A DNA stretch of 64,000 nt, taken from positions 124,001 to 188,000 of the forward strand of contig SWJS01000001.1 of assembly GCA_007556525.1 (NCBI GenBank). Direction: 5' to 3'. A program made the position numbers and the translations under genes. This DNA is from Lysobacteraceae bacterium CU05-9. GTDB taxonomy: Bacteria > Pseudomonadota > Gammaproteobacteria > Xanthomonadales > Xanthomonadaceae. Shown here one piece after another: positions 1-64,000 of this stretch; within the stretch, counting starts at the first letter, position 1; each line of letters begins with the position of its first letter. The notes under the pieces were generated by a model. That model saw only the letters and a list, made by a program, of their open reading frames with translations, did no database searches and had not been told where the DNA came from.

Positions 1-5
1 TGTGG

Positions 6-266
6 ATGGCGTACACGATGATTCCGGATGTGGCTGCATGGTTTTCGTTTGCGACACCGCAGGCGATTTTGATTTTTTGCAAGGTTGCGTTGCTACTCGG
101 AACCGGACTGACGGCCTTGGATGCAAAGACGCGCATCATCCCACACCTCACTGCGGATACGCTGCCGAAGATGGCATGGCGAATTCGGTTGGTGACGCTT
201 TTCGCCGTGCTGTTTGTGCTCGTTGGTGTTTCTTTCCGTGGCGGCTTACTGATGGGGTTGCATTGA
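6..266 (+). CDS. Small membrane protein of unknown function (possibly 5'-truncated by window edge)
   Basis: An 86-residue frame rich in hydrophobic residues. Two likely membrane segments can be seen, roughly residues 17-37 and 60-84. I recognise no family. The reading frame is still open at the left edge of the window, so the ATG at 6 may be internal and the true start may lie upstream. Its TGA at 264-266 is one base before the TTG start of the next gene, which suggests the two are co-transcribed. Function is not assigned. Confidence 0.45.
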   Translation: MAYTMIPDVAAWFSFATPQAILIFCKVALLLGTGLTALDAKTRIIPHLTADTLPKMAWRIRLVTLFAVLFVLVGVSFRGGLLMGLH

Positions 267-267
267 G

Positions 268-639
268 TTGAATAGGGACGTTATCCGCAAATATCTCGAC
301 GCCTACACGTCCTTCGACATCGATGGCATGTTGGCGTTGTTGAGTGATGATGTGCACTTCCGCAATTACCTCGACGATCAATTGACGGTCGAATCACACG
401 GAAAAGACAAGTTCAAGGAGATTGCGGAGGGATCGAAGGATCTTTTTGCCACGCGCGAACAGAAGTTGGTCTCGGTGAGAAGCGATGACGACAACGCCGT
501 CGCGGTCGTCGAGTTCAAGGGAACGCTCGCGAAGGATTTCGAGAATGGGCCGAAGGCGGGGACTGAAATCCATCTCGTGGGCAAGTCGGAATTTCAATTT
601 CGCGATGGTTTGATTTGCAGCATCGTCGACCGGGCGTAA
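268..639 (+). CDS. SnoaL-like / nuclear transport factor 2 (NTF2) family protein
   Basis: A 123-residue single-domain protein with the small alpha+beta barrel pattern of SnoaL-like proteins. An N-terminal helix (RDVIRKYLDAYTSFD) is followed by the MLALLSDDVHFRN segment, which in this family forms one side of the pocket. A central strand-rich region and a final strand (KSEFQFRDGLI) follow. Members are small-molecule isomerases, hydrolases or binding proteins, mostly uncharacterised, so the substrate cannot be told. The start is a TTG at 268, one base after the preceding stop, with a GGGG purine run about 11 nt upstream. The DUF488 gene follows after 5 nt, so the genes probably share an mRNA. 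Confidence 0.7.
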   Translation: MNRDVIRKYLDAYTSFDIDGMLALLSDDVHFRNYLDDQLTVESHGKDKFKEIAEGSKDLFATREQKLVSVRSDDDNAVAVVEFKGTLAKDFENGPKAGTEIHLVGKSEFQFRDGLICSIVDRA

Positions 640-644
640 GAAGG

Positions 645-995
645 ATGAGCATCGCGATCAAACGGGTCTACGAAGTGCCGGCGAAGTCGGATGGTACGAG
701 AATCCTGGTCGATCGCGTTTGGCCGAGAGGGATCACGAAGGCGGAAGCGGATGTCCACGAATGGCTCAAGGAGGTTGCGCCGTCGACAGAGCTGCGGAAG
801 TGGTTCAATCACGACCCAGCGAAGTGGCCGGAATTCGAAGCTAAATACGAGAAAGAGCTGAAAACGAACGCCGCCCTCAGCGAACTGATCACGCTCGCGA
901 AGAAGGGGAAAGTGACCCTGATCTACAGCGCCCGCGACGAAGAACACAACCAAGCGGTCGTGATTGCGAAAGTGGTTCAGAAAGCCCTCAAATAG
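645..995 (+). CDS. DUF488 family protein (YeaO-like)
   Basis: A 116-residue DUF488 protein. Family signatures are visible near the N-terminus (IKRVYE, then ILVDRVWPRGI at about residues 21-31), in the W-x-K-E-V-A-P-S-T-E-L-R-KWF stretch (about 42-56) and in the C-terminal strand TLIYSARDEEHNQAVV. The conserved Arg, Trp and Asp residues suggest a binding or catalytic site, but no reaction is established for the YeaO branch. I chose the ATG at 645 over an in-frame ATG at 615, because 645 has an AAGG directly upstream and matches the usual family length. It lies 5 nt after the SnoaL-like gene. Confidence 0.8.
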   Translation: MSIAIKRVYEVPAKSDGTRILVDRVWPRGITKAEADVHEWLKEVAPSTELRKWFNHDPAKWPEFEAKYEKELKTNAALSELITLAKKGKVTLIYSARDEEHNQAVVIAKVVQKALK

Positions 996-1036
996 TGGCG
1001 AAAACCGCGCCATTGCGCTAATCTAGACAGGAGGTC

Positions 1037-1064
1037 GCCGTGACGATGCATGGCGGCTTTTTTT
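1037..1064 (+). terminator. Possible weak rho-independent terminator after the DUF488 gene
   Basis: GCCG at 1037-1040 can pair with CGGC at 1054-1057, and the stem is followed by seven T residues (1058-1064). TG/CA pairs inside the loop may extend it. The four-pair stem is short, so this is only a candidate. Its position between the DUF488 gene and rnk fits the end of the first operon. Confidence 0.35.
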
Positions 1065-1105
1065 CTGGATCAAATTGCACCAAGACGGGGCGCGGGAGTA
1101 CGACA

Positions 1106-1516
1106 ATGGCACAACCAAACATCATCATGACCAAGCTGGATGCAGAGCGTCTGGAAGCTTTGATTGACCGTTTGCCGAACAATACTGCGCCTGGCATCGA
1201 GAAGCTTCAGGACGAACTGCTGCGTGCAACCGTTGTGGAGTCGAAGGACATCCCGGCAGACGTTGTGACGATGAATTCGAAAGTCACGTTCCGCATTGAC
1301 CAGAATGGCAAGGAATTTTCGCTGAAGCTCGTCTATCCAAAGGATGCGGACGGCAGCGCGGATAAGATTTCGATTCTTGCGCCAATCGGCAGTGCATTGA
1401 TCGGCATGCGCGAAGGCGCAACGATTGCTTGGCCGGTCGCCGGCGGTGAAGCACACGAAGTCATCATCGTCCGCGTGGATGAGCAACCGGAACGCGAAGG
1501 CAACTTCGCACTGTAA
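1106..1516 (+). CDS. rnk: Nucleoside diphosphate kinase regulator Rnk (GreA/GreB-like C-terminal domain)
   Basis: A 136-residue protein, the same length as E. coli Rnk. The N-terminal half carries a short helical segment (about residues 10-50). The second half is the GreA/GreB C-terminal FKBP-like fold, with VVTMNSKVTFRI near residues 53-64 and ISILAPIGSALIGMREGATI near 90-110, which is the conserved signature of this domain. Rnk proteins bind RNA polymerase near the secondary channel and influence nucleotide pools; that is family knowledge. The start at 1106 is preferred over an in-frame ATG at 1040 because it fits the family length and has a GGGAG about 8 nt upstream. Confidence 0.88.
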   Translation: MAQPNIIMTKLDAERLEALIDRLPNNTAPGIEKLQDELLRATVVESKDIPADVVTMNSKVTFRIDQNGKEFSLKLVYPKDADGSADKISILAPIGSALIGMREGATIAWPVAGGEAHEVIIVRVDEQPEREGNFAL

Positions 1517-1544
1517 TTGCATTGCCGGGATAACGTGATATTTT
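1517..1544 (+). promoter_or_regulatory. Predicted promoter of csaA, giving a nearly leaderless mRNA
   Basis: TTGCAT (1517-1522) is followed by a 16-nt spacer and an extended -10 element, TG at 1536-1537 plus TATTTT at 1539-1544. The csaA ATG is at 1552, only 7 nt beyond the -10 box, so the predicted transcription start falls on or beside the A of the start codon. A good Shine-Dalgarno sequence is absent; only GGG is seen. Confidence 0.5.
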
Positions 1545-1551
1545 CGGGTGT

Positions 1552-1890
1552 ATGGACCCGATCACGTTTGATGACTTTTTGAAAGTGGAACTTCGCGTTG
1601 GCCGAATTGTCAGCGCGGAGGAGTTTCCGCAAGCCCGTAAACCTGCTTACATTCTCAGCGTCGATTACGGCGAGGAGATCGGCATGCGCAAATGCAGCGC
1701 GCAAATCACGCAACACTACAAGCCTGAAGAACTTGCGGGCAAGTTGGTCGTGGGTGTGGTGAATTTTCCGAAAAAGCAAATCGGTCCGCTGATGTCGGAA
1801 TGTTTGGTGACGGGTTTTCACGACGAGAACAATCACGTCGTCCTGTGCACACCGGATATGGATGTGCCGCTGGGCACGAAGTTACTTTAG
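1552..1890 (+). CDS. csaA: CsaA-type tRNA-binding domain protein / export-related chaperone
   Basis: A 112-residue protein made of one OB-fold tRNA-binding (EMAP-II-like) domain and close to the usual CsaA length. Family signatures are LKVELRVGRIVSAEEFPQAR (about residues 9-28), CSAQITQHYKPEEL (about 48-61), VVGVVNFPKKQIGPLMSE (about 66-83) and VVLCTPDMDVPLGTK at the end. B. subtilis CsaA binds secretory preproteins and SecA and also binds RNA; any such role here is inferred. The gene has its own predicted promoter with almost no 5' leader. The GPP34-like gene follows after 9 nt with a good ribosome site, so the two are probably one operon. Confidence 0.88.
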   Translation: MDPITFDDFLKVELRVGRIVSAEEFPQARKPAYILSVDYGEEIGMRKCSAQITQHYKPEELAGKLVVGVVNFPKKQIGPLMSECLVTGFHDENNHVVLCTPDMDVPLGTKLL

Positions 1891-1899
1891 GGAGAACGC

Positions 1900-2601
1900 A
1901 TGAAAGGTTTGCACATCTACGAAGAACTCATGTTGCTCGCATTGAATAACAAGAAGGGTCGCCAGAAATTCGGTTTCTCGGAGTACTCAACGGCCGGTGC
2001 AGTCGTTGCCGAATTACTCCTTGATGGACGCATCAAGATCGAAGACGAGAAGAAGCTGTTGGTTCGCGTCATTGACGCATCTCCGACCGGCGATCCGGTG
2101 ATTGATGAATGCCTGCGCAAAATGAGCGATCAAAGACGACGTTCCTCGGTGCAAACCTGGGTGCAGAAACTTGCGAGGATCAAGCACTTCCGCGTAAAGA
2201 TCCTGCGACAACTCTGCGAACGCAAGATCGTCAGGGAAGATCCCGAGAAGGTGTTGTTTTTCTTTACGGTGAAGACGTACCCGGAAATCAATCCGGTGCC
2301 GGAGCAGCGGATTGTGGCGCGGATTCGCAAGGCGATTTTTGATTCGACGGGTAAGGTGGATGCGAAGACGGCAGTGTTGATCGCGTTAGCTGACGGCAAT
2401 GGGATGCTCGCCGATAATTTCACGCGCAAAGCTTTGAAGCCATACATGAAGCGCATCGAACAAATCATCAACGGTGACATGATCAGCAAGGCGACGAATG
2501 ACGTCATTCAATCCGTGCAAGCGGCCGTGATTGTCGCTGCAGTGATGCCGGCGATGGTCGCAAGCACCAGCGCGTCGTGCGCAACTGCTGCGGCCTGCTG
2601 A
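1900..2601 (+). CDS. GPP34 (GOLPH3/Vps74-like) family phosphoprotein
   Basis: A 233-residue, mostly helical protein that matches the Golgi phosphoprotein 3 family along its length. It opens with LHIYEELMLLALN and has AVVAELLLDGRIKI near residues 30-43. DASPTGDPVIDECLRK near 59-74 is the strongest family signature, and the alternating-charge helices KILRQLCERKIVR and PVPEQRIVARIRKAI follow. Eukaryotic members bind PI4P and retain glycosyltransferases in the Golgi; bacterial members have no known role. The Trp that reads lipid in human GOLPH3 is not visible at the equivalent position. The start has GGGAGAA just upstream. The stop overlaps the next start as TGATG. The C-terminus is Ala/Ser/Thr-rich and may be membrane-associated. 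Confidence 0.85.
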   Translation: MKGLHIYEELMLLALNNKKGRQKFGFSEYSTAGAVVAELLLDGRIKIEDEKKLLVRVIDASPTGDPVIDECLRKMSDQRRRSSVQTWVQKLARIKHFRVKILRQLCERKIVREDPEKVLFFFTVKTYPEINPVPEQRIVARIRKAIFDSTGKVDAKTAVLIALADGNGMLADNFTRKALKPYMKRIEQIINGDMISKATNDVIQSVQAAVIVAAVMPAMVASTSASCATAAAC

Positions 2602-2930
2602 TGATCTGCGCATCTTTCATTTGGGAGCCGGGGACGTACGACGATGAATTCCATCGGTTGAATGACCTGATCCAGAAAGTCGCCGACTACTCCGCCGGCT
2701 ACATCGGCGTAGACGGATGGGTGTCGAAGGATGGGAAGCGCAAGTGTGCCAATTATTTTTGGAAAGACATGGAATCACTCCAAATGTTCGCCCAGCACCC
2801 GACGCACCTGGAGGCGAAGCGCGAATACGCGAGGTGGTACAACGGCTACCAGATCATCATTTCGGAGGTCACACGCACGTATGGCGACGGACAGCTAGGT
2901 GATTTAGGGATGAATGGGCGTAAGTCCTGA
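2601..2930 (+). CDS. Antibiotic biosynthesis monooxygenase (ABM)-fold protein
   Basis: A 109-residue protein with the ferredoxin-like dimeric alpha/beta-barrel pattern. An initial strand (MICASFIWEPG) is followed by a long helix (EFHRLNDLIQKVADYSAGYIG), two strands, then YFWKDMESLQMFAQHP and HLEAKREYARWYNGYQIIISEV. The last part, an H-x3-K-x4-R-WY-x-GY pattern, is typical of ABM-domain proteins. Members include cofactor-less oxygenases and haem-degrading enzymes; no specific reaction can be claimed. I placed the start at the ATG overlapping the previous stop (TGATG), eight codons inside the longest frame, because this suggests translational coupling with the GPP34 gene. Confidence 0.65.
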   Translation: MICASFIWEPGTYDDEFHRLNDLIQKVADYSAGYIGVDGWVSKDGKRKCANYFWKDMESLQMFAQHPTHLEAKREYARWYNGYQIIISEVTRTYGDGQLGDLGMNGRKS

Positions 2931-3107
2931 AAACAGGCGTAGAAACACCGCCCTAGGCGACATTTGGCAGGGTGCAGTTGCAGAATGTTCGCTAGATGCT
3001 TGATTTTCAAAAAAGAATGTCGCAATCTAACAATCCCGTAACGTTTTTCAGCTACATGGCTGCAAACTGAACGGAACTTGTTTTTACTGGTCAATGAGAG
3101 GGTTACC

Positions 3108-3410
3108 GTGGCACTGACAAAGGCCGAAATGGCTGAACGTCTGTTCGATGAAGTCGGACTCAACAAGCGCGAGGCGAAGGAATTCGTGGATGCGTTTTTT
3201 GATGTGTTGCGAACTGCCTTGCAAGATGGCCGCCAAGTGAAACTTTCCGGATTTGGCAATTTCGACCTGCGTCGCAAGAGTCCACGTCCGGGCCGCAACC
3301 CGAAGACGGGTGAAGAGATTCCAATTACGGCGCGGACGGTCGTCACTTTCCGTCCGGGTCAGAAATTAAAGGAGCGAGTGGAAGCGTATGCTGGATCCGA
3401 GCAGCAATAA
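3108..3410 (+). CDS. ihfA: Integration host factor subunit alpha
   Basis: A 100-residue DNA-bending protein of the HU/IHF family and the usual IhfA length. [26 protein letters not shown] opens the helical dimer body. [24 protein letters not shown] (about residues 46-69) is the beta-arm with its intercalating proline, and the C-terminal helix is [14 protein letters not shown]. With IhfB it forms the heterodimer that bends DNA in transcription, replication and recombination. I chose the GTG at 3108 over an upstream in-frame ATG at 3078 because of a GAGAGG ribosome site 7 nt upstream and the length. The last 23 nt overlap the merR start. Unusually, pheS-pheT do not precede it. Confidence 0.95.
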
Positions 3411-3744
3411 GGAACTCCCGCCAATTCCGGCCAAGCGTTACTTCACGATCGGTGAGGTTTCCGAGCTGTGCGACGTCAAGCCGCACGTTCTGCGCTACTG
3501 GGAAACTGAATTTCCATCGCTGTGCCCGGTCAAGCGCCGTGGCAACCGTCGTTACTACCAGCGCCATGAAGTGCTGATGGTGCGTCAAATTCGCGGCTTG
3601 CTGTACGAGCAGGGGTACACCATCGGTGGTGCACGACTGCGACTGGAAGGCGATGCAGGCAAGGAAGAATCGGCGTTGAGCTCGCAGATCGTCAAGCAAG
3701 TCCGCATGGAACTGGAAGAAGTCCTGCAGATGCTGCGTCGATAA
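3388..3744 (+). CDS. MerR family transcriptional regulator (the ihfA-linked type)
   Basis: A 118-residue short MerR protein. The winged helix is seen at residues 17-60: [22 protein letters not shown], then [16 protein letters not shown], followed by the H-x3[21 protein letters not shown] helix. The C-terminal helix ([17 protein letters not shown]) would form the dimer coiled coil. There is no cysteine cluster for metal sensing, so the ligand is unknown. This gene is regularly found directly after ihfA in Gammaproteobacteria. Here it starts inside the ihfA coding end, so the two should be co-translated. A strong terminator lies 27 nt after its stop. Confidence 0.9.
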
Positions 3745-3770
3745 TTCTCCGCGCAATCGTTATAATGGAA

Positions 3771-3796
3771 AGCCCGTTGCAATGACGGGCTTTTTT
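3771..3796 (+). terminator. Rho-independent terminator of ihfA-merR
   Basis: A perfect 7-bp stem, AGCCCGT (3771-3777) with ACGGGCT (3785-3791), has a 7-nt loop and is followed by six T residues. It lies between merR and the tRNA-Pro gene. A TATAAT hexamer at 3761-3766 sits just before it. Confidence 0.9.
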
Positions 3797-3813
3797 ACGT
3801 TTGAGTACATCGT

Positions 3814-3890
3814 CGGGGCGTAGCGCAGTCTGGTAGCGCACCTGCCTGGGGGGCAGGGGGTCGTCGGTTCAAATCCGGCCGTCCCGACCA
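3814..3890 (+). tRNA. tRNA-Pro (anticodon GGG)
   Basis: A 77-nt cloverleaf with the CCA encoded at 3888-3890. The acceptor arm CGGGGCG (3814-3820) pairs with CGTCCCG (one G-U). The anticodon arm is CCTGC / GCAGG around the loop CTGGGGG, giving anticodon GGG. The T arm contains GGTTCAAATCC. It is transcribed rightwards, 18 nt after the merR terminator hairpin. Confidence 0.97.
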
Positions 3891-3905
3891 ACTCAAGGTG
3901 TCACG

Positions 3906-3934
3906 TTGATCATCACGTGATCGGGGCATAAACT
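3906..3934 (+). promoter_or_regulatory. Predicted promoter with an embedded palindrome upstream of the TMEM175-like gene
   Basis: TTGATC (3906-3911), a 17-nt spacer and TAAACT (3929-3934) resemble a sigma-70 promoter. The spacer begins with a perfect 10-bp palindrome, ATCACGTGAT (3912-3921), which could be an operator. It lies between tRNA-Pro and the GTG at 3965. No regulator can be named from the sequence. Confidence 0.35.
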
Positions 3935-3964
3935 GACCTGACTTGCCACGAACCTGGATTCCGA

Positions 3965-4618
3965 GTGACCGCACAACACCACCCAACGAAAGGTGAGTTT
4001 CAGCTGGAACGGATTCTGTTCTTCAGTGATGCGATATTCGCGATCGCGATTACATTGCTGATCATTGAGTTGAAAGTGCCCGAGCTTGCGGACAATGCAA
4101 CGAACGCCGACTTCTGGAAGGCGATGGCTGCAATTGCACCGAAGATCGTCGGTTTCGTCCTCAGCTTCTTCATCATTGCAATGTACTGGTTCGTCCATCA
4201 TGAAATGTTCGGTTACGTCACGCGCTACACGGGCAAGTTGATTTGGCTGAATTTGATTTTCATGTTCACCATCGTTGCGATGCCGTACACGACGGCGATG
4301 TACAGTGAATTTTCGAATGTGCACCACCTGCATCTGAGCAGTCCGTACGCAATCTATGCGGGTAATATCATTGCGACTGGCGTAATCAATTACCTGCTAT
4401 GGCGCTACATTGGCGATCCTGCGAACGGAGTTGCAGAAGGCTTTCCGGATAACCATGTCCTTGCAGGCAAGTGGCGCGCGTTGGTGATGCCTTTGGTGTT
4501 TGGTCTATCGTGGTTGGTGAGTTTGCAATGGCCAGTGGTGGGAAGGTTTACACTGTTCCTTATCGCACCGTTGATGATGTGGGTGCCATTTGCCAAAAAG
4601 AGTAAAACCGATTCATGA
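3965..4618 (+). CDS. TMEM175 family (DUF1211) potassium-channel-like membrane protein
   Basis: A 217-residue protein with about six hydrophobic helices. The first helix has the family signature ERILFFSDAIFAIAITLLII (about residues 15-34), whose FSDAIFAIAIT motif lines the pore in bacterial TMEM175 channels, and is followed by ELKVPE. The other helices are near 60-80, 92-112, 125-145, 170-187 and 193-208. Bacterial members have one six-helix repeat and assemble as tetramers, whereas the human lysosomal channel has two. Start is GTG at 3965. The stop overlaps the ATG of the HAD-like lipoprotein as ATGA (4615-4618), so the genes are translationally coupled. Confidence 0.85.
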   Translation: MTAQHHPTKGEFQLERILFFSDAIFAIAITLLIIELKVPELADNATNADFWKAMAAIAPKIVGFVLSFFIIAMYWFVHHEMFGYVTRYTGKLIWLNLIFMFTIVAMPYTTAMYSEFSNVHHLHLSSPYAIYAGNIIATGVINYLLWRYIGDPANGVAEGFPDNHVLAGKWRALVMPLVFGLSWLVSLQWPVVGRFTLFLIAPLMMWVPFAKKSKTDS

Positions 4619-5490
4619 GAACCACGCTGATTAAGACCACTGTCATAGCGATGTCATTGGCGCTATCGTCCTGCGCGACAATGCAAGCTGTTTCACCCGT
4701 GCAAACGCCGCCTGTCTCAACCAACGCCGTCAGCGAGGTAAAGGAAACGAAGGATCTCGCGAGTGTGGTTGATGAGCTACGCGATACAACGGCACGCACC
4801 TTGGTGGTATTTGACATCGATGATACGACACTGACGGCTGAGCAATTTTTCGGCAGTGATTACTGGTACGAATGGCAGAAGCCTGAGAATTTGGGTAAGT
4901 CCGAAAAGGTCTCGTGCAAGTTCGATTACATCGCTTTGAACTTCGAAGCGCAAACCATGAAGCCGACACAGCAGGACGCCGCGGCGATTTTCAACGGCAT
5001 CACCCATGACAAGTTATTCTTGACGTCGCGCGGCGCAAATTACCGTGGCCCAACCATCCGCGAATTGACGAAGAACGGCATTGCGTTCCCGAAGATGCTG
5101 GATGGGAATGAAGACGGTCGCATCTGGAATTGGCAGAATGCGGATGGCTCGCGCAAGGCTTTGCTGAGCTACCACGAAGGCGTGTTCATGACGACGGGGC
5201 AGGATAAAGGGGTTATGTTGCTGTTCTTGCTGGACAGAATGAAGCGCCAATATGATCGCGTCATTCTCGTCGACGACGGCATGATCAACATCACCAACAT
5301 GCAACGGTCCATGAAAGCCGCCGGTATCAACTACACGGGTCTGCACTACACGCTGATCGACAAGCCGTTCCCGATCAATCCCGAACTGGCGAAACAAGCC
5401 GATGATGATTTCGACGAGAGCCGCCGTTACTTGAAGGAAGTTTTCCCGACGCGTTACGAGCAACTGCAACGCGGTGAGTGCTCTTACTGA
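4615..5490 (+). CDS. DUF2608-type HAD-superfamily lipoprotein (putative phosphatase)
   Basis: A 291-residue protein with a lipoprotein signal (LALSSC, predicted lipidated Cys20). The HAD motif I is FDIDDTTLT (Asp67, Asp69), motif II is probably LFLTSRG near 138-144, and the C-terminal acidic motif is VILVDDG near 217-223. The order fits DUF2608, a periplasmic or surface branch of the HAD superfamily known from Legionella and other Gammaproteobacteria. The substrate is unknown. The first four bases overlap the TMEM175-like stop. The 3' end overlaps the convergent glycosyltransferase gene by 7 nt, so no separate terminator can fit between them. Confidence 0.75.
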   Translation: MRTTLIKTTVIAMSLALSSCATMQAVSPVQTPPVSTNAVSEVKETKDLASVVDELRDTTARTLVVFDIDDTTLTAEQFFGSDYWYEWQKPENLGKSEKVSCKFDYIALNFEAQTMKPTQQDAAAIFNGITHDKLFLTSRGANYRGPTIRELTKNGIAFPKMLDGNEDGRIWNWQNADGSRKALLSYHEGVFMTTGQDKGVMLLFLLDRMKRQYDRVILVDDGMINITNMQRSMKAAGINYTGLHYTLIDKPFPINPELAKQADDDFDESRRYLKEVFPTRYEQLQRGECSY

Positions 5491-6230
5491 TTGACGTAAC
5501 CGGGAAACAGTTTCTGCAATAGAAATGTTGGCAAGCGATCGCGTGCGAAACAGCGCGCAGTCGAGCCAGGATGCAGGATGTGCAGGGCAGTGCAGTGAGG
5601 ATCGTCGGTGGTGATCATTTGGGCACCGTGATTTACCAGGTCCTTCGCGAAGTGTTCGTCTTCGCTCAGGGAGATGTCGCGGAACGGAAAGCGTAGGGCC
5701 GTGTCGCGCCTGAACACGTACGAATAGCCGTAAAACACGATGAAGTCGGCGCCGATCTGCATCTTGTCATGGAACGTGATTTCCTCGAAACGATCGTTGC
5801 TGATCATGTAATGGTGTCCAACCTTCGCGGTCAGATCCATGTAGCCGAGAAATTGCGCGGCAGGACTGTACACGAAAAAGCCCGAGAACTTGATTAAATC
5901 CGCTTGGTGTTCCACGAGCGTGCTCAGCATGAACTGCAGAAAGTTGGGCGCATAGTAATCATCGTCATCGAAGTGTGCGATGAACTCGCCGGTCGCACGC
6001 GCAATCATCTCATTGCGCTTGAATCCGATCGAGACGACCTCGTTGCGATGGCGGTAATGGATCCGTGAGTCCCGCGCGCTCAATTCACGTAGGAATGACG
6101 ACGGCATATCACTGTCATCATCAATCAACCATTCCCAGTCGGCATGGGCTTGCGACATCACGCAGCGCGCAATGACCGGCAAAAAATGCTCGCGATTGCG
6201 GGTCGGCGTGATGATGCTTACCCGCGCCAT
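5484..6230 (-). CDS. Family 2 (GT-A fold) glycosyltransferase
   Basis: A 248-residue cytoplasmic enzyme. It opens with VSIITPTRNRE, the nucleotide-sugar strand of GT2 enzymes. WLIDDDSD sits near residues 34-41, and GEFIAHFDDDDYYAP near 81-95 supplies the DXD metal site (Asp88-91). SLSEDEHF near 195-202 is the likely acceptor-side ED motif. Donor and acceptor cannot be told from sequence. Its ATG lies 5 nt after the dxs stop on the same strand, so it is probably the second gene of a dxs operon. No polysaccharide cluster surrounds it. Confidence 0.82.
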   Translation of the reverse strand: MARVSIITPTRNREHFLPVIARCVMSQAHADWEWLIDDDSDMPSSFLRELSARDSRIHYRHRNEVVSIGFKRNEMIARATGEFIAHFDDDDYYAPNFLQFMLSTLVEHQADLIKFSGFFVYSPAAQFLGYMDLTAKVGHHYMISNDRFEEITFHDKMQIGADFIVFYGYSYVFRRDTALRFPFRDISLSEDEHFAKDLVNHGAQMITTDDPHCTALHILHPGSTARCFARDRLPTFLLQKLFPGYVNQ

Positions 6231-6235
6231 GTGGC

Positions 6236-8122
6236 TTACACCGAGAGTGCTTGCAGCGTCTTGCGAATGCCGGCTTCGTCGATGCCTGCTTCTTCAAGAA
6301 GTTCTTCACGCGACCCATGATGCTGGAACTCATCCGGCAAGCCGAGATGCACAACGCGTGTCCTGATGTTCTCTGCAGAGAGCAACTCAGCAACACCGGA
6401 ACCAGCACCACCTGCAACGACGTTGTCTTCAATCGTCACGAGGATGTCATGCGACTTCGCCAAGTCGACAATCATGTTGCGATCCAACGGCTTCGCGTAA
6501 CGCATGTTCACAACGGTTGCATTGAATTCTTCTGCGACCTTCAATGCCGGCGCCAGTGGCGGACCGAAGACGAGCAGTGCAATCCGCTCACCATCGCGAC
6601 GCTTCTGAGCAACACCGATTGGCAAAGTATTCAATGCCGGACCCAGCGCAACGCCAGGGCCGGTACCGCGCGGATAGCGCACCGCAGCCGGACCTTCGTA
6701 TTGGTAACCGGTGGTCAACATTTCGCGGCATTCGTTCTCGTCGGATGGAACCATCACGACCATGTTCGGCACGCAACGCAAGTAACTCAAATCCAGGTTG
6801 CCCGCATGTGTTGCACCATCCGGACCGACAACGCCTGCGCGGTCAATCGCGAACAAAACGTCGAGGTTCTGGATTGCCACGTCGTGAATCAATTGATCGT
6901 ATGCGCGTTGCAGGAACGTCGAATAGATCGCGACGACGGGTTTCATGCGTTCGCATGCCATACCAGCGGCCAACGTCACCGCGTGCTGCTCAGCAATCGC
7001 AACATCGAAGTAACGCGATGGATATTCCTTGCTAAAGCGAACAAGACCCGAACCTTCGCGCATCGCCGGCGTAATGCCGAGCAACTTCGAATCAGCAGCA
7101 GCCATGTCGCAGATCCATTCGCCGAAAACATCGGTGTAGGTAGGCTTCTTTACAGTACCGGGCTCATACACCATGCCCATCGTTGGATCAAACGGCGACA
7201 CCGCGTGATAACCAATCTGATCGCCTTCCGCGAGCTCGTAACCCTTGCCCTTGGTCGTCATGATGTGCAGCAACTGCGGACCCTTGCGGTCCTTCAGCAA
7301 ACGCAACGCCTTCAACAACGCAGGCAGGTCATTGCCGTCAATCGGTCCGGTGTAATGGAAGCCCATCTGTTCGAAGATGGTGCTTGGCAAAAACGTCCCT
7401 TTCCACTGTTCTTCCCAGCGCTTGACGACCTTCGCCGGTCCCGCATGTTTGTCACCGAGCAAGTGCTTGGCGCCGTCGCGGATTTTGTTCAAAGTCGTCG
7501 AGCTGGTGAGCTTGCCGAGCATCTGCGTAATGCCGCCGACGTTCTCGGAGATCGACATCTGGTTATCGTTGAGGATGACAATCATGTTCGGCTCTTCGCG
7601 TTCAGGATCATCGCTCAAGCCACCGCCGTGTGCGAGTGCTTCAAACGCCATGCCGCCCGTCAATGCACCGTCACCGATGATCGCAACGACCTTGCGTGGA
7701 TCCTTCTGCGCTTGCAATGCAATCGCCATGCCCAACGCGGCAGAGATCGACGTTGAGGAGTGACCGACACCGAACGTGTCGTACTCCGATTCTTCTCGCT
7801 TCGGGAACGGCGCAACGCCGCCCTTCTGCTTGACCGTCGCAATCGTGTCGCGGCGACCCGTCAAAATCTTATGCGGATATGTCTGATGTCCGACGTCCCA
7901 AACGAGACGGTCATTGGGTGTATCAAACAACCAATGCAATGCAACGGTGAGTTCGATGACACCGAGTCCAGCGCCAAAATGTCCGCCCACCTTCGCCACT
8001 TCCTGGATCAGGTAAGCGCGCAACTCCTTCGCGATCGCATCAAGTTCCTCTTCGGGAAACTTGCGGAGATCTTCAGGCGTTTGAATCTGTGAAAGGTGGG
8101 GGTAAAGCGTGGAATCAATCAT
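6236..8122 (-). CDS. dxs: 1-deoxy-D-xylulose-5-phosphate synthase
   Basis: A 628-residue thiamine-diphosphate enzyme that condenses pyruvate with glyceraldehyde 3-phosphate, the first step of the MEP isoprenoid pathway. [17 protein letters not shown] and [17 protein letters not shown] lie in the first 90 residues. The ThDP/Mg motif [14 protein letters not shown] (about 150) continues to the Asn of [12 protein letters not shown]. The catalytic Glu is in [16 protein letters not shown], and the pyrimidine domain has [15 protein letters not shown]. The start at 8122 matches the family N-terminus ([10 protein letters not shown]); a longer frame to 8182 is unlikely. It is divergent from the CBU_0592-like gene and lacks the ispA/xseB neighbours often seen. 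Confidence 0.97.
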
Positions 8123-8197
8123 TTCGGTAAATTTTGGACAATCCTCCCATTTTCGCCTTGTTTGCACGACCTTACAAGCCATTCAACGAGAGCCAGA

Positions 8198-8215
8198 GTA
8201 TTTGTTCACAAATAC
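8198..8215. repeat. 18-bp inverted repeat in the dxs / membrane-protein divergent region
   Basis: GTATTTG (8198-8204), TTCA, CAAATAC (8209-8215): a perfect 7-bp dyad with a 4-nt centre. It lies 76 nt upstream of the dxs start and 20 nt upstream of the opposite gene. This is a plausible operator or small RNA hairpin; nothing more can be assigned. Confidence 0.45.
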
Positions 8216-8234
8216 ACAGTTCTTGGGCGACGGG

Positions 8235-8501
8235 ATGTCAGATTCATTGGTGGAAATCATCGGCTGGGCCGGCGCGTGCATGATCTTGCTCGCTTACTTC
8301 CTGGTCTCAACTGGCCGTGCGAAAAGCGATTCGAAACTTTACCAATGGCTCAACGTCTTCGGTGCGATTGGTTTCGTCATCAATGGTCTGAGCAATAAAG
8401 CGTATCCCGTCGCCGGTTTGAATGTCGTGTGGTGCCTCATCGGCATTGTTACGCTGGTCAAAATCCATTCCGGCCGCATGAAGAAGTCCGATCGCGAATG
8501 A
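8235..8501 (+). CDS. Small membrane protein, CBU_0592-like family
   Basis: An 88-residue protein with three hydrophobic segments, about residues 5-23 (IIGWAGACMILLAYFLV), 36-53 (LNVFGAIGFVINGLSN) and 56-75 (YPVAGLNVVWCLIGIVTLV). The GWAGACMILLAY...LYQWLNVFGA...N...W pattern resembles the CBU_0592-like bacterial membrane domain, whose function is unknown. The ATG at 8235 is chosen because the longer frame from 8109 would extend through the dxs promoter region. The TGA overlaps the next ATG (8498-8501), so it is coupled to the LtrA-like gene. Confidence 0.6.
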   Translation: MSDSLVEIIGWAGACMILLAYFLVSTGRAKSDSKLYQWLNVFGAIGFVINGLSNKAYPVAGLNVVWCLIGIVTLVKIHSGRMKKSDRE

Positions 8502-9745
8502 ATGTCCCATCCATCTCATTGACGCGCCGTCCACGCGGTCGCGATATCCACGAAGAAAATCGTGTCTCAACTCCGTTGGAGTTGCTGTTCGATTTGACCT
8601 TCGTCGTGGCGATTGCATCCGCTGCGTCGTTGTTGCATCACGGTGCGATGGAAGGTCATCTCGCGCAAACGTCGATCGGATTCGTGATGGCGTTTTTCGC
8701 GATTTGGTGGGCGTGGATGAACTACATGTGGTTCGCATCCGCCTACGACGATGACAGCGCCGTCTTTCGTATCCTCACCATGTTGCAGATGTTCGGCGTA
8801 CTGATCTTTGCAACGGGTGTGCCGGGAATTTTCAAAGGTGACTTCCGCGCCGGCGTAACGGGCTATGCGGTGATGCGTGTTGCGTTGGCGATTCAATGGT
8901 ATCTCGCCGCGCAGGGTGATCCGCGTTGCCGCACAACCTGCATGCGCTACTTCTACGGCATCATTTTCGTGCAGGCGCTGTGGATTGCGCGGTGGTGGTT
9001 TTTTGATAAAGGATATGTGCCATCCGGTTGGGGCATTCCGGTGTTCATCGCATTGGCGGCGGCGGATTTGTCGGTACCTGTGTTTGCAGCACGCGGCGAA
9101 CAAACACCCTGGCACGGCCACCACATCGCCGAACGATATTCGCTGTTGTTGATCATCACGTTAGGTGAGTGCGTCCTCGGTGCAACGAATTCGGTGGCGT
9201 CCATGTGGCAAGCGCACGGCTGGAGTCTTGATCTCGCGTTAGTGGGATTGGGCAGTACGTTGCTGGTGTTTTGTCTGTGGTGGATGTACTTCCTGATGTC
9301 GTCCGGTGACTCGCTGCATCATCATCGCGAGCGTGCTTTCGGTTGGGGCTACTCGCATTTCTTTGTGTTCGTATCTGCAGCGGCAATTGGCGGAAGCCTT
9401 GAAGTGGTTGCCGATGTTTTGCGCCACGCGAAAGACAATGCGGTTGCAACGGAAGCTGTGGTCTCGAAGGCATCTCCGTTGTTTGCAATCAGCATGTTGG
9501 CCGGTGCAGTGATTTTGTTTCAGTTGTCGCTGTGGTTTGTTTTCATCTACGTCACGCGTCTCGGGATAAATCATTTGTTGATTACGTTGCTGTGCGCGGC
9601 GTTGGTTTTGCTCGCACCCATCGCGGTTTATTTCGGTTTGGATTTGCCGTGGGCGATGTTGCTTTTGTGCGTCGGCCCCATCGTCGCCATCGTCTTCCAC
9701 GAGCATGAGCGTAGACATTGCCTGAACACGCCTGCGGTAGCCTAG
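8498..9745 (+). CDS. Low temperature requirement protein A (LtrA) family membrane protein
   Basis: A 415-residue integral membrane protein with about ten hydrophobic helices. The N-terminal signature is RVSTPLELLFDLTFVVAIA (about residues 22-40), followed by FFAIWWAWMNYMWFAS, both hallmarks of LtrA. YSLLLIITLGECVLG near 220-234 is the second conserved block. LtrA was named from a cold-sensitive Listeria mutant; its biochemical function is unknown. Translation is coupled to the small upstream membrane protein through a 4-nt ATGA overlap. The next gene starts 24 nt after its stop with a separate ribosome site. Confidence 0.88.
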   Translation: MNVPSISLTRRPRGRDIHEENRVSTPLELLFDLTFVVAIASAASLLHHGAMEGHLAQTSIGFVMAFFAIWWAWMNYMWFASAYDDDSAVFRILTMLQMFGVLIFATGVPGIFKGDFRAGVTGYAVMRVALAIQWYLAAQGDPRCRTTCMRYFYGIIFVQALWIARWWFFDKGYVPSGWGIPVFIALAAADLSVPVFAARGEQTPWHGHHIAERYSLLLIITLGECVLGATNSVASMWQAHGWSLDLALVGLGSTLLVFCLWWMYFLMSSGDSLHHHRERAFGWGYSHFFVFVSAAAIGGSLEVVADVLRHAKDNAVATEAVVSKASPLFAISMLAGAVILFQLSLWFVFIYVTRLGINHLLITLLCAALVLLAPIAVYFGLDLPWAMLLLCVGPIVAIVFHEHERRHCLNTPAVA

Positions 9746-9769
9746 TTCAAATATTTGGGAGAACTATTA

Positions 9770-10327
9770 ATGTCTGACACACAAAAAATCGGCTTCATCA
9801 TCGGCAGCCTCCGCAAAGGTTCGTACAACCGCATGGTCGCGAAAGCATTGATGGAACGCGCTACGAAAAACTTCGAATGCACCATCATCGAAATCGGTGA
9901 TCTTCCGTTGTACAACGAAGATCTCGACACCGACACGCCGCCAGAGGCTTGGACGAAATTCCGCAAGGAAGTGAAGGGCATGGACGGTATCGTTTTCGTC
10001 ACGCCCGAATACAACCGCGGTACCACTGCCGCGATCAAGAACGCGATCGACGTCGGCTCGCGTCCCTACGGCAAATCCGTTTGGGCCTCCAAACCTGCCG
10101 CAGTCGTCTCCGCATCGATGAGCGCCATGGGCGGCTTCGGCGCGAACCACCAGCTGCGCCAATCGCTCGTCTTTCTCGACATGCCGGTCATGCAGCAACC
10201 AGAAGCCTACATCGGCAAAGCACAGGATCTGTTCGACAAGGACGGCAAGCTCACGAACGAAGACACCGGGAAGTTCTTCGACAAGATCATGGATACGTAC
10301 TCGAACTGGGTAAAGAAACTGACCTAA
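9770..10327 (+). CDS. NAD(P)H-dependent FMN reductase (flavodoxin-like fold)
   Basis: A 185-residue flavoprotein. GSLRKGSYN (about residues 12-20) is the FMN phosphate loop, and TPEYNRGTTAAIKNAIDVGSR (about 88-108) is the family signature that contacts the isoalloxazine ring. GGFGANHQLRQSLVFL follows near 125-140. Members reduce flavins, quinones or azo and chromate substrates in the cytoplasm. I chose the ATG at 9770, with GGGAGAA upstream, over an in-frame ATG at 9755. It is convergent with the HNH gene, and an inverted repeat fills the gap between them. Confidence 0.9.
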   Translation: MSDTQKIGFIIGSLRKGSYNRMVAKALMERATKNFECTIIEIGDLPLYNEDLDTDTPPEAWTKFRKEVKGMDGIVFVTPEYNRGTTAAIKNAIDVGSRPYGKSVWASKPAAVVSASMSAMGGFGANHQLRQSLVFLDMPVMQQPEAYIGKAQDLFDKDGKLTNEDTGKFFDKIMDTYSNWVKKLT

Positions 10328-10332
10328 CGGTG

Positions 10333-10380
10333 AGGTAAGGGCTTGCGGGTAAGAGCTACGAAAGCTTTTATCCCTTACCT
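10333..10380. repeat. Imperfect inverted repeat with unequal arms at a convergent gene end
   Basis: The left arm is AGGTAAGGG (10333-10341) then, after a 7-nt insert, GTAAGAGC. The right arm reads, on the other strand, AGGTAAGGG directly followed by ATAAAAGC (10364-10380). The arms therefore match on both sides of one extra 7-nt unit in the left arm. It starts 5 nt after the FMN reductase stop. Two similar elements are at 39575-39674 and 55234-55337. Confidence 0.55.
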
Positions 10381-10381
10381 A

Positions 10382-10413
10382 GCAAGAATGTCGCGCTAAG
10401 CGCGCATTCTTGC
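10382..10413. terminator. Long hairpin at the 3' end of the HNH gene
   Basis: GCAAGAATG (10382-10390) pairs with CATTCTTGC (10405-10413), and CGCGC/GCGCG continues the stem inside with one bulged T. About 14 pairs close on a TAA loop. The HNH stop codon (10396-10398) lies in the loop. No T-run follows on either strand, so it may be an mRNA-stabilising or factor-assisted end rather than a classic terminator. Confidence 0.5.
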
Positions 10414-11094
10414 ATTCTTCGGCAACTGCGCCTTCAGAAACGCCATCTGATCCGCGAGGATGTTGCGATTCGAGAGAATTAAATGTTCCACCCACGACGG
10501 ACGATAAGGTACGGCGAGTAACGGCATGGATGCTTGCTGCGGCGTGCGAGAACCCTTCCGGGAGTTGCAGGCGATGCAGGCGGTGACGACATTTTCCCAG
10601 AGATCCTTACCGCCGCGCGAGACCGGTTGCACGTGATCGCGGGTGAGGTGAGGGCGGGTGTAGGTTGAGCCGCAGTACATGCAGATGTTGGCGTCGCGCG
10701 CGAACAACGCGGTGTTCGTGAGCGTTGGAGTTGGATCCCAGGACTTCGAGCGGACGTGTCCACGCGAGGCGATGATCGGATGCAACTCGAGTAAGGTTTG
10801 CTCGCCGCTGAAACGGTCGGTGCCGCCGCGCAACTCGATGCAGGGATCACCGAGAGTCCAGACGACGGCATCGCGGGAGTAGAGACAAGCGGCTTCCTGC
10901 CACGAGATCCAGTTGAGCACGCGGCCATGCGCATCGAGCGAAAGCAGTCGCACGGCACGGTGATGATCGGAGGGATGGATGGGACCGTCAAATTCCGGGG
11001 TGGCTATGCCAGAGCCCGGGTCTAGCAGGTCAGGTGAGGCCCCTGCCAGAGTTCCGGATTGGACGAGGCGTAAGATCGCACTGTCGGTCTCCAT
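10396..11094 (-). CDS. HNH endonuclease
   Basis: A 232-residue protein with a His-Me (HNH) nuclease domain in the second half. CMYC (Cys138, Cys141) and CIAC (Cys173, Cys176) form the structural zinc site. LTRDHVQPVSRGG holds the HNH histidine (His154), and DLWENVVTAC holds the Asn (Asn168). The N-terminal 120 residues include a strand-rich part with WISWQEAACLYSRDAVVW and no other domain I recognise. This layout is a common solitary chromosomal HNH protein, related in fold to restriction, McrA and group II intron nucleases. No methylase is nearby. The start codon is 8 nt from a TGCTATATT -10 element, so the mRNA is probably leaderless. Confidence 0.85.
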   Translation of the reverse strand: METDSAILRLVQSGTLAGASPDLLDPGSGIATPEFDGPIHPSDHHRAVRLLSLDAHGRVLNWISWQEAACLYSRDAVVWTLGDPCIELRGGTDRFSGEQTLLELHPIIASRGHVRSKSWDPTPTLTNTALFARDANICMYCGSTYTRPHLTRDHVQPVSRGGKDLWENVVTACIACNSRKGSRTPQQASMPLLAVPYRPSWVEHLILSNRNILADQMAFLKAQLPKNARMRA

Positions 11095-11102
11095 CGAAAA
11101 TC

Positions 11103-11111
11103 AATATAGCA
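11103..11111 (-). promoter_or_regulatory. Extended -10 promoter element of the HNH gene (leaderless type)
   Basis: On the minus strand, TG-C-TATATT spans 11111 to 11103, and the ATG begins at 11094 after only 8 nt. The predicted transcription start falls at or within 1-2 nt of the ATG, leaving no room for a Shine-Dalgarno sequence. A -35 box is not clear, which is compatible with an extended -10 promoter. Confidence 0.45.
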
Positions 11112-11161
11112 CGCCTTTTATGACGGAATGTTGACGGACGATGGAGATTTCCCAAAAAAAT

Positions 11162-12949
11162 TTACGCGTCGAACCTCTCGTCCGGCATTTGCATCAGCAC
11201 CCTGGCACCGCTGCGGATGTTTGCGGCATGCGTCAAGGTCCGTGGCAACAGGCGCGCGAAGAAGAACTCCGCCGTCTCACTCTTCGCCTTGCGGAAGTCT
11301 TCGCTGACGTTCGCATCCAACGCGGCACGTGCCGACTTCAGCCAATAATGCGCCAAAACGACGTAACCCGAATACATCAGGTAGTCGAACGATGCCGCGC
11401 CGACTTCATTTGGATCCTTCATCGCGTTGCCTGCAATCTCGCGCGTCAGCACTTCCCATTCGCCGGCGATTTTGGCGAGTTGAGAAGCCAGCGGTGCCAA
11501 TTCCGTCGCCATCGAAGCTTCAATATTCGCCTTGATGTCTTCGCCAAACACCTTCATGCCGGAGCCTTGGAGTTGCAGGATTTTGCGGCCGATCAAGTCC
11601 AGCGCCTGGATGCCGGTCGTGCCTTCGTACATCGTCGTGATGCGGGCGTCGCGCGCCAGTTGCTCGAGGCCATGCTCGGCAATGTAACCGTGACCGCCGA
11701 GACATTGCATCGCGTTATACGTGCACTCGATGCCCCATTCGGTGATGCAGGCTTTCGCAATCGGTGTCAAAAACCCAATCAACGCATCATTCGCCTCGCG
11801 CGCTGATGCATCCGGGTGGTGGTTCGATCCATCCGCGGCAAGGCCCGCAGCATACGCCAAAACGCGCGAACCTTCGACCAACGCCTTGTTCGTCAACAGC
11901 ATGCGGCGCACATCCGGATGCACGATGATCGGATCGGCTGGTTTGTCCGGGAATGCAGGGCCAGTTGCCGCGCGCATCTGCAAACGCTCACGCGAATAAC
12001 GCAATGCATTTTGCGTTGCGCGATCACTCAACCCGAGACCTTGAATGCCGACGCCAAGACGCGCCGAGTTCATCATCGTAAACATCGCCATCAAACCGCG
12101 GTTCGCAGAGCCAACGAGATAACCTTTCGCGTTATCAAAATTCATGACGCACGTGGCGGAGCCGTGGATACCCATTTTGTGCTCGATGGATCCACACGTC
12201 ACGGCATTGCGATCGCCGATCGAACCATCTTCGGACACGTTGAACTTCGGCACGATAAACAACGAGATGCCCTTCGAACCTTCCGGTGCATCCGGCAGTT
12301 TCGCGAGCACCAAGTGAATGATGTTGTCGGTCAATCCGTGCTCACCGGCGGTGATGAAAATCTTCGTGCCCGTAATCGAATAAGTGCCGTCATCGTTGGG
12401 CACCGCTTTCGTTTTGATCAAGCCCAAATCGGTGCCGCACTGCGGTTCCGTCAAACACATCGTGCCAGTCCAGGAACCGTCGATGAGGTGGGGTAGGACG
12501 ATAGTTTTTTGCCAATCATCACCGTGATGCAGCAACGCATGCATGGCGCCATGCGACAGCAGCGGGAAATTGCCCCACGCCAAGTTGGACGCGTTGATCA
12601 TGTCCTTGACCGCGCAACCGACCGACTCAGGAATGCCTTGACCACCGAGCTCCGGCGGCGAGACCAAACTCGGCCAACCGGCTTCCACGTATTGCTTATA
12701 AGCCTTGTCAAAACCCGTCGGCGTCTGCACATCATGCGTCACCGGATCGTGCTTGCAACCTTCGCGATCACCGACGGCATTCAATGGCGCAAGGACAGTC
12801 TCACAAAACCGCGCAGACTCCTCCAGCACCGCATCCACCAGCTCGCGATTCACATCCGCAAAGCCCATGTCGGCAAATGCTTTCTCACTTTGCAACACGT
12901 CGAACAGAACGAATTGCATATCCTTCAGGGGCGCCTTATACGTGCTCAT
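11162..12949 (-). CDS. Acyl-CoA dehydrogenase (DmdC-like, long form)
   Basis: A 595-residue flavoenzyme oxidising acyl-CoA to enoyl-CoA, electrons going to ETF. An N-terminal helical domain (about 35-160) is followed by the FAD/substrate middle domain with CLTEPQCGTDLGLIKTKA (about 165-182) and YSITGTKIFITAGEHG. The C-terminal helical domain has the MYEGTTGIQALDLIGRKIL signature, and an extra C-terminal extension (about 470-595) marks the long family that includes 3-methylmercaptopropionyl-CoA dehydrogenase DmdC and fatty-acid members. No DMSP genes are nearby, so fatty-acid oxidation is the more likely use. The next gene is the LEA-2 lipoprotein 76 nt upstream on the same strand. Confidence 0.9.
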   Translation of the reverse strand: MSTYKAPLKDMQFVLFDVLQSEKAFADMGFADVNRELVDAVLEESARFCETVLAPLNAVGDREGCKHDPVTHDVQTPTGFDKAYKQYVEAGWPSLVSPPELGGQGIPESVGCAVKDMINASNLAWGNFPLLSHGAMHALLHHGDDWQKTIVLPHLIDGSWTGTMCLTEPQCGTDLGLIKTKAVPNDDGTYSITGTKIFITAGEHGLTDNIIHLVLAKLPDAPEGSKGISLFIVPKFNVSEDGSIGDRNAVTCGSIEHKMGIHGSATCVMNFDNAKGYLVGSANRGLMAMFTMMNSARLGVGIQGLGLSDRATQNALRYSRERLQMRAATGPAFPDKPADPIIVHPDVRRMLLTNKALVEGSRVLAYAAGLAADGSNHHPDASAREANDALIGFLTPIAKACITEWGIECTYNAMQCLGGHGYIAEHGLEQLARDARITTMYEGTTGIQALDLIGRKILQLQGSGMKVFGEDIKANIEASMATELAPLASQLAKIAGEWEVLTREIAGNAMKDPNEVGAASFDYLMYSGYVVLAHYWLKSARAALDANVSEDFRKAKSETAEFFFARLLPRTLTHAANIRSGARVLMQMPDERFDA

Positions 12950-13025
12950 AAACCGTCATTTTCCTCGCGAAAAAATCAAACCATTCCCCTAAGTATGGCA
13001 CGAAATTCACGCGGTTCTGTGACGT

Positions 13026-13511
13026 CTAGCGGAGTACTCCTGGCAGTCCAGGTGCCGGCGACAATGAGCTCGCGCCGTTGAACTTGAAGGTCTGTCTGCT
13101 GCGCTTCTCCGGCACCGCAACAACAGTTCCGGTCAGACGGTAATTCAATGTTGTCTTGCGTGCTAATGCATCGGCGACTGCGGCTTTGCCGACGATGTTG
13201 GGTTCGACATTGATTTTGATGATGTCCGGCGATTCCGGTCCAACCGTCATCGCAATCGCTTGATTCACTGTTGCAGCATCCTGTCCATCAATCGTCATCT
13301 TCAAATTGACGGAATCAAATTGCATTGGAATGGAGCTGTAATTCTGGATGCGCAAATCCACGCTCCAACTGCCACTTGGCAAAACTTGAATCTGCTGAAA
13401 ACTCACCGCCGGATCCGAAACACGCCGCACCGGCCCCGTCGCACACGCTGTTGCCAACGTGGCCGCGGCGATCGCTCCGATCAACAAGTGTTTAGATAGT
13501 TTCAGTTGCAC
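13026..13511 (-). CDS. LEA type 2 family lipoprotein
   Basis: A 161-residue protein with a lipoprotein-like signal (LATAC, Cys23). One immunoglobulin-like LEA_2 / water-stress domain follows: WSVDLRIQNYSSIPMQFDSVNLKMTIDG (about residues 49-76) contains the typical N-x-(N/S)-x-P-(L/M)-x-(F/V) turn. The later strands MTVGPESPDIIKINVEP and LNYRLTGTVVAV complete the sandwich. Bacterial members are periplasmic or outer-membrane-anchored proteins of unknown function. Start is a GTG at 13509-13511 with GGAG upstream. The gene is divergent from the nuclease gene at 13556, only 44 nt away, and the same A/T element may serve both. Confidence 0.8.
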   Translation of the reverse strand: MQLKLSKHLLIGAIAAATLATACATGPVRRVSDPAVSFQQIQVLPSGSWSVDLRIQNYSSIPMQFDSVNLKMTIDGQDAATVNQAIAMTVGPESPDIIKINVEPNIVGKAAVADALARKTTLNYRLTGTVVAVPEKRSRQTFKFNGASSLSPAPGLPGVLR

Positions 13512-13537
13512 AGACTCACTCCTCTAACTCGTACTCT

Positions 13538-13546
13538 AACTATAAT
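13538..13546. promoter_or_regulatory. Shared, near-symmetric -10 element between LEA-2 and RecB-like nuclease genes
   Basis: The plus strand reads TATAAT (13541-13546), 9 nt before the nuclease ATG at 13556. The minus strand reads TATAGT over 13538-13543, about 26 nt before the LEA-2 GTG. The rightward transcript would be almost leaderless and the leftward one would carry a normal GGAG leader. No convincing -35 box is visible for the rightward promoter. Confidence 0.4.
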
Positions 13547-13555
13547 GGTTTCGTT

Positions 13556-14272
13556 ATGAACCATAGTTTATTCAGCGCCAGCGCATCCGAACGTTGGATC
13601 GCATGCCCGGGCGCCGTGCAGTTGTGCAAGGATATTCCCGAACGCCGCTCGGCCGCCGCCGATGAAGGCAGTGCACTGCACACCGCCGCCGAACATTGTT
13701 TGCGGCACGACGAAAATCCTCGCGAAGGCACGGTGTTCGATGGCATGACGTTGACGTTGGAGCATGTCGACTTGGTGCAGGTGTATCTCGACTACGCCCG
13801 CAAATTCAACGGCTCACGTTTGATCGAGCAAAAAATCAACTACGCCACACCTCTCGGCCTCTCGCACCATCTCGCTTTCGGTACGTGCGATCTCGTGTTG
13901 CTCGACGGCACACATATGCACGTCATCGATGCGAAGTTTGGACGAGGACCTGTCAGTGCTTTCCAAAACAAACAGATGACTCTGTACGCCGCCGGCTTTG
14001 CTCATGCCATGCAGCACGTTGGCCGTGTCATCCAGACGATTGATCTGCATATCGTGCAACCACGTGTCACTCGCGAACCCAAACTGTTTTCAATCAATCG
14101 TGATCAGTTGCATCATTCGGTTAGCAAGATCCGCGAGCGCGCATTGATCGCGCATGATGCCATGCTCACCATAAACGAACTCCACCCGAATGAGTGGAGT
14201 TCAAAGTACCTGAGACGAGGCGACAAACAGTGTCGCTTTTGTCCGGCACGAGGCATTTGCCCCGCTTGGTGA
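13556..14272 (+). CDS. DUF2800-like RecB/Cas4-type exonuclease domain protein with predicted Fe-S cluster
   Basis: A 238-residue PD-(D/E)XK nuclease. All core motifs are visible: G-x3-H (His42), FGTCDLVL (Asp112), VIDAKFG (Asp125-x-Lys127) and NKQMTLYAAG (Gln140, Tyr144). One N-terminal cysteine (IACPG, Cys17) and a C-terminal C-x2-C-x5-C (Cys226, 229, 235) match the 4Fe-4S clamp of Cas4, AddB and phage DUF2800 nucleases. Phage relatives sit with a recombinase or DNA polymerase; here the neighbours are a lipoprotein and secreted proteins, with no phage or CRISPR genes. The protein ends right after the last cysteine, shorter than the usual phage forms. It is predicted to be translated from a leaderless mRNA. 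Confidence 0.78.
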   Translation: MNHSLFSASASERWIACPGAVQLCKDIPERRSAAADEGSALHTAAEHCLRHDENPREGTVFDGMTLTLEHVDLVQVYLDYARKFNGSRLIEQKINYATPLGLSHHLAFGTCDLVLLDGTHMHVIDAKFGRGPVSAFQNKQMTLYAAGFAHAMQHVGRVIQTIDLHIVQPRVTREPKLFSINRDQLHHSVSKIRERALIAHDAMLTINELHPNEWSSKYLRRGDKQCRFCPARGICPAW

Positions 14273-14278
14273 AGAGGC

Positions 14279-14719
14279 TTACTTGTTTTGGGACTTCTTC
14301 AATGCACGATAAGCCTTCACGTCGACCGGACGGATCTCAGTAATCTTGCAATCGAGTCCGCCTGGGTTTGTTGGTCCCATCACACGGACGCGATCGGTGT
14401 TTACGTGCACTGTATTGCCACCGCTGATGGTGACAGCTTGTGCGAAATCCATGTCCATGCAGCTTTGGTCAAGCTTCAACAAAAATGCCTTTGACGGCGT
14501 GGTGTGATACAGCAAGTTGCTGTCACCCAACGGCTGCCACGAAACATTGGTGCGCAACATGTGGGTAAAGGATTTGACTGGTTCACCCGCAACGGATTGA
14601 TACATTGCCAGATTCTTCAGTTGAGCTTGCTTGTCGTCCTTGGCAGCAACGTTGAACGACGCGGCAACGAGAGCGGCGGCGCTGAGGGTGAGTGCGATGT
14701 TTTTGGCGGAAAATTTCAT
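14279..14719 (-). CDS. DUF6491 family secreted protein (paralogue 1)
   Basis: A 146-residue protein with a cleavable signal peptide (hydrophobic residues 8-24, probable cut after NVAA). A single domain follows with SFTHMLRTNVSWQPLGDSNLLYHTTPSKAFLLKL (about residues 50-83), CMDMDFAQAV and a C-terminal CKITEIRPVD. The W-x-PLGD-x2-LL-Y-x-TP-x-KAFLL block and the paired cysteines are shared with the next upstream gene. This small family is found mainly in Xanthomonadales and has no known function. The stop lies 7 nt past the end of the convergent nuclease gene. Confidence 0.65.
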   Translation of the reverse strand: MKFSAKNIALTLSAAALVAASFNVAAKDDKQAQLKNLAMYQSVAGEPVKSFTHMLRTNVSWQPLGDSNLLYHTTPSKAFLLKLDQSCMDMDFAQAVTISGGNTVHVNTDRVRVMGPTNPGGLDCKITEIRPVDVKAYRALKKSQNK

Positions 14720-14726
14720 TGCTTAT

Positions 14727-15185
14727 TTACTCCGGACGGGCTTTCTGAAAAGGGGCTTGCAACAACTTGTAGCGTGAAAGGTCGACTTCACGAATCGAAG
14801 AGATCGGGCAGCCGAACTGCGCAGTGGGTGAGCGGTCGAGTGGGTAGATTTTGTCAAAGTTACGACTCACCGTTCCCATGTTGTCGGACACTCGAATGCT
14901 ATTCGCGAAATCCAGGCCTGGACATCCTCCGGCTACTCGAACCAAGAATGCCTGCTGCGGTTTGGTGTACAGCAACACAGCGTCATCGCTAAGCGACTCC
15001 CACGAATGCAGGTTCGCACCGAGCTTGCGGAAGCTGTTCAACTCCGGACCCGATGCCTCCGTGTAATTCGCCAACGATGCGCGTTCAGCAGTCTGACGCC
15101 GCGCGACTTCAGCGGGTGTGGCACAAGATGTCGCTAGCACGGCCACTGCGGTGGCGGCAATCAGTGAATGGATGATTTTCGACAT
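14727..15185 (-). CDS. DUF6491 family lipoprotein (paralogue 2)
   Basis: A 152-residue lipoprotein (LATSC, Cys21). The domain matches its downstream neighbour: LHSWESLSDDAVLLYTKPQQAFLVRV parallels the W-x-PLGD-x-NLLY block, GGCPGLDFANSIRV parallels SCMDMDFAQAV, and FGCPISSIREVDLSRY parallels LDCKITEIRPVDVKAY. The pair is therefore an ancient tandem duplication in which one copy is lipid-anchored and the other soluble. ATG at 15185 is chosen because GGAGAA precedes it; the longer frame would cross the promoter. The gap to paralogue 1 is 7 nt, so they form an operon. Confidence 0.65.
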   Translation of the reverse strand: MSKIIHSLIAATAVAVLATSCATPAEVARRQTAERASLANYTEASGPELNSFRKLGANLHSWESLSDDAVLLYTKPQQAFLVRVAGGCPGLDFANSIRVSDNMGTVSRNFDKIYPLDRSPTAQFGCPISSIREVDLSRYKLLQAPFQKARPE

Positions 15186-15313
15186 AGGAATTCTCCGACT
15201 CTCATACCAATATACGTTTGACTGGAGGGTCGGTCGACCATGTGGCGTTTTGCGGGTTATGCGCAATTTAGACTCGCCAAGCAATTAATTGCAAAAAGAT
15301 TCGTTCAGCATCT

Positions 15314-15342
15314 TGCCAGTCGCTGAATCTTCCCCTAAAATG
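15314..15342 (+). promoter_or_regulatory. Promoter of tRNA-Phe
   Basis: TTGCCA (15314-15319), exactly 17 nt, then TAAAAT (15337-15342). The predicted start near 15349 leaves a leader of about 14 nt before the mature 5' end at 15363. No other gene intervenes. Confidence 0.7.
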
Positions 15343-15362
15343 GTCGGCTCATATCGAGATAC

Positions 15363-15438
15363 GGCCGGATAGCTCAGTTGGTAGAGCAGGGGATTGAAAA
15401 TCCCCGTGTCGGGGGTTCGATTCCCTCTCCGGCCACCA
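15363..15438 (+). tRNA. tRNA-Phe (anticodon GAA)
   Basis: A 76-nt cloverleaf with encoded CCA at 15436-15438. Acceptor GGCCGGA pairs with TCCGGCC. The D arm holds AGCTCAGTTGGTAGAGC. The anticodon arm GGGGA/TCCCC encloses TTGAAAA, giving anticodon GAA. The T loop is GGTTCGATTCC. A promoter lies just upstream and a terminator 20 nt downstream, so it is a single-gene transcript. Confidence 0.98.
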
Positions 15439-15458
15439 TCCGATATGTAATTGAAGAA

Positions 15459-15486
15459 AGCTCACCTGATGAAGGTGGGCTTTTTT
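15459..15486 (+). terminator. Rho-independent terminator of tRNA-Phe
   Basis: AGCTCACC (15459-15466) pairs with GGTGGGCT (15474-15481) with one G-U pair and a 7-nt loop, followed by six T residues. Confidence 0.88.
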
Positions 15487-15557
15487 GTTTTCGATCCGAC
15501 TGAAAATTTCCGGCACATGGGCGACACTGAAAGTATTATTGCAAACGGAGATCTGCG

Positions 15558-16466
15558 ATGCCGAATGTCTTTCAGAGAATTGAAGCCAAGTCCTCGATTG
15601 TGGGTGAGGACACGACTATCAGACGCGCGCTGCCGAGTGCGCAGCGACGGACGATTGGCGCATGGTGCTTCCTCGATCATGCGGGACCGGTGAAGTTCAA
15701 GGAAGGTAAAGGCTTGCATGTAGGGCCGCATCCGCACATTGGATTGCAGACTTTTACCTGGATGATCGAAGGTGAAATTACGCACAGGGATAGTCTCGGC
15801 AATGAAACGGTCATCCGTCCCGGCGAAGTGAATTTGATGACGTCCGGCATTGGGATTTGTCACAGTGAAGATTCCGTTGAAGATGGCAAGCCGTTACATG
15901 CGGCGCAATTGTGGATCGCGCTGCCGGATCACGCGAGGCACATTGATCCGGCCTTCGAACACATCGACGACCTGCCGAGGATTGATAAGGGTGGGGCGAC
16001 GGTGACGGTTTTGGCAGGGGAATTTGAGGGCCAGAAATCACGCGCCACAATTCATACGCCGCTGGTTGGACTCGACATCACCGCGACGGATGCGACGACA
16101 TTCGAGATGCCGCTAAGGAATGATTTCGAATACGGCTTCCTTGTTTTGAAGGGGCATGCGCAGGTTGACGCTGAGACGATTGAGTCGGGAACGTTGCTGT
16201 ATTTGCAGGAAGGTGCGGAGAGTGTGGCGTTGCATCTCACGAGTGGCAGCGAACTGTTGGTGGTTGGGGGAGTGCCGTTTGATGAGAAGCTTTTGGTGTG
16301 GTGGAACTTCGTCGCGCGCACGCAGGAAGAGCTGGAAGCCGCGGTGCACGATTGGAACAATGATGTGATTCGATTCCCCGCAGTGCATGGAAGCCCCGCT
16401 CAAAAACTCACCGCCCCCGAACTCACTGGCCTGAAGCTGCGTCCGCGCGATCGTCACGGAAATTGA
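15558..16466 (+). CDS. Pirin family protein
   Basis: A 302-residue bicupin of the pirin family. The N-terminal cupin carries the metal motif HVGPHPHIGLQTFTWM, then GEITHRDSLG and MTSGIGICHSE, which together give the three His and one Glu ligands. The C-terminal pirin_C domain starts near residue 190 with FLVLKGHAQVDAE and LVVGGVPFDEKLLVWWNFVAR. Bacterial pirins are metal-dependent, sometimes with quercetinase activity, or regulate metabolic enzymes; the target here is unknown. There is no partner gene in the same orientation closer than 54 nt. Confidence 0.9.
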   Translation: MPNVFQRIEAKSSIVGEDTTIRRALPSAQRRTIGAWCFLDHAGPVKFKEGKGLHVGPHPHIGLQTFTWMIEGEITHRDSLGNETVIRPGEVNLMTSGIGICHSEDSVEDGKPLHAAQLWIALPDHARHIDPAFEHIDDLPRIDKGGATVTVLAGEFEGQKSRATIHTPLVGLDITATDATTFEMPLRNDFEYGFLVLKGHAQVDAETIESGTLLYLQEGAESVALHLTSGSELLVVGGVPFDEKLLVWWNFVARTQEELEAAVHDWNNDVIRFPAVHGSPAQKLTAPELTGLKLRPRDRHGN

Positions 16467-16520
16467 CGCAGGCGTGAAATTCGCTAATGCTGTAACCAAC
16501 TTAACAAAGGAGGGTGTGCG

Positions 16521-16955
16521 GTGAATTCACAGATGATTGATCCGGGTGTGAACTCGGCTCTCAGCAACGCGAAGTACTGGGCGAAAGGTTACGCATGGAT
16601 CATGGCGGTCTATGTCGGATTAATGGCGCTTGGGATGATTGCCGCATTGATTTTCTCGGGCTCGGCGTTCGCGTCCGAAATGGGAGCCGGCGGATTTGGC
16701 ATGGGATTCATGCTCATCATGTTCCTGTTCGTTCTGGCCTTGACGTTACCGCCGATCCTCTACCTGTTTGGCTTCGTGCGTAATTCCGAAGCGGCACTTG
16801 CCTCCGGCAACCCGCAATCATTCTCGGCTGCGTTGATCAACTTGAAATCGTTCTTCAAGTTCTACGTGATTCTCGTGCTGATCATCATCGCGGTTTACGC
16901 GATTGTCCTGCTCGGTGCGCTTGCAATGGGCGGGTTAAGTAACCTCGCAATGTAA
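16521..16955 (+). CDS. Small integral membrane protein of unknown function
   Basis: A 144-residue protein with three clear hydrophobic helices, about residues 24-46, 60-86 and 112-138. The second contains GFGMGFMLIMFLFVLALTLPP. SEAALASGNPQSFSAALINLKSFFKF between helices 2 and 3 looks like a cytoplasmic amphipathic hairpin and resembles the layout of small DUF5362-type proteins, but I cannot name a family with confidence. The GTG at 16521 has a near-perfect AAAGGAGG 7 nt upstream, implying strong translation. A perfect 28-nt terminator palindrome follows. Confidence 0.65.
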   Translation: MNSQMIDPGVNSALSNAKYWAKGYAWIMAVYVGLMALGMIAALIFSGSAFASEMGAGGFGMGFMLIMFLFVLALTLPPILYLFGFVRNSEAALASGNPQSFSAALINLKSFFKFYVILVLIIIAVYAIVLLGALAMGGLSNLAM

Positions 16956-16960
16956 ATGCA

Positions 16961-16988
16961 GAAATCCCCGCAAATTTGCGGGGATTTC
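16961..16988. terminator. Bidirectional terminator (perfect 28-nt palindrome)
   Basis: GAAATCCCCGCAAA and its exact reverse complement meet without a loop at 16961-16988. It ends the membrane-protein gene on the plus strand and the ftsY-mutY-yggX operon on the minus strand, whose last codon is 3 nt away. Confidence 0.85.
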
Positions 16989-16991
16989 GCT

Positions 16992-17255
16992 TTATGGGGT
17001 CAGTCCGACAACCTTGTCGGCAGTGCCTTCGAACAGATATTTCTCCATCTGCTCGGCGAGGTATTTGCGATGCTTTGGATCCATCGGTGAGAGTCGGTTT
17101 TCGTTGATCAACGCGGTCTGATATTCGAGCCAGCTCTGCCATGCTTCCTTGCTGATGGAGCGATAGATGCGTTGACCCAGTTCGCCGGGCCAGGGTGCGA
17201 AGTCGAGTCCTTCAGCGTCCTTCTTCAAATTTTCACAAAAAACCACACGGCTCAT
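16992..17255 (-). CDS. yggX: Fe(2+)-trafficking / oxidative damage protection protein YggX
   Basis: An 87-residue protein of normal YggX length. [27 protein letters not shown] (residues 4-30) contains the single conserved Cys7, and [28 protein letters not shown] (about 39-66) is the other family block. YggX helps protect Fe-S clusters and labile iron from oxidants. Its ATG directly follows the mutY stop, the conserved mutY-yggX pairing; MutY itself carries an Fe-S cluster, which gives the arrangement functional sense. Confidence 0.96.
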
Positions 17256-18299
17256 TCACTCATCTCCATGAAACACTTGCTCACTCAGTAATATGCGGAT
17301 GGGCGCGGGAATTCCCAAGTCCAACAACTCGTCGCGCGATACCCAGCGCATGTTCGCATCATCGCGAACGCCATTCTTTAGCTTGAAACCGTTGTAACGC
17401 CACGGCGTCAATTTCAATTTGAAATGCGAAAAAACATGACCAATCTCGCGACCCACCTCAACGCCACTGTGTTTGCCATTTCGCGCAACCCAATCATTCA
17501 ACTCATCGCGCGTTTCGAATTGCGGCAACGTCCACAGCGATGACCAAATGCCGGACGGTGGTCGTTTGATCAGCAACACTCTATTATCGCGAACGATCAA
17601 CGCCGCGACTTCGGTTCGTGTTGGAATGACTTTACGCGGCTTCGGCGCAGGAATCGTCGAGGTCGAATCGGTCTTGAATGCAACGCAATCAACGCGCAAC
17701 GGACACGAAGAACACGATGGCTTGCGAGGACGGCAAACGATCGATCCGAAGTCCATTTGTGCCTGCGTGTAATCCGGCAAGCGCTTCGACGGCAAATGCT
17801 CTAACGCATACGACCACAACGCTTTCTGTGCAGCGGTTGTTCCCGTCCACTCGCGGACGCCGTGATAACGCGCAAGCAATCGCTTTACGTTGCCATCGAG
17901 AATGGGAAAGGGCTTGCCGTATGCTTGCGCCATGATCGCGCCCGCCGTACTGCGACCAACGCCGGGTAACGCCAGCAACTCATCAAACGTCGACGGAAAC
18001 TCGCCGCCAAATTCATCGCGTACGATCTGCGCAGCGCGATGCAAGTTGCGCGCACGAGAGTAATAACCAAGTCCGGACCACAGCGCAAAAACTTCATCCT
18101 CATGCGCATCCGCCAACGCAACAACTGACGGAAACGCTGCGAGGAATCGCTCGTAATAGGGAATCACTGTTGCGGCTTGTGTTTGCTGCAACATGACTTC
18201 GGAGAACCAAACGCGATAGGGAGTTCGGTTTTGCTGCCATGGGAAATCATGGCGGCCATGCACGTCAAACCACTTCAGCAGTTTCGACGCGAAGGACAA
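17256..18299 (-). CDS. mutY: A/G-specific adenine glycosylase
   Basis: A 347-residue base-excision glycosylase that removes adenine mispaired with 8-oxoguanine. EVMLQQTQ gives the catalytic Glu34, LPGVGRSTAGAI (111-122) is the helix-hairpin-helix, and LDGNVKRLL gives the catalytic Asp135. C-x6-C-x2-C-x5-C (Cys189, 196, 199, 205) is the 4Fe-4S loop. The C-terminal Nudix-like domain (about 225-345) reads 8-oxoG and contains RPPSGIWSSLWTLPQFE. It is directly abutted by ftsY upstream and yggX downstream on the same strand, so one operon is likely. Confidence 0.97.
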   Translation of the reverse strand: MSFASKLLKWFDVHGRHDFPWQQNRTPYRVWFSEVMLQQTQAATVIPYYERFLAAFPSVVALADAHEDEVFALWSGLGYYSRARNLHRAAQIVRDEFGGEFPSTFDELLALPGVGRSTAGAIMAQAYGKPFPILDGNVKRLLARYHGVREWTGTTAAQKALWSYALEHLPSKRLPDYTQAQMDFGSIVCRPRKPSCSSCPLRVDCVAFKTDSTSTIPAPKPRKVIPTRTEVAALIVRDNRVLLIKRPPSGIWSSLWTLPQFETRDELNDWVARNGKHSGVEVGREIGHVFSHFKLKLTPWRYNGFKLKNGVRDDANMRWVSRDELLDLGIPAPIRILLSEQVFHGDE

Positions 18300-19217
18300 T
18301 TACGCAGCGCCAGGCATCGGTGGCAAAATCGCATCCACGAAATCCACCGCATTGAACTCGCGCAAATCACCGATGAATTCGCCGGTACCGATGAAGCGGA
18401 TTGGAATGCCGAACTCACGTGCCAACGCAAACACAACACCGCCCTTCGCAGTGCCATCGAGCTTGGTCACAACGAGACCGGTGACATCAACAGCAGCGGA
18501 GAATTGGCGGACTTGGGAGATGGCATTTTGGCCAGTCGTTCCATCAATCACCATCAAAACTTCCTGCGGCGCACTCGAATCAATTTTCTTCATCACGCGC
18601 TTGATCTTCGAGAGCTCATCCATCAGACCTGATTGCGTGTGCAAACGGCCGGCGGTATCGCAGATCAAGATATTCACGTCACGTGCCTTCGCGGCTTGGA
18701 TGGCATCGAAGCTGACGGATGCGGAATCCGCATTTTGGCCCTGTGAAATCACGGGGATTTCGTTACGCGCGCCCCAAGCTTGCAGTTGTTCAACGGCAGC
18801 GGCGCGGAAGGTATCACCCGCGGCGAGCATAATCGGACGTCCTTGATCCTTGAAGCGCTTGGCGAGTTTGCCGATGGTCGTGGTTTTGCCAACGCCGTTG
18901 ACCCCTACGGTGAGAATGACAAACGGTCGGTCGAACTCATTGATCACCAAGGGACGCGCAATCGGCTCCAACATCGCAATCAAATCCGCGCGCAACTGTT
19001 CATGCAACGCGGCAACGTCAGGGAATTGACGCTGCTTCATTTTGCGACGGAGATCTTCGATGACTTGCATCGTCGCGGCAACACCAACGTCAGACGTCAG
19101 CAGCGCGGTCTCGATCTCATCGAGCAAATCGTCGTCGAGGCGGGGATTTCCGGAAAAAAGACCCCCAACACTCTTCGCAAAGTTGGAGTTTCCGAGTTTT
19201 TCGCGCCAGGTCAACAT
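18300..19217 (-). CDS. ftsY: Signal recognition particle receptor FtsY
   Basis: A 305-residue SRP GTPase. The helical N domain (about 1-85) includes LLDEIETALLTSDVGV. The G domain has the P-loop GVNGVGKTTT (105-114), the insertion-box motif DTFRAAAVEQLQAW, DTAGRLHTQ, TKLDGTAKGG and the closing loop FIGTGEFIGDLREFN. It docks ribosome-SRP complexes at the membrane. The long acidic A domain of E. coli FtsY is absent; the protein starts close to the amphipathic helix before the N domain. It is divergent from rsmD, an arrangement seen widely in Gammaproteobacteria. Confidence 0.97.
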   Translation of the reverse strand: MLTWREKLGNSNFAKSVGGLFSGNPRLDDDLLDEIETALLTSDVGVAATMQVIEDLRRKMKQRQFPDVAALHEQLRADLIAMLEPIARPLVINEFDRPFVILTVGVNGVGKTTTIGKLAKRFKDQGRPIMLAAGDTFRAAAVEQLQAWGARNEIPVISQGQNADSASVSFDAIQAAKARDVNILICDTAGRLHTQSGLMDELSKIKRVMKKIDSSAPQEVLMVIDGTTGQNAISQVRQFSAAVDVTGLVVTKLDGTAKGGVVFALAREFGIPIRFIGTGEFIGDLREFNAVDFVDAILPPMPGAA

Positions 19218-19276
19218 AGATGATTGCTTTAAGAAATGCGTAAAATGCGTATTTTAACAGTTGGGGTTCAAGCTCG

Positions 19277-20379
<1,103 letters not shown>

Positions 20380-20412
20380 AGTTTAGTGTTTGAATTTAAG
20401 AAGGGAAATGCA

Positions 20413-20901
20413 ATGAAAGTAATGACGAAGATTTTGTTTGCACTCGTGTTGGCGCTGCCAGTCTTGACCGCGTGCAAGAAAGATGAAGCGAAGGCTGAGA
20501 AGGTCGTCGTGAAGGTTGATGCACCGACGACCGACGATGACAACGCATGGGCAACCTACATTCAATCGGTTGTACAGCAAAATGTGGAAGGCGTCGAAGG
20601 CGCTCCATTCGTTTACTTCCTGCCAGCTTCGGCTGCCAAGGATGCAGGCATGAAAGAACGCCTGTTGATTGAAGCTCAGAATGCAGTCGCACGCGGAGTG
20701 ATTCCAGGCAACATGCTCGTATTCGCATCGCCGGATTCGAAGGCAATTTCGGGTATGGCAGTGAACGCGCTTGGTTTTGCGGAACCAGGTGCAATGAAAG
20801 GCTCGCAAGTGATGTTCATCGGTAAGTCCGGTGATGAAGTTGCGGTCAAGGCTGCAGCAGACAAGGCTGGCGCAAACTTCAAGTTTGTCGAAGTCAAGTA
20901 A
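20413..20901 (+). CDS. Hypothetical lipoprotein
   Basis: A 162-residue protein with a clear lipobox (LTAC, Cys21), followed by a Lys/Glu-rich linker and a compact domain. I do not recognise a family. ATYIQSVVQQNVEGVEGAPFVYFLP, the alternating strand/helix segments VARGVIPGNMLVFASPDS and KGSQVMFIGKSGDEVAVKAAAD suggest an alpha/beta fold. Start at 20413 is chosen for its AAGGGA ribosome site and because it creates the signal peptide. It sits between coaD and the ferredoxin with its own terminator, so it is probably expressed separately from the ferredoxin run. Confidence 0.7.
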   Translation: MKVMTKILFALVLALPVLTACKKDEAKAEKVVVKVDAPTTDDDNAWATYIQSVVQQNVEGVEGAPFVYFLPASAAKDAGMKERLLIEAQNAVARGVIPGNMLVFASPDSKAISGMAVNALGFAEPGAMKGSQVMFIGKSGDEVAVKAAADKAGANFKFVEVK

Positions 20902-20922
20902 CGTAAAATTGTAAGTATGTGG

Positions 20923-20958
20923 AGCCGCGGTGGATTGACTCCATCGCGGCTTTATTTT
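20923..20958 (+). terminator. Rho-independent terminator after the lipoprotein gene
   Basis: A 12-bp stem, AGCCGCGGTGGA (20923-20934) with TCCATCGCGGCT (20940-20951), one G-U pair and a 5-nt loop, then TTATTTTT. Confidence 0.88.
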
Positions 20959-20970
20959 TGAAAGGAAGAA

Positions 20971-21228
20971 ATGGCTCTCAAGATCAACGACCTGTGTGTG
21001 AATTGCGATGTGTGCGAACCCGCGTGTCCGAACCAGGCAATCCGAATGGGTGAAGAGATTTACATCATCGACCCTGACCTGTGCACCGAATGCGTCGGGC
21101 ATTTCGACGAGCCCCAGTGCGTGATGGTTTGTCCGGTCGAATGTATTGATCCTGATGCGGAATTTGTTGAAACTGAAGAACAGCTCCTTGAGAAGCTGGC
21201 ACGTTTGCAGAAGGAATCCGCACCATGA
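20971..21228 (+). CDS. YfhL-family 4Fe-4S dicluster ferredoxin
   Basis: An 85-residue small ferredoxin. The first cluster uses C-x2-C-x2-C-x3-C (Cys9, 12, 15, 19). The second site is C-x2-C-x8-C-x3-C (Cys38, 41, 50, 54) with CVGHFDEPQC as the long insert, then Cys58. That insertion defines the YfhL / Allochromatium-type low-potential 2[4Fe-4S] ferredoxins. In proteobacteria this gene often follows coaD. Its stop overlaps the ggt start as ATGA (21225-21228), so the downstream run is translationally coupled. Confidence 0.93.
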   Translation: MALKINDLCVNCDVCEPACPNQAIRMGEEIYIIDPDLCTECVGHFDEPQCVMVCPVECIDPDAEFVETEEQLLEKLARLQKESAP

Positions 21229-22973
21229 AACTTCATCTAGCCCTTTCGACCGCTTTGGTATTGGCAAGCCCTACGATTGCGTTTGCGAAAACTCCCGCGA
21301 AAGCACCCGCGAAGAAGGCTGACGTCAAACCAAACGGTAGCGTCATTGCTTCCGGTCACGCACTCGCTACCGACGCAGGGCAGGAAATCATCCGCAAGGG
21401 CGGCAATGCTTTCGATGCGGCGATCGCAGTCTCGTCGACATTGAGTGTCGTTGAGCCGATCAGCTCGGGCATTGGTGGCGGCGGTTTCTTCCTGTTGCAT
21501 GATGCAAAGACGCGTAAGGATATTTTCCTGGATGCACGCGAGACGTCACCGGAGTCCGCAACGCCGGAAGCTTACTTGGATAAGGACGGCAACCTCGATC
21601 GTGATCGGGCTGAGAATGGTCCGTGGTCTGCAGGCATTCCCGGTTTGCCCGCTGCGCTGGTTTACCTCGCCGAGAAATATGGTCGCCTGCCATTGAGTGT
21701 TTCGCTGGCGCCGTCGATCCGCATCGCAAAGGAAGGTTTTCCTTTGTATCCGCGAATGATCAATGGGTACAACGAACGCAAGGCGGTGATGGATCGTTAT
21801 CCCGCGTCGAAGGCGTTGATGCATCAGTCCGGACGTGATCCGCAAGTTGGCGATATCTTCAAGCAACCTGATTTGGCGCGCACGATTGAGTTGATTGCGG
21901 CGAAGGGTTATGACGGTTTTTACAAGGGTGAAACTGCGAACAAGTTGTTGAAGGCGGTCAGCGATGAGGGTGGCAAGTGGACACCGCAGGAACTCGGCAC
22001 CTACAAGGTGAAGCTGCGTGAGCCGTTGCGTTTCGATTACAAAAATTGGAAGGTCGCCACCGCACCACCTCCGTCATCGGGCGGCATCGCGATGCAGCAG
22101 ATGTTGCAGATTATCGGCGGTGGTTGGGATTTGAATAAGCAGTCCAAAGTCGAGCAAGTTCATTTGCTGACAGAGGCGATGCGTCGTGCTTACCGTGACC
22201 GCACGATTTACCTCGGCGATCCGGATTTCGTGAAGGTCCCACTGGCCCGCCTGGGAAGCAAGGAATACGCCGCCGGTTTGCGTGCGACGATTCACCCACA
22301 GAAGGCTACGCCGTCTGACCTTTTCATTGGACAACCTGCGCCGTTGGAAGATGACGAGACGACGCACTTCTCGATCATCGATCAGGAGGGTAACCGTGTT
22401 GCCGCAACGCAAACGGTGAACTTGCTTTATGGATCGGGCATGGTTGCACCAGGTACAGGTGTGCTGCTCAATAATGAAATGGATGACTTTGCTTTGAAGC
22501 CAGGTACACCGAATGCGTTTGGTGTGATGGGATTTGAGGCGAATGCGCCGAAGCCGGGCAAGCGCATGCTGAGCTCGATGACACCAACATTCATTGAGAA
22601 CGATACGGACGTTGCGGCGATTGGTGCTCCCGGTGGCAGTCGGATCATTACGGAAGTTTTGTTCGGAATCATTGGTTACGATCAAGGCATGAATTCGCAG
22701 CAGGTTGCCGCGAAGCCGCGTTTCCATCATCAGTGGATGCCGGATACGATCTACGCAGAGACGGACGCACTGGATCCAGCGACGATTGCCGCATTGGAGA
22801 AGATGGGTCACAAGGTGACGGTTTCGAAGCCATGGGGCAACTTGCAAACTGTCCGTTACAACAAGCGAACAGGCGCATTGGATGGCGGTACGGATCCGCG
22901 TAATCCGGTTGGCAAAGCAGATGTGCAGGCGCCGGTGAAACAAGCGGCGAAGGCGAAAGCAAAGGCGAGGTAA
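21225..22973 (+). CDS. ggt: Gamma-glutamyltransferase, periplasmic
   Basis: A 582-residue Ntn-hydrolase precursor with an N-terminal signal peptide (about 1-22, ending TIAFAK) and a Lys/Ala/Pro linker. The proenzyme is cleaved before Thr379 of the TTHFSII motif to form large and small subunits. [40 protein letters not shown] and the C-terminal [12 protein letters not shown] loop are all present, matching substrate-binding parts of E. coli GGT. It hydrolyses or transfers the glutamyl group of glutathione. The C-terminus ends in an Ala/Lys tail. The stop overlaps the next ATG (TAATG). Confidence 0.95.
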
Positions 22974-23851
22974 TGAAACTTCATTCGATCATCGGTAATT
23001 CCCAAAAGCTCGACGGCGGTGCAATGTTCGGCAATGCGCCACGTGCGTTGTGGTCGCGGTGGATTCAGCCCGATGATCAGAATCGAATCGATTTAGCTTG
23101 CCGCGCTTTGCTGGTCGAAGACCTAGACGGTCGGAATGTGCTGTTTGAGTCGGGGATTGGGGCGTTTTTCTCACCGGAGATGCGGGAGCGTTATGGCGTC
23201 GTGGAAGATCGCCATGTGTTGCTGGAATCTCTGAAGGAAGCCGGATTTGCGCCGGAAGATATCGATGTCGTCGTCCTGTCGCACATGCACTTCGACCACG
23301 CAGGTGGGTTGTTGAAGCCTTATGCGGAAGGCGCTGCGCCGGAGCTCGTTTTTCCGAATGCATCCTATGTTGTCGGTGCGGAGCATTGGCAGCGTGCGTT
23401 GAAACCACATCCGCGCGATAGGGCGAGCTTCATTGCGGAATTGCCTGCGTTGCTGGAAGCGACCGGGAAGTTGGAGTTGGTGTCAGGCGATGTTTCGCAG
23501 ACGCTCGGCAAGCACGTTAAATTCCATTTCTCGAATGGACACACGCCGGGTCTGATGCTCGCGGAGATCCTCGGGCATAACCAGGATATTGAAGGCGTGG
23601 TGTTTTGCGCGGATCTCATTCCTGGCGCTGCGTGGGTGCATGTTCCGATTACGATGGGTTACGACCGCAATGCGGAGTTGCTGATCGATGAGAAGAAAGA
23701 GTTCCTGACTGATATGCTCGGTCGCAATGTTGCGCTGTATTTCACGCATGATACGAAGGTCGCGATGGGTAAGGTCGTGCAGGATGCAAAGGGGAAGTTT
23801 TCGGTGGATCGTGCGTGGTCTGATTTGAAAGGATTGGAACTGGCTGCATGA
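22973..23851 (+). CDS. MBL-fold metallo-hydrolase
   Basis: A 292-residue cytoplasmic metallo-beta-lactamase-fold enzyme. [13 protein letters not shown] (100-112) gives the HxHxDH zinc motif (His104, His106, Asp108, His109). [14 protein letters not shown] near residue 185 supplies the third His and [17 protein letters not shown] the bridging Asp. The layout resembles the lactonase / glyoxalase-II-like group that acts on small esters or thioesters. Coupling to ggt might hint at glutathione metabolism, but this is inference from position only. The stop overlaps the start of the TMEM43-like gene by ATGA. Confidence 0.85.
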
Positions 23852-24597
23852 TGCGCTGGTGGGTGCTCCTGTGCTTGAGCATTGCCATGTTCGTGGCTAC
23901 TGTTGCGTCGGCACAGGATGACGATTTCACCAATTCGGATCCGAAAGTCGTTGTAACGAAGGGAATCCTGAAAGATCCCGAATTTCGTGTGGAGTCACGC
24001 AAGCTGGGCTTCCGACGTGACGTGGAGATGTTGCAGTGGACTCGCGAAGAAGGTGAGTACGTCATGCGATGGCGCGATGCACGGATTCCGGATGAAAGTT
24101 TTGATGCCGATCATCGCAATCCGCCGATGCCTTTGTTACGTTCCGCGATTTGGTTATCGGATGACGCCACGATTGACGGGAAACCGGTCGATCCAGCGGT
24201 ATTGATGTCGCTTGGACAGTGGATTCGGATGCGGCCGAGTTTTTCGAAAGTTCCTTATCGCTGGTCGCGGCGATTTGAACCGGATGGCGATGGAATGTCT
24301 AACTCGGATAACCCACTGGAGCCCGCAATCGGAGATGTCCGCATTACGTGGAGCGAAATGTTTGTGCCGACGCTCGAGCGACAAGTGGTTTTCGCGAATG
24401 GAATGTGGCAGTTGACCGACAGTCTGTCGATTGATTACGCGACCCGTGAACAGCTATTGCGGCAATCGCATCAGGACGAAGCGCGCATTACGTTGAACAA
24501 TTTCCTGTTCCGATTTTGGTCGTGGGCTGCAATGACGTTGTTCGCAACGTTGCTCATTGCCCGGATTTACTTGAACTACAAAAAAGCCCGCGATTAA
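23848..24597 (+). CDS. TMEM43 (LUMA)-family protein, compact form
   Basis: A 249-residue protein with an N-terminal signal or anchor (about 3-22) and one C-terminal membrane helix (about 222-242). The central region matches TMEM43: [20 protein letters not shown] (about 39-58) then EMLQW, and further on [15 protein letters not shown] (about 155-169), equivalent to the human NPKYPEVGDLRVSF region. Human TMEM43 has three C-terminal helices; here only one is present. Its function in bacteria is unknown. It ends the ferredoxin-ggt-MBL run, and its stop codon lies in the loop of a terminator hairpin. Confidence 0.7.
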
Positions 24598-24608
24598 CGC
24601 GGGCTTTC
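24581..24608. terminator. Bidirectional terminator containing a stop codon in its loop
   Basis: AGCCCGCG (24585-24592) pairs with CGCGGGCT (24598-24605) around ATTAA, whose TAA (24595-24597) is the stop of the TMEM43-like gene. T-runs flank it on both strands (A-run at 24580-24585, TTTC after 24605), so it serves the convergent aminotransferase gene too. Confidence 0.88.
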
Positions 24609-24615
24609 TGCACAT

Positions 24616-26112
24616 TTAAGCAACTTCTTTCGTCGTTGCCTTCGCGCCGGGACCTTCCAGCAAGGCGCGCTTCACTTGCGCGACGATGAGGTCGACTTCG
24701 CGGTCGGTGATCGTAAACGTCGGGGTGAATCGCAACGAGTTCGCACCACCGTGAATCACGCCAATGCCGTTGTAGCGCATGAACTCTTCGGTCGAGTTCG
24801 AGCCGAAGCACTTGAACTGATTGGAAAGTTCAACGGAGAACAGCAAGCCCGTTCCTTGAACCTTCGTGATCAAGCCACCGAGTTCGTTGCGCAGTGCTTC
24901 GAGTTTGGTGAGGAAATTCTCGCCTTGTTTCGCAATGTTCGCGCGGACGTCATCCGTCACGAGGTCCATGACAACGCAAGCGACATCGAGACCGCGTGGG
25001 TTGGTGGTCATCGTGTTGCCGTACAAACCGGTCTTATAGACGTTGGCCGCACGTTCGGTCATCGCAAGTACCGACAGTGGGAACTGACCGGCATTCAACG
25101 CCTTCGAATACGATTCCATGTCCGGTGCTTCAATGCCTTCGAAGCCAGGGTAATCGACAATCGACAAAACGCCATGCGCACGCAGACCCGCCTGGATCGA
25201 ATCGACCATCAGCAGCGAGCCATGTTCGGTCGTCAGCTTACGTGCTTCGTTATAGAACTCAACAGGTACCGCGCGGCCCGGATCACCTTCACCCATGACA
25301 GGCTCGAGGAACATCGCCTCAATGAACCAGTTGTTCGCTTCAGCATCGGCAAACGCCTTGCGCAGTTGATCCATATCGTAAGGATCGATGCGGATCACCG
25401 AATCTTCGTTGCGGTAGCTCGCGAGATACTGCACATAAGACTTACGCGAAGAATCGGAATACAGGGCAGGGCGGTCGGTACGGCCGTGGAAGCTTCCCTT
25501 CACGACGACGCGCTTGATCGTCGCGCCTTCGTGGCGTGCACCAGGATCCGTCATGACCTTCGCGTTCGCATCAGCAAGACGCGTTGCGATACCAACGGCT
25601 TCGGAGCCGGAGTTCAAACAGACGAATTTCGCGAAAGGACAGTTGCCATTGCCAATTGCCGCGCGCAGCTTCGCATTAAAGCGAGCTTGCGACAGTGCCG
25701 GCGTCATGATGTTCGCCAGCACTTGCGGCTTGCTCATGACTTCGAGAACCTTGGCTGGCGTGTGACCGAAGCCAAGCATGCCGTAGCCACCCGAATCGTG
25801 CAAAATCGCGCCCTTCAACGTCACGATCCATGGACCGCTGGCCGCAAGGGCAACATATGGGTTCACCGCGTCGGTGGCGTAGAAATTGACGTAACCATCC
25901 TGCACGGCTGCGATTTGCGCGGACTCGTCGAGGTCCAGCAGATCTGCAAACTCAGACTTTGCAGCCTCGTAGTTCGCGGCAGCGCGCTCAATCGCTTCGT
26001 TGAGCTCCGGATAATCATTGATAAATGCTTCAACCGTGGCGTCATCCAAGCCTTCGGTCAAGCGGGCTCCGGCGTGGGCGCGAAGCGGTTGCAACAGGGA
26101 CAAAACAGACAT
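24616..26112 (-). CDS. Class III PLP-dependent aminotransferase, divergent
   Basis: A 498-residue fold-type I enzyme. The PLP lysine is Lys337 in ESYSKALNAGQFPLSV. The cofactor Asp lies in LLMVDSIQAGLRAHG (Asp304), where most class III enzymes have DEVQTGFGRTG. CLNSGSEAVGIATRLAD is the phosphate-cup glycine/serine stretch, SFHGRT the ring-stacking motif, and GNTMTTNPRGLDVA the N-terminal active-site loop of the partner. An N-terminal extension of about 80 residues precedes the domain. Lysine epsilon-aminotransferase-like enzymes are the nearest relatives I can suggest, but the substrate is unknown. I start at 26112, which has AGGAGTG upstream, rather than at 26151. Confidence 0.8.
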   Translation of the reverse strand: MSVLSLLQPLRAHAGARLTEGLDDATVEAFINDYPELNEAIERAAANYEAAKSEFADLLDLDESAQIAAVQDGYVNFYATDAVNPYVALAASGPWIVTLKGAILHDSGGYGMLGFGHTPAKVLEVMSKPQVLANIMTPALSQARFNAKLRAAIGNGNCPFAKFVCLNSGSEAVGIATRLADANAKVMTDPGARHEGATIKRVVVKGSFHGRTDRPALYSDSSRKSYVQYLASYRNEDSVIRIDPYDMDQLRKAFADAEANNWFIEAMFLEPVMGEGDPGRAVPVEFYNEARKLTTEHGSLLMVDSIQAGLRAHGVLSIVDYPGFEGIEAPDMESYSKALNAGQFPLSVLAMTERAANVYKTGLYGNTMTTNPRGLDVACVVMDLVTDDVRANIAKQGENFLTKLEALRNELGGLITKVQGTGLLFSVELSNQFKCFGSNSTEEFMRYNGIGVIHGGANSLRFTPTFTITDREVDLIVAQVKRALLEGPGAKATTKEVA

Positions 26113-26218
26113 CCGGAACACTCCTAAATCGTTCTTGCACTCCGTGGGCAATCCTTCGATTTTAGCAAACGCCCCTCACGGGGGTAACCCCCTAGCCATA
26201 TGCGCTAAAATGTGACCC

Positions 26219-28425
<2,207 letters not shown>

Positions 28426-28453
28426 AACATCCTCAGTAGGACCTTATTCCCCT

Positions 28454-28459
28454 TATAAT
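28454..28459 (+). promoter_or_regulatory. Possible -10 box upstream of yajC-secDF
   Basis: TATAAT at 28454-28459 lies 42 nt before the yajC ATG, flanked by CCCC and GGGG. A -35 box at the right distance is not evident, so an internal promoter for the translocase genes is possible but not shown. Confidence 0.3.
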
Positions 28460-28500
28460 TGGGGGTTCACTTTTTCGACCCCGTTAACTGAGGCGATTTC

Positions 28501-28845
28501 ATGAGTTTGACTGATCTGTTTATTTCGACCGCACACGCACAAGCTGGCGGCGGCTCTGCCGGTGGTGGACTGGGTTCCATGCTGTTGATGTTCCCGCTGC
28601 TGTTCGTTGTGATGTATTTCCTGACGATCCGTCCGCAAATGAAGAAGCAGAAAGAACACAAGGCCATGCTTGACGCGCTGTCCGCAGGCGATGAAGTCCT
28701 GACGAACGGTGGCATCGCAGGCCGCGTGAAGTCGATCGGCGAACAATTCGTCAGTGTCGAAATTGCTGACAACACCGTGATCCGCGTCCAGAAGGGTGCG
28801 CTCGCGATGGTCCTGCCGAAGGGCACATTGGCCAAGGCGGCCTAA
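28501..28845 (+). CDS. yajC: Sec translocon accessory subunit YajC
   Basis: A 114-residue single-span inner-membrane protein. A Gly/Ala-rich N-terminus (QAGGGSAGGGLGSM) precedes the helix LLMFPLLFVVMYFLTIRPQ (about 30-48), then the signature MKKQKEHKAMLDALSAGDEVLTNGGI (about 50-75), a small cytoplasmic SH3-like domain. It associates with SecDF-YidC. A terminator-like hairpin separates it from secD, which may lower but need not block read-through. Confidence 0.95.
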   Translation: MSLTDLFISTAHAQAGGGSAGGGLGSMLLMFPLLFVVMYFLTIRPQMKKQKEHKAMLDALSAGDEVLTNGGIAGRVKSIGEQFVSVEIADNTVIRVQKGALAMVLPKGTLAKAA

Positions 28846-28862
28846 GAGTTATTTTTTCAGAG

Positions 28863-28884
28863 AGCGGGCATTGCGCCCGCTTTC
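28863..28884 (+). terminator. Intra-operon hairpin between yajC and secD
   Basis: AGCGGGC (28863-28869) pairs with GCCCGCT (28875-28881), 5-nt loop, followed by only TTT then mixed bases. With such a weak T-run it may attenuate rather than stop transcription into secD. Confidence 0.55.
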
Positions 28885-28905
28885 GCTGTTTTGAGTTCCG
28901 TTCCT

Positions 28906-30771
28906 ATGTTGACCTTCCCCCGCTGGAAATATTTCATCGTCCTCGTTGTGACGATCCTTGCATTCCTGTATGCGATGCCGAACATCTATCCTCAGGATAG
29001 TTCGGTGCAGATCAGCTCCGCACGTGGCGCGCCGATCAATGCCGCACTGGAAACGCGCGTAAAGAATGTCGTTGCAGCAGCCGGGATCACACCGAAGTCG
29101 ATTGAGATCGTGAAGGACAACGTTCTTGTCCGTTTACACAATCCGGATGATCAGTCGGTTGCAGCGGATTCGCTCCGCAGTGAGCTGGGCTCGGACTACG
29201 TCGTCGCGTTGAACCTCGCTTCCAACGTTCCAGCTTGGCTGACGAAGATCGGTGCACGCCAAATGTATCTCGGCCTCGACTTGCAGGGTGGTGTTCACTT
29301 CACGATGCAGGTCGACCAGAAGGCTGCACTGGACAAGCGCGTTGAGGCGATGGCGGAAGAAGTCCGCAATACCTTGGCGGATAAGAAGATCGTTCCGGAT
29401 TCTGTCGATCGCACGGCAACGAACGTCATCACGATCAAACTGCGCAACCCGGCAGACGTCGGTCCTGCACAGGATGCACTGTTCCTTTCGCAGCCAACAC
29501 TGCAGTTCAACGCAGAAGGAACGAATCTGCAGATGATCATCCCGGAAGCTGAGACCCGCCGTCTCGCTGCGGAAGCCATTGAGCAGAACGTCGGCACGTT
29601 GCGTAACCGCATTAACGCGCTCGGCGTGTCGGAACCTGTGATTCAACGTCAAGGTGACAGCCGCATTGTGGTTCAGTTGCCGGGTGTTCAAGACACCGCG
29701 CAAGCGAAGCGCGTACTGGGTGCAACAGCAACCCTGGAATGGCGTGCAACGCTTGATGGTGATGCCGTCGCAGCAGCGGAGTCGGGTAATGTCCCACCGA
29801 ATGCGCGGGTTTTTTATTACAAGCAACGTGGACCGGGTGGTCAGCAGATTCCTGTGTTGCTGAGCAAGCGTGTGATCGCAACGGGTGACCAGATGGTGAC
29901 GGCATCGGCATCGACCGATCCGCAATCGGGTACGCCTTCGGTCAACGTCAAGTTGAATGACGCAGCAGGTCAACGCATGTTTGACTTCACAAGCCAGAAC
30001 GTCGGCAAGAACATGGCCGTTGTCTATGTTGAACGCATTCCTGAAGTGCAGATGGTTGATGGCAAGGAAGTACACACCACGCGCATCAGCGAAGAAGTGA
30101 TCTCGAATGCGACGGTCAACGGCGTTTTCGGCAAGGAATTCATTACGTCCGGTCTGGGTTCGATGCAGGAAGCGCAGGATCTGGCTTTGCTGTTGCGCTC
30201 CGGTTCGTTGGCGGCGCCGATGGACTTCGTTGAAGAACGCGTTGTCGGTCCTTCGCTCGGTAAGCAGAACGTTGAGAACGGCATGAAAGCAATTTCATAT
30301 TCGTTCGGCTTCGCGTTGCTGTTCTTCCTGTTCTACTACCGCATGTTCGGCATCATCACGGTTCTTTCGTTGTTGTTGAACTTGCTGTTGCTGGTTGCCG
30401 TCATGAGCTTGTTCGGAGCAACGCTGACCCTGCCAGGCTTGGCGGGTATCGCATTGACCGTTGGTATGTCCGTTGACGCAAACGTCCTGATTAACGAGCG
30501 GATACGGGAGGAGCTTCGGGACGGGTTACCGCCCAAGGCGGCAATCGCCAGAGGCTACGAACGCGCAACCGGTACGATTTGGGACGCGAACGTCACGGCA
30601 ATTCTTGCAGGTATTGCATTGTTCGCATTCGGTACCGGTCCGGTGAAGGGCTTCGCCGTCTCGATGATCGTCGGTATCGTGACCTCGATGTATACCGCAG
30701 TTACAGTTTCACGCGCATTGGCAACGATCGTTTACGGTGGCAACCGTAAGGTCAAGTCGGTCGCGATTTAA
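28906..30771 (+). CDS. secD: Protein translocase subunit SecD
   Basis: A 621-residue RND-type membrane protein with six helices, using proton motive force to complete export. Residues 1-25 form the first helix (WKYFIVLVVTILAFLYAMPN). The periplasmic P1 region has the YLGLDLQGGVHFTMQVD signature (about 121-137) and NVGTLRNRINALGVSEPVIQ. The C-terminal bundle has AALFF-type helices, GIALTVGMSVDANVLINERIRE (about 513-534) with the conserved Asp, and GTGPVKGFAVSMIVGIVTSM. The ATG at 28906 fits the family start; a TTG at 28891 is less likely. secF follows after 11 nt. Confidence 0.96.
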   Translation: MLTFPRWKYFIVLVVTILAFLYAMPNIYPQDSSVQISSARGAPINAALETRVKNVVAAAGITPKSIEIVKDNVLVRLHNPDDQSVAADSLRSELGSDYVVALNLASNVPAWLTKIGARQMYLGLDLQGGVHFTMQVDQKAALDKRVEAMAEEVRNTLADKKIVPDSVDRTATNVITIKLRNPADVGPAQDALFLSQPTLQFNAEGTNLQMIIPEAETRRLAAEAIEQNVGTLRNRINALGVSEPVIQRQGDSRIVVQLPGVQDTAQAKRVLGATATLEWRATLDGDAVAAAESGNVPPNARVFYYKQRGPGGQQIPVLLSKRVIATGDQMVTASASTDPQSGTPSVNVKLNDAAGQRMFDFTSQNVGKNMAVVYVERIPEVQMVDGKEVHTTRISEEVISNATVNGVFGKEFITSGLGSMQEAQDLALLLRSGSLAAPMDFVEERVVGPSLGKQNVENGMKAISYSFGFALLFFLFYYRMFGIITVLSLLLNLLLLVAVMSLFGATLTLPGLAGIALTVGMSVDANVLINERIREELRDGLPPKAAIARGYERATGTIWDANVTAILAGIALFAFGTGPVKGFAVSMIVGIVTSMYTAVTVSRALATIVYGGNRKVKSVAI

Positions 30772-30782
30772 GGGAGAACATC

Positions 30783-31745
30783 ATGAAACCATTTAACGTT
30801 TTCCCATATGGCTCGAAGATTGACTTCATGCGAGTGCGCTGGTTTTCGATGGGGCTTGCAATTGCGCTTGCTGTCATCTCATTGATCGGCATCGCCACGA
30901 AGGGCTTCAATTTCGCACTCGACTTCACCGGTGGTACGGCGGTCGAATTGCATTTCGATAAGCCAGTGAATGTCGAACAGGTTCGCGGCAAGCTGGACGA
31001 CGGTGGCTTCGGTGGGGCGCAAGTTCAGACCTTCGGTTCCGGCAACGATCTTCTGGTCCGTCTGCAGACGATTGGTGACAGTGAAGGTGTCAACAAGGTC
31101 AGCCAGCAAACCGCAACGCAAATCCAGAAGTTGCTGACAACGGATGGCAACAAGGCATCGGTCGTGAGCTCGGAGTTTGTCGGTCCTCAAGTCGGTAAGG
31201 ATCTCGCACAGAACGGTGTTTGGGCAGTTGTGTTCGTGTTGGTCGGATTCCTGATCTACATCTCATTCCGTTTCGAAAAGAAATTCGCAGTCGCGGCAGT
31301 CGTCGGCACATTGCACGACGTCCTGATCTGTTTGGGTTGGTTCGCATGGACGCAACATGAGTTCGACTTGACGGTGCTCGCGGGTGTTTTGTCCGTCATG
31401 GGTTTCTCGATCAACGATACGATCGTGGTGTTCGACCGTGTGCGTGAGAACTTCCGTTCGATGCGTGGCGATCCGAAGAATATTTTGAATATCTCGATCA
31501 ACCAAACGCTGTCGCGTACCGTCATTACGTCGTTCGTTGCGTTGCTGTCCGCTTTGGCACTGTACATCTACGGCGGTGATTCGATGCGCGGCATGTCCGA
31601 AGCGATGATCATCGGTATCGTGATTGGTACGCTGTCATCGATCTTCATCTCGGCGCCAATGTTGACGCTGAAGCATCTGCGCGTGACGCATGAAGATATG
31701 ATGCCGAAGACCAAGTACGACGCAGAACTCGCGCGTCGTCCTTAA
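30783..31745 (+). CDS. secF: Protein translocase subunit SecF
   Basis: A 320-residue partner of SecD. The first helix is near residues 20-40, followed by the conserved GFNFALDFTGGTAVELHF (about 41-58) and a periplasmic domain to about residue 135. Five more helices follow, with VLSVMGFSINDTIVVFDRVREN (about 204-225) holding the conserved Asp/Asn and MSEAMIIGIVIGTLSSIFIS. The start has GGGAGAACATC directly upstream. It ends the yajC-secDF operon at a strong terminator. Confidence 0.96.
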   Translation: MKPFNVFPYGSKIDFMRVRWFSMGLAIALAVISLIGIATKGFNFALDFTGGTAVELHFDKPVNVEQVRGKLDDGGFGGAQVQTFGSGNDLLVRLQTIGDSEGVNKVSQQTATQIQKLLTTDGNKASVVSSEFVGPQVGKDLAQNGVWAVVFVLVGFLIYISFRFEKKFAVAAVVGTLHDVLICLGWFAWTQHEFDLTVLAGVLSVMGFSINDTIVVFDRVRENFRSMRGDPKNILNISINQTLSRTVITSFVALLSALALYIYGGDSMRGMSEAMIIGIVIGTLSSIFISAPMLTLKHLRVTHEDMMPKTKYDAELARRP

Positions 31746-31764
31746 GCTTCAGGACTTCAAATGC

Positions 31765-31795
31765 AAAAAAGCCAGGCGACATGCCTGGCTTTCTT
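31765..31795. terminator. Bidirectional terminator between secF and suhB
   Basis: AGCCAGGC (31770-31777) pairs with GCCTGGCT (31783-31790), 5-nt loop GACAT. An A-run on the left and TTTCTT on the right allow termination in both directions, as needed for these convergent genes. Confidence 0.88.
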
Positions 31796-31813
31796 GTTAC
31801 GCGTTTGAATCAA

Positions 31814-32644
31814 TCAACGAAATGCTGCGGCGTAGCCTGAGCTCTGGATCGTCTTCACCAATGCGTCGGCAACCTTGACGTTACCTGCGACCAATGGACG
31901 GCCTTCGACGTTCGCCATGTCCATAGCTTTCGTCTTCAAGCCATTGAAGTCGCAGACCTTGCCGCCGGATTCGCGGACCATCAGTACACCAGCTGCGATG
32001 TCCCATGGCTTCACGCCGGCTTCGAAATATGCGTCTGCCTTGCCAGCAGCAACATAAGCAAGATCCAAAGCGGCGGAGCCCGTGCGGCGGATATCTTCTG
32101 CGACGCCCAGCAATTCTTCGACCGTGCGCATTTGCGGTGCAATGCGTTCGCGCTCGCGAGGAGGGAAGCCGGTGATGATCATCGCGCCTTCAAGATTGTT
32201 GCGGTCCGCGACACGGATGCGCTTGTCATTCAACATTGCTCCCGAGCCCTTGCTCGCCGTGAACAGGTCATTGCGCAACGGATCAAAAATCACGCCATGA
32301 ATCGGCTCGCCATCTTCGCACAACGCAATCGACACGCAGAAGTGACCGATGCCATGTAGGTAGTTGCTGGTGCCGTCGAGTGGATCAATGACGTAGGTGA
32401 ACTTGGCGCCGGATTCAGCAAGCTTGCTCGCGCCGGATTCTTCGCCGATGATGCCGAAGTCAGGGTTCGCGTACTTGAGTTCCTTGATGATGATTTCTTC
32501 AGCCTTGCGATCGACTTCGGATGCGAAGTCCATGCGACCCTTCTCCTCAACCTTGATGGATTCAAGGCGGTTCATGTGGCTCAGCAAAACATTTCCGGCG
32601 GCGCGTGCGGCCTTAACCATGATAGTGACTGCGGGTTTCTGCAT
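31814..32644 (-). CDS. suhB: Inositol-1-monophosphatase / antitermination-associated protein SuhB
   Basis: A 276-residue Mg-dependent phosphatase. FGIIGEESG (about 63-71) supplies metal-binding Glu, and [15 protein letters not shown] (about 83-97) is the DPxDGT motif. [18 protein letters not shown] (about 212-229) is the second family signature. In E. coli SuhB also joins the rRNA antitermination complex. The start at 32644 matches the family N-terminus ([17 protein letters not shown]); a long upstream extension of the frame is not real. It is divergent from trmJ, the same pairing as in E. coli. Confidence 0.95.
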
Positions 32645-32757
32645 ACGGAAAGTGCTCCAGGGAGGATTGAGGGCATTGCTGGCGAAGTAAAAAGAACAGT
32701 TGGCGTCGAGCGCCGTCGCACAGTTTATCATTGAATGTCCGATTGACAGGCAATTCC

Positions 32758-33537
32758 ATGCGACAACTCCTATCTGAAACCGTGAGACGGGTCCGTTTTG
32801 TGCTTGTTGCCACCCAGCATTCCGGCAACACTGGCTCGGCAGCGCGCGCACTGAAAACGATGGGGTTCGATCACCTGGTGCTCGTGAATCCAGCCAGGTT
32901 GCCCGACGAAACCGCGCATGCAATGGCTGCGGGCGCCGAAGATGTCCTGGATGGCGCGCGAATTTGCAGCACCTTGGAGGAGGCGGTCGCTGACTGTCGC
33001 TGGGTTGTTGGGACGACAGCACGCGCGCGGCGCATCGGACTGGAAGAGCTGACACCCCGCCAAGCTAGCCAGCGCGCTCGATCGATCCTCAATGAAAGCG
33101 ATGGCGCGGAGATCGCAATCGTGTTCGGCCGTGAGCGTACCGGATTGACCAACGACGAACTTCAGTTGTGCAACGCCGGCTTGATGATTGACGCAAATCC
33201 CGAATACAGCTCGTTGAATCTCGCAGCCGCGGTGCAGGTCATTGCGTATGAGTTGCGGACTCAGCTGACCGACGACGAAGCCGAAAGCGCAAGCAGCGTG
33301 ACGTTGCAGTGGCAGCCGGATAAGGCGGCGACGCATGGGCAGTTGGAAGGATTTTTTGGACAGACGGCCAAAATCCTTGAGCGCATTGATTTCCATAAAG
33401 GTCGCGAGGAACGGTCGGCGTTGTTCAAGTTGCGCAGGTTATTCATGCGCTGGCCGATGGATGAGAAGGAACTGCGGATGTTGCGTGGCATATTGCATGA
33501 TATGGAACGCGCGTTGAGAATACAGAGTGATGATTAA
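32758..33537 (+). CDS. trmJ: tRNA (cytidine/uridine-32-2'-O)-methyltransferase TrmJ
   Basis: A 259-residue SPOUT-class enzyme. [20 protein letters not shown] (about 10-29) and the following K-T-M-GF are the N-terminal signature. [19 protein letters not shown] (about 121-139) and [17 protein letters not shown] (about 149-165) form the knotted SAM site. The C-terminal helical tail is the TrmJ dimer extension. I chose ATG 32758 over a TTG at 32731. Its end overlaps the start of the PhnD-like gene by 8 nt. Confidence 0.94.
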
Positions 33538-34435
33538 GGGTTTTGTCAGTGCGTTGCTGCTCACGGTATCGATCTTCGGCATGCATTCGGTGCAGGCTGA
33601 GGAACTCGTGTTCGGACGCATCAGTGATAGCCCGAAGGATTCCTATCGCGAACTGAAACCGTTGCTGGATTACGTCGTGCCGCGGATGAAGTCCGTTGGT
33701 GTCACGAGCGGACGCATCCTCATGGCGAAGGATATGTCGCAGATGCTCGGATTCCTGCGTCGTGGCGAAGTCGATTGGGTATCCGAGACGACAGCGATGG
33801 GAACACTGCTGCAAGTCCGCGGTAATGCGGTGCCGATTCTGCTGACGGAACGGTCAGGCGTGGCGACATACAAGACATTGATTTTCGTGCGTAAGGATAG
33901 TCCGATCATGGACTTGTCGCAGATGAAAGGTCGCAGCATTGCATTTCAACGGCCATCGTCGACGACGTCGTTTTTCTTGCCGGCATCGATGCTACTCGAG
34001 AAGAAGTACCGTCTGCAGAACCTGCAGTCGCCTTTCACGAAAGTGGACTCGCATGAAGTCGGGTATATTTTTGCGCAGTCCGAACGCAATATTTCGACGT
34101 GGGTGCACAAGCGCATCGTTGACGCAGGAACGTTCAGTACGATCGGCTGGGAGAATCCCAATCAGATGCCGCCGCAGTTCCGCAAGGATTTCCGCGTGAT
34201 TGCAACCAGTGCAGAGGTCCCGCGTGCGTTGGAACTCGTGTCGCCGCAGTTGTCGCCGAAGATCCGTGAGCGACTGAAGGAAGTCCTGCTCAACGCGCAT
34301 CAGGATCCTGCGGCCGCCAAGGCATTGCAAAGTTACTACCGAACGCGCGTATTCAAGCCGGTATCGCCTGAAGAGATGCGCAAGCTTCGCGCGATGGGTG
34401 GGCGAATGCATAACGTACGAGAGGCTCTGGAATAG
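33530..34435 (+). CDS. PhnD-like periplasmic substrate-binding protein (phosphate/phosphonate family)
   Basis: A 301-residue exported protein with a signal peptide (about 1-22, ending VQAEE). The two-lobed PhnD fold is shown by ELKPLLDYVVPRM, ILMAKDMSQMLGFLRRGEVDWVSET (about 62-86) and MKGRSIAFQRPSSTTSFFLP (about 128-147), the ligand-loop signature with the conserved Ser/Thr run. The C-terminal helices contain LNAHQDPAAAKALQSY. No ABC permease or ATPase gene follows; instead the stop overlaps a GGDEF-EAL gene by one base (TAGTG). I infer that it acts as a periplasmic ligand sensor for that receptor rather than in transport. Confidence 0.82.
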   Translation: MIKGFVSALLLTVSIFGMHSVQAEELVFGRISDSPKDSYRELKPLLDYVVPRMKSVGVTSGRILMAKDMSQMLGFLRRGEVDWVSETTAMGTLLQVRGNAVPILLTERSGVATYKTLIFVRKDSPIMDLSQMKGRSIAFQRPSSTTSFFLPASMLLEKKYRLQNLQSPFTKVDSHEVGYIFAQSERNISTWVHKRIVDAGTFSTIGWENPNQMPPQFRKDFRVIATSAEVPRALELVSPQLSPKIRERLKEVLLNAHQDPAAAKALQSYYRTRVFKPVSPEEMRKLRAMGGRMHNVREALE

Positions 34436-36636
34436 TGAACGTCCGTGGGATTCAAGGGCGTTTTAGCTTAGTCGTTGTGATCGGACTGATCTGTGCGCTC
34501 GGCGTTTTGGTGTTGCTGGTTGCACGGGAGCGGTTGACGGTTCAATCACTTGAGAAGGTTGCGCGCGAGTCCATCACCAAGCTGGTCAGTTCCACGATTA
34601 CGGCGAATACGCGTGCCACTGCCACACAGATGGCGGATGCGATGGCGAACCCGCTTTATTACATGGATCTCGATACCATCGGAGCGATCCAATCGACGCA
34701 CCGCAAGTTACCGTCCACTAAGTACATCATTGTCTATGATGAGCACGGCCGGATCGTGCATGACGGAACGGAGGACATTCTCAGTTTCGGAATGCCGCAA
34801 GTTGACCCGTTGGCCAATCAAATCATTGGAAGCCGCGCGCCGATGACGTTGCAGGACGGCATGATGTTGGACGTAAGTTCACCGATCATGATTGGTGAGA
34901 ACAAGATCGGTGGAATTCGCATCGGTGTCGATCTCACTGAAGTGAAGCGCCAACAGGATGTCGCGATTGCCCAGCTGCACAACAACATGCAGCAGCGAAT
35001 CCGCCGGCAGGAACTCGCATATATTCTCGCCGCATTGGTTGCCATCGTTACCAGCTTGGCAATGTTGCTTTACGTGAATCGCCGAATTGTCCATCCTTTG
35101 AAACGTCTCGCACGCGCAACTGATGAGTTTAAGGGCGGTCGCTTTGAGCCTGTCATCGACGACGGCAATGCGAACGAAATTGGCGTGCTGACCCGCTCGT
35201 TCAATCGAATGGGCCGCAACCTGGAATTGTATGATCGCGAAATCCGCAACATGGCGTACACGGATAATTTGACCGGTCTTGCAAACCGGTTTGCGTTCCG
35301 GGAATTTCTCGAAGAAGCGATTCGTCCGAATGAAGTGGGCGAGCATCAGATGATCGGGGTGCTGTTTTTTGACATCGACCATTTCAAGCGCATCAACGAT
35401 ACGCACGGTCATTACGTGGGTGACGAGGTGCTGAAACTTTTCTCGGCACGTGTGTTTGAAACGATGAAAAAGCACGGCGCCGATGCCGCAATGCTCGCCA
35501 GGTTCGGTGGCGACGAGTTCGTCATTGGATGGCCGTCGGGTGTATGGGGATCAGATCAGGCAACGACCGCAGGTGCATCGCGCGAACATCAACGTGTCGT
35601 CACTGAGTTGGCGAACGGCATACTTGAGACGATGCAGGCCCCGCTCGAAGCCGACGGTGAAACACTCGTCATTGATACCTCGATCGGAATAGCATTGTTT
35701 CCTGATGGCGATATCACTGCGGTTGAATTGATCAAGCGCGCGGACTCTGCGCTGTATCAGGCGAAAGAGGCCGGTAAAGGTTGTTACCGTTACTACGATT
35801 TTGAATTACAGCAGCGCAGTGAGCGGATGCTCCAGATCGAAATGGATTTGGAAGGTGCGTGGAAACGCGGCGAAATTACTGTTGCGTATCAGCCGATCTG
35901 CCGCCTTGATACCAATGCCATCGTTGCAGTCGAAGCACTTTTGCGATGGGTGCACCCGGAGCAAGGTCACATTGATCCGTCGCTCTTCATCGGCATGGCT
36001 GAAGCATCGGGCATCATCGATGTCCTTGGCAAGGAAATGCTTTACAAAGCATGCATGGACATCGCCGCAATTAAGCGTGAGCTTCCGGACGACTATCATC
36101 TGGCATTGACGGTGAACGTCAGCGCCTTGCAGCTGCGCGACGGAATTTTGCCTTCCATGATTGGCACCGCATTGAGAGAGTCAGGTTTGGACGCGAAAAG
36201 CCTGAGCGTTGAACTCACCGAAAGCGCCGTTCTCCAATACGCGGAAGTTGTCGAAGCACAGCTCGACCGTTTGCGCCGGATGGGCTGCGAAGTGTGGCTC
36301 GATGACTTCGGAACCGGCTACTCCGGTTTGAGTCAGTTGCGTCGCGTGCGCGTAAATGGTGTCAAGATTGACCGCTCTTTCATCTCAGACATCCTCACTG
36401 ATGATGAAGATCTGCGGTTGACGTCGGCGATCATCGAGATGGCGCGTACGCTCGAAATTCAATGCGTTGCGGAAGGCATCGAGAAGCAAGGTCAGCTTGA
36501 TATCCTTCGTGAACGCGGTTGTGAATTTGGTCAGGGCTTCTTCGTCGCGCGTCCAATGCGGGCGGAAGCACTGCGCGAATTCATCCTCGAGCGCCATGCT
36601 GAGATCAAGCGCTTACAGCCGCCCGAGCTTTTCTAG
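34435..36636 (+). CDS. Membrane-bound HAMP-GGDEF-EAL cyclic-di-GMP enzyme/receptor
   Basis: A 733-residue protein. TM1 is about residues 10-30 and a periplasmic domain of about 165 residues follows. TM2 is about 196-216 (LAYILAALVAIVTSLAMLLYV) and a HAMP linker runs from about 217 to 268. The GGDEF domain (about 275-440) has an intact FGGDEF (358-362) but Ala residues where the inhibitory RxxD site is expected. The EAL domain (about 470-725) has EALLRW (500-505), NVSALQL, ELTESA, LDDFGTGYS (Asp623-624), VKIDRSF, AEGIE and a QGF end, so all metal and catalytic residues are present. Either activity, or both, is possible. Start is GTG, coupled to the PhnD-like gene. Confidence 0.92.
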   Translation: MNVRGIQGRFSLVVVIGLICALGVLVLLVARERLTVQSLEKVARESITKLVSSTITANTRATATQMADAMANPLYYMDLDTIGAIQSTHRKLPSTKYIIVYDEHGRIVHDGTEDILSFGMPQVDPLANQIIGSRAPMTLQDGMMLDVSSPIMIGENKIGGIRIGVDLTEVKRQQDVAIAQLHNNMQQRIRRQELAYILAALVAIVTSLAMLLYVNRRIVHPLKRLARATDEFKGGRFEPVIDDGNANEIGVLTRSFNRMGRNLELYDREIRNMAYTDNLTGLANRFAFREFLEEAIRPNEVGEHQMIGVLFFDIDHFKRINDTHGHYVGDEVLKLFSARVFETMKKHGADAAMLARFGGDEFVIGWPSGVWGSDQATTAGASREHQRVVTELANGILETMQAPLEADGETLVIDTSIGIALFPDGDITAVELIKRADSALYQAKEAGKGCYRYYDFELQQRSERMLQIEMDLEGAWKRGEITVAYQPICRLDTNAIVAVEALLRWVHPEQGHIDPSLFIGMAEASGIIDVLGKEMLYKACMDIAAIKRELPDDYHLALTVNVSALQLRDGILPSMIGTALRESGLDAKSLSVELTESAVLQYAEVVEAQLDRLRRMGCEVWLDDFGTGYSGLSQLRRVRVNGVKIDRSFISDILTDDEDLRLTSAIIEMARTLEIQCVAEGIEKQGQLDILRERGCEFGQGFFVARPMRAEALREFILERHAEIKRLQPPELF

Positions 36637-37248
36637 AAGTCCATTGAGTTCGGCGACTAACGTACCGGACATGATGCCGAAAATCATGATCACAACGAAA
36701 CCAATTCCCCAGCACACCAGCATGATGCCGCCGTCCTTTTCGATGAAGGCAATGGCGTACAGCAGTATCAGTAACGCGAAAATATAGTTCGTCCCGGGGA
36801 TCGGCAGGAAAAGCAGCACGCCGAGCAACGCCAGCAAAAATCCCGTAACAAACTCACCCGCGCGGTGATCGAATATGGCGGAAAGTCGCGGCTTGATCCA
36901 CCGTTCGACGTACTGGAAAGGACTGCTTAGTGAACTTAGCGCACGTACAAAGGTCGATCTCGCAATCATACGTTGACGGAAGAACTTTGGGAGCCACGGA
37001 TGCTCCAGCCCAATCATCATCTGCAGGCCAACCAGGATGACAATGGGTCCCGAGAGTCCGCCAGCCAAACCGGGGATTGGAATCGCTGCGAACAACGTCG
37101 CAATCAACAACAGCATTCCGTAGCCGCGCTCGCCGAAATCATCAAGCACGTTGGAAAGCTCAATGGAACTTTCAGGATCACCCTGTGCGAGTTCCTCAAG
37201 AATTCCTCTCGTGGTTTGTCGCTTGGCGTTTGGATCACGCGACGTCAT
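36613..37248 (-). CDS. ExoD family exopolysaccharide-synthesis-related membrane protein
   Basis: A 211-residue inner-membrane protein. The cytoplasmic N-terminus carries the ExoD signature TTRGILEELA then ELSNVLDDFGERGYGMLLLI (about 30-49). Hydrophobic helices follow near 44-62 (ATLFAAIPIPGLAGGLSGP), 64-80, 130-152 (FLLALLGVLLFLPIPGTNY) and 155-200. ExoD was found through rhizobial exopolysaccharide and alkali-sensitivity mutants; the molecular function is unknown. Its start overlaps the stop of the CNNM/CBS gene by ATGA, and its 3' end overlaps the convergent GGDEF-EAL gene by 24 nt. Confidence 0.85.
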   Translation of the reverse strand: MTSRDPNAKRQTTRGILEELAQGDPESSIELSNVLDDFGERGYGMLLLIATLFAAIPIPGLAGGLSGPIVILVGLQMMIGLEHPWLPKFFRQRMIARSTFVRALSSLSSPFQYVERWIKPRLSAIFDHRAGEFVTGFLLALLGVLLFLPIPGTNYIFALLILLYAIAFIEKDGGIMLVCWGIGFVVIMIFGIMSGTLVAELNGLLEKLGRL

Positions 37249-38567
37249 GCGACGTTGTCCGATTCCTCATCCGCCGCTTTGGAAAGCAGCAATTTATCGA
37301 CGCGAGGTCCATCGAGATCGACGACTTCAAGCTGCCACTTGCCCCAGTTGAAGATCTCACCAACATGTGGAATGCGGCCGAGGTTTGCAATGACAAAACC
37401 TGCAACCGTCACGAAGTCATGGTCGTCTTCGCCAGGCAACAATCCGCTGCCAACGAGTTCCTTGAACTCTTCGATCGGAAGCGTTCCTTCCAGCAAGTAC
37501 GACCCATCATGGCGCACTGTGATTTGCGGATCGTGATCTTCGTCTTCCACATGCTCGAGCTTGCCGACGATCGCGCCTAGGATATCGTTGATCGTCACCC
37601 AGCCTGCGACATCACCATATTCGTCCACGACCAACGCCGCGGACTGCTGCTCTTCGCGAAAAATCTCCAGCAACTTCACGACACTCGTGGATTCGGAAAC
37701 AAACAACGGTTCGCGCAATTTCGAGAACAACGCTTCCGTCGAACCTGATTGAATGTTGGGAATGCGCGGCAGCATTTTGGTCTCGAGCACGCCGAGCACA
37801 TCCGCATCATTGCCGTCACGGTAAACCGGGAATCGCGAGTAGGGCGTGTCTTGCATCGCGGCGATGTTCTCTTCGAACGACGCGTCTGCATCCAGCCAGA
37901 TGATCCGGTTGCGCGGCACCATCACCGAATCCGTCATGCGATCGCCGAGACTCATCACGCGATTCATCATCTTGCGCTCATCCGCATCGATGACGCCTTG
38001 CTCATGGCTTTCCGTCACGAGCAGTCGGATTTCCTCTTCACTGATCGCCTGCGACTGATCGTCCTTGATTCCAATGAGACGCAAAAACGCACGGTTAATC
38101 GCACCCAACGCCAACACAACAGGCTTCGCGGCAGTTGCAAGTCCTTGCAGCGGGATGGCAACGCTCGATGCAATTTTCTCAGGGTTCGTCAGCGCCAAGC
38201 GCTTCGGAATCAACTCGCCGAAAATCACCTGCGCCGCCGTAATCGTTCCCACTGCAGCCGCGAATCCAATCGGCCGCGTGTAATTCGTGGCATCCGGCCA
38301 GAACTGCGAGAGGTGATCCGTAATGAACTTCCCGAATGCTTCACCGCCAAACAAGCCGGTCAAAATCCCAATCAACGTAATGCCGACTTGCACGGTTGAG
38401 AGAAGGTTGTCCGGATTATCGGAAAGGTGGAGCGCAACCTTTGCGCCGCGGCTCGTCTCCGCCATCTGTTTCAGGCGCAACTTACGCGAAGTCATGAGCG
38501 CCATTTCGGACATGGCAAAAAAGCCATTCAGCAAAATCAGCGCGGCAACAATGAAAAGCTCTAACAT
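37245..38567 (-). CDS. CNNM/CBS-domain transporter-like protein (hemolysin-C / CorB type)
   Basis: A 440-residue membrane protein. The N-terminal CNNM (DUF21) domain (about 1-195) opens with LILLNGFFAMSEMALMTSRKLRL and contains STVQVGITLIGILTGLFGGEA and FGELIPKRLALTNPE. Two CBS domains (about 215-335) contain VMVPRNRIIWL, YSRFPVYR and AALVVDEYGDVAGWVTINDIL. The CorC_HlyC C-terminal domain (about 350-430) begins LLEGTLPIEEF. Relatives act in Mg2+ efflux or homeostasis; older names call them hemolysins without good basis. The start at 38567 gives the standard N-terminus. Confidence 0.92.
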   Translation of the reverse strand: MLELFIVAALILLNGFFAMSEMALMTSRKLRLKQMAETSRGAKVALHLSDNPDNLLSTVQVGITLIGILTGLFGGEAFGKFITDHLSQFWPDATNYTRPIGFAAAVGTITAAQVIFGELIPKRLALTNPEKIASSVAIPLQGLATAAKPVVLALGAINRAFLRLIGIKDDQSQAISEEEIRLLVTESHEQGVIDADERKMMNRVMSLGDRMTDSVMVPRNRIIWLDADASFEENIAAMQDTPYSRFPVYRDGNDADVLGVLETKMLPRIPNIQSGSTEALFSKLREPLFVSESTSVVKLLEIFREEQQSAALVVDEYGDVAGWVTINDILGAIVGKLEHVEDEDHDPQITVRHDGSYLLEGTLPIEEFKELVGSGLLPGEDDHDFVTVAGFVIANLGRIPHVGEIFNWGKWQLEVVDLDGPRVDKLLLSKAADEESDNVA

Positions 38568-38598
38568 AGATCGGAATCTTAACAGTTTGGCTGAATGC

Positions 38599-38931
38599 AT
38601 GGCGTCAACCGCGAAAATTGATCCAGCGCCCGTTTGGTCCGCCATTCAGGCAATCCCCAAGGGCGAAGTCGCCAGCTACGGGCAGGTTGCGGTGCGGGCA
38701 GGGCATCCGGGGAGGGCGCGGTGGGTGGCGCAGCTTTTGGCAAGGCAATTGGGGCCGAAAGGACTGCCATGGCATCGGGTCGTGCGATCCGACGGACGGA
38801 TTGCTTTCCCGACAGACAGCGCGGAGTTCCTGGAGCAGGCGAAGCGTTTGCGCGCGGACGGTGTCTTGATCGTCAACGGCCGTGTCACCATATCCAAACG
38901 ATCAATTCTCGACGAAGCCATTTGGGGCTGA
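38599..38931 (+). CDS. Alkyltransferase-like protein (ATL), MGMT family without the acceptor cysteine
   Basis: A 110-residue protein equal to the DNA-binding half of O6-alkylguanine transferases. IPKGEVASYGQVAVRAG (about 19-35) carries the Tyr and GRARWV the Arg finger of the helix-turn-helix. The active-site PCHR motif is PWHR here (Trp58 replaces the alkyl-accepting Cys). ATL proteins bind O6-alkylguanine lesions without repairing them and pass them to nucleotide excision repair. The start at 38599 gives the family length. Four nt past its stop the rhomboid ATG follows at 38939 after a short gap. Confidence 0.9.
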   Translation: MASTAKIDPAPVWSAIQAIPKGEVASYGQVAVRAGHPGRARWVAQLLARQLGPKGLPWHRVVRSDGRIAFPTDSAEFLEQAKRLRADGVLIVNGRVTISKRSILDEAIWG

Positions 38932-38938
38932 AAATTTG

Positions 38939-39577
38939 ATGGACCTTTTTCGCAATATGCCGCCCGTCACGCGGGCACTCTTCCTCGCCAATGTGGCGAT
39001 TTTCCTGGCGATGTCGATTCTGGGTGAGCGCTTCTTCGTTCCATTTGCGCTGTATCCGCTGGACATCAATCACGTTCTCCATGGGTTTCCTCCGTTCGAG
39101 CCATGGCAGCTCATCACTTACGCATTCATGCACGGTGGCTTCGGTCACATCGCGTTGAACATGCTCGCGCTCGTGATGTTCGGCTCCTCACTGGAGTCGT
39201 ATTGGGGTAGCCGCCGTTTCGCGATCTTCTATTTCGTTTGCGCCACGGGTGCTGCGTTGCTGCAAACTGCTGCCAGTGAATGGGCTATCCAAAATCAAGG
39301 TCCTGACGCCGCAGCTGCCGTGGTCGGTGCGTCAGGGGCGATTTTTGGGCTATTGGTTGGCTACGGCATGCACTTCCCAACGCGTCGTGTGATGCTGCTG
39401 TTCCCACCAATTCCGATGAAAGCGCGTACGCTCGTGATTGCGATCGGTGTCGCCGAAACCGTGTTCGGCTTGATGGGCTGGTTGCCGGGCATCGCGCACT
39501 TCGCTCACTTGGGTGGGTTCATTGCGGGCTTCCTGATGTGCAAGTTTTGGTTGCGGCCGAATCCGTATGTGTCTTGA
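38939..39577 (+). CDS. Rhomboid family intramembrane serine protease
   Basis: A 212-residue membrane protein with six predicted helices. All catalytic features are visible: HGGFGHIALNM (His70, Asn74, oxyanion region), GASGAIFG with the nucleophile Ser132, and FAHLGGF with His190. The GxSG plus C-terminal His dyad fits an active enzyme of the short bacterial type. Substrates are unknown. The gene lies 7 nt after the ATL stop and is convergent with the M13 gene; an inverted repeat starts at its stop codon. Confidence 0.92.
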   Translation: MDLFRNMPPVTRALFLANVAIFLAMSILGERFFVPFALYPLDINHVLHGFPPFEPWQLITYAFMHGGFGHIALNMLALVMFGSSLESYWGSRRFAIFYFVCATGAALLQTAASEWAIQNQGPDAAAAVVGASGAIFGLLVGYGMHFPTRRVMLLFPPIPMKARTLVIAIGVAETVFGLMGWLPGIAHFAHLGGFIAGFLMCKFWLRPNPYVS

Positions 39578-39674
39578 AACTTGAAACCTGAAAGGGGAGA
39601 TGGGAAATGAGAGAATGGAGTGGCTACCGTTAGCCTTGAGCCTATCGCCCAGGGATCGAAAATTTCAGGTTTCA
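39575..39674. repeat. Inverted repeat built of degenerate 7-nt units after the rhomboid gene
   Basis: From the stop codon onward the plus strand reads as heptads: TGAAACT, TGAAACC, TGAAAGG, GGAGATG, GGAAATG, AGAGAAT, GGAGTGG. TGAAACCTGAAA (39582-39593) is exactly repeated in inverted form at 39663-39674. Inside lies a small hairpin, GGCTA (39622-39626) with TAGCC (39631-39635). See the similar elements at 10333 and 55234. Confidence 0.5.
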
Positions 39675-39675
39675 G

Positions 39676-39716
39676 AAAGTTGAACTGCTGTCCATGGACG
39701 AATGTTCAACTTTTTT
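39676..39716 (+). terminator. Terminator of the ATL-rhomboid transcript
   Basis: AAAGTTGAAC (39676-39685) pairs with GTTCAACTTT (39704-39713); the loop holds the palindrome TCCATGGA. A run of T residues (39711-39716) closes it on the plus strand. Confidence 0.7.
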
Positions 39717-39725
39717 CAAGGGGCC

Positions 39726-39759
39726 AAAAAAACGCCGCGATGTTTAAAGTCGCGGCGTT
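39726..39759 (-). terminator. Terminator of the M13 genes (minus strand)
   Basis: AACGCCGCGA (39731-39740) pairs with TCGCGGCGTT (39750-39759), 9-nt loop. The seven A residues at 39726-39732 give a U-run on the minus-strand transcript. Confidence 0.85.
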
Positions 39760-39777
39760 TTCGATCTCAGGAAGACC

Positions 39778-41853
39778 TTACGGCCAGATGTCAACCCGCG
39801 TTGCTGCCGGCGCAACCATCGGTGCCGAAGCGGGGCAGGAGAATGCAGTCGCGAATTCAGGTGCATTCATCAGCGGCACGTTTGTGCGCCATTCGCCAGG
39901 AGCATAGGCACTCTCACGCGAGTCGATCAACGCGACCGTTGGTGACATGTTCTGAGCCCACAAAGCTGCCCACGCACGGAAAAAGTCCTGGTGCTGTGCG
40001 GCCGCTTGATTCGGATACGCCTTGTTGAATGCAGCCAATGCGAGTTCGACACCTGTCTGGTCAGCCATGGCCACGTTGATCACGTGTGCAGGATCGACGC
40101 GCGCAGCTGGATTCGCGGAGTAAACGCGGTTGTTGTACTGCGCAGCGACGGCGCGGCCCAATGCGTCGTAACGAGCGCTATCCTCCGGTGACCACCAATT
40201 ATTGATGCGACGATTTTGATCAAGCATGCGGCCGTCGAGATCGAAGCCGCGCGACAGCTCATGACCAACCATTGCAGCGTACGAGCCATACAGCGTACCG
40301 GCCGTACCACTTGTTGAGTAGATTGGCGACTGCAGCGCAGCGGCGGTGACGATCAGGCGATTCTGCTCCGGCTCATAAGCAACGACTGGATTCTGAGGCA
40401 AAACATCCCAACGGCGATCCGAGTTGCCCTTACCAATGCGCTTCATTTCCTGTGCATGCTGCCACGTTGAAGCAATCAGAATGTTGCCGCCGAACGAACC
40501 ACGGCCCATTGGTTGAATGGAGTAGTCGAGATCGCGGCGAGGGTAGCCAACTTCGATCCCGATCTTCGAGGCCTTCGCCAGTGCAACCGTCTTCGCGTTC
40601 GCGCTCATCTGCGTGTTGCGAGTGATCGAATCAATCAGTGCAGAGCGGACGGAGGCTGCAATATTTTCGGCGTTGCGCTTCGTTTCCGCAGAGAGATAAC
40701 GGCTCGCATACTCACGGCCAAGCATCGAGCCCGCTGCGGAGTTAATCGCGGCGAGCGTTTGTTCCGCACGCGTGCCTTGGTTCGCACGGCCTTGCAAAAT
40801 GCGACCGCGGAAATCAAAGTTCGCATCACGCCATGGCTTCGACAAGTACGGGCTCATCGAGTCTGCGATGCGCCAACGCAAATAGGCACGCCACTGTTCG
40901 ACGGTCCGCGATGGAATCAACGCATTTAACTGCTTGAAGAAAGCATCATCCGAGATGGAAACGATGTCGTCCTTCACGCCTTGTGCCTTGAGGAAGTCTT
41001 CCAACTGCAAATTCGGATAGACGCGGTTTAGCCCCTTCGTTTTCACGGCGGCATATTGCGTTTGCAAAACGTCCAGCGCATCACTTGTCTTTGACACGGT
41101 CGCCAGCTGCTTCTCAATTTCGAGGACCGCTGCAGTTTCCTCGGCAACCTTGTTCTGTGGTGTGCCGGATAGCAACAACATCTTGCCGACGTAATCGCGA
41201 TAGCCCTTCATCAGCTGCGCAATTTCAGGCGAGTTGTTCGAATAGATCGCCGCATCAGGCAGTCCAATGCCACCTTGCGTGAAGTAGCCGATGTTTCGGT
41301 TCAAATCCTGCAGATCCAAATCCGCAGCGAAGTTGAACAAAACCGGCAAGCCAACCTGATGCAACGCGGCTGCCGATGCCGCAACGTCCTTCGTGGACTT
41401 CATCGCATTCACACGTGACAAAAGACCCGCGATCGGATTTGCCCCATCGGCTTCAATGCTGGCTTGGTCGAGACCGGACGCCCAGAAGTCGCCCAAAGCC
41501 TTCTGCACAGGTCCTTGGGGTGACGTCATGAACGCATTCAACAAGTTTGCCTGTTGCGCTTCAGCATTGCGTTTGAGCAAGCTCAGCGACGAGAACGACG
41601 CGACGCCGCTGCCGAGTGGATTTGCCTTGAACCAATCCTGGTTCGCATATTGATAAAAATTCGTGCACGCATCGAGTTTGACGACAGGCGGAGCCACTGG
41701 CTTCTTCGCCGGAGCGGGAGCCTTCTTCGCAGGTGCTTTCTTGGCAGGTGCAGCCTTCTTGGGTGGAGCGGCGGATGCGTCAGCAACGAATCCGATTGAA
41801 TAGGTCGAAACCAATGACAAGGCGAGGGCCAAACCAAGAGGGCGAAGCGTCAT
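39778..41853 (-). CDS. M13 (neprilysin-like) family protein with degenerate active site
   Basis: A 691-residue exported protein with a signal peptide (about 1-28), then a Lys/Ala/Pro-rich linker (about 29-58) and the M13 fold. The start LDACTNFYQYANQDWF and the C-terminal block with EFATAFSC and a terminal DIWP match the family. The zinc motif HExxH reads HELSR (residues 531-535): the second histidine is Arg. The downstream ENxAD zinc-Glu motif is replaced by VAMADQTG. Both changes predict no zinc and no peptidase activity. The intact paralogue follows upstream on the same strand, so a chaperone, inhibitor or scaffold role is possible. Confidence 0.88.
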   Translation of the reverse strand: MTLRPLGLALALSLVSTYSIGFVADASAAPPKKAAPAKKAPAKKAPAPAKKPVAPPVVKLDACTNFYQYANQDWFKANPLGSGVASFSSLSLLKRNAEAQQANLLNAFMTSPQGPVQKALGDFWASGLDQASIEADGANPIAGLLSRVNAMKSTKDVAASAAALHQVGLPVLFNFAADLDLQDLNRNIGYFTQGGIGLPDAAIYSNNSPEIAQLMKGYRDYVGKMLLLSGTPQNKVAEETAAVLEIEKQLATVSKTSDALDVLQTQYAAVKTKGLNRVYPNLQLEDFLKAQGVKDDIVSISDDAFFKQLNALIPSRTVEQWRAYLRWRIADSMSPYLSKPWRDANFDFRGRILQGRANQGTRAEQTLAAINSAAGSMLGREYASRYLSAETKRNAENIAASVRSALIDSITRNTQMSANAKTVALAKASKIGIEVGYPRRDLDYSIQPMGRGSFGGNILIASTWQHAQEMKRIGKGNSDRRWDVLPQNPVVAYEPEQNRLIVTAAALQSPIYSTSGTAGTLYGSYAAMVGHELSRGFDLDGRMLDQNRRINNWWSPEDSARYDALGRAVAAQYNNRVYSANPAARVDPAHVINVAMADQTGVELALAAFNKAYPNQAAAQHQDFFRAWAALWAQNMSPTVALIDSRESAYAPGEWRTNVPLMNAPEFATAFSCPASAPMVAPAATRVDIWP

Positions 41854-41959
41854 GCGTGAACTCCAAACAATGATTCGAAAATCATAGCAGACCCCACAAA
41901 AAACCGCTCACACAGTCACCTGCATGAGCCGTTCGTTAACGACGGACGAAGCCGTCAGA

Positions 41960-44053
41960 TCACCAGATTACGACCTTCTTGTCGTCGCCAATGACCATCT
42001 TCTGTCCCGCCTTGCACTGGAATGCCGCAGCGAATGCTGGCATGTTTGCAGGTGCGCCGATTGCGCGGTACTGCGCCGGTGCGTGCGAATCCGTCGACAG
42101 GCGAACCTTCGCTTCGTCGTCCTTCATGCTACGACGCCACACGGTTGCCCAGTTGAGGAAGAAGCGTTGATCGTTGGTCAAGCCACCGGTCATCGGATCA
42201 GGCTTGCCTGCCGTTGCTGCCTTCATTGCGTCGTATGCAGTCGCCAAGCCACCGAGGTCAGCGATGTTTTCGCCGAGGGTCAGTTTGCCGTTGACGTTTT
42301 CGCCGAGAACGGTGTACTCATTGAATTGCGTAACTAACTTGCCGGTGCGCTCCGAGAACTTCTTCGCGTCGTCCGGAGTCCACCAGTTTTCGAACTTGCC
42401 GGTTGAATCGAAACGTGAACCTTGATCGTCGTAACCGTGCGTCATTTCGTGACCGATCACAGCGCCGATGCCACCGTAGTTGGTTGCGTCGTCTGCATTC
42501 GGATCAAAGAATGGCGGTTGCAAAATCGCAGCAGGGAACACGATTTCGTTCATCAGCGGGTTGTAGTAAGCATTGACCATTTGTGGTGGCATGCCCCATT
42601 CGGTGCGATCAACCTTTTGGCCAATTTTGCCGAGGTTCCACTTGTAGTTGAATTCCTGCAGCGCTTGCAGGTTGTCGTAGTAGCTATCGCGGCCGGTGTT
42701 CAAACCTTCCCACGAACGCCACTTGTCCGGATAGCCGATCTTCGGCGTAAACGAAGCCCACTTCTCGAGTGCCTTCTTCTTCGTATCCGGGCTCATCCAA
42801 TCGAGATTTTCGATACGGGCCTTCAACGCCGTGCTCAGATTCTTGACCAGCGTTTCCATGCGGGCCTTCGCTTCAGGCGAGAACGAAGTTTGCACGTACA
42901 GCTGACCCATCGCTTCACCGGCGCCACCTTGGATCGTTGACAAAACGCGCTTCGAGCGTTCCTTCATTTGCTCCTGGCCACGCAGCGTCTTGTTGTAGAA
43001 GTTGAAGTTCTCCTGCGCGAATGCATCGCTCAAGTAAGGTGCAGCGGCATCAGCCTTGTGGAACTTCAAGTACGATTGCCACGTTGCCGCCGGAACGTCC
43101 GCCAACATCTTGCTGACTTCCTGATGGAACTTCGGCATGGCCAACGAGAACGTTGCCGGTGCCGCGACACCTTGTGACTTGAAGAATTCCGTCCAGCTGA
43201 AGTTCGGCGTCAACTTATCGGCATCCGCCAACGACACTGCGTTGTAATACAACTCGGTATCACGCGAGAGTTGCTCGGACGAGAAGGATGCGGCAGCGAG
43301 GCGCTTTTCGAATGCGACAACATCTGCGGCTTGCTTCGCAGCGTCGGCTTCAGGCACACCGATCAACTTCAGGATGTTGGCAACGTGTGCTTGATACGCA
43401 TCCAACTTGTCCTTGCGGTTTGCGGCGGTGTAATACGTCGTGTCTGGAAGGCCGAGACCACCTTGTGACGCGTAGGCCATGTTCATGGTTGGATTTTTGA
43501 AATCCGCTTCCGCGCCGAAACCGAACAGATTGTTGTCACCCTTCGCAGCACTCTTGCGAATGTAGTCAGCGATTTGTTCCTTCGTTGTCAAAGCGGAGAT
43601 CGCATCGAGATCAGCCTTGATTGGGGTGTAGCCGGCCGCGTTGATTTTGGCTTCGTCCATACCGGTCGCATAAAGATCACCGACCAATTTGCCGATGCCC
43701 TTCGCGCCCTTGTCGGCAGAGGCCTGCTCAGCGAGTTGCTTCTGGATTTGCTGCGAACGCTCGTCGAGCATTTCAAAAGCGCCCCACGTCGTGCGGTCCG
43801 CCGGGATCGTGTTCGCTGCGAGGAACTTGGAGTTTGCGTAACCCGCGAAGTCGTCACATGCATTGATGTTCTTGTCGAGGTCGTCGACCTTGAACGAGTT
43901 CATAGGAGGCAACTTCGATTGATCGATCTTGTACTTGCCGGTGCTGGCGGATCCGCCTTCGCCCGACGCCGCCGTGTTCGAATTGGAACCGGTGCAACCA
44001 GCCAATGCTGCGGTAATGGCCAGCGCGAGGACCAGAGTCTTGGGATTGCGCAT
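41960..44053 (-). CDS. M13 family metallopeptidase, lipoprotein (active form)
   Basis: A 697-residue zinc peptidase with a lipoprotein signal (LAGC, about residue 20) and a Gly/Ser/Thr linker. The Peptidase_M13_N helical domain (about 55-445) begins NINACDDFAGYANSKF. The catalytic domain has NAYYNPLMNEIVFPAAIL, GHEMTHGYDDQGSRFD (His535, Glu536, His539) and LGENIADLGG (third ligand Glu), all intact. These enzymes cut short peptides in the periplasm. I chose the start at 44053 because GGAG lies 6-7 nt upstream; a Met 4 codons earlier is possible. The degenerate paralogue starts 106 nt downstream. Confidence 0.94.
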   Translation of the reverse strand: MRNPKTLVLALAITAALAGCTGSNSNTAASGEGGSASTGKYKIDQSKLPPMNSFKVDDLDKNINACDDFAGYANSKFLAANTIPADRTTWGAFEMLDERSQQIQKQLAEQASADKGAKGIGKLVGDLYATGMDEAKINAAGYTPIKADLDAISALTTKEQIADYIRKSAAKGDNNLFGFGAEADFKNPTMNMAYASQGGLGLPDTTYYTAANRKDKLDAYQAHVANILKLIGVPEADAAKQAADVVAFEKRLAAASFSSEQLSRDTELYYNAVSLADADKLTPNFSWTEFFKSQGVAAPATFSLAMPKFHQEVSKMLADVPAATWQSYLKFHKADAAAPYLSDAFAQENFNFYNKTLRGQEQMKERSKRVLSTIQGGAGEAMGQLYVQTSFSPEAKARMETLVKNLSTALKARIENLDWMSPDTKKKALEKWASFTPKIGYPDKWRSWEGLNTGRDSYYDNLQALQEFNYKWNLGKIGQKVDRTEWGMPPQMVNAYYNPLMNEIVFPAAILQPPFFDPNADDATNYGGIGAVIGHEMTHGYDDQGSRFDSTGKFENWWTPDDAKKFSERTGKLVTQFNEYTVLGENVNGKLTLGENIADLGGLATAYDAMKAATAGKPDPMTGGLTNDQRFFLNWATVWRRSMKDDEAKVRLSTDSHAPAQYRAIGAPANMPAFAAAFQCKAGQKMVIGDDKKVVIW

Positions 44054-44209
44054 TTGAAACTCCATTGAAGTCACCCAGAAATTGGGTCGGAATCCCCCAG
44101 TATAAAACTCGGCGACAGATTCGCCTGTAACGGAAGTCATGTTTGCGCCATTCAGTTTCGTCACGGCGCGTTCCCTACAATGGATGGATTCGCTCAATTA
44201 GGACAAAAC

Positions 44210-45589
44210 ATGCGCATTCAATTCAGCGGCGGGGCTGGCGGTGACGTCACCGGTTCTTTGCACATCGTCGAGGCGGCGGGGCACCGTATCCTGCTCGACT
44301 GCGGGATGATCCAGGGAACACCCGAAGCTGAGTTGCGCAACATGGAGCCGTTTGATTTTGATCCGACCGCCATCGACGTGTTGATCGTTTCGCATGCGCA
44401 CATCGATCACATCGGCCGTGTTCCGTTGTTGGCGAAGCGTGGGTTCCGTGGACGGATCTTGACGCAAAAAGCCACCGCCGATCTCATGCCCATCATGTTG
44501 CTCGACGCTGCCGGTATTCAAGAAAGTGATGCGGAACGCGCGAACCGCAAGCGCGGCGATTCGGAAGCCGAAGTCATTGCGCTGTACACGCGGGAAGATG
44601 TGAAAGATGTTTTGCCGATGATTGAACCGTGTCCGTACAACGAAGTGATTCGTGTTGCCGACGGTGTCGAGATGGTGCTGCATGATGCGGGGCATATTCT
44701 CGGCGCGGCATCGGTTGAATTGCGTGCGGACGGGAAAACACTGGTTTTCTCGGGTGATATTGGTCCGAAGAACACGCCGATCCTGCGTGATCCTGCTGCA
44801 TTAAAGAAAGCAGATTTGGTTTTGCTTGAATCGACTTACGGTGATCGCTTGCACAAGGATCGCAACATGACGATGTCGGAGTTCGGTGAAATTTTGCATA
44901 AGGCCGCAGCTGATAACGCGAAAGTGTTGATTCCTGCATTTGCAGTCGGACGCTCGCAAGAACTTCTTTACGCGTTGGCGATGCATTACAACGAGTGGGG
45001 CGTTGACCGCTTCAAGATTTTCCTCGACTCACCGATGGCGCAGAAAGTCGTTGAGGTCTACGAGAAAAACAAAGACTTATTCGATGAGGAGGCGAAGAAG
45101 GTTTGGTCGCAACGCCCAACGCCGTTTAGCATGCCGAACTTGACGCTGAGCGAAACAGCGGACGAATCCAAGGCGATCAACAATGTCGAAGGTGCGGCGA
45201 TCATCATCGCGGGCAGTGGCATGGCGAATGCGGGACGGATTTTGCATCACCTCAAGTTCCATCTCGGCGATCCCAGAACTCACGTCTGCATCGTCGGCTA
45301 TCAAGGCTACGGAACGCTCGGTCGTCGACTCGTCGACAAAGCCGAGTTTGTACGCATCCACGGCGAGAACATCGAAGTCCGCGCGCAGGTGCATACCCTA
45401 GGAGGTTTGTCGGCACACGCTGATCAAAAAGGATTGACGGAGTGGTACGAGTCGTTTGATCCGAAGCCGCCGGTGGTTTTGGTGCATGGTGAAGACAAAG
45501 CACGCGATGCGTTCGCAGCGCATTTGAATTCGCTCTTCGGTGCAGATGTCGAATTGGCGCAACCGCATGATGTGCGGGAAGTCTCATAA
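44210..45589 (+). CDS. Beta-CASP family metallo-beta-lactamase ribonuclease
   Basis: A 459-residue protein. The MBL core has IVSHAHIDHIGRVP (His62, His64, Asp66, His67), HDAGHILGAASVEL (about 156-169) and FSGDIGPKNTPIL. The beta-CASP insert (about 240-375) contains IPAFAVGRSQELLYAL. The C-terminal RNA-metabolising motif is GGLSAHADQKGLTEW. The order matches bacterial relatives of CPSF73/Ysh1 with RNA endo- or exonuclease activity, distinct from RNase J. It is followed by a DEAD-box helicase, and a functional link in RNA handling is inferred from that. Start at 44210 follows AGGA; the frame could begin at 44180. Confidence 0.88.
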   Translation: MRIQFSGGAGGDVTGSLHIVEAAGHRILLDCGMIQGTPEAELRNMEPFDFDPTAIDVLIVSHAHIDHIGRVPLLAKRGFRGRILTQKATADLMPIMLLDAAGIQESDAERANRKRGDSEAEVIALYTREDVKDVLPMIEPCPYNEVIRVADGVEMVLHDAGHILGAASVELRADGKTLVFSGDIGPKNTPILRDPAALKKADLVLLESTYGDRLHKDRNMTMSEFGEILHKAAADNAKVLIPAFAVGRSQELLYALAMHYNEWGVDRFKIFLDSPMAQKVVEVYEKNKDLFDEEAKKVWSQRPTPFSMPNLTLSETADESKAINNVEGAAIIIAGSGMANAGRILHHLKFHLGDPRTHVCIVGYQGYGTLGRRLVDKAEFVRIHGENIEVRAQVHTLGGLSAHADQKGLTEWYESFDPKPPVVLVHGEDKARDAFAAHLNSLFGADVELAQPHDVREVS

Positions 45590-45593
45590 AACC

Positions 45594-45602
45594 TGCTATA
45601 AT
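45594..45602 (+). promoter_or_regulatory. Extended -10 promoter upstream of the DEAD-box helicase
   Basis: TG-C-TATAAT at 45594-45602 begins 5 nt after the beta-CASP stop. No good -35 box is seen, as is usual with extended -10 promoters. It implies a transcript start near 45609. Confidence 0.55.
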
Positions 45603-45608
45603 TTCGCA

Positions 45609-45762
45609 CAACTGCGCTGAGCCAACATTCGTTGGTCCCGTTTTGCCCATCGCGGCAACTTGATTCATCCCGATTCAGCGCCCCCCGAGCCACAGTTAAG
45701 TTCGGACTCGATCGCCGCGGCGTTCGGGGTCGTGCGGCTCAAGCTGCAATTTGGAGTTTCAA
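45609..45762 (+). promoter_or_regulatory. Long structured 5' leader of the DEAD-box helicase gene
   Basis: About 154 nt lie between the predicted transcript start and the ATG. CCAAC/GTTGG around ATTC near 45623-45636 can form a hairpin, and GAGCC near 45688 can pair with GGCTC near 45736, bringing the ribosome site GGAG (45753-45756) close to structured RNA. Long leaders are typical of autoregulated or cold-induced DEAD-box helicase genes; no specific riboswitch family is recognised. Confidence 0.4.
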
Positions 45763-47079
45763 ATGAATACCGATTTTTCGGCGCTAGGTTTAGCGCCTGC
45801 TTTGCTGCAATCCCTCAACGAAAATGGATTCAGCACCCCAACACCGATTCAAGAACAAGCGATTCCGTCCGTCATGGAAGGACGCGACGTGATGGGTGGC
45901 GCACAGACCGGCACAGGCAAGACCGCTGCATTCGGTTTGCCAATCCTGCATCGCTTGCTGGAGACGGTCGACTTCGCGCAACGCAATCGCCGTCCGCAAG
46001 TTTTGATTCTCGTACCAACGCGCGAACTCGCCGTGCAAGTGCACGACAACATCGTCACTTACGCGAAGCACACGAAGCTGCGCATGGCCGTGATCTTCGG
46101 TGGCGCCGGCATGGTGCCGCAAGAACAAGCATTGCGTCGCGGCGTCGATGTGTTGGTCGCAACGCCAGGCCGTCTGATCGATCACATGGAGCGCGGCACC
46201 GCGCATCTGGGTGAAGTGCGCACAGTGGTTCTCGATGAAGCAGACCGCATGTTGGATATGGGCTTTTTGCCGTCGATGAAGCGCATCCTCGGACGCATCC
46301 GCAAGTCGCGTCAGACGTTGCTGTTCTCAGCAACGTTCGAACAACGCATCAAGCAACTCGCATTGGAATTCATGATTGATCCGGTGCAAGTGCAAGTCGC
46401 AGCGCAGAACACGATTGCCGAAACGATCACGCATAAGGCGCATCCGGTTGATGCCACGATGAAGCGTGAATTGCTGGTGGAACTGTTGGCGCGTCGCTTC
46501 CAGGATCAGGCGATTGTTTTTGCCAAAACCAAACACGGTTGCAACCGTCTCGCCGAATACTTGGAAGAAGCCGGTTTGCCTGCGTTGGCGATCCACGGCA
46601 ACAAGTCGCAGTCGCAACGTCAGAAAGCGTTGAATGATTTCAAGGCCGGCAAGGTGCGCATTCTCGTCGCAACCGACGTCGCCGCACGCGGCCTCGACAT
46701 TCCGAATCTGCCGTTGGTGATCAACTATGATCTGCCGACAATTCCGGAAGATTACGTGCACCGCATTGGTCGTACGGGCCGTAACGGATCGAGCGGTGAA
46801 GCGCTGTCGTTGCTTGCGCCGGAAGAGGGTGGTTTGCTGCGTCAAGTGCAGAATGTTTTGAAGGCACCGGTTGAAATGCAAATCGTTGCAGGTTTCGAGC
46901 CAACGCGCCCTGTTGATTTGAATGCGCCGATTCCGAAGCAACCGCAACGTCAAGGTCGCGGTAACCGCCCGCATCGTCCGGCGGGTTCGAAGAAGCCAGG
47001 TGGTCATACCAATCAATCGCGCGCGCCGAAGGCGAACAAGCGACGCGGTGGTTCAACTCACGGCTTCAAGAAGTCCTGA
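45763..47079 (+). CDS. rhlE: DEAD-box ATP-dependent RNA helicase, RhlE type
   Basis: A 438-residue helicase. Q motif FSTPTPIQEQAIP (about 21-33), motif I AQTGTGKT (46-53), Ia PTRELA, Ib TPGRL, II LDEADRMLDMGF (about 150-161), III SAT, IV-VI including ATDVAARGLDIPN and HRIGRTGR. The core ends near residue 375 and a basic Gly/Arg/Pro/Lys-rich tail (about 380-438) follows, as in RhlE proteins, which remodel rRNA or act with RNases. I start at 45763 after GGAG. The last 22 nt overlap the convergent DUF502 gene. Confidence 0.93.
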   Translation: MNTDFSALGLAPALLQSLNENGFSTPTPIQEQAIPSVMEGRDVMGGAQTGTGKTAAFGLPILHRLLETVDFAQRNRRPQVLILVPTRELAVQVHDNIVTYAKHTKLRMAVIFGGAGMVPQEQALRRGVDVLVATPGRLIDHMERGTAHLGEVRTVVLDEADRMLDMGFLPSMKRILGRIRKSRQTLLFSATFEQRIKQLALEFMIDPVQVQVAAQNTIAETITHKAHPVDATMKRELLVELLARRFQDQAIVFAKTKHGCNRLAEYLEEAGLPALAIHGNKSQSQRQKALNDFKAGKVRILVATDVAARGLDIPNLPLVINYDLPTIPEDYVHRIGRTGRNGSSGEALSLLAPEEGGLLRQVQNVLKAPVEMQIVAGFEPTRPVDLNAPIPKQPQRQGRGNRPHRPAGSKKPGGHTNQSRAPKANKRRGGSTHGFKKS

Positions 47080-47738
47080 TCTTCGGTCAGCTCTTTCGCC
47101 GTGCGGAATGGAATTTCGTCCGGCGAAACGGCACCACCTGAAATGATGAAGCTCATCGCCTGATCGACGGTCCAGTCGGTCGGCGTGATGTCTTCAACCG
47201 GAACAATTTCCAAGTAGCCCGACGTTGGGTTCGGCGTTGTTGGAACGTAGACTGCGGCAAGCTCACGGTCGGTGCCTTTCTCGCGAATCACTCGGGTGAC
47301 GAACCCGAGTGTTTTCATTTGGCGATTCGGAAAGTTGATCAACACGACACGCTGCGTGCCGTCCGGCTTCGTCTGCAAAATATTCAATAGCTGACGTGCG
47401 CTACCGTAGATCGTGTTCGCGAGCGGAACGCGTTTGATCGTCGCTTCGAAATGGCGCAGCAGCGTTTGACCGACGACACGACGCGCCATGAATCCCGTAA
47501 ACAAAACGAACAACACCGTCGCCAGCAATGCCACTGCGCTGATCACCCAGGGTTCTGCGACCCAGGGAGCGTGCGTGACGCGCGAAATGTTCGCGAGCGT
47601 CGGTCCAATGAATGGCGCACTGGCTTCCGAGAGCATCGTAAAGACGAACTTCACCACGACCCATGTGAGCCAAATCGGCAGCAGCGTCAAAATGCCTGTA
47701 ATGAACAGGCGTTGCAGGTCGGGTTTGCGTTCGCTCAT
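47058..47738 (-). CDS. DUF502 family membrane protein
   Basis: A 226-residue protein with two membrane helices, about residues 11-35 (LFITGILTLLPIWLTWVVVKFVFTM region) and 64-84 (WVISAVALLATVLFVLFTGF). A soluble domain follows with IKRVPLANTIYGSARQLLNIL (about 100-120) and LGFVTRVIRE, both DUF502 signatures, then VYVPTTPNPTSGYLEIVPVEDI. The function is unknown. Its start is 5 nt from the stop of the CnoX-like gene, so it probably forms an operon with it. Confidence 0.88.
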   Translation of the reverse strand: MSERKPDLQRLFITGILTLLPIWLTWVVVKFVFTMLSEASAPFIGPTLANISRVTHAPWVAEPWVISAVALLATVLFVLFTGFMARRVVGQTLLRHFEATIKRVPLANTIYGSARQLLNILQTKPDGTQRVVLINFPNRQMKTLGFVTRVIREKGTDRELAAVYVPTTPNPTSGYLEIVPVEDITPTDWTVDQAMSFIISGGAVSPDEIPFRTAKELTEDQDFLKP

Positions 47739-47743
47739 GCGCT

Positions 47744-48571
47744 TTAGAATACCAGCGCCGAAAGCTTGCGACGGTATTGTGCGACGATTGCCGGATCTTC
47801 CACCAAACGGAAGGCATCAATCAGCGTCTTGCGGGCGAGGTCATCACCGAACTTGCGGTCCTTCGCCATCAGGTCGAGCAGCTTTTGCAAGCCGTTCTCT
47901 ATGTCGCCCTTGAGAATCATCGCCACGCCATCGCGATGCATCTGATCGGATTCACCGCTGACGGGTTCCGCGTTCGCGCCATATGCCAGCAAATTCAAAT
48001 GCGATTGTGCACGTTGCGCACGGGCGTCGGTCGCGAGATTCGCAGGCAGATGATCGATGATGTTTTTCGCTTCAACAGTTTCGCCGTCGTTGAGCAGGGC
48101 GATCGCGAGATCCAACTTCAACTCATCGGACGCGCCTTCTTTCGCTAGTTCGTCGCGCAACTCGGCAATGATTTGCGTGTTGGAACGCGTGTCGACTTCA
48201 GGCTCAGGTTCCGCGGCCGCTTCGGCAGGCACGATGTTGTGCTTGGCGAGGAATTCCTTGATTTGCGACGCAGGCAATGCACCTTGGAACCCATCGACCA
48301 ACTGACCGTTGTGAACCAAAATCACCGTCGGGATCGATTGGATTTGGAACATGCCGGCCAGTTGTTGCGAGGCTTCGACATCGATTTTGGCAATTTTCAA
48401 CGCGCCGTTGAATTCCTCGGCGAGCTTGTCGAGGATGGGGCCAAGCGTCTTGCACGGGCCACACCATTCCGCCCAAAAATCAATCAGAATCGGCGTTTGC
48501 GACGACGCACGGATGACGTCAGTTTCAAAGTTCGCTTCAGTTGCGACAAAAACATTCTCATTCACGGACAT
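47744..48571 (-). CDS. cnoX: Thioredoxin-TPR protein, CnoX/YbbN family with intact CXXC
   Basis: A 275-residue two-part protein. Residues 5-110 are a thioredoxin domain with DFWAEWCGPCK (Cys37, Cys40) and the cis-Pro loop IQSIPTVIL. Residues about 135-275 form a TPR-like helical array (ELRDELAKEGASDELKLDLAIALLN and following). E. coli CnoX/YbbN is a chaperedoxin that hands substrates to GroEL and DnaK and has lost the first cysteine; here both cysteines are present, so redox activity is likely. Start 48571 has AAGGGAA upstream and is preferred over 48589. Confidence 0.88.
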   Translation of the reverse strand: MSVNENVFVATEANFETDVIRASSQTPILIDFWAEWCGPCKTLGPILDKLAEEFNGALKIAKIDVEASQQLAGMFQIQSIPTVILVHNGQLVDGFQGALPASQIKEFLAKHNIVPAEAAAEPEPEVDTRSNTQIIAELRDELAKEGASDELKLDLAIALLNDGETVEAKNIIDHLPANLATDARAQRAQSHLNLLAYGANAEPVSGESDQMHRDGVAMILKGDIENGLQKLLDLMAKDRKFGDDLARKTLIDAFRLVEDPAIVAQYRRKLSALVF

Positions 48572-48651
48572 ATCGTTCCCTTCGTTCAATCATTCCGGTT
48601 CGCTATGGTAAATGGTGGTGCGTTGGCGAGAAGTCAAGTTACGATGGATGC

Positions 48652-49239
48652 ATGAACCGCACTTCTTCAATGGCCACGCTGGCCGCATGGACGGCACTCG
48701 TCTCCGCCGCATTGATTTGCATCGTCGCGATGCTCACCGTCGATAGCTTCCGCATCGGGCAACACGGCATGGGCTTGTTGGCCGCGAAGGATATGCCAAA
48801 CGGCGCCGGTTGGCGCATTGCCGGTCACTGGTGGATCGGTATCCTCGCGCTGCTCCCATCGATTCAAATGCTGGTGTCGGGCGAAAAGGAAGGGAGGCGC
48901 GCGTTACGCCTCGCCGGCTACTTCTGGATCATTGCGGCGTTGGCGTATGCGATGCAGGGGTTTTGGCCGTTGGATTTGGAGAATCTCGACTCACGCAGTA
49001 ACCAAATGCACGCTACCGCAAACTCTGTGTGGTGGTTGGCCGCCACCGCAGGCGCTGTTTCGTGGGCGATTGCACGTCGCAGCACAATGGCGGTCGGACT
49101 TGCATCGGCACTCGTGGTTTTGGCGTTAATCAAGACATTCGAGTGGATGCCGGACGGGCAGAAGGCGCTGATAGGGTGGTTGCAGCTGTTCGGATGGCTC
49201 GGAACGTTGGTACAGGCACGTCAACGTGTCCTAGAATAG
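48652..49239 (+). CDS. Six-helix membrane protein, DUF998-like
   Basis: A 195-residue protein with about six hydrophobic helices (near 8-30, 56-75, 85-105, 120-140, 145-163 and 170-188). GIGQHGMG-like loop and the conserved His/Trp in NQMHATANSVWWLAATAGAVSWAI give a weak resemblance to the DUF998 membrane family. Function unknown. Start at 48652 is taken because the longer frame runs into the divergent cnoX gene. It lies 30 nt before leuS, but leuS has its own promoter-like element, so co-transcription is uncertain. Confidence 0.6.
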   Translation: MNRTSSMATLAAWTALVSAALICIVAMLTVDSFRIGQHGMGLLAAKDMPNGAGWRIAGHWWIGILALLPSIQMLVSGEKEGRRALRLAGYFWIIAALAYAMQGFWPLDLENLDSRSNQMHATANSVWWLAATAGAVSWAIARRSTMAVGLASALVVLALIKTFEWMPDGQKALIGWLQLFGWLGTLVQARQRVLE

Positions 49240-49269
49240 AGGGTTACCCAACAACCATTTGAATATGCA

Positions 49270-51903
49270 GTGACTGACACCCGGAATAACGATACCCACG
49301 CCTATTTGCCACAGGACATCGAGCGCGATGCGCAGCAGTTCTGGGATGACAGCAATGCTTACGTGGTGACGGAAACGTCGGATAAGCCGAAGTATTTTTG
49401 CTTGTCGATGCTTCCATATCCGTCCGGTGCGCTGCACATGGGGCACGTCCGCAATTACACGATCAGTGATGTGATCTCGCGCTTCCGTCGCATGAAGGGT
49501 TATAACGTCTTGCAGCCGATGGGTTGGGATGCGTTTGGTTTGCCTGCGGAGAATGCGGCGATCAAGAACAACACTGCACCTGCGAAGTGGACCTACGCGA
49601 ACATCGATTACATGCGGCAGCAATTGAAGGCGATGGGTTTTGCGATTGATTGGTCGCGCGAGTTTGCAACCTGTACGCCGGAATATTACGAACACGAACA
49701 ACGCATGTTTGTGCGCTTGTTGAAGAAGGGTTTGGCATATCGCAAAAATTCAACCGTCAACTGGGACCCCATCGATCAAACTGTTCTCGCGAATGAGCAA
49801 GTAATTGATGGTCGCGGTTGGCGTACCGGCGCATTGGTCGAGAAGCGTGAGATTCCGCAGTGGTTCCTCAAGATCACCGATTACGCGCAGGATTTGCTGG
49901 ATGGTTTGGATACGTTGCCGGGTTGGCCTGACGCGGTCAAAACAATGCAACGCAACTGGATCGGTCGCAGCGAAGGTCTGCAAATCCAGTTCAATGTTGA
50001 AGATGCTTCCGGCAATGCGTTGACGCCGTTGCGTGTTTTCACCACGCGTCCGGATACGTTGATGGGCGTGACGTTCGTGTCTATCGCAGGCGAACATCCG
50101 TTGGCGTTGCAAGCCGCACAAACGAATCCTGAGTTGAACGCGTTCCTCGAGGAGTTGCGTCACGGTGGCGTATCCGAAGCGGAACTGGAGATGCAGGAGA
50201 AGCGCGGCATGCCAACCGGCTTGTTCGCCGTGCATCCGGTGACGGGCGAGAAAGTGCCTGTTTTCGTGGCGAATTTCGTGTTGATGTCCTACGGCACCGG
50301 CGCGGTGATGGCCGTGCCAGGTCACGACGAACGCGATTGGGAATTTGCGAAGAAGTACAACCTGCCAATCAAGACCGTCATCGCTCCGTCTGCTGATGCA
50401 GACTTGTCGGCGTTGGATGCACAGATTCAAACGAAGGGCGCAACAACCGAGAAAGGTGTGTTGGTCAATTCGGGTGAGTTGGATGGCATGGATTTTGGCC
50501 AGGCATTCAGTGCGTTGCAAACGCGCTTTGAAGAGCAGGGCATTGGCGAGAAGCAAATCAATTACCGTCTGCGCGATTGGGGCGTGAGCCGTCAGCGTTA
50601 TTGGGGTTGCCCAATTCCGGTCATCTATTGCGACACGTGTGGCGCAGTGCCGGTGCCGGAAGATCAGTTGCCGGTGATTTTGCCGGAAGACGTTGCATTC
50701 AGTGGTGCGAAGTCGCCGATCAAGTCGGATCCGGAATGGCGCAAAACGACTTGCCCAACCTGCGGTGGTGCAGCAGAGCGTGAGACCGATACGTTTGATA
50801 CCTTCATGGAATCGAGCTGGTATTACGCACGTTATTGCTCGCCGGGTGCTGCTGAACAAATTGATGAGCGCGCGAAGTATTGGACGCCAATCGATCAATA
50901 CATCGGTGGCATCGAACACGCGATCATGCATTTGATGTACTTCCGTTTTTATCACAAGCTGTTCCGCGACGCGGGCATGCTCAACAGTGATGAACCGGCG
51001 ACGAACTTGCTGTGCCAAGGCATGGTGGTTGCGGATACGTTCTATCGCACGAATGAAGATGGCAGCAAGGATTGGTTCAATCCGGCGGACGTTGACGTGG
51101 AAGTGCGTGATGGCGTCGAAGTTGCAACATTGCGTACCGATGGTATGCCGGTGCAAATCGGCGGAACGGAGAAGATGTCGAAGTCCAAGAACAACGGCGT
51201 CGATCCACATCAGATGATTCAACGCTACGGTGCAGATACCGTTCGCATGTTCTCGATGTTTGCGGCGCCTCCGGAGTTGTCGTTGGAATGGAACGAGTCG
51301 GGCGTCGATGGAATGGCGCGTTTCTTGAAGCGTCTGTGGCGTGAGGTCAGCGAGTTTGCCGCGAAGGGTGTTGTGATGAAGCACGACATCACGGAGTGGA
51401 CAGCTGAGCAAAAGAACTTGCGTCGCCAACTGCATCAAACGATCCGCAAAGTCGATGACGATTACACGCGTCGTTTGAGTTTCAACACTGCGATCGCTGC
51501 GTTGATGGAATTGTTCAATGCGTTGAACAAGTTCAAGGACGACAGCGAAGCGGGTCGCGCGCTGAAGCAGGAAGTGCTGGAAGATTTGATCTTGATGATC
51601 AATCCGATTGCACCGCACTTCGCGTTGGCGGCTTGGCAGGAGCTGGGTCACGACAAGCAGATCATCGAAGACATCGCGTTCCCGTCCGTTGATGAGAATG
51701 CGTTGGTGAGTGACACCGCCAAAATGGGTGTCCAAGTCAACGGCAAGCTGCGCGCCACGATCGAGGTCCCCGCCAACGCTGAGAAGTCCGCGATTGAGGA
51801 AGCCGCACTGGCGGATGTGAACGTTCAGCGTGCCTTGACAGGTCTGACGGTCCAGAAGGTGATTGTGGTCCCGGCCAAAATTGTGTCAATCGTCGCCAAG
51901 TAA
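49270..51903 (+). CDS. leuS: Leucyl-tRNA synthetase
   Basis: An 877-residue class I synthetase. The HIGH motif is HMGH within [20 protein letters not shown] (about 47-66). The editing CP1 domain contains [13 protein letters not shown] (about 257-269) and [19 protein letters not shown] (about 343-361). A zinc-like CDTCGAVP and CPTCGG lie near 460-500. KMSKS is in [13 protein letters not shown] (about 636-648). The anticodon and C-terminal domains end the protein. Start is GTG at 49270. It opens the conserved leuS-lptE-holA-nadD-rsfS-rlmH block. Confidence 0.98.
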
Positions 51904-51970
51904 GGGATCCATTCAGTTTCAGCGTCGATTTTTGCTTGAAGCATAACCATCACTCAGCCAAACTGTTGCA

Positions 51971-52573
51971 ATGACCAAATCACTCGCCCGTACCGTCGTT
52001 TCCATCGCCCTTTTGTCGGGATTGATGGCCTGTGGATTCCAGCCGCGCGCAGCATTGAAACTGCCTGCTGATGTCGGACCGGTGATGGTCGTTTCCAAGG
52101 ACCCGAACAGCCGTCTGGCGGATGCGCTTGAGCGTCGTCTGGTTGCAGCCGGTATGGACGTGAAGGATGCCGGCGCGGGTACTGCAGTCAATCCGGATCC
52201 ACGCAAGCCCGTCGACCTGAGCGGTGTTGGCGTGCTCGATCTCGTGCAGGAACGTTGGGGTGATCTGCCAATTTCTCTGGACAGCCTCGGACGTGCGCAG
52301 GAATTGTCTTTGCGTTACGCCGTCGTGTTCGAAGTCCGCGACCCTGAAGGCACGATCGTCGTTCCTCAGCAAACGATTGAACTGGCGCGCGACTATGTCG
52401 CATCGCCAACGAACTCGATTGGTACGGAGGGTGAGCGCGAAATCCTTGTGAAGGAAATGCAGCGCGAGATGGTCAACTCGATCCTGTTGCGCATCGACAC
52501 AGTTGTGCGCAAGCGCTTGAAGGAAGGCCTGCCAGTTGGCAGCACACCGCAAGTGCAGTCACCGACGCCGTAA
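51971..52573 (+). CDS. lptE: LPS-assembly lipoprotein LptE
   Basis: A 200-residue outer-membrane lipoprotein (LMAC, Cys21) directly followed by GFQPRAALKLP, the usual CGF-R start of LptE. The alpha/beta fold appears as SRLADALERRLVAAGMDV, LSLRYAVVFEVRDPEGTIVVP and ELARDYVASPTNSIGTEGE, the last being the conserved LptE stretch. It plugs LptD and helps insert lipopolysaccharide. Position between leuS and holA is diagnostic. The C-terminus is a Pro/Thr/Gln tail. Confidence 0.93.
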   Translation: MTKSLARTVVSIALLSGLMACGFQPRAALKLPADVGPVMVVSKDPNSRLADALERRLVAAGMDVKDAGAGTAVNPDPRKPVDLSGVGVLDLVQERWGDLPISLDSLGRAQELSLRYAVVFEVRDPEGTIVVPQQTIELARDYVASPTNSIGTEGEREILVKEMQREMVNSILLRIDTVVRKRLKEGLPVGSTPQVQSPTP

Positions 52574-52585
52574 TTTCGCGTATAC

Positions 52586-53659
52586 GTGGAAATCAATCCC
52601 GATCAACTCGCAGCGCAAATTTCTTCCGGCGGCCTTAAGCCAATTTATCTAATTGCCGGCGATGAGCCGTTGCGCGTGATTGAAGCGTGTGATGCCGTCC
52701 GCGCTGCCGCACGTGAAGCCGGTTGTTCCGAACGTGAAGTCTTTGAAATCGCCGGGAAGGATGCCCGTGAGAAAAAGAACGACGACGCTCCATCCATCTG
52801 GAAGGACATCGGATATTCGGTGAATTCGCCGAGTCTTTTTTCGCCGATGCGTCTTATTGAAATTCGCATTCCAACCGGTAAGCCAGGCGTTGAAGGCGCG
52901 AAGTTTCTGGAGTCACTCGCATCGGATCCGCCGCCGGGCGTGATCGTGATGATCATTGCAGACGAATGGTCCAAAAAACACGGCGGCAAATGGTCCCAAG
53001 CTGTTTCCTCGAAGGGTGTCATCAGTATCGCGTATGAAGTGCGCAGCAATGAGTTGGTGCGGTGGCTCGGCAATCGCGCGCGGACCAGGAACGTCAAGTT
53101 AACCAGTGATGCGTTGCAGTTGATTGCCGATCGTGTGGACGGTAACTTGCTCGCGGCTGCTCAGGAAATCGACAAGCTCGCATTGCTCAACGTCAGCGGA
53201 GAAGCTGCGATGAATGCGGATGATCTTCGCGCGCACATTGCGGACATGGCTCGCTTCGACGTGTTCCGTTTGATTGATGCATCGTGGAATGGCAATGGCG
53301 CGTTAGCTTCACGCACGCTCAACGGCTTGCGTCAGGAAGGTGCCGTTGTACCTGCGTTGATGGGCATGATCGTCAGCGATCTGAAAACGACATTGATGAT
53401 TGCCGAACGTACACGCGGTGCGGATCATGCCGGGGCGATGAAATCGATGTACGTCCCATCGTTCAAGCAAGCCATGTATCTGCGTGCGTTGCAAAGGCAT
53501 CCGGCGGCGAGGTGGAATCGGTTTTTGTTTGAGGCAGGACGCATTGACCGTGCATCCAAAGGTCGCGAGTCGGGAGATGCTTGGTTGCATCTCGAACGCC
53601 TGCTTGTAGCGATCGCGGAACCTGCCGCATTGAACATGCTGAAAACGGCGCGCGCATGA
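52586..53659 (+). CDS. holA: DNA polymerase III subunit delta
   Basis: A 357-residue clamp-loader subunit. The N-terminal domain has LKPIYLIAGDEPLRVIEACDAVR (about 17-39) and SLFSPMRLIEIRIP (about 84-97). The central part includes LTSDALQLIADRVDGNLLAAAQEIDKLALL (about 172-201), and the C-terminal collar domain includes RFDVFRLIDASWNGNGA. It opens the beta clamp. Start is GTG at 52586, 12 nt after the lptE stop. The stop overlaps nadD as ATGA. Confidence 0.94.
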   Translation: MEINPDQLAAQISSGGLKPIYLIAGDEPLRVIEACDAVRAAAREAGCSEREVFEIAGKDAREKKNDDAPSIWKDIGYSVNSPSLFSPMRLIEIRIPTGKPGVEGAKFLESLASDPPPGVIVMIIADEWSKKHGGKWSQAVSSKGVISIAYEVRSNELVRWLGNRARTRNVKLTSDALQLIADRVDGNLLAAAQEIDKLALLNVSGEAAMNADDLRAHIADMARFDVFRLIDASWNGNGALASRTLNGLRQEGAVVPALMGMIVSDLKTTLMIAERTRGADHAGAMKSMYVPSFKQAMYLRALQRHPAARWNRFLFEAGRIDRASKGRESGDAWLHLERLLVAIAEPAALNMLKTARA

Positions 53660-54306
53660 CGATTCATCTCATGTACGGCGGAACGTTCGATCCGTTTCAT
53701 GATGGACATCTTGGCATTGCATTGGCCGCTCATCGCAAAATCGACGCGGAGGTTTTCATTACCCCGGCCGCTGATCCACCACACCGTGATGCCACGCAAG
53801 CGACCGCTGAGCAACGCGCGGAGATGGTGCGGCTCGCCATCGAAAAGCATGATGGACTGCATCTGGATTTGCGCGAGTTGCATCGCGATGGTCCGTCGTA
53901 CACGGTCGACACGTTGCTCGAATTGCGTGAAGAGTTGCCTACGTTGACCTCACTCGCGATACTCATCGGCGCCGATAGTTTCCTCAGTCTGCGCACGTGG
54001 TCGCGTTGGGAGATGATTCTCGAGCTTGCGCACATTGTCGTTGCGGAACGTCCAGGACAACGCATCGAACGCAGTGATTGGCTGGATGAGCACGAAACGC
54101 GCGATGCGAAAGCACTGATAACGCAGCGAAATGGCTTGATTTACCGCCTAAAGCAACGCGAAAACCGCGCATCTGCAACCGCCATCCGCAATGCCATCGC
54201 GAACCATGAACCTGACTGGGACCGCTGGTTGGCGGCGCCGGTGGCTGATTTTGTCAGGGCAAATGGACTGTATGGATACGCGCCCGCGAATCCTGACTTA
54301 AACTAG
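53656..54306 (+). CDS. nadD: Nicotinate-nucleotide adenylyltransferase
   Basis: A 216-residue nucleotidyltransferase making deamido-NAD. The phosphate loop is YGGTFDPFHDGHLGIA (7-22). The pantothenate-family Lys/Arg residues follow in FITPAADPPHRD (about 36-47) and IGADSFLSLRTWSRWEMI (about 111-128). The ISATAIR-type motif reads SATAIRNAI near residue 175. The start at 53656 overlaps the holA stop by 4 nt; an upstream in-frame ATG at 53581 lies inside holA and is rejected. Confidence 0.95.
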   Translation: MTIHLMYGGTFDPFHDGHLGIALAAHRKIDAEVFITPAADPPHRDATQATAEQRAEMVRLAIEKHDGLHLDLRELHRDGPSYTVDTLLELREELPTLTSLAILIGADSFLSLRTWSRWEMILELAHIVVAERPGQRIERSDWLDEHETRDAKALITQRNGLIYRLKQRENRASATAIRNAIANHEPDWDRWLAAPVADFVRANGLYGYAPANPDLN

Positions 54307-54346
54307 TGATATCCCAACTTCGAAATTTACTTCGCAGGAAAACCGT

Positions 54347-54760
54347 TTGAAGAACGAAAATGCCCAGGTCATCAAGACCCAAATGCCGGACCCAGCACCA
54401 TCTGCTGAAGCGATTCTCGCGAGCGTCCGCCACTCCGTCGAAAACCTGAAGGCCAAGGACACCACCGAAATTGATGTGCGTGGCAAGAGCTCGGTGACCG
54501 ACCACATGGTCATCACTTCGGGCACTTCGACGCGTCACGTAAAGTCGATCGCGAACGAAATCGTCAAGGACATCAAGAAACTCGACATCATGCCACTCGG
54601 CATCGAAGGTGAACGCGAAGCCGAATGGGTTCTCGTGGATCTTGGTGATGTCGTTGTGCACGTCATGCTGCCACGCGTGCGCGAATTTTATGCGCTGGAA
54701 CGTCTGTGGACTGTGGGCGATCAACCGCCGGAAGATGAAGACGGCGAAGACGTCGAGTAA
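54347..54760 (+). CDS. rsfS: Ribosomal silencing factor RsfS
   Basis: A 137-residue protein. The RsfS fold is seen as SVENLKAKDTTEIDVRGKSSVTDHMVITSG (about 29-58), TSTRHVKSIANEIV, then LVDLGDVVVHVMLPRVREFYALERLW (about 98-123). It binds uL14 and keeps the subunits apart in starvation. An N-terminal extension of about 20 residues and a strongly acidic tail (EDEDGEDVE) are present. Start is TTG at 54347 with AGGA 6-7 nt upstream; the nearest ATG is out of frame. rlmH follows after 6 nt. Confidence 0.94.
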   Translation: MKNENAQVIKTQMPDPAPSAEAILASVRHSVENLKAKDTTEIDVRGKSSVTDHMVITSGTSTRHVKSIANEIVKDIKKLDIMPLGIEGEREAEWVLVDLGDVVVHVMLPRVREFYALERLWTVGDQPPEDEDGEDVE

Positions 54761-54766
54761 TCGGTT

Positions 54767-55237
54767 TTGAAAGCCCGCTTGGTCGCAGTCGGCGAACGCG
54801 CGCCCAAGTGGGTCGCGGAAGGCTTCGCGGATTACCGCAAACGCCTCTCGCACTGGCTGCCTTTAGAACTCGTTGAAGTCGAACCCGGCCTACGTGGTAA
54901 GGGTCGCGACACTGCGCGTGCGATGACGGAAGAGGGCGACCGCGTCCTCGCTGCCATCCCCCGCGGCTCTCACCTCATCACGTTGGACGTTCCCGGCAAA
55001 CCGTGGACTTCCGAACAGCTCGCCGTCCGCATGGAACACTGGCGTCATCTCGGACAAGATCTAGTATTTGCCATCGGTGGCCCCGAAGGTCATTCCGATG
55101 CCGTCAAAAATGCCGCCGCCGAATCCTGGTCTCTCGGACCACTGACGTTGCCGCATATGCTGGTGCGCTTGGTGGTGATTGAGCAACTTTATCGAAGCTG
55201 CGCGCTACTGGCTAACCACCCATACCATCGAGCATAA
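54767..55237 (+). CDS. rlmH: 23S rRNA (pseudouridine(1915)-N(3))-methyltransferase
   Basis: A 156-residue SPOUT methylase of usual length. LVAVGERAPKWVAEGFADYRKRL (4-26), LDVPGKPWTSEQLA (about 70-83), FAIGGPEGHSDAVK (about 101-114) and the knotted C-terminus LTLPHMLVRLVVIEQLYRS with ANHPYHR are all present. Start is TTG at 54767. Its TAA stop (55235-55237) is part of the left arm of a long inverted repeat that fills the gap to the convergent SIMPL gene. Confidence 0.96.
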   Translation: MKARLVAVGERAPKWVAEGFADYRKRLSHWLPLELVEVEPGLRGKGRDTARAMTEEGDRVLAAIPRGSHLITLDVPGKPWTSEQLAVRMEHWRHLGQDLVFAIGGPEGHSDAVKNAAAESWSLGPLTLPHMLVRLVVIEQLYRSCALLANHPYHRA

Positions 55238-55337
55238 GTTATAGGTAGAGGTAGACTATTTAGTAAGAGCGCACAAGCGCTCAAGGCGCCTGCGGCAATC
55301 ACTGGATAGTCTACCTATACCTCTACCTCAGACTTAT
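55234..55337. repeat. Stop-to-stop long inverted repeat with unequal arms of AGGTAG units
   Basis: The left arm (55234-55259) reads ATAAGT, three bases, AGGTAG, AGGTAG, ACTAT. The right arm (55306-55337), on the other strand, reads ATAAGT, three bases, AGGTAG, AGGTAT, AGGTAG, ACTAT. The arms match except for one extra 6-nt unit. The ATAA ends supply the rlmH stop and overlap the SIMPL stop. Inside, GAGCGC pairs with GCGCTC (about 55267-55282) in a small hairpin. Confidence 0.75.
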
Positions 55338-56083
55338 CGTCCCAGTTCAAACTGGACGTTAAGGGTGACAGAAACTTCAGATTCCCCTGGCATCACCGGC
55401 GTTGACTTCCCGGCAGCGTCGGCAGCCATTGCACGCATTGGAGCCGGGCGAGGATAGAAGCCTCCGGAATTTTGCTCATCGATCGAGACGATGCGGCGGA
55501 CGCGCATGCCGAGTGTTTGCGCATACATTTCCGCGCGGGCCTGGGCTTCCTTGAGCGCAGACTTGCGTGCGTCGTTCATCGCACCGGCTTCATCATCGAT
55601 GCTGAAATTCGGACCATTGAGCTGGTTGGCACCGGACGCGATCAGGATGTCCATGATCTTGCCAAGCTTCGACAAATCGCGGACTTTCACGCTCACCGTG
55701 TTGCTTGCCGAATAGCCGCGGATTTCAGGTGGTTGGTTGTCGCGGTAGTTGTAATCCGGGTTGAGATTGATGCCCGAGGTTTGAATGTCCTTCTCCGGAA
55801 TGCCGGCGGCGCGAAGTGCTTTGACGACCTTGTCCATCTGCGTGGCGTTGTCGCGCATCGCGGTGTTGGCATCGGCGGCGCGGGTCACGACGCCGGTCGA
55901 GAAGTTCGCGATGTCGGGAACACGCGTGGTCTTTCCGCTCGCGGCTACGTTGAGCAGCGTTGAGTCGGCGGCGATGATTGGTGTGACGGCTTGTTGTGCA
56001 GCGGCGTCGGATGGTGTCGACATGCCCAAAACTCCTAAGCTAATTGCGCTTGCCAACATCAGGGAACGTACGTTGAGGTACAT
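55334..56083 (-). CDS. SIMPL domain (DUF541) periplasmic protein
   Basis: A 249-residue exported protein with a signal peptide (about 1-28). The SIMPL domain runs from about residue 42: LLNVAASGKTTRVPDIANFSTGV opens it, MDKVVKALRAAGIPEKDIQTSGINLNPDYNY (about 83-113) is the family signature, then YSASNTVSVKVRDLSKLG and ALKEAQARAEMYAQTLGMRV. Members are envelope-stress or immune-signalling related proteins with unclear action. The end SEVSVTLNVQFEL is the last strand. GGAGAAAATC precedes the ATG. It is divergent from maf. Confidence 0.9.
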   Translation of the reverse strand: MYLNVRSLMLASAISLGVLGMSTPSDAAAQQAVTPIIAADSTLLNVAASGKTTRVPDIANFSTGVVTRAADANTAMRDNATQMDKVVKALRAAGIPEKDIQTSGINLNPDYNYRDNQPPEIRGYSASNTVSVKVRDLSKLGKIMDILIASGANQLNGPNFSIDDEAGAMNDARKSALKEAQARAEMYAQTLGMRVRRIVSIDEQNSGGFYPRPAPMRAMAADAAGKSTPVMPGESEVSVTLNVQFELGR

Positions 56084-56227
56084 GATTTTCTCCGAGGATC
56101 CATGAAAGTTCGATGCAAACTATGTTGAGGGGTTTCACGTGAATGAACGGTGAGCCCATGCTTGCAGTATGCGTCAAAAACCGTGATTTCTGTAGGGAAA
56201 GTTCAGGTCTCTTGGTATCCTTGTGGA

Positions 56228-56797
56228 ATGCTTTATTTAGCCTCCAAATCCCCACGCCGCAAGGAATTGCTGGAACGCATTGGCATTGAATTCGGAATCC
56301 TCGATCTGGATATTCCCGAGCAACGCGACGAGTCTGAACCTGCTTTTGATTACGTCAAACGGGTTGCGCGCGAGAAGGCGGGAGCAGGGTTGATGACCGT
56401 GATTGCGACACCGGGTGCGATGGTGCTCGGTGCGGATACGGAAGTGATTTTGGATGATGTGGTTTTTGGCAAGCCCGTTGATCGCGCGGATGCGGAACGG
56501 ATGTTGAGGGCATTGTCGGGTCGCACGCATCAAGTGGTGACAGCCGTTGCGCTGGTGAACGCCGGGCAGGAAGCCGTAAATCATCACGTGTCCGAAGTGA
56601 CGTTTGATTCGTTGGATGATGATTTGATTGCTTGGTATCTCGATACGAATGAGTGGCAAGGCAAGGCCGGCGCGTATGCGATCCAGGGCAAGGGCGAGAT
56701 GTTGATCCGGGATTTGAAGGGTAGCTTTTCGTCGGTCATGGGATTGCCGGTGCAGATGACCGGGCAGATGTTGCGCCAGTTTGGGGCGACGCTGTGA
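56228..56797 (+). CDS. maf: Maf family nucleoside triphosphate pyrophosphatase
   Basis: A 189-residue house-cleaning pyrophosphatase. LYLASKSPRRKELLERIGI (2-20) is the SxSPRR nucleotide loop. VLGADTEVILDD (about 66-77) gives the catalytic Asp, GKPVDRADAERMLRALSGRTHQV (about 82-104) is the family block, and WQGKAGAYAIQGKGEMLI is the C-terminal signature with the Lys-Gly turn. It removes modified dTTP/UTP-type nucleotides. A TATCCT lies 6 nt before the ATG at 56228, hinting at a very short leader. The stop overlaps rng (GTGA), the conserved maf-rng pairing. Confidence 0.95.
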   Translation: MLYLASKSPRRKELLERIGIEFGILDLDIPEQRDESEPAFDYVKRVAREKAGAGLMTVIATPGAMVLGADTEVILDDVVFGKPVDRADAERMLRALSGRTHQVVTAVALVNAGQEAVNHHVSEVTFDSLDDDLIAWYLDTNEWQGKAGAYAIQGKGEMLIRDLKGSFSSVMGLPVQMTGQMLRQFGATL

Positions 56798-58290
56798 GCG
56801 AAGAGATTCTCATCAACGTCACTCCACATGAAACGCGCGTTGCCGTCGTTGAGAACGGCATGTTGCAGGAATTGCACATCGAGCGCGGTGGTACGCGTGG
56901 TGTGGTCGGCAACATCTACAAGGGCAAAGTGCAACGCATCATGCCGGGGATGCAGGCGGCGTTTGTCGATATTGGACTGGACCGTGCGGCTTTTTTGCAT
57001 GCGGGTGACATTGCCGGCAGTTGGTTGGAGTCGAAGGTCGTTGATGAAACGGGCCGCGTGTCGGGACAGCTGAGAAGTATTTTTGAACTGTTGCGTGACG
57101 GGCAGGAATTGCTCGTGCAGGTCGTCAAGGATCCGATTGGTACGAAGGGTGCGCGTGTAACGACGCAGATCAGCATTCCATCGCGGCATCTCGTGTTGTT
57201 GCAACAAACGGATGCGGTGGTTGTGTCGGCGCGCATTGAGCAGGAAGAAGAACGCATTCGCTTGCGCACGATCATGCAATCGTTGTTGGCAGAGCGTGGT
57301 GCGGTGTCGCCGCAGCGTGGGTATATTTTGCGGACGAATGCCGAAGGTCAAACGGCTTCGGAACTTGAAGAAGATTTGAACTATCTGGATCGCGCAGTTG
57401 AGTTGATTGCATCGCGTGCGAAGACTGCGAAAGTTGGCACGTGCATTTACGAAGATTTGACTTTGTCACTGCGTGCAGTCCGCGACTTGATGCGCAAGGA
57501 CGTTGAACGCGTCAAGGTCGATTCGCACGAAACACATGACCGCTTGCAGACATTTGCGGCGCAGTTCATGCCGGCATTAGCTGAGAAAATTGAACACTAC
57601 CACGGCTCACGTCCCATCTTCGATTTGTATGGCGTGGATGATGAGATTTTGCGCGCACTGCAGAAGAAGGTGCCGTTGAAGTCCGGCGGTTATCTGATCA
57701 TCGATCAAACCGAAGCGATGACGACGATCGACATCAACACCGGTTCGTTCCTCGGTCAACGCAATCTCGAAGAAACGGTCTACCGCACGAATCTTGAAGC
57801 GGCGCAGGCGATTGCGCGTCAACTGCGTTTGCGTAATCTCGGTGGCATCATCATCATCGACTTCATCGACATGACCGATCCTGAGCACAAGCGTCAGGTT
57901 CTGCGTCAGCTTGAGAAGTCGTTGCTGAAAGACCATGCCAAAACTACCGTCTACGATTTCTCGCCTCTGGGTCTCGTTGAAATGACCCGCAAGCGCACGA
58001 CGGAAAGCCTGGAACGGCAGATCAGCGAAGACTGCGATCAGTGCGGCGGACGCGGCATGATCAAGACGGTGGAGACGGTCACTCACGAAATTTTCCGCGA
58101 AGTCGTGCGTCAAGTGCGTCAGTTCGATGCGCAACGATTGCTCGTCATCGCGTCACCCAAGGTGGTTCGCTACATCACGGAAGATGAGTCGATCGCCGTT
58201 GCAGAGCTCGAGGCATTTCTCGATAAGCCCGTGCGATTCCAGGCCGATGAACAGTACACGCAGGAGCAGTACGACGTGGTGCTTTTCTAG
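56794..58290 (+). CDS. rng: Ribonuclease G
   Basis: A 498-residue endoribonuclease of the RNase E/G family, which trims the 5' end of 16S rRNA. The S1 domain begins GNIYKGKVQRIMPGMQAAFVDIG (about 39-61). The catalytic DNase-I-like part has TMTTIDINTGSF (about 307-318, metal Asp) and LGGIIIIDFIDM (about 349-360, second Asp). The Zn-link CDQCGGRG (about 411-418) joins subunits. Length matches RNase G, not RNase E. GTG start, coupled to maf; yhdP follows after 6 nt. Confidence 0.96.
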   Translation: MSEEILINVTPHETRVAVVENGMLQELHIERGGTRGVVGNIYKGKVQRIMPGMQAAFVDIGLDRAAFLHAGDIAGSWLESKVVDETGRVSGQLRSIFELLRDGQELLVQVVKDPIGTKGARVTTQISIPSRHLVLLQQTDAVVVSARIEQEEERIRLRTIMQSLLAERGAVSPQRGYILRTNAEGQTASELEEDLNYLDRAVELIASRAKTAKVGTCIYEDLTLSLRAVRDLMRKDVERVKVDSHETHDRLQTFAAQFMPALAEKIEHYHGSRPIFDLYGVDDEILRALQKKVPLKSGGYLIIDQTEAMTTIDINTGSFLGQRNLEETVYRTNLEAAQAIARQLRLRNLGGIIIIDFIDMTDPEHKRQVLRQLEKSLLKDHAKTTVYDFSPLGLVEMTRKRTTESLERQISEDCDQCGGRGMIKTVETVTHEIFREVVRQVRQFDAQRLLVIASPKVVRYITEDESIAVAELEAFLDKPVRFQADEQYTQEQYDVVLF

Positions 58291-58296
58291 GCGCCG

Positions 58297-61200
58297 ATGA
58301 AAGTACTTTACTGGAGCGGCCGCCAACTCAAACGCATCTCGCTGACGCTGTTGATCCTTGGATTGACGGCGATTGTCGTGGGCATGGGTGTGGCGCAGTT
58401 CTGGATGAAGCAAGCCCGCGAGAATCCCCAAGTCACCGCGCAGTGGTTGTCGAAGCAAGCCGGCGTTCCGCTGCATCTCGATAGCATTGAAACGAAATGG
58501 ACACGCGAGGGACCGGTGATGCAGGTGCGCAATCTGCGGCTGTCCGAAGGTGAGCAGGAGTTGCGTTTAGGTGATGCGCAGTTGATCCTTGCGATGTATT
58601 CGGGATGGATGCCAGGTCGTGCATTTTCGCAGCTGCGCTTAAGTGGCTTGCATCTGGAACTCGTGCGCTCCGATGATGGGCGCTGGACGTTTGTCGGTTT
58701 GCCGCAGACACAGAACACGGATTCCGATCCTTTGGCACAGCTGTCGCGATTGGGCGAACTGCAAATCGTCAATGGCAGCTTGACGATTGATGCGCCGTCC
58801 ATTGGATTGCAGACGAAGTTTCCGAAGGCGAACTTGCGTTTGAGCAGCGACGAGCGACGGTTCAGTGCAGGCATGCGTGCGTGGTCCGAGTTGAGTCCAG
58901 TGCCGATTGACGCGGCGATTGATTACGATCGCGTCGCGCGTGTGGGTAATGCTTGGGTTGGATCGCGCGGCGCGGATTTATCAGCGTGGACTTCATTGTT
59001 GAAATACAAGGACGTGCAGATCGAGAAAGGCAACGGCAATGTCGATGCCTGGTTGAGCGTTGCGAACCAGCGGGTGACGCGCATCACCGGCAAGTTGGAC
59101 ATCAAGGATTTTCTCGCGCGCGAAGGGGTTGCGAATGTCGATGCGGATATCGTCGGCGGTGAGACACGTGCGTTCGATCGCATTCAAGCAACGGGTGCGT
59201 GGGTGAAGGGTAACGGAACTTGGCGGTTGATGTTTCCGTCGTTGTCGTTGGAGCGCGATGGTGTCTCGAGCAACATGGACGACATGCTGATCGCAGCTGG
59301 CGACGCGCAAGCGTTCCAAGCGAAGCAAATCAACGGTCAGCTCGTTGCGGATGTCGCAACATTTGTGCCATGGCTCAGTGATAACTTGCGCAACTATCTG
59401 CGTGCTGCGAAGCCTTCGGCGTCGGTGAGTGATGTGCTTTTCGTACGCAAGGATGGACAAATTCAGAAGCTACAGGGCAACGTCGAAGATCTACGTTTGT
59501 TGCCGGCGTTAGGTCATGCAGGCATTGATGGTTTAAGTGCAGACGTGTCGCGCACGGGTCAATCGTGGGTCGTGAATTTCCGCGGACGGAAGGCGAGTGC
59601 GCTGACGTTGCCGGGTGTTTTTGACAAGTCCTTCGCGATCCGGCCGAAGGGTTCGATTGATATTACGCAGTCGCCGAATGAATTGATTTTCAAAACATCT
59701 CGAATGGAAGTCGACATCGATGGCTATCCGTTTGTGTTCAATGGTTCAGTCGTGAAAAACGTGCAGGACGCTTTGCCATTCCTCAACGTGACGGCAACTG
59801 CAAATCGGTTTCCGATCAACAAGGCGAAGATGTTTTGGGTCCGCAATCACATGCCGCAAAAGGCCTTGAATTGGCTCGATCCGGCATTCGTGAGTGGTGA
59901 TGTTCGCGATTTGAACGCGACGTTTGTTGGCAACCCACAGCATTGGCCGTTTGGTCCAGGGCGAGGTTTGCTTGCAACAGGCCGCATCGAAAATGGCGTG
60001 ATTCACTTCGCAGAGGGTTGGCCGAACGCGACGGGACTCAATGCCAATCTCAGATTTGAAAACGACGGATTTGAGGTCAAGGGCAAGGGGTATCTGGACA
60101 AAATTCCAGTCGATGACATTCTCGTCAGCATCGACCACTACAATCACGGCTCGCTGAAAATCCGTGCGGGCGCTTCCACCGATGGAAGTAATGGAATTGC
60201 ATTGTTGCAGAAGAGTCCGATCGCGAAGTACACGCCGGAGACTTTTGCCAATTTGAAAGTGGCGGGCAATGTACGGTCCGGTTTCGCACTGGATTTGCCG
60301 TTGGTTGAGAACGGCCAGCTCAAGATCAACGGTATCGTCGATTTCCTCGGTAACCGTATTCAAGATGCGCGGTACAAAGTTGAAATGAACAACGTACGCG
60401 GACGTGGTATCTATACCAACACGGGGTTCCTTGCGAAAGGGCTTAATGTCGTACAGGACGGTAAAGCGGGCACGTTGGATGTGCGCGTTGGCAACGGTCA
60501 CGTTCAGAACCCGGGCAACATCGTGGAAGTGGCGCTGGATTCTTCAATTTCCACGGGTGTCATCGATCGTTACACGACGGCGCTGGGTTGGCTGAAGCCG
60601 TACATGGTCGGTGATGCAAAGTGGAACGTGCAAGTGAACGTGCCATCACAGGAACGCGGAGCGAAGCCGACGAAGCTTTCGTTGCGGTCGGATCTGGTGG
60701 GAATGCAGTTGCTTTTGCCGGAGCCGATGAAGAAGCCTGCGAACGTCGCATTGCCAACGAGCATCGAAATTCCATTGCCGTTGGATAATCAGGAAATGAC
60801 ATTGCGTTTCGGAAATCGTGCCGCGATGAAGATCCTGGAACGTAATGGTGAATCCTGGATTCGCGTTGCACTGGGTTCGAATAATGTGGTTTCGCCGAAC
60901 GCACCGGGACTTACGGTTGAAGGAAGCAGCGAGCGCGTCTCTGCTTTGGATTGGATTGCAGTTGCCAAGAGTGATTCGCCGACGCCGCAGCCTGCCTCCA
61001 GCGGTAAGCCACTGCGATTGAACCGCATTGATGTACAAGCGAATCATCTCTACTTGTTGGGTGGGGATTTCCGCCAAACGCGCGTCGTCTTGCAGCCACA
61101 ACGCAATGGTGATCTCGTCATAACCGCGAATGGTCCATGGCTAAGCGGAACGGTGGTCTCGCCGAAGAGTGCAGCTGCACCGCTGCGCGGTACGTTCGAT

Positions 61201-62139
61201 CGCGTTGAATTCCACAACGATGGATTGACGGAACAGCAAGCCAACGTCACATTGTCCCGTGCAACCGCTCAGACGAGAGTGGGCCAGGAAGTGCAGAGCA
61301 CCGCATTGAATCTCAGCAATCCTGCGAATTTGCCGCCGTTACAGTTCTCGACGCAAAGTTTGAAAGTCGGCTCAATCAGTTTCGGTGCAGCAAGTTTCGA
61401 ATCCATTCCCACTGTGAATGGGATGCGCATGACGAAGATCCGCGCACAACATCCCGCCTATACCATTGATGGCACAGGGCTTTGGACGTCGCGCGCAGGG
61501 CAGGCGCAAACACAGCTTTCCGCGGTGATCGCGACAACGAACGCCGGTGCAGCCGTTGCTGCTTTCGGTGCTCCAAATCAAGTTGAGGGTGGCAAAGGCC
61601 AGCTCGCTTTGAATGTCGGCTGGAACGGTGGACCTGAAGAGTTCAGTGTCGAGAAACTGACGGGTCAGATGAATGTGGACCTCAAGGAAGGTCGCATTCC
61701 GGAGGTCGAGCCGGGGGTTGGACGCGTACTTGGCTTGCTCAGCATTGCGGAACTGCCGCGGCGGTTGACGCTGGATTTCAGGGATTTTTTTGACAAGGGC
61801 TTGCGCTTCAACTCGATCAAGGGCGAGGTGAATTTGGGCAATGGATTGGCGACTGCCAAGGATTTCCGCATTGAGGCGGCGGCGGCACACATCCAAATCG
61901 AAGGCAGCAGTGATTTGCGTAATGAACGTTTTAATCAGATTGTGACTGTTGAGCCTCGCGCTGGTGGATTGCTGACGGCAATTGGTGCAGTCGCCGGTGG
62001 TCCAATCGGAGCGGCGGTGGGTGCGGCGGCGAATGCAATTTTGCAGAAACCAATCGGTCAAATGGCCGCAAAGAAGTATCACGTGACAGGGCCGTGGAAA
62101 AATCCAGACGTCAAAGTCCTGCCGAAAACTGGAAATTAG
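58297..62139 (+). CDS. yhdP: YhdP family AsmA-like phospholipid transport protein
   Basis: A 1280-residue envelope protein. One N-terminal membrane helix (about 15-35, ISLTLLILGLTAIVVGMGVA) is followed by the DUF3971 / TIGR02099 beta-rich periplasmic repeat region. The final AsmA-like C-terminal domain contains GRIPEVEPGVGRVLGLLSIAELPRRL (about 1131-1156), DFRDFFDKGLRFNSIKGEV and a Gly/Ala-rich VAGGPIGAAVGAAANAI near the end, all YhdP signatures. YhdP, with TamB and YdbH, forms a bridge carrying phospholipid to the outer membrane. The rng-yhdP-tldD order is conserved in Gammaproteobacteria. Confidence 0.94.
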   Translation: MKVLYWSGRQLKRISLTLLILGLTAIVVGMGVAQFWMKQARENPQVTAQWLSKQAGVPLHLDSIETKWTREGPVMQVRNLRLSEGEQELRLGDAQLILAMYSGWMPGRAFSQLRLSGLHLELVRSDDGRWTFVGLPQTQNTDSDPLAQLSRLGELQIVNGSLTIDAPSIGLQTKFPKANLRLSSDERRFSAGMRAWSELSPVPIDAAIDYDRVARVGNAWVGSRGADLSAWTSLLKYKDVQIEKGNGNVDAWLSVANQRVTRITGKLDIKDFLAREGVANVDADIVGGETRAFDRIQATGAWVKGNGTWRLMFPSLSLERDGVSSNMDDMLIAAGDAQAFQAKQINGQLVADVATFVPWLSDNLRNYLRAAKPSASVSDVLFVRKDGQIQKLQGNVEDLRLLPALGHAGIDGLSADVSRTGQSWVVNFRGRKASALTLPGVFDKSFAIRPKGSIDITQSPNELIFKTSRMEVDIDGYPFVFNGSVVKNVQDALPFLNVTATANRFPINKAKMFWVRNHMPQKALNWLDPAFVSGDVRDLNATFVGNPQHWPFGPGRGLLATGRIENGVIHFAEGWPNATGLNANLRFENDGFEVKGKGYLDKIPVDDILVSIDHYNHGSLKIRAGASTDGSNGIALLQKSPIAKYTPETFANLKVAGNVRSGFALDLPLVENGQLKINGIVDFLGNRIQDARYKVEMNNVRGRGIYTNTGFLAKGLNVVQDGKAGTLDVRVGNGHVQNPGNIVEVALDSSISTGVIDRYTTALGWLKPYMVGDAKWNVQVNVPSQERGAKPTKLSLRSDLVGMQLLLPEPMKKPANVALPTSIEIPLPLDNQEMTLRFGNRAAMKILERNGESWIRVALGSNNVVSPNAPGLTVEGSSERVSALDWIAVAKSDSPTPQPASSGKPLRLNRIDVQANHLYLLGGDFRQTRVVLQPQRNGDLVITANGPWLSGTVVSPKSAAAPLRGTFDRVEFHNDGLTEQQANVTLSRATAQTRVGQEVQSTALNLSNPANLPPLQFSTQSLKVGSISFGAASFESIPTVNGMRMTKIRAQHPAYTIDGTGLWTSRAGQAQTQLSAVIATTNAGAAVAAFGAPNQVEGGKGQLALNVGWNGGPEEFSVEKLTGQMNVDLKEGRIPEVEPGVGRVLGLLSIAELPRRLTLDFRDFFDKGLRFNSIKGEVNLGNGLATAKDFRIEAAAAHIQIEGSSDLRNERFNQIVTVEPRAGGLLTAIGAVAGGPIGAAVGAAANAILQKPIGQMAAKKYHVTGPWKNPDVKVLPKTGN

Positions 62140-62196
62140 CTGGAAACGCCCTCATATCGAGGGGAACGAATTGATGTATTACCGGAGTTTGAATTG

Positions 62197-63639
62197 ATGG
62201 AATCAACCTGGAGTCTCGCGCAGAACCAGTTGCTCGTACCGACTGGCTTGGATGAGCGCGCATTGGAGCGGACATTCAACACGTTGCTCGGACCTGGCGT
62301 CGAGTTTGGTGATCTGTATTTTCAGCATGCGCGCCGCGAGAGCTGGTCGCTTGAAGACGGCATCGTCAAGGATGCATCGCACTCGATTGACCAAGGTGTT
62401 GGCGTCCGTGCGATCAGCGGGGAGAAAACCGGTTTTGCCTATTCCGACGACATCAACGCACAAGCATTATTGAAGTCTGCGAATTCCGCACGCGCCATTG
62501 TTCGCAGTGGTGCATCCGTTGCACCGCAAGCGCTGACGAATGCGAATGACCGCAAGTTGTATCCAGCGATCGATCCGGTGACCTCGTTGGATAACGCGGA
62601 CAAGGTTGCGTTGTTGCAGAAAATCGACAAGCTCATCCGCGCCGCCGATCCACGCGTGCAACAAGTGTCGGTGAGTTTGATCTCCGCATTGGACACGATC
62701 ATCATCGCGCGCAGCGATGGTGTGCTTGCCTCTGACGTGCGTCCGATGGTGCGCTTCAACGTGCAAGTGATCGTTGAACAAAATGGTCGCCGCGAATCCG
62801 GCTACACCGGCGGTGGTGGACGTTACGATTATCCGCAGCTGCTTGCCAGCGACAAACCGGAGAAGTGGGCGCGCGATGCATTGCGTCAGGCGTTGGTCAA
62901 TCTCGAAGCTGTTCCTGCGCCTGCAGGCGTGATGCCGGTGGTGTTGGGTAGTGGTTGGCCGGGTGTTTTGTTACATGAAGCGGTCGGTCATGGTTTGGAA
63001 GGCGACTTCAATCGCAAGGGTACCTCGACTTACGCAGGTCGCATGGGTCAACAAGTTGCGAGCAAGGGCGTCACGATTGTCGACAACGGCAACATTGAAG
63101 GCCGACGTGGCTCGTTGAATGTCGATGACGAAGGAACGCCGACGCAGGAAACGGTTTTGATCGAGGACGGCAAGCTCGTCGGTTACATGCAAGACACGAT
63201 GAATGCGCGACTGATGGGCATGAAGCCAACCGGCAACGGCCGCCGCGAATCGTTTGCGCACATGACGATGCCGCGCATGACGAATACTTACATGCTCGCA
63301 GGCCAGGACGATCCGGAGGAGATGATCCGTTCTGTCAAAAAGGGCCTATACGCCGTCAACTTCGGCGGTGGTCAAGTCGACATCACCAACGGCAAGTATG
63401 TGTTCTCGGCAACGGAAGCTTACTTGATTGAAGACGGCAAAATCACGACGCCGGTCAAGGGCGCCACGTTAATCGGTAACGGTCCGCAGACGATGCAACA
63501 AGTCAAAATGATCGGTCACGACCTCGCATTGGACGAAGGCGTTGGCGTTTGCGGTAAGGATGGTCAATCGGTGCCAGTCGGTGTCGGGCAACCATCGTTG
63601 CTGATCGAAGGCCTGACCGTCGGCGGAACGCAGGCGTAA
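62197..63639 (+). CDS. tldD: Metalloprotease TldD
   Basis: A 480-residue subunit of the TldD/TldE (PmbA) zinc protease, which degrades unfolded peptides and matures some RiPPs and CcdA. SWSLEDGIVKDASHSIDQGVGVRAISG (about 48-74) is the N-terminal block. LLHEAVGHGLEGDFNRKGTS (258-277) has the HExxxH zinc motif (His260, Glu261, His264). The third ligand Cys lies in the C-terminal VGVCGKDGQSVPVGVGQP. The frame also allows a TTG at 62194; I favour the ATG at 62197 after GGAG. pmbA is not in the window but is expected beyond yjgA. Confidence 0.95.
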   Translation: MESTWSLAQNQLLVPTGLDERALERTFNTLLGPGVEFGDLYFQHARRESWSLEDGIVKDASHSIDQGVGVRAISGEKTGFAYSDDINAQALLKSANSARAIVRSGASVAPQALTNANDRKLYPAIDPVTSLDNADKVALLQKIDKLIRAADPRVQQVSVSLISALDTIIIARSDGVLASDVRPMVRFNVQVIVEQNGRRESGYTGGGGRYDYPQLLASDKPEKWARDALRQALVNLEAVPAPAGVMPVVLGSGWPGVLLHEAVGHGLEGDFNRKGTSTYAGRMGQQVASKGVTIVDNGNIEGRRGSLNVDDEGTPTQETVLIEDGKLVGYMQDTMNARLMGMKPTGNGRRESFAHMTMPRMTNTYMLAGQDDPEEMIRSVKKGLYAVNFGGGQVDITNGKYVFSATEAYLIEDGKITTPVKGATLIGNGPQTMQQVKMIGHDLALDEGVGVCGKDGQSVPVGVGQPSLLIEGLTVGGTQA

Positions 63640-63649
63640 TCGCGATGCG

Positions 63650-64000
63650 TTACGCTTCGTCACCATCGGCTTCGCCGTATTCGATACCTTCATCGATGTC
63701 TGAGTCGCTCGCGTTATCTTCCGGCATCAGCAGCTCGCGGATATGACGGAACAGTTCGCGAAACGCGCGCGGCGGTTTGTTGCGCTTACGCTCCTCGGTC
63801 GCGTTGCGAACGAGTTGACGCAATTCCTGGCGATCTGCTTGCGGGAACGCGGACAGGAACTCCGTCATCGCTTCGTCACCTTCGTCGAGCAAACGTTCGC
63901 GCCATTGTTCCGCACGATGCAGCGCGGCCGTCTGAACGCGCGCCGCTTCACCGTCTTCGTCGAGCGCATCACGCAAACGGTCGACCGCTTCATCGTCTTC
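63650..64000 (-). CDS. yjgA: DUF615 ribosome-associated protein YjgA (DarP), partial
   Basis: The last 116 residues of a small helical protein; the frame is still open at the right edge, so the 5' part lies outside the window. [24 protein letters not shown], then [25 protein letters not shown] and [13 protein letters not shown] match the C-terminal half of YjgA, a factor that binds late 50S precursors. An acidic tail ([18 protein letters not shown]) ends it. It is convergent with tldD 10 nt away; the tldD-yjgA-pmbA neighbourhood is usual. Confidence 0.92.

Follow-up and report, generated by a model that had tools for sequence, protein, structure and literature searches.

An inverted repeat fills the space between two convergent genes, rlmH and a gene for a SIMPL-domain protein, in the 64-kb stretch of DNA analysed here (hereafter, the window), and the question is what kind of element it is and how it came to lie there. 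The two stop codons are less than 100 nt apart in this genome, and the palindrome makes up almost all of that distance. The base-by-base reading of positions 55234-55337 bore out the original prediction that the gap between the convergent genes is itself an inverted repeat, since an imperfect one occupies nearly all of it, from 55237 to 55328 (Table 1). Read in the register of the other members of the family described below, each arm consists of three hexamers followed by a 16-nt tail, and AGTTAT and AGGTAT, found here beside AGGTAG, are usual variants of the unit in that family. The arms had been described as differing by one unit, two AGGTAG copies versus three. This was a register error, made because the outer ATAAGT letters were aligned, and the agreement of these letters is itself spurious, as they are unit sequence on the left and flank on the right. 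Slippage of units within the arms, which had been suggested on that basis, finds no support at this copy, where each arm has three units, and it is uncommon across the family. The repeat ends were also thought to supply or overlap both stop codons; this holds for rlmH, which has one base in common with the arm, but not for the SIMPL gene, whose stop codon lies outside the repeat.

Table 1. Features of the rlmH-SIMPL palindrome and a further arm in the window (positions count from the first letter of the window)
Feature	Position	Strand	Remarks
rlmH (PF02590)	54767..55237	+	stop codon TAA at 55235-55237; last base common with left arm
Left arm, type A	55237..55270	+	PWM score 52.1; R1 model E 4.7e-10 (own genome)
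Left-arm hexamers	55237-55242, 55243-55248, 55249-55254		AGTTAT, AGGTAG, AGGTAG, then ACTATTTAGTAAGAGC
Inner spacer	55271..55294	.	24 nt, GC-rich, with short palindromes
Right arm, type A	55295..55328	-	PWM score 45.5; R1 model E 2.6e-8
Right-arm units		-	AGGTAG-AGGTAT-AGGTAG-ACTATCCAGTGATTGC
SIMPL-domain gene (PF04402)	55334..56083	-	stop codon at 55334-55336, 5 nt beyond right arm
Arm, type B	13508..13541	-	contains AGTTAGAGGAGTGAGT; core at C1:137514-137529

When folded as RNA, the stretch 55234-55337 has a minimum free energy of -47.8 kcal/mol, compared with -23.7 +/- 3.4 in shuffled sequences (z = -7.01; 0 of 200 shuffles equally good). A search with 4227 Rfam models at the gathering threshold found two tRNAs alone in the window and left the palindrome unmatched. 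In the relatives, the gap was measured where the SIMPL gene was on the + strand and rlmH was convergent, that is, in 3 of 20 loci (L098, L104, L110), and there the two genes are 1113-1256 nt apart.

The palindrome belongs to a dispersed family. A BLAST search of the own genome (G000; 15 contigs, 2.35 Mb) with the stretch 55234-55337 gave 63 matches, many of them counted on both strands owing to the palindromic form of the copies. The copy at C10:131092 is 89% identical to the rlmH-SIMPL palindrome over 94 nt, spacer included. A sequence-only model of 59 arms (R1), among them both rlmH-SIMPL arms, gave 102 matches in this genome at E <= 1 and 84 at E <= 0.001. There is also a second arm type, B. 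With up to one mismatch allowed, its core AGTTAGAGGAGTGAGT was found 32 times, 24 of these matches being exact, and the reversed control gave 0; no partner arm reaching the score threshold was found near the type B arm of Table 1. Both types follow the common plan (GAGNNN)3, type A being (GAGKTA)3 GACKATTNAGT and type B being GAGTNNGAGTNNGAGTTAGAGGAGTGAGT. In the fetched stretches of the genome 121 arms score at least 11, and the same stretches reversed contained no arm of at least 8 with the first matrix and none of at least 10 with the second; arm densities in these stretches are not the genome average, because the stretches were picked for holding matches. Neighbouring arms no more than 800 nt apart formed 46 inward-facing pairs and 8 other orders (five '--' and three '-+'). 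By a strict count, exactly three units are present in 60 of the 74 type-A arms of the fetched loci, and when one mismatch per unit is allowed, three units are found in 66, four in 4 and two in 4. The unit number is nearly fixed in the family.

A search for similar palindromes in this genome and in its close relatives had been proposed as a check. The genome itself contains them, as shown above, and the R1 model gave 0 matches in 59 relatives, a set that includes no genome of the same genus. A pattern allowing two mismatches had 77 matches in the own genome and, among 296 other genomes of the same bacterial family, one match each in 4, the reversed control giving 9. In the GTDB collection of 84,980 species, where the own genome is perhaps absent, there was 1 exact pattern match (a Clostridia MAG), and in IMG/VR there were 0.

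The longest inward-facing pair, at C8:422766-423435 (670 nt), holds an open reading frame of 135 aa, which encodes the four-helix-bundle protein S23p (PF05635 '23S_rRNA_IVP', E 2.5e-32; TIGR02436, E 4.9e-32) and is related to PDB 2gsc (XCC0516; E 1.4e-15). Its match to DivGenRetAVD (E 8e-6, 26.1 bits) is under the cut-off of 80, and no catalytic family in Pfam or NCBIfam matched. The inverted arms are common to this copy and the rlmH-SIMPL copy, which has 24 nt between its arms and no S23p ORF. Moreover, the arm together with the adjacent hairpin is common to 13 other fetched loci, when the alignment is required to extend at least 11 nt past the arm (reversed control 0). S23p is carried by one of the 46 inward pairs and was the only gene seen between arms in the copies examined, with no transposase or reverse transcriptase there; the search of G000 for mobilising enzymes covered RVT_1 (PF00078) and Y1_Tnp, and neither has a match. 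The genome has five PF05635 genes, and all five lie between inverted arms of five different sequences, the other four loci having the units AAACCTG, GAAATGG and TGAAATC and the 19-nt arm AGGTAACGGGTAAAAGCTA, the weakest of them (score 16.5). Arrays of TGAAATC occur, as single arrays, at nine sites away from any S23p gene, and three-unit arrays of AAACCTG or GAAATGG away from S23p are represented by weak one-mismatch matches at three places alone. Some S23p arms have gene-less copies scattered in the same genome.

We examined whether S23p genes of other genomes also lie between inverted arrays. PF05635 is present in 63 of 149 genomes of the same bacterial family. Each locus was scored by its best inverted repeat without gaps, one arm lying in the 350 nt before S23p and the other in the 350 nt after it, and the score was compared with those of block shuffles of the same locus. 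The loci were a non-random set comprising the five own genes, the 30 best from the PF05635 list and 20 picked from its other rows. Among the first 35 loci, 2 were truncated by contig ends and were excluded, and 32 of the remaining 33 exceeded all of their own shuffles; so did 18 of the further 20, the loci not above the null being L123, L194 and L210. On plasmids S23p was found in 20 records, nearly all of them cyanobacterial; 12 of these loci were tested and 6 were above the null (L172, L173, L174, L175, L177, L180) and 6 were not. In total, 56 of the 65 S23p loci (53 from the same family and 12 on plasmids) exceeded the shuffled controls, as against 1 of 19 SIMPL gene loci used as control. 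A control with shuffled pairing reached at least 18 in 21 of 210 cases, with a maximum of 197. It was not clean, because the loci share units and homologous sequence, and therefore the per-locus shuffles and zones at 750-1100 nt were added. Among the 45 S23p loci with long flanks, a score of 16 was reached in 37 beside the gene and in 1 at 750-1100 nt away. The 52 loci (of 65) scoring at least 16 span 421-742 nt (median 448), G outnumbers C in the left arm of 50 of them, and their best period is 7 nt in 50, 6 nt in one (the AGGTAG family) and 10 nt in one.

A link between S23p and the arrays was seen at the level of whole genomes as well. When (GGGAHTS)3 arrays, a pattern that covers one unit type, were counted in the same 149 genomes, the median number of matches was 91 in genomes with S23p and 0 in those without, and at least 50 matches were found in 38 of the 63 and 3 of the 86, respectively. 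The reversed control was 0 in nearly all genomes; G033 gave 27 and 41, compared with 3 and 5 for the true pattern. Since kinship could cause such a link, the S23p labels were permuted within genera, which gave p = 5e-5, the floor for 20,000 permutations; the 20 genera of mixed content comprised 15 with a positive link, 2 negative and 3 zero. The link is not strict: seven genomes without S23p have at least 20 matches, and sixteen with S23p have fewer than 7 GGGAHTS matches, some of the latter having another unit, as G000 does. Dependence on a reverse transcriptase, considered by analogy with Avd, was rejected: RVT_1 is present in 11 and absent in 27 of the 38 array-rich genomes with S23p, and because it is lacking in these 27 and in G000, a reverse transcriptase is not required. 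S23p had no match in phage records, and none in PADLOC.

Comparison of related plasmids revealed S23p units that are present in one and absent in another. Plasmid1 of Calothrix brevissima NIES-22 (AP018208) has a 518-nt insertion that contains S23p and arrays of the GGGTGTA type in inverted orientation. It is placed after the stop codon of an integrase gene and before a codon homologous to the start codon of the gene that follows (in the record, this gene is annotated with a start further upstream). In Tolypothrix PCC 7601, Nostoc carneum NIES-2107 and Aulosira laxa NIES-50, the distance between these genes is 3 nt (L177 versus L186, L187 and L190). In pNsp_c of Nostoc ATCC 53789 (L180), the unit parts two genes for which a pair of Nostoc C052 plasmids (L188, L189) shows an overlap, TAATG; ATG is found on both sides of the unit, a possible 3-nt duplication in the comparison of L180 with L188 alone, and the next gene follows the right array after a further 30 nt or so. 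The unit of Nostoc edaphicum pNe_5 is absent in Nostoc C057 (L172 versus L185), and that of Anabaena 90 is absent in Dolichospermum UHCC 0315A (L173 versus L183; 98.8% identity over the 73% covered), where the site has a different inverted element (L183, 1106-1380) with GTAGGTTGGGTT and AACCCAACCTAC near its ends. Both L183 and L184 hold other palindromes at the corresponding site. The two Nostoc C052 plasmids contain gene-less inverted CAGGAGT-type arrays, in stretches of 146 and 317 nt at a position that measures 8 nt in pNsp_c. No consistent target-site duplication was found across the occupied and empty sites, and these pairs fit gain and loss alike, so that the two cannot be told apart. 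As a side observation, gene-less pairs (L188 831-1060, L189 and L184 1140-1460) vary in presence, length and unit among related Nostoc plasmids.

From these results, we consider it likely that the rlmH-SIMPL palindrome belongs to a genome-specific, S23p-linked family of inverted repeats, as one of its gene-less copies, non-autonomous and MITE-like. The full element would be one S23p gene between two inward-facing arrays of a short tandem unit, usually G-rich, the unit being mostly 7 nt and here 6 nt long. S23p, a homopentameric ring in the solved relative, may bind the units of the arms, in the form of DNA or RNA, and may let host enzymes copy or move the arm-bounded unit, in cis and in trans, into the ends of genes. 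An arm could give the upstream gene its stop codon, and since it can thereby close that reading frame, insertion at the end of a gene would be tolerated. We infer mobility, and the gene-less derivative of the S23p element has probably spread in trans. The original prediction offered a two-way transcription end or a mobile palindrome, and the latter was the better half of the guess, with arms common to an S23p unit and with presence and absence seen on related plasmids; the former is unsupported at the rlmH-SIMPL copy, which has no consensus terminator. More tentatively, and at somewhat less than an even chance, S23p with inverted tandem-unit arms could constitute a widespread class of selfish elements that have no transposase, in which the pentameric ring reads a self-specific array of 6-7-nt units and the host machinery copies the unit into gene ends. 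The heptamer repeats of Xanthomonas and Nostoc would then be gene-less offspring, and the intervening sequences of 23S rRNA would be members that landed in rRNA. Several points speak against the S23p-linked reading: the AGGTAG arms are built of 6-nt units and a 16-nt tail and are no pure heptamer array, a single pair among the 46 carries S23p, S23p matched no catalytic family, the plasmid sites show no consistent target-site duplication, and the link between S23p and arrays has exceptions in both directions.

A different reading is that the palindromes are host-maintained bidirectional 3'-end elements, either terminators or RNA-stabilising hairpins, a role known for REP/BIME elements, and that S23p is incidental. 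The arms do abut stop codons, the outer end lying -5 to 0 nt from the last stop-codon base in 19 of the 52 type-A arms that face the 3' end of a gene, and the overlapping arms supply TAG or complete TGA, TAA or TAG. A terminator-like hairpin follows 24 of these 52 arms, compared with 5 of 52 in the reversed control and 5 of the 22 type-A arms facing a 5' end (Fisher, p 0.07), and the difference is clearer for all arm types together (33 of 80 versus 6 of 37, p 0.011). In addition, one pair lies 55 nt downstream of a 5S rRNA match (L038 2865-2960) and another 30 nt downstream of an SRP RNA match (L028 2244-2321). However, such a role does not account for the missing consensus terminator at the rlmH-SIMPL copy or for the orientation of the flanking genes, which for the 46 inward pairs is convergent in 18, tandem in 22, divergent in 3 and undecided in 3 (genes were called by a simple codon-usage caller, the start codons of which are uncertain). 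Co-variation of the arms, the mark of a maintained hairpin, was not found either. In the 19 A/A pairs the arms match at 25.68 of 34 positions, as against 26.44 after re-pairing, and about 98% of shuffles equal or exceed the former value, so that partner arms resemble each other, if anything, less than re-paired ones do. For all 46 pairs with G-U allowed, the match is 24.87 within pairs and 25.03 between different pairs. Because the A/A arms are no more alike than re-paired ones, recognition of each arm by itself is favoured, and because the match within pairs is no better than that between pairs, the hairpin itself is not kept by co-variation. The family was, moreover, not found in the 296 other genomes examined. 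We regard this reading as unlikely, and transcription termination as at most a side role of the palindromes.

It is likewise improbable that the inverted arrays are host repeats, born by slippage and having some function, and that S23p is a parasite inserting into them or kept near them. Seven genomes without S23p have at least 20 array matches, and GGGAATC arrays have been published as simple sequence repeats (PMC4692102). On the other hand, the S23p genes of one genome have different arms, AAACCTG and GAAATGG being nearly confined to their S23p gene, and at the same site of related plasmids the S23p units are missing together with their arms. Far less probable is dispersal by a RAYT (Y1 transposase), as in REP/BIME palindromes. 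These share with the present copies a palindromic form, an intergenic position adjoining stop codons and a GTAG within the arm. Y1_Tnp (PF01797) has 0 matches in this genome, which is 99.97% complete, and matched 5 of 14 control genomes, and the missing Y1_Tnp led us to discard this origin; besides, in REP elements GTAG stands at the foot of a short hairpin, whereas here it is found in tandem units. Finally, the hexamer periodicity would suit a chance palindrome or local slippage of hexamers, but the folding z of -7.0 and the 84 arms in the genome, with 0 in reversed controls, refute this, and we give it practically no weight. Possible likeness of the arm to TRAP, rut or DNA-uptake sites was considered as well. 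The reading as a gene-less member of an S23p-linked family is compared below with systems already described.

The intervening sequences (IVSs) of 23S rRNA are found in helices of the rRNA, from which RNase III excises them, whereas the AGGTAG units are intergenic at gene ends; a location of the IVS type was not found for the rlmH-SIMPL copy, which is intergenic. Short IVSs without an ORF occur in bacteria other than Coxiella burnetii. In C. burnetii, the IVS has an S23p ORF within terminal inverted repeats that form a 28-bp stem, with tandem heptamers GACAGAT near its 5' end that vary in number between strains, and the authors of that report termed IVSs parasitic genetic elements (PMC4990558). 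The AGGTAG family resembles this type in the S23p ORF, the terminal inverted repeats and the tandem units, and differs from it in that each arm holds an array of units and the gene-less copies number in the dozens. The heptamer repeats GGGAATC and GGGGA(C/T)T of Xanthomonas and Nostoc, as described by Rehm et al. 2015 (PMC4692102), are mostly intergenic and most often have four units. Two Xanthomonas genomes contain 186 and 183 GGGAATC arrays, with 70 and 75 cases of two closely facing arrays and an average distance of 28 nt from the end of the upstream ORF, and generally no association with mobile elements was reported there. The AGGTAG family is like the facing pairs in its intergenic inward pairs with few units per array, and is distinguished by a 6-nt unit with a fixed tail in place of a 7-nt unit able to form G-quadruplexes. 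The terms 'four helix', 'intervening' and 'S23' have 0 occurrences in the main text of PMC4692102. TAACTGA heptamers of Beggiatoaceae and some cyanobacteria are intergenic tandem repeats too, but they are direct, lie upstream of start codons and hardly ever form inverted pairs, and no link with S23p appears in the sections of PMC4679880 consulted.

Among dispersed elements, those of the REP/BIME type with a RAYT are palindromes adjoining stop codons. The AGGTAG copies are like them in this respect and unlike them in that the arms are tandem units and the genome has no RAYT. MITEs are alike in the gene-less state, in arms common with a gene-bearing copy and in their many scattered copies, but here the gene-bearing copy encodes S23p and not a transposase, and no clear target duplication was seen at the plasmid elements. 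Avd of the diversity-generating retroelements belongs to a related protein family and is described as resembling PF05635 (PMC10053308); here, there is no reverse transcriptase match in the genome. The ingredients have already been published separately, and the link between S23p and inverted arrays was not found in the literature searched, the CC-licensed articles of PMC, where no paper connected the two. The present reading joins S23p, a solved ring with no known function, the rRNA intervening sequences, whose mode of spread it would give, and the inverted heptamer repeats of Xanthomonas and cyanobacteria, whose origin it would give. If it is true, each S23p has a cognate unit beside its own gene, and therefore the binding target of an S23p could be read from the genome.

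S23p genes inside cas or conjugation operons may be passengers. In CRISPR-cas operons, S23p was observed at L173 (1474-1842), L174 (1492-1851) and L182 (1486-1842), in the arrangements cas6-S23p-cas4 (type I-D) and cas10-S23p-cmr3 (type III-B). The Anabaena 90 gene lies between cas6 and cas4, within the unit that is missing from the related locus, and L182 has no inverted array. A 23S rRNA IVP is named in a figure on CRISPR-linked genes (PMC10910872).

The genome contains other dispersed repeats as well. One palindrome has the form TTTCAAAGGTTGAA ... TTCAACCTTTGAAA, with GTCCATGGACA nearby in some loci; exact TTCAACCTTTGAAA occurs 13 times in 9 fetched loci (L014, L016, L017, L063, L072, L073, L076, L085, L086), and in several loci this palindrome lies between arms of the AGGTAG family. 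A third repeat, GTGTCACAATTG, is found in 5 fetched loci (L010, L079, L087, L089, L090) and takes the palindrome form TGTCACAATTGTGACA in L079, L087 and L089.
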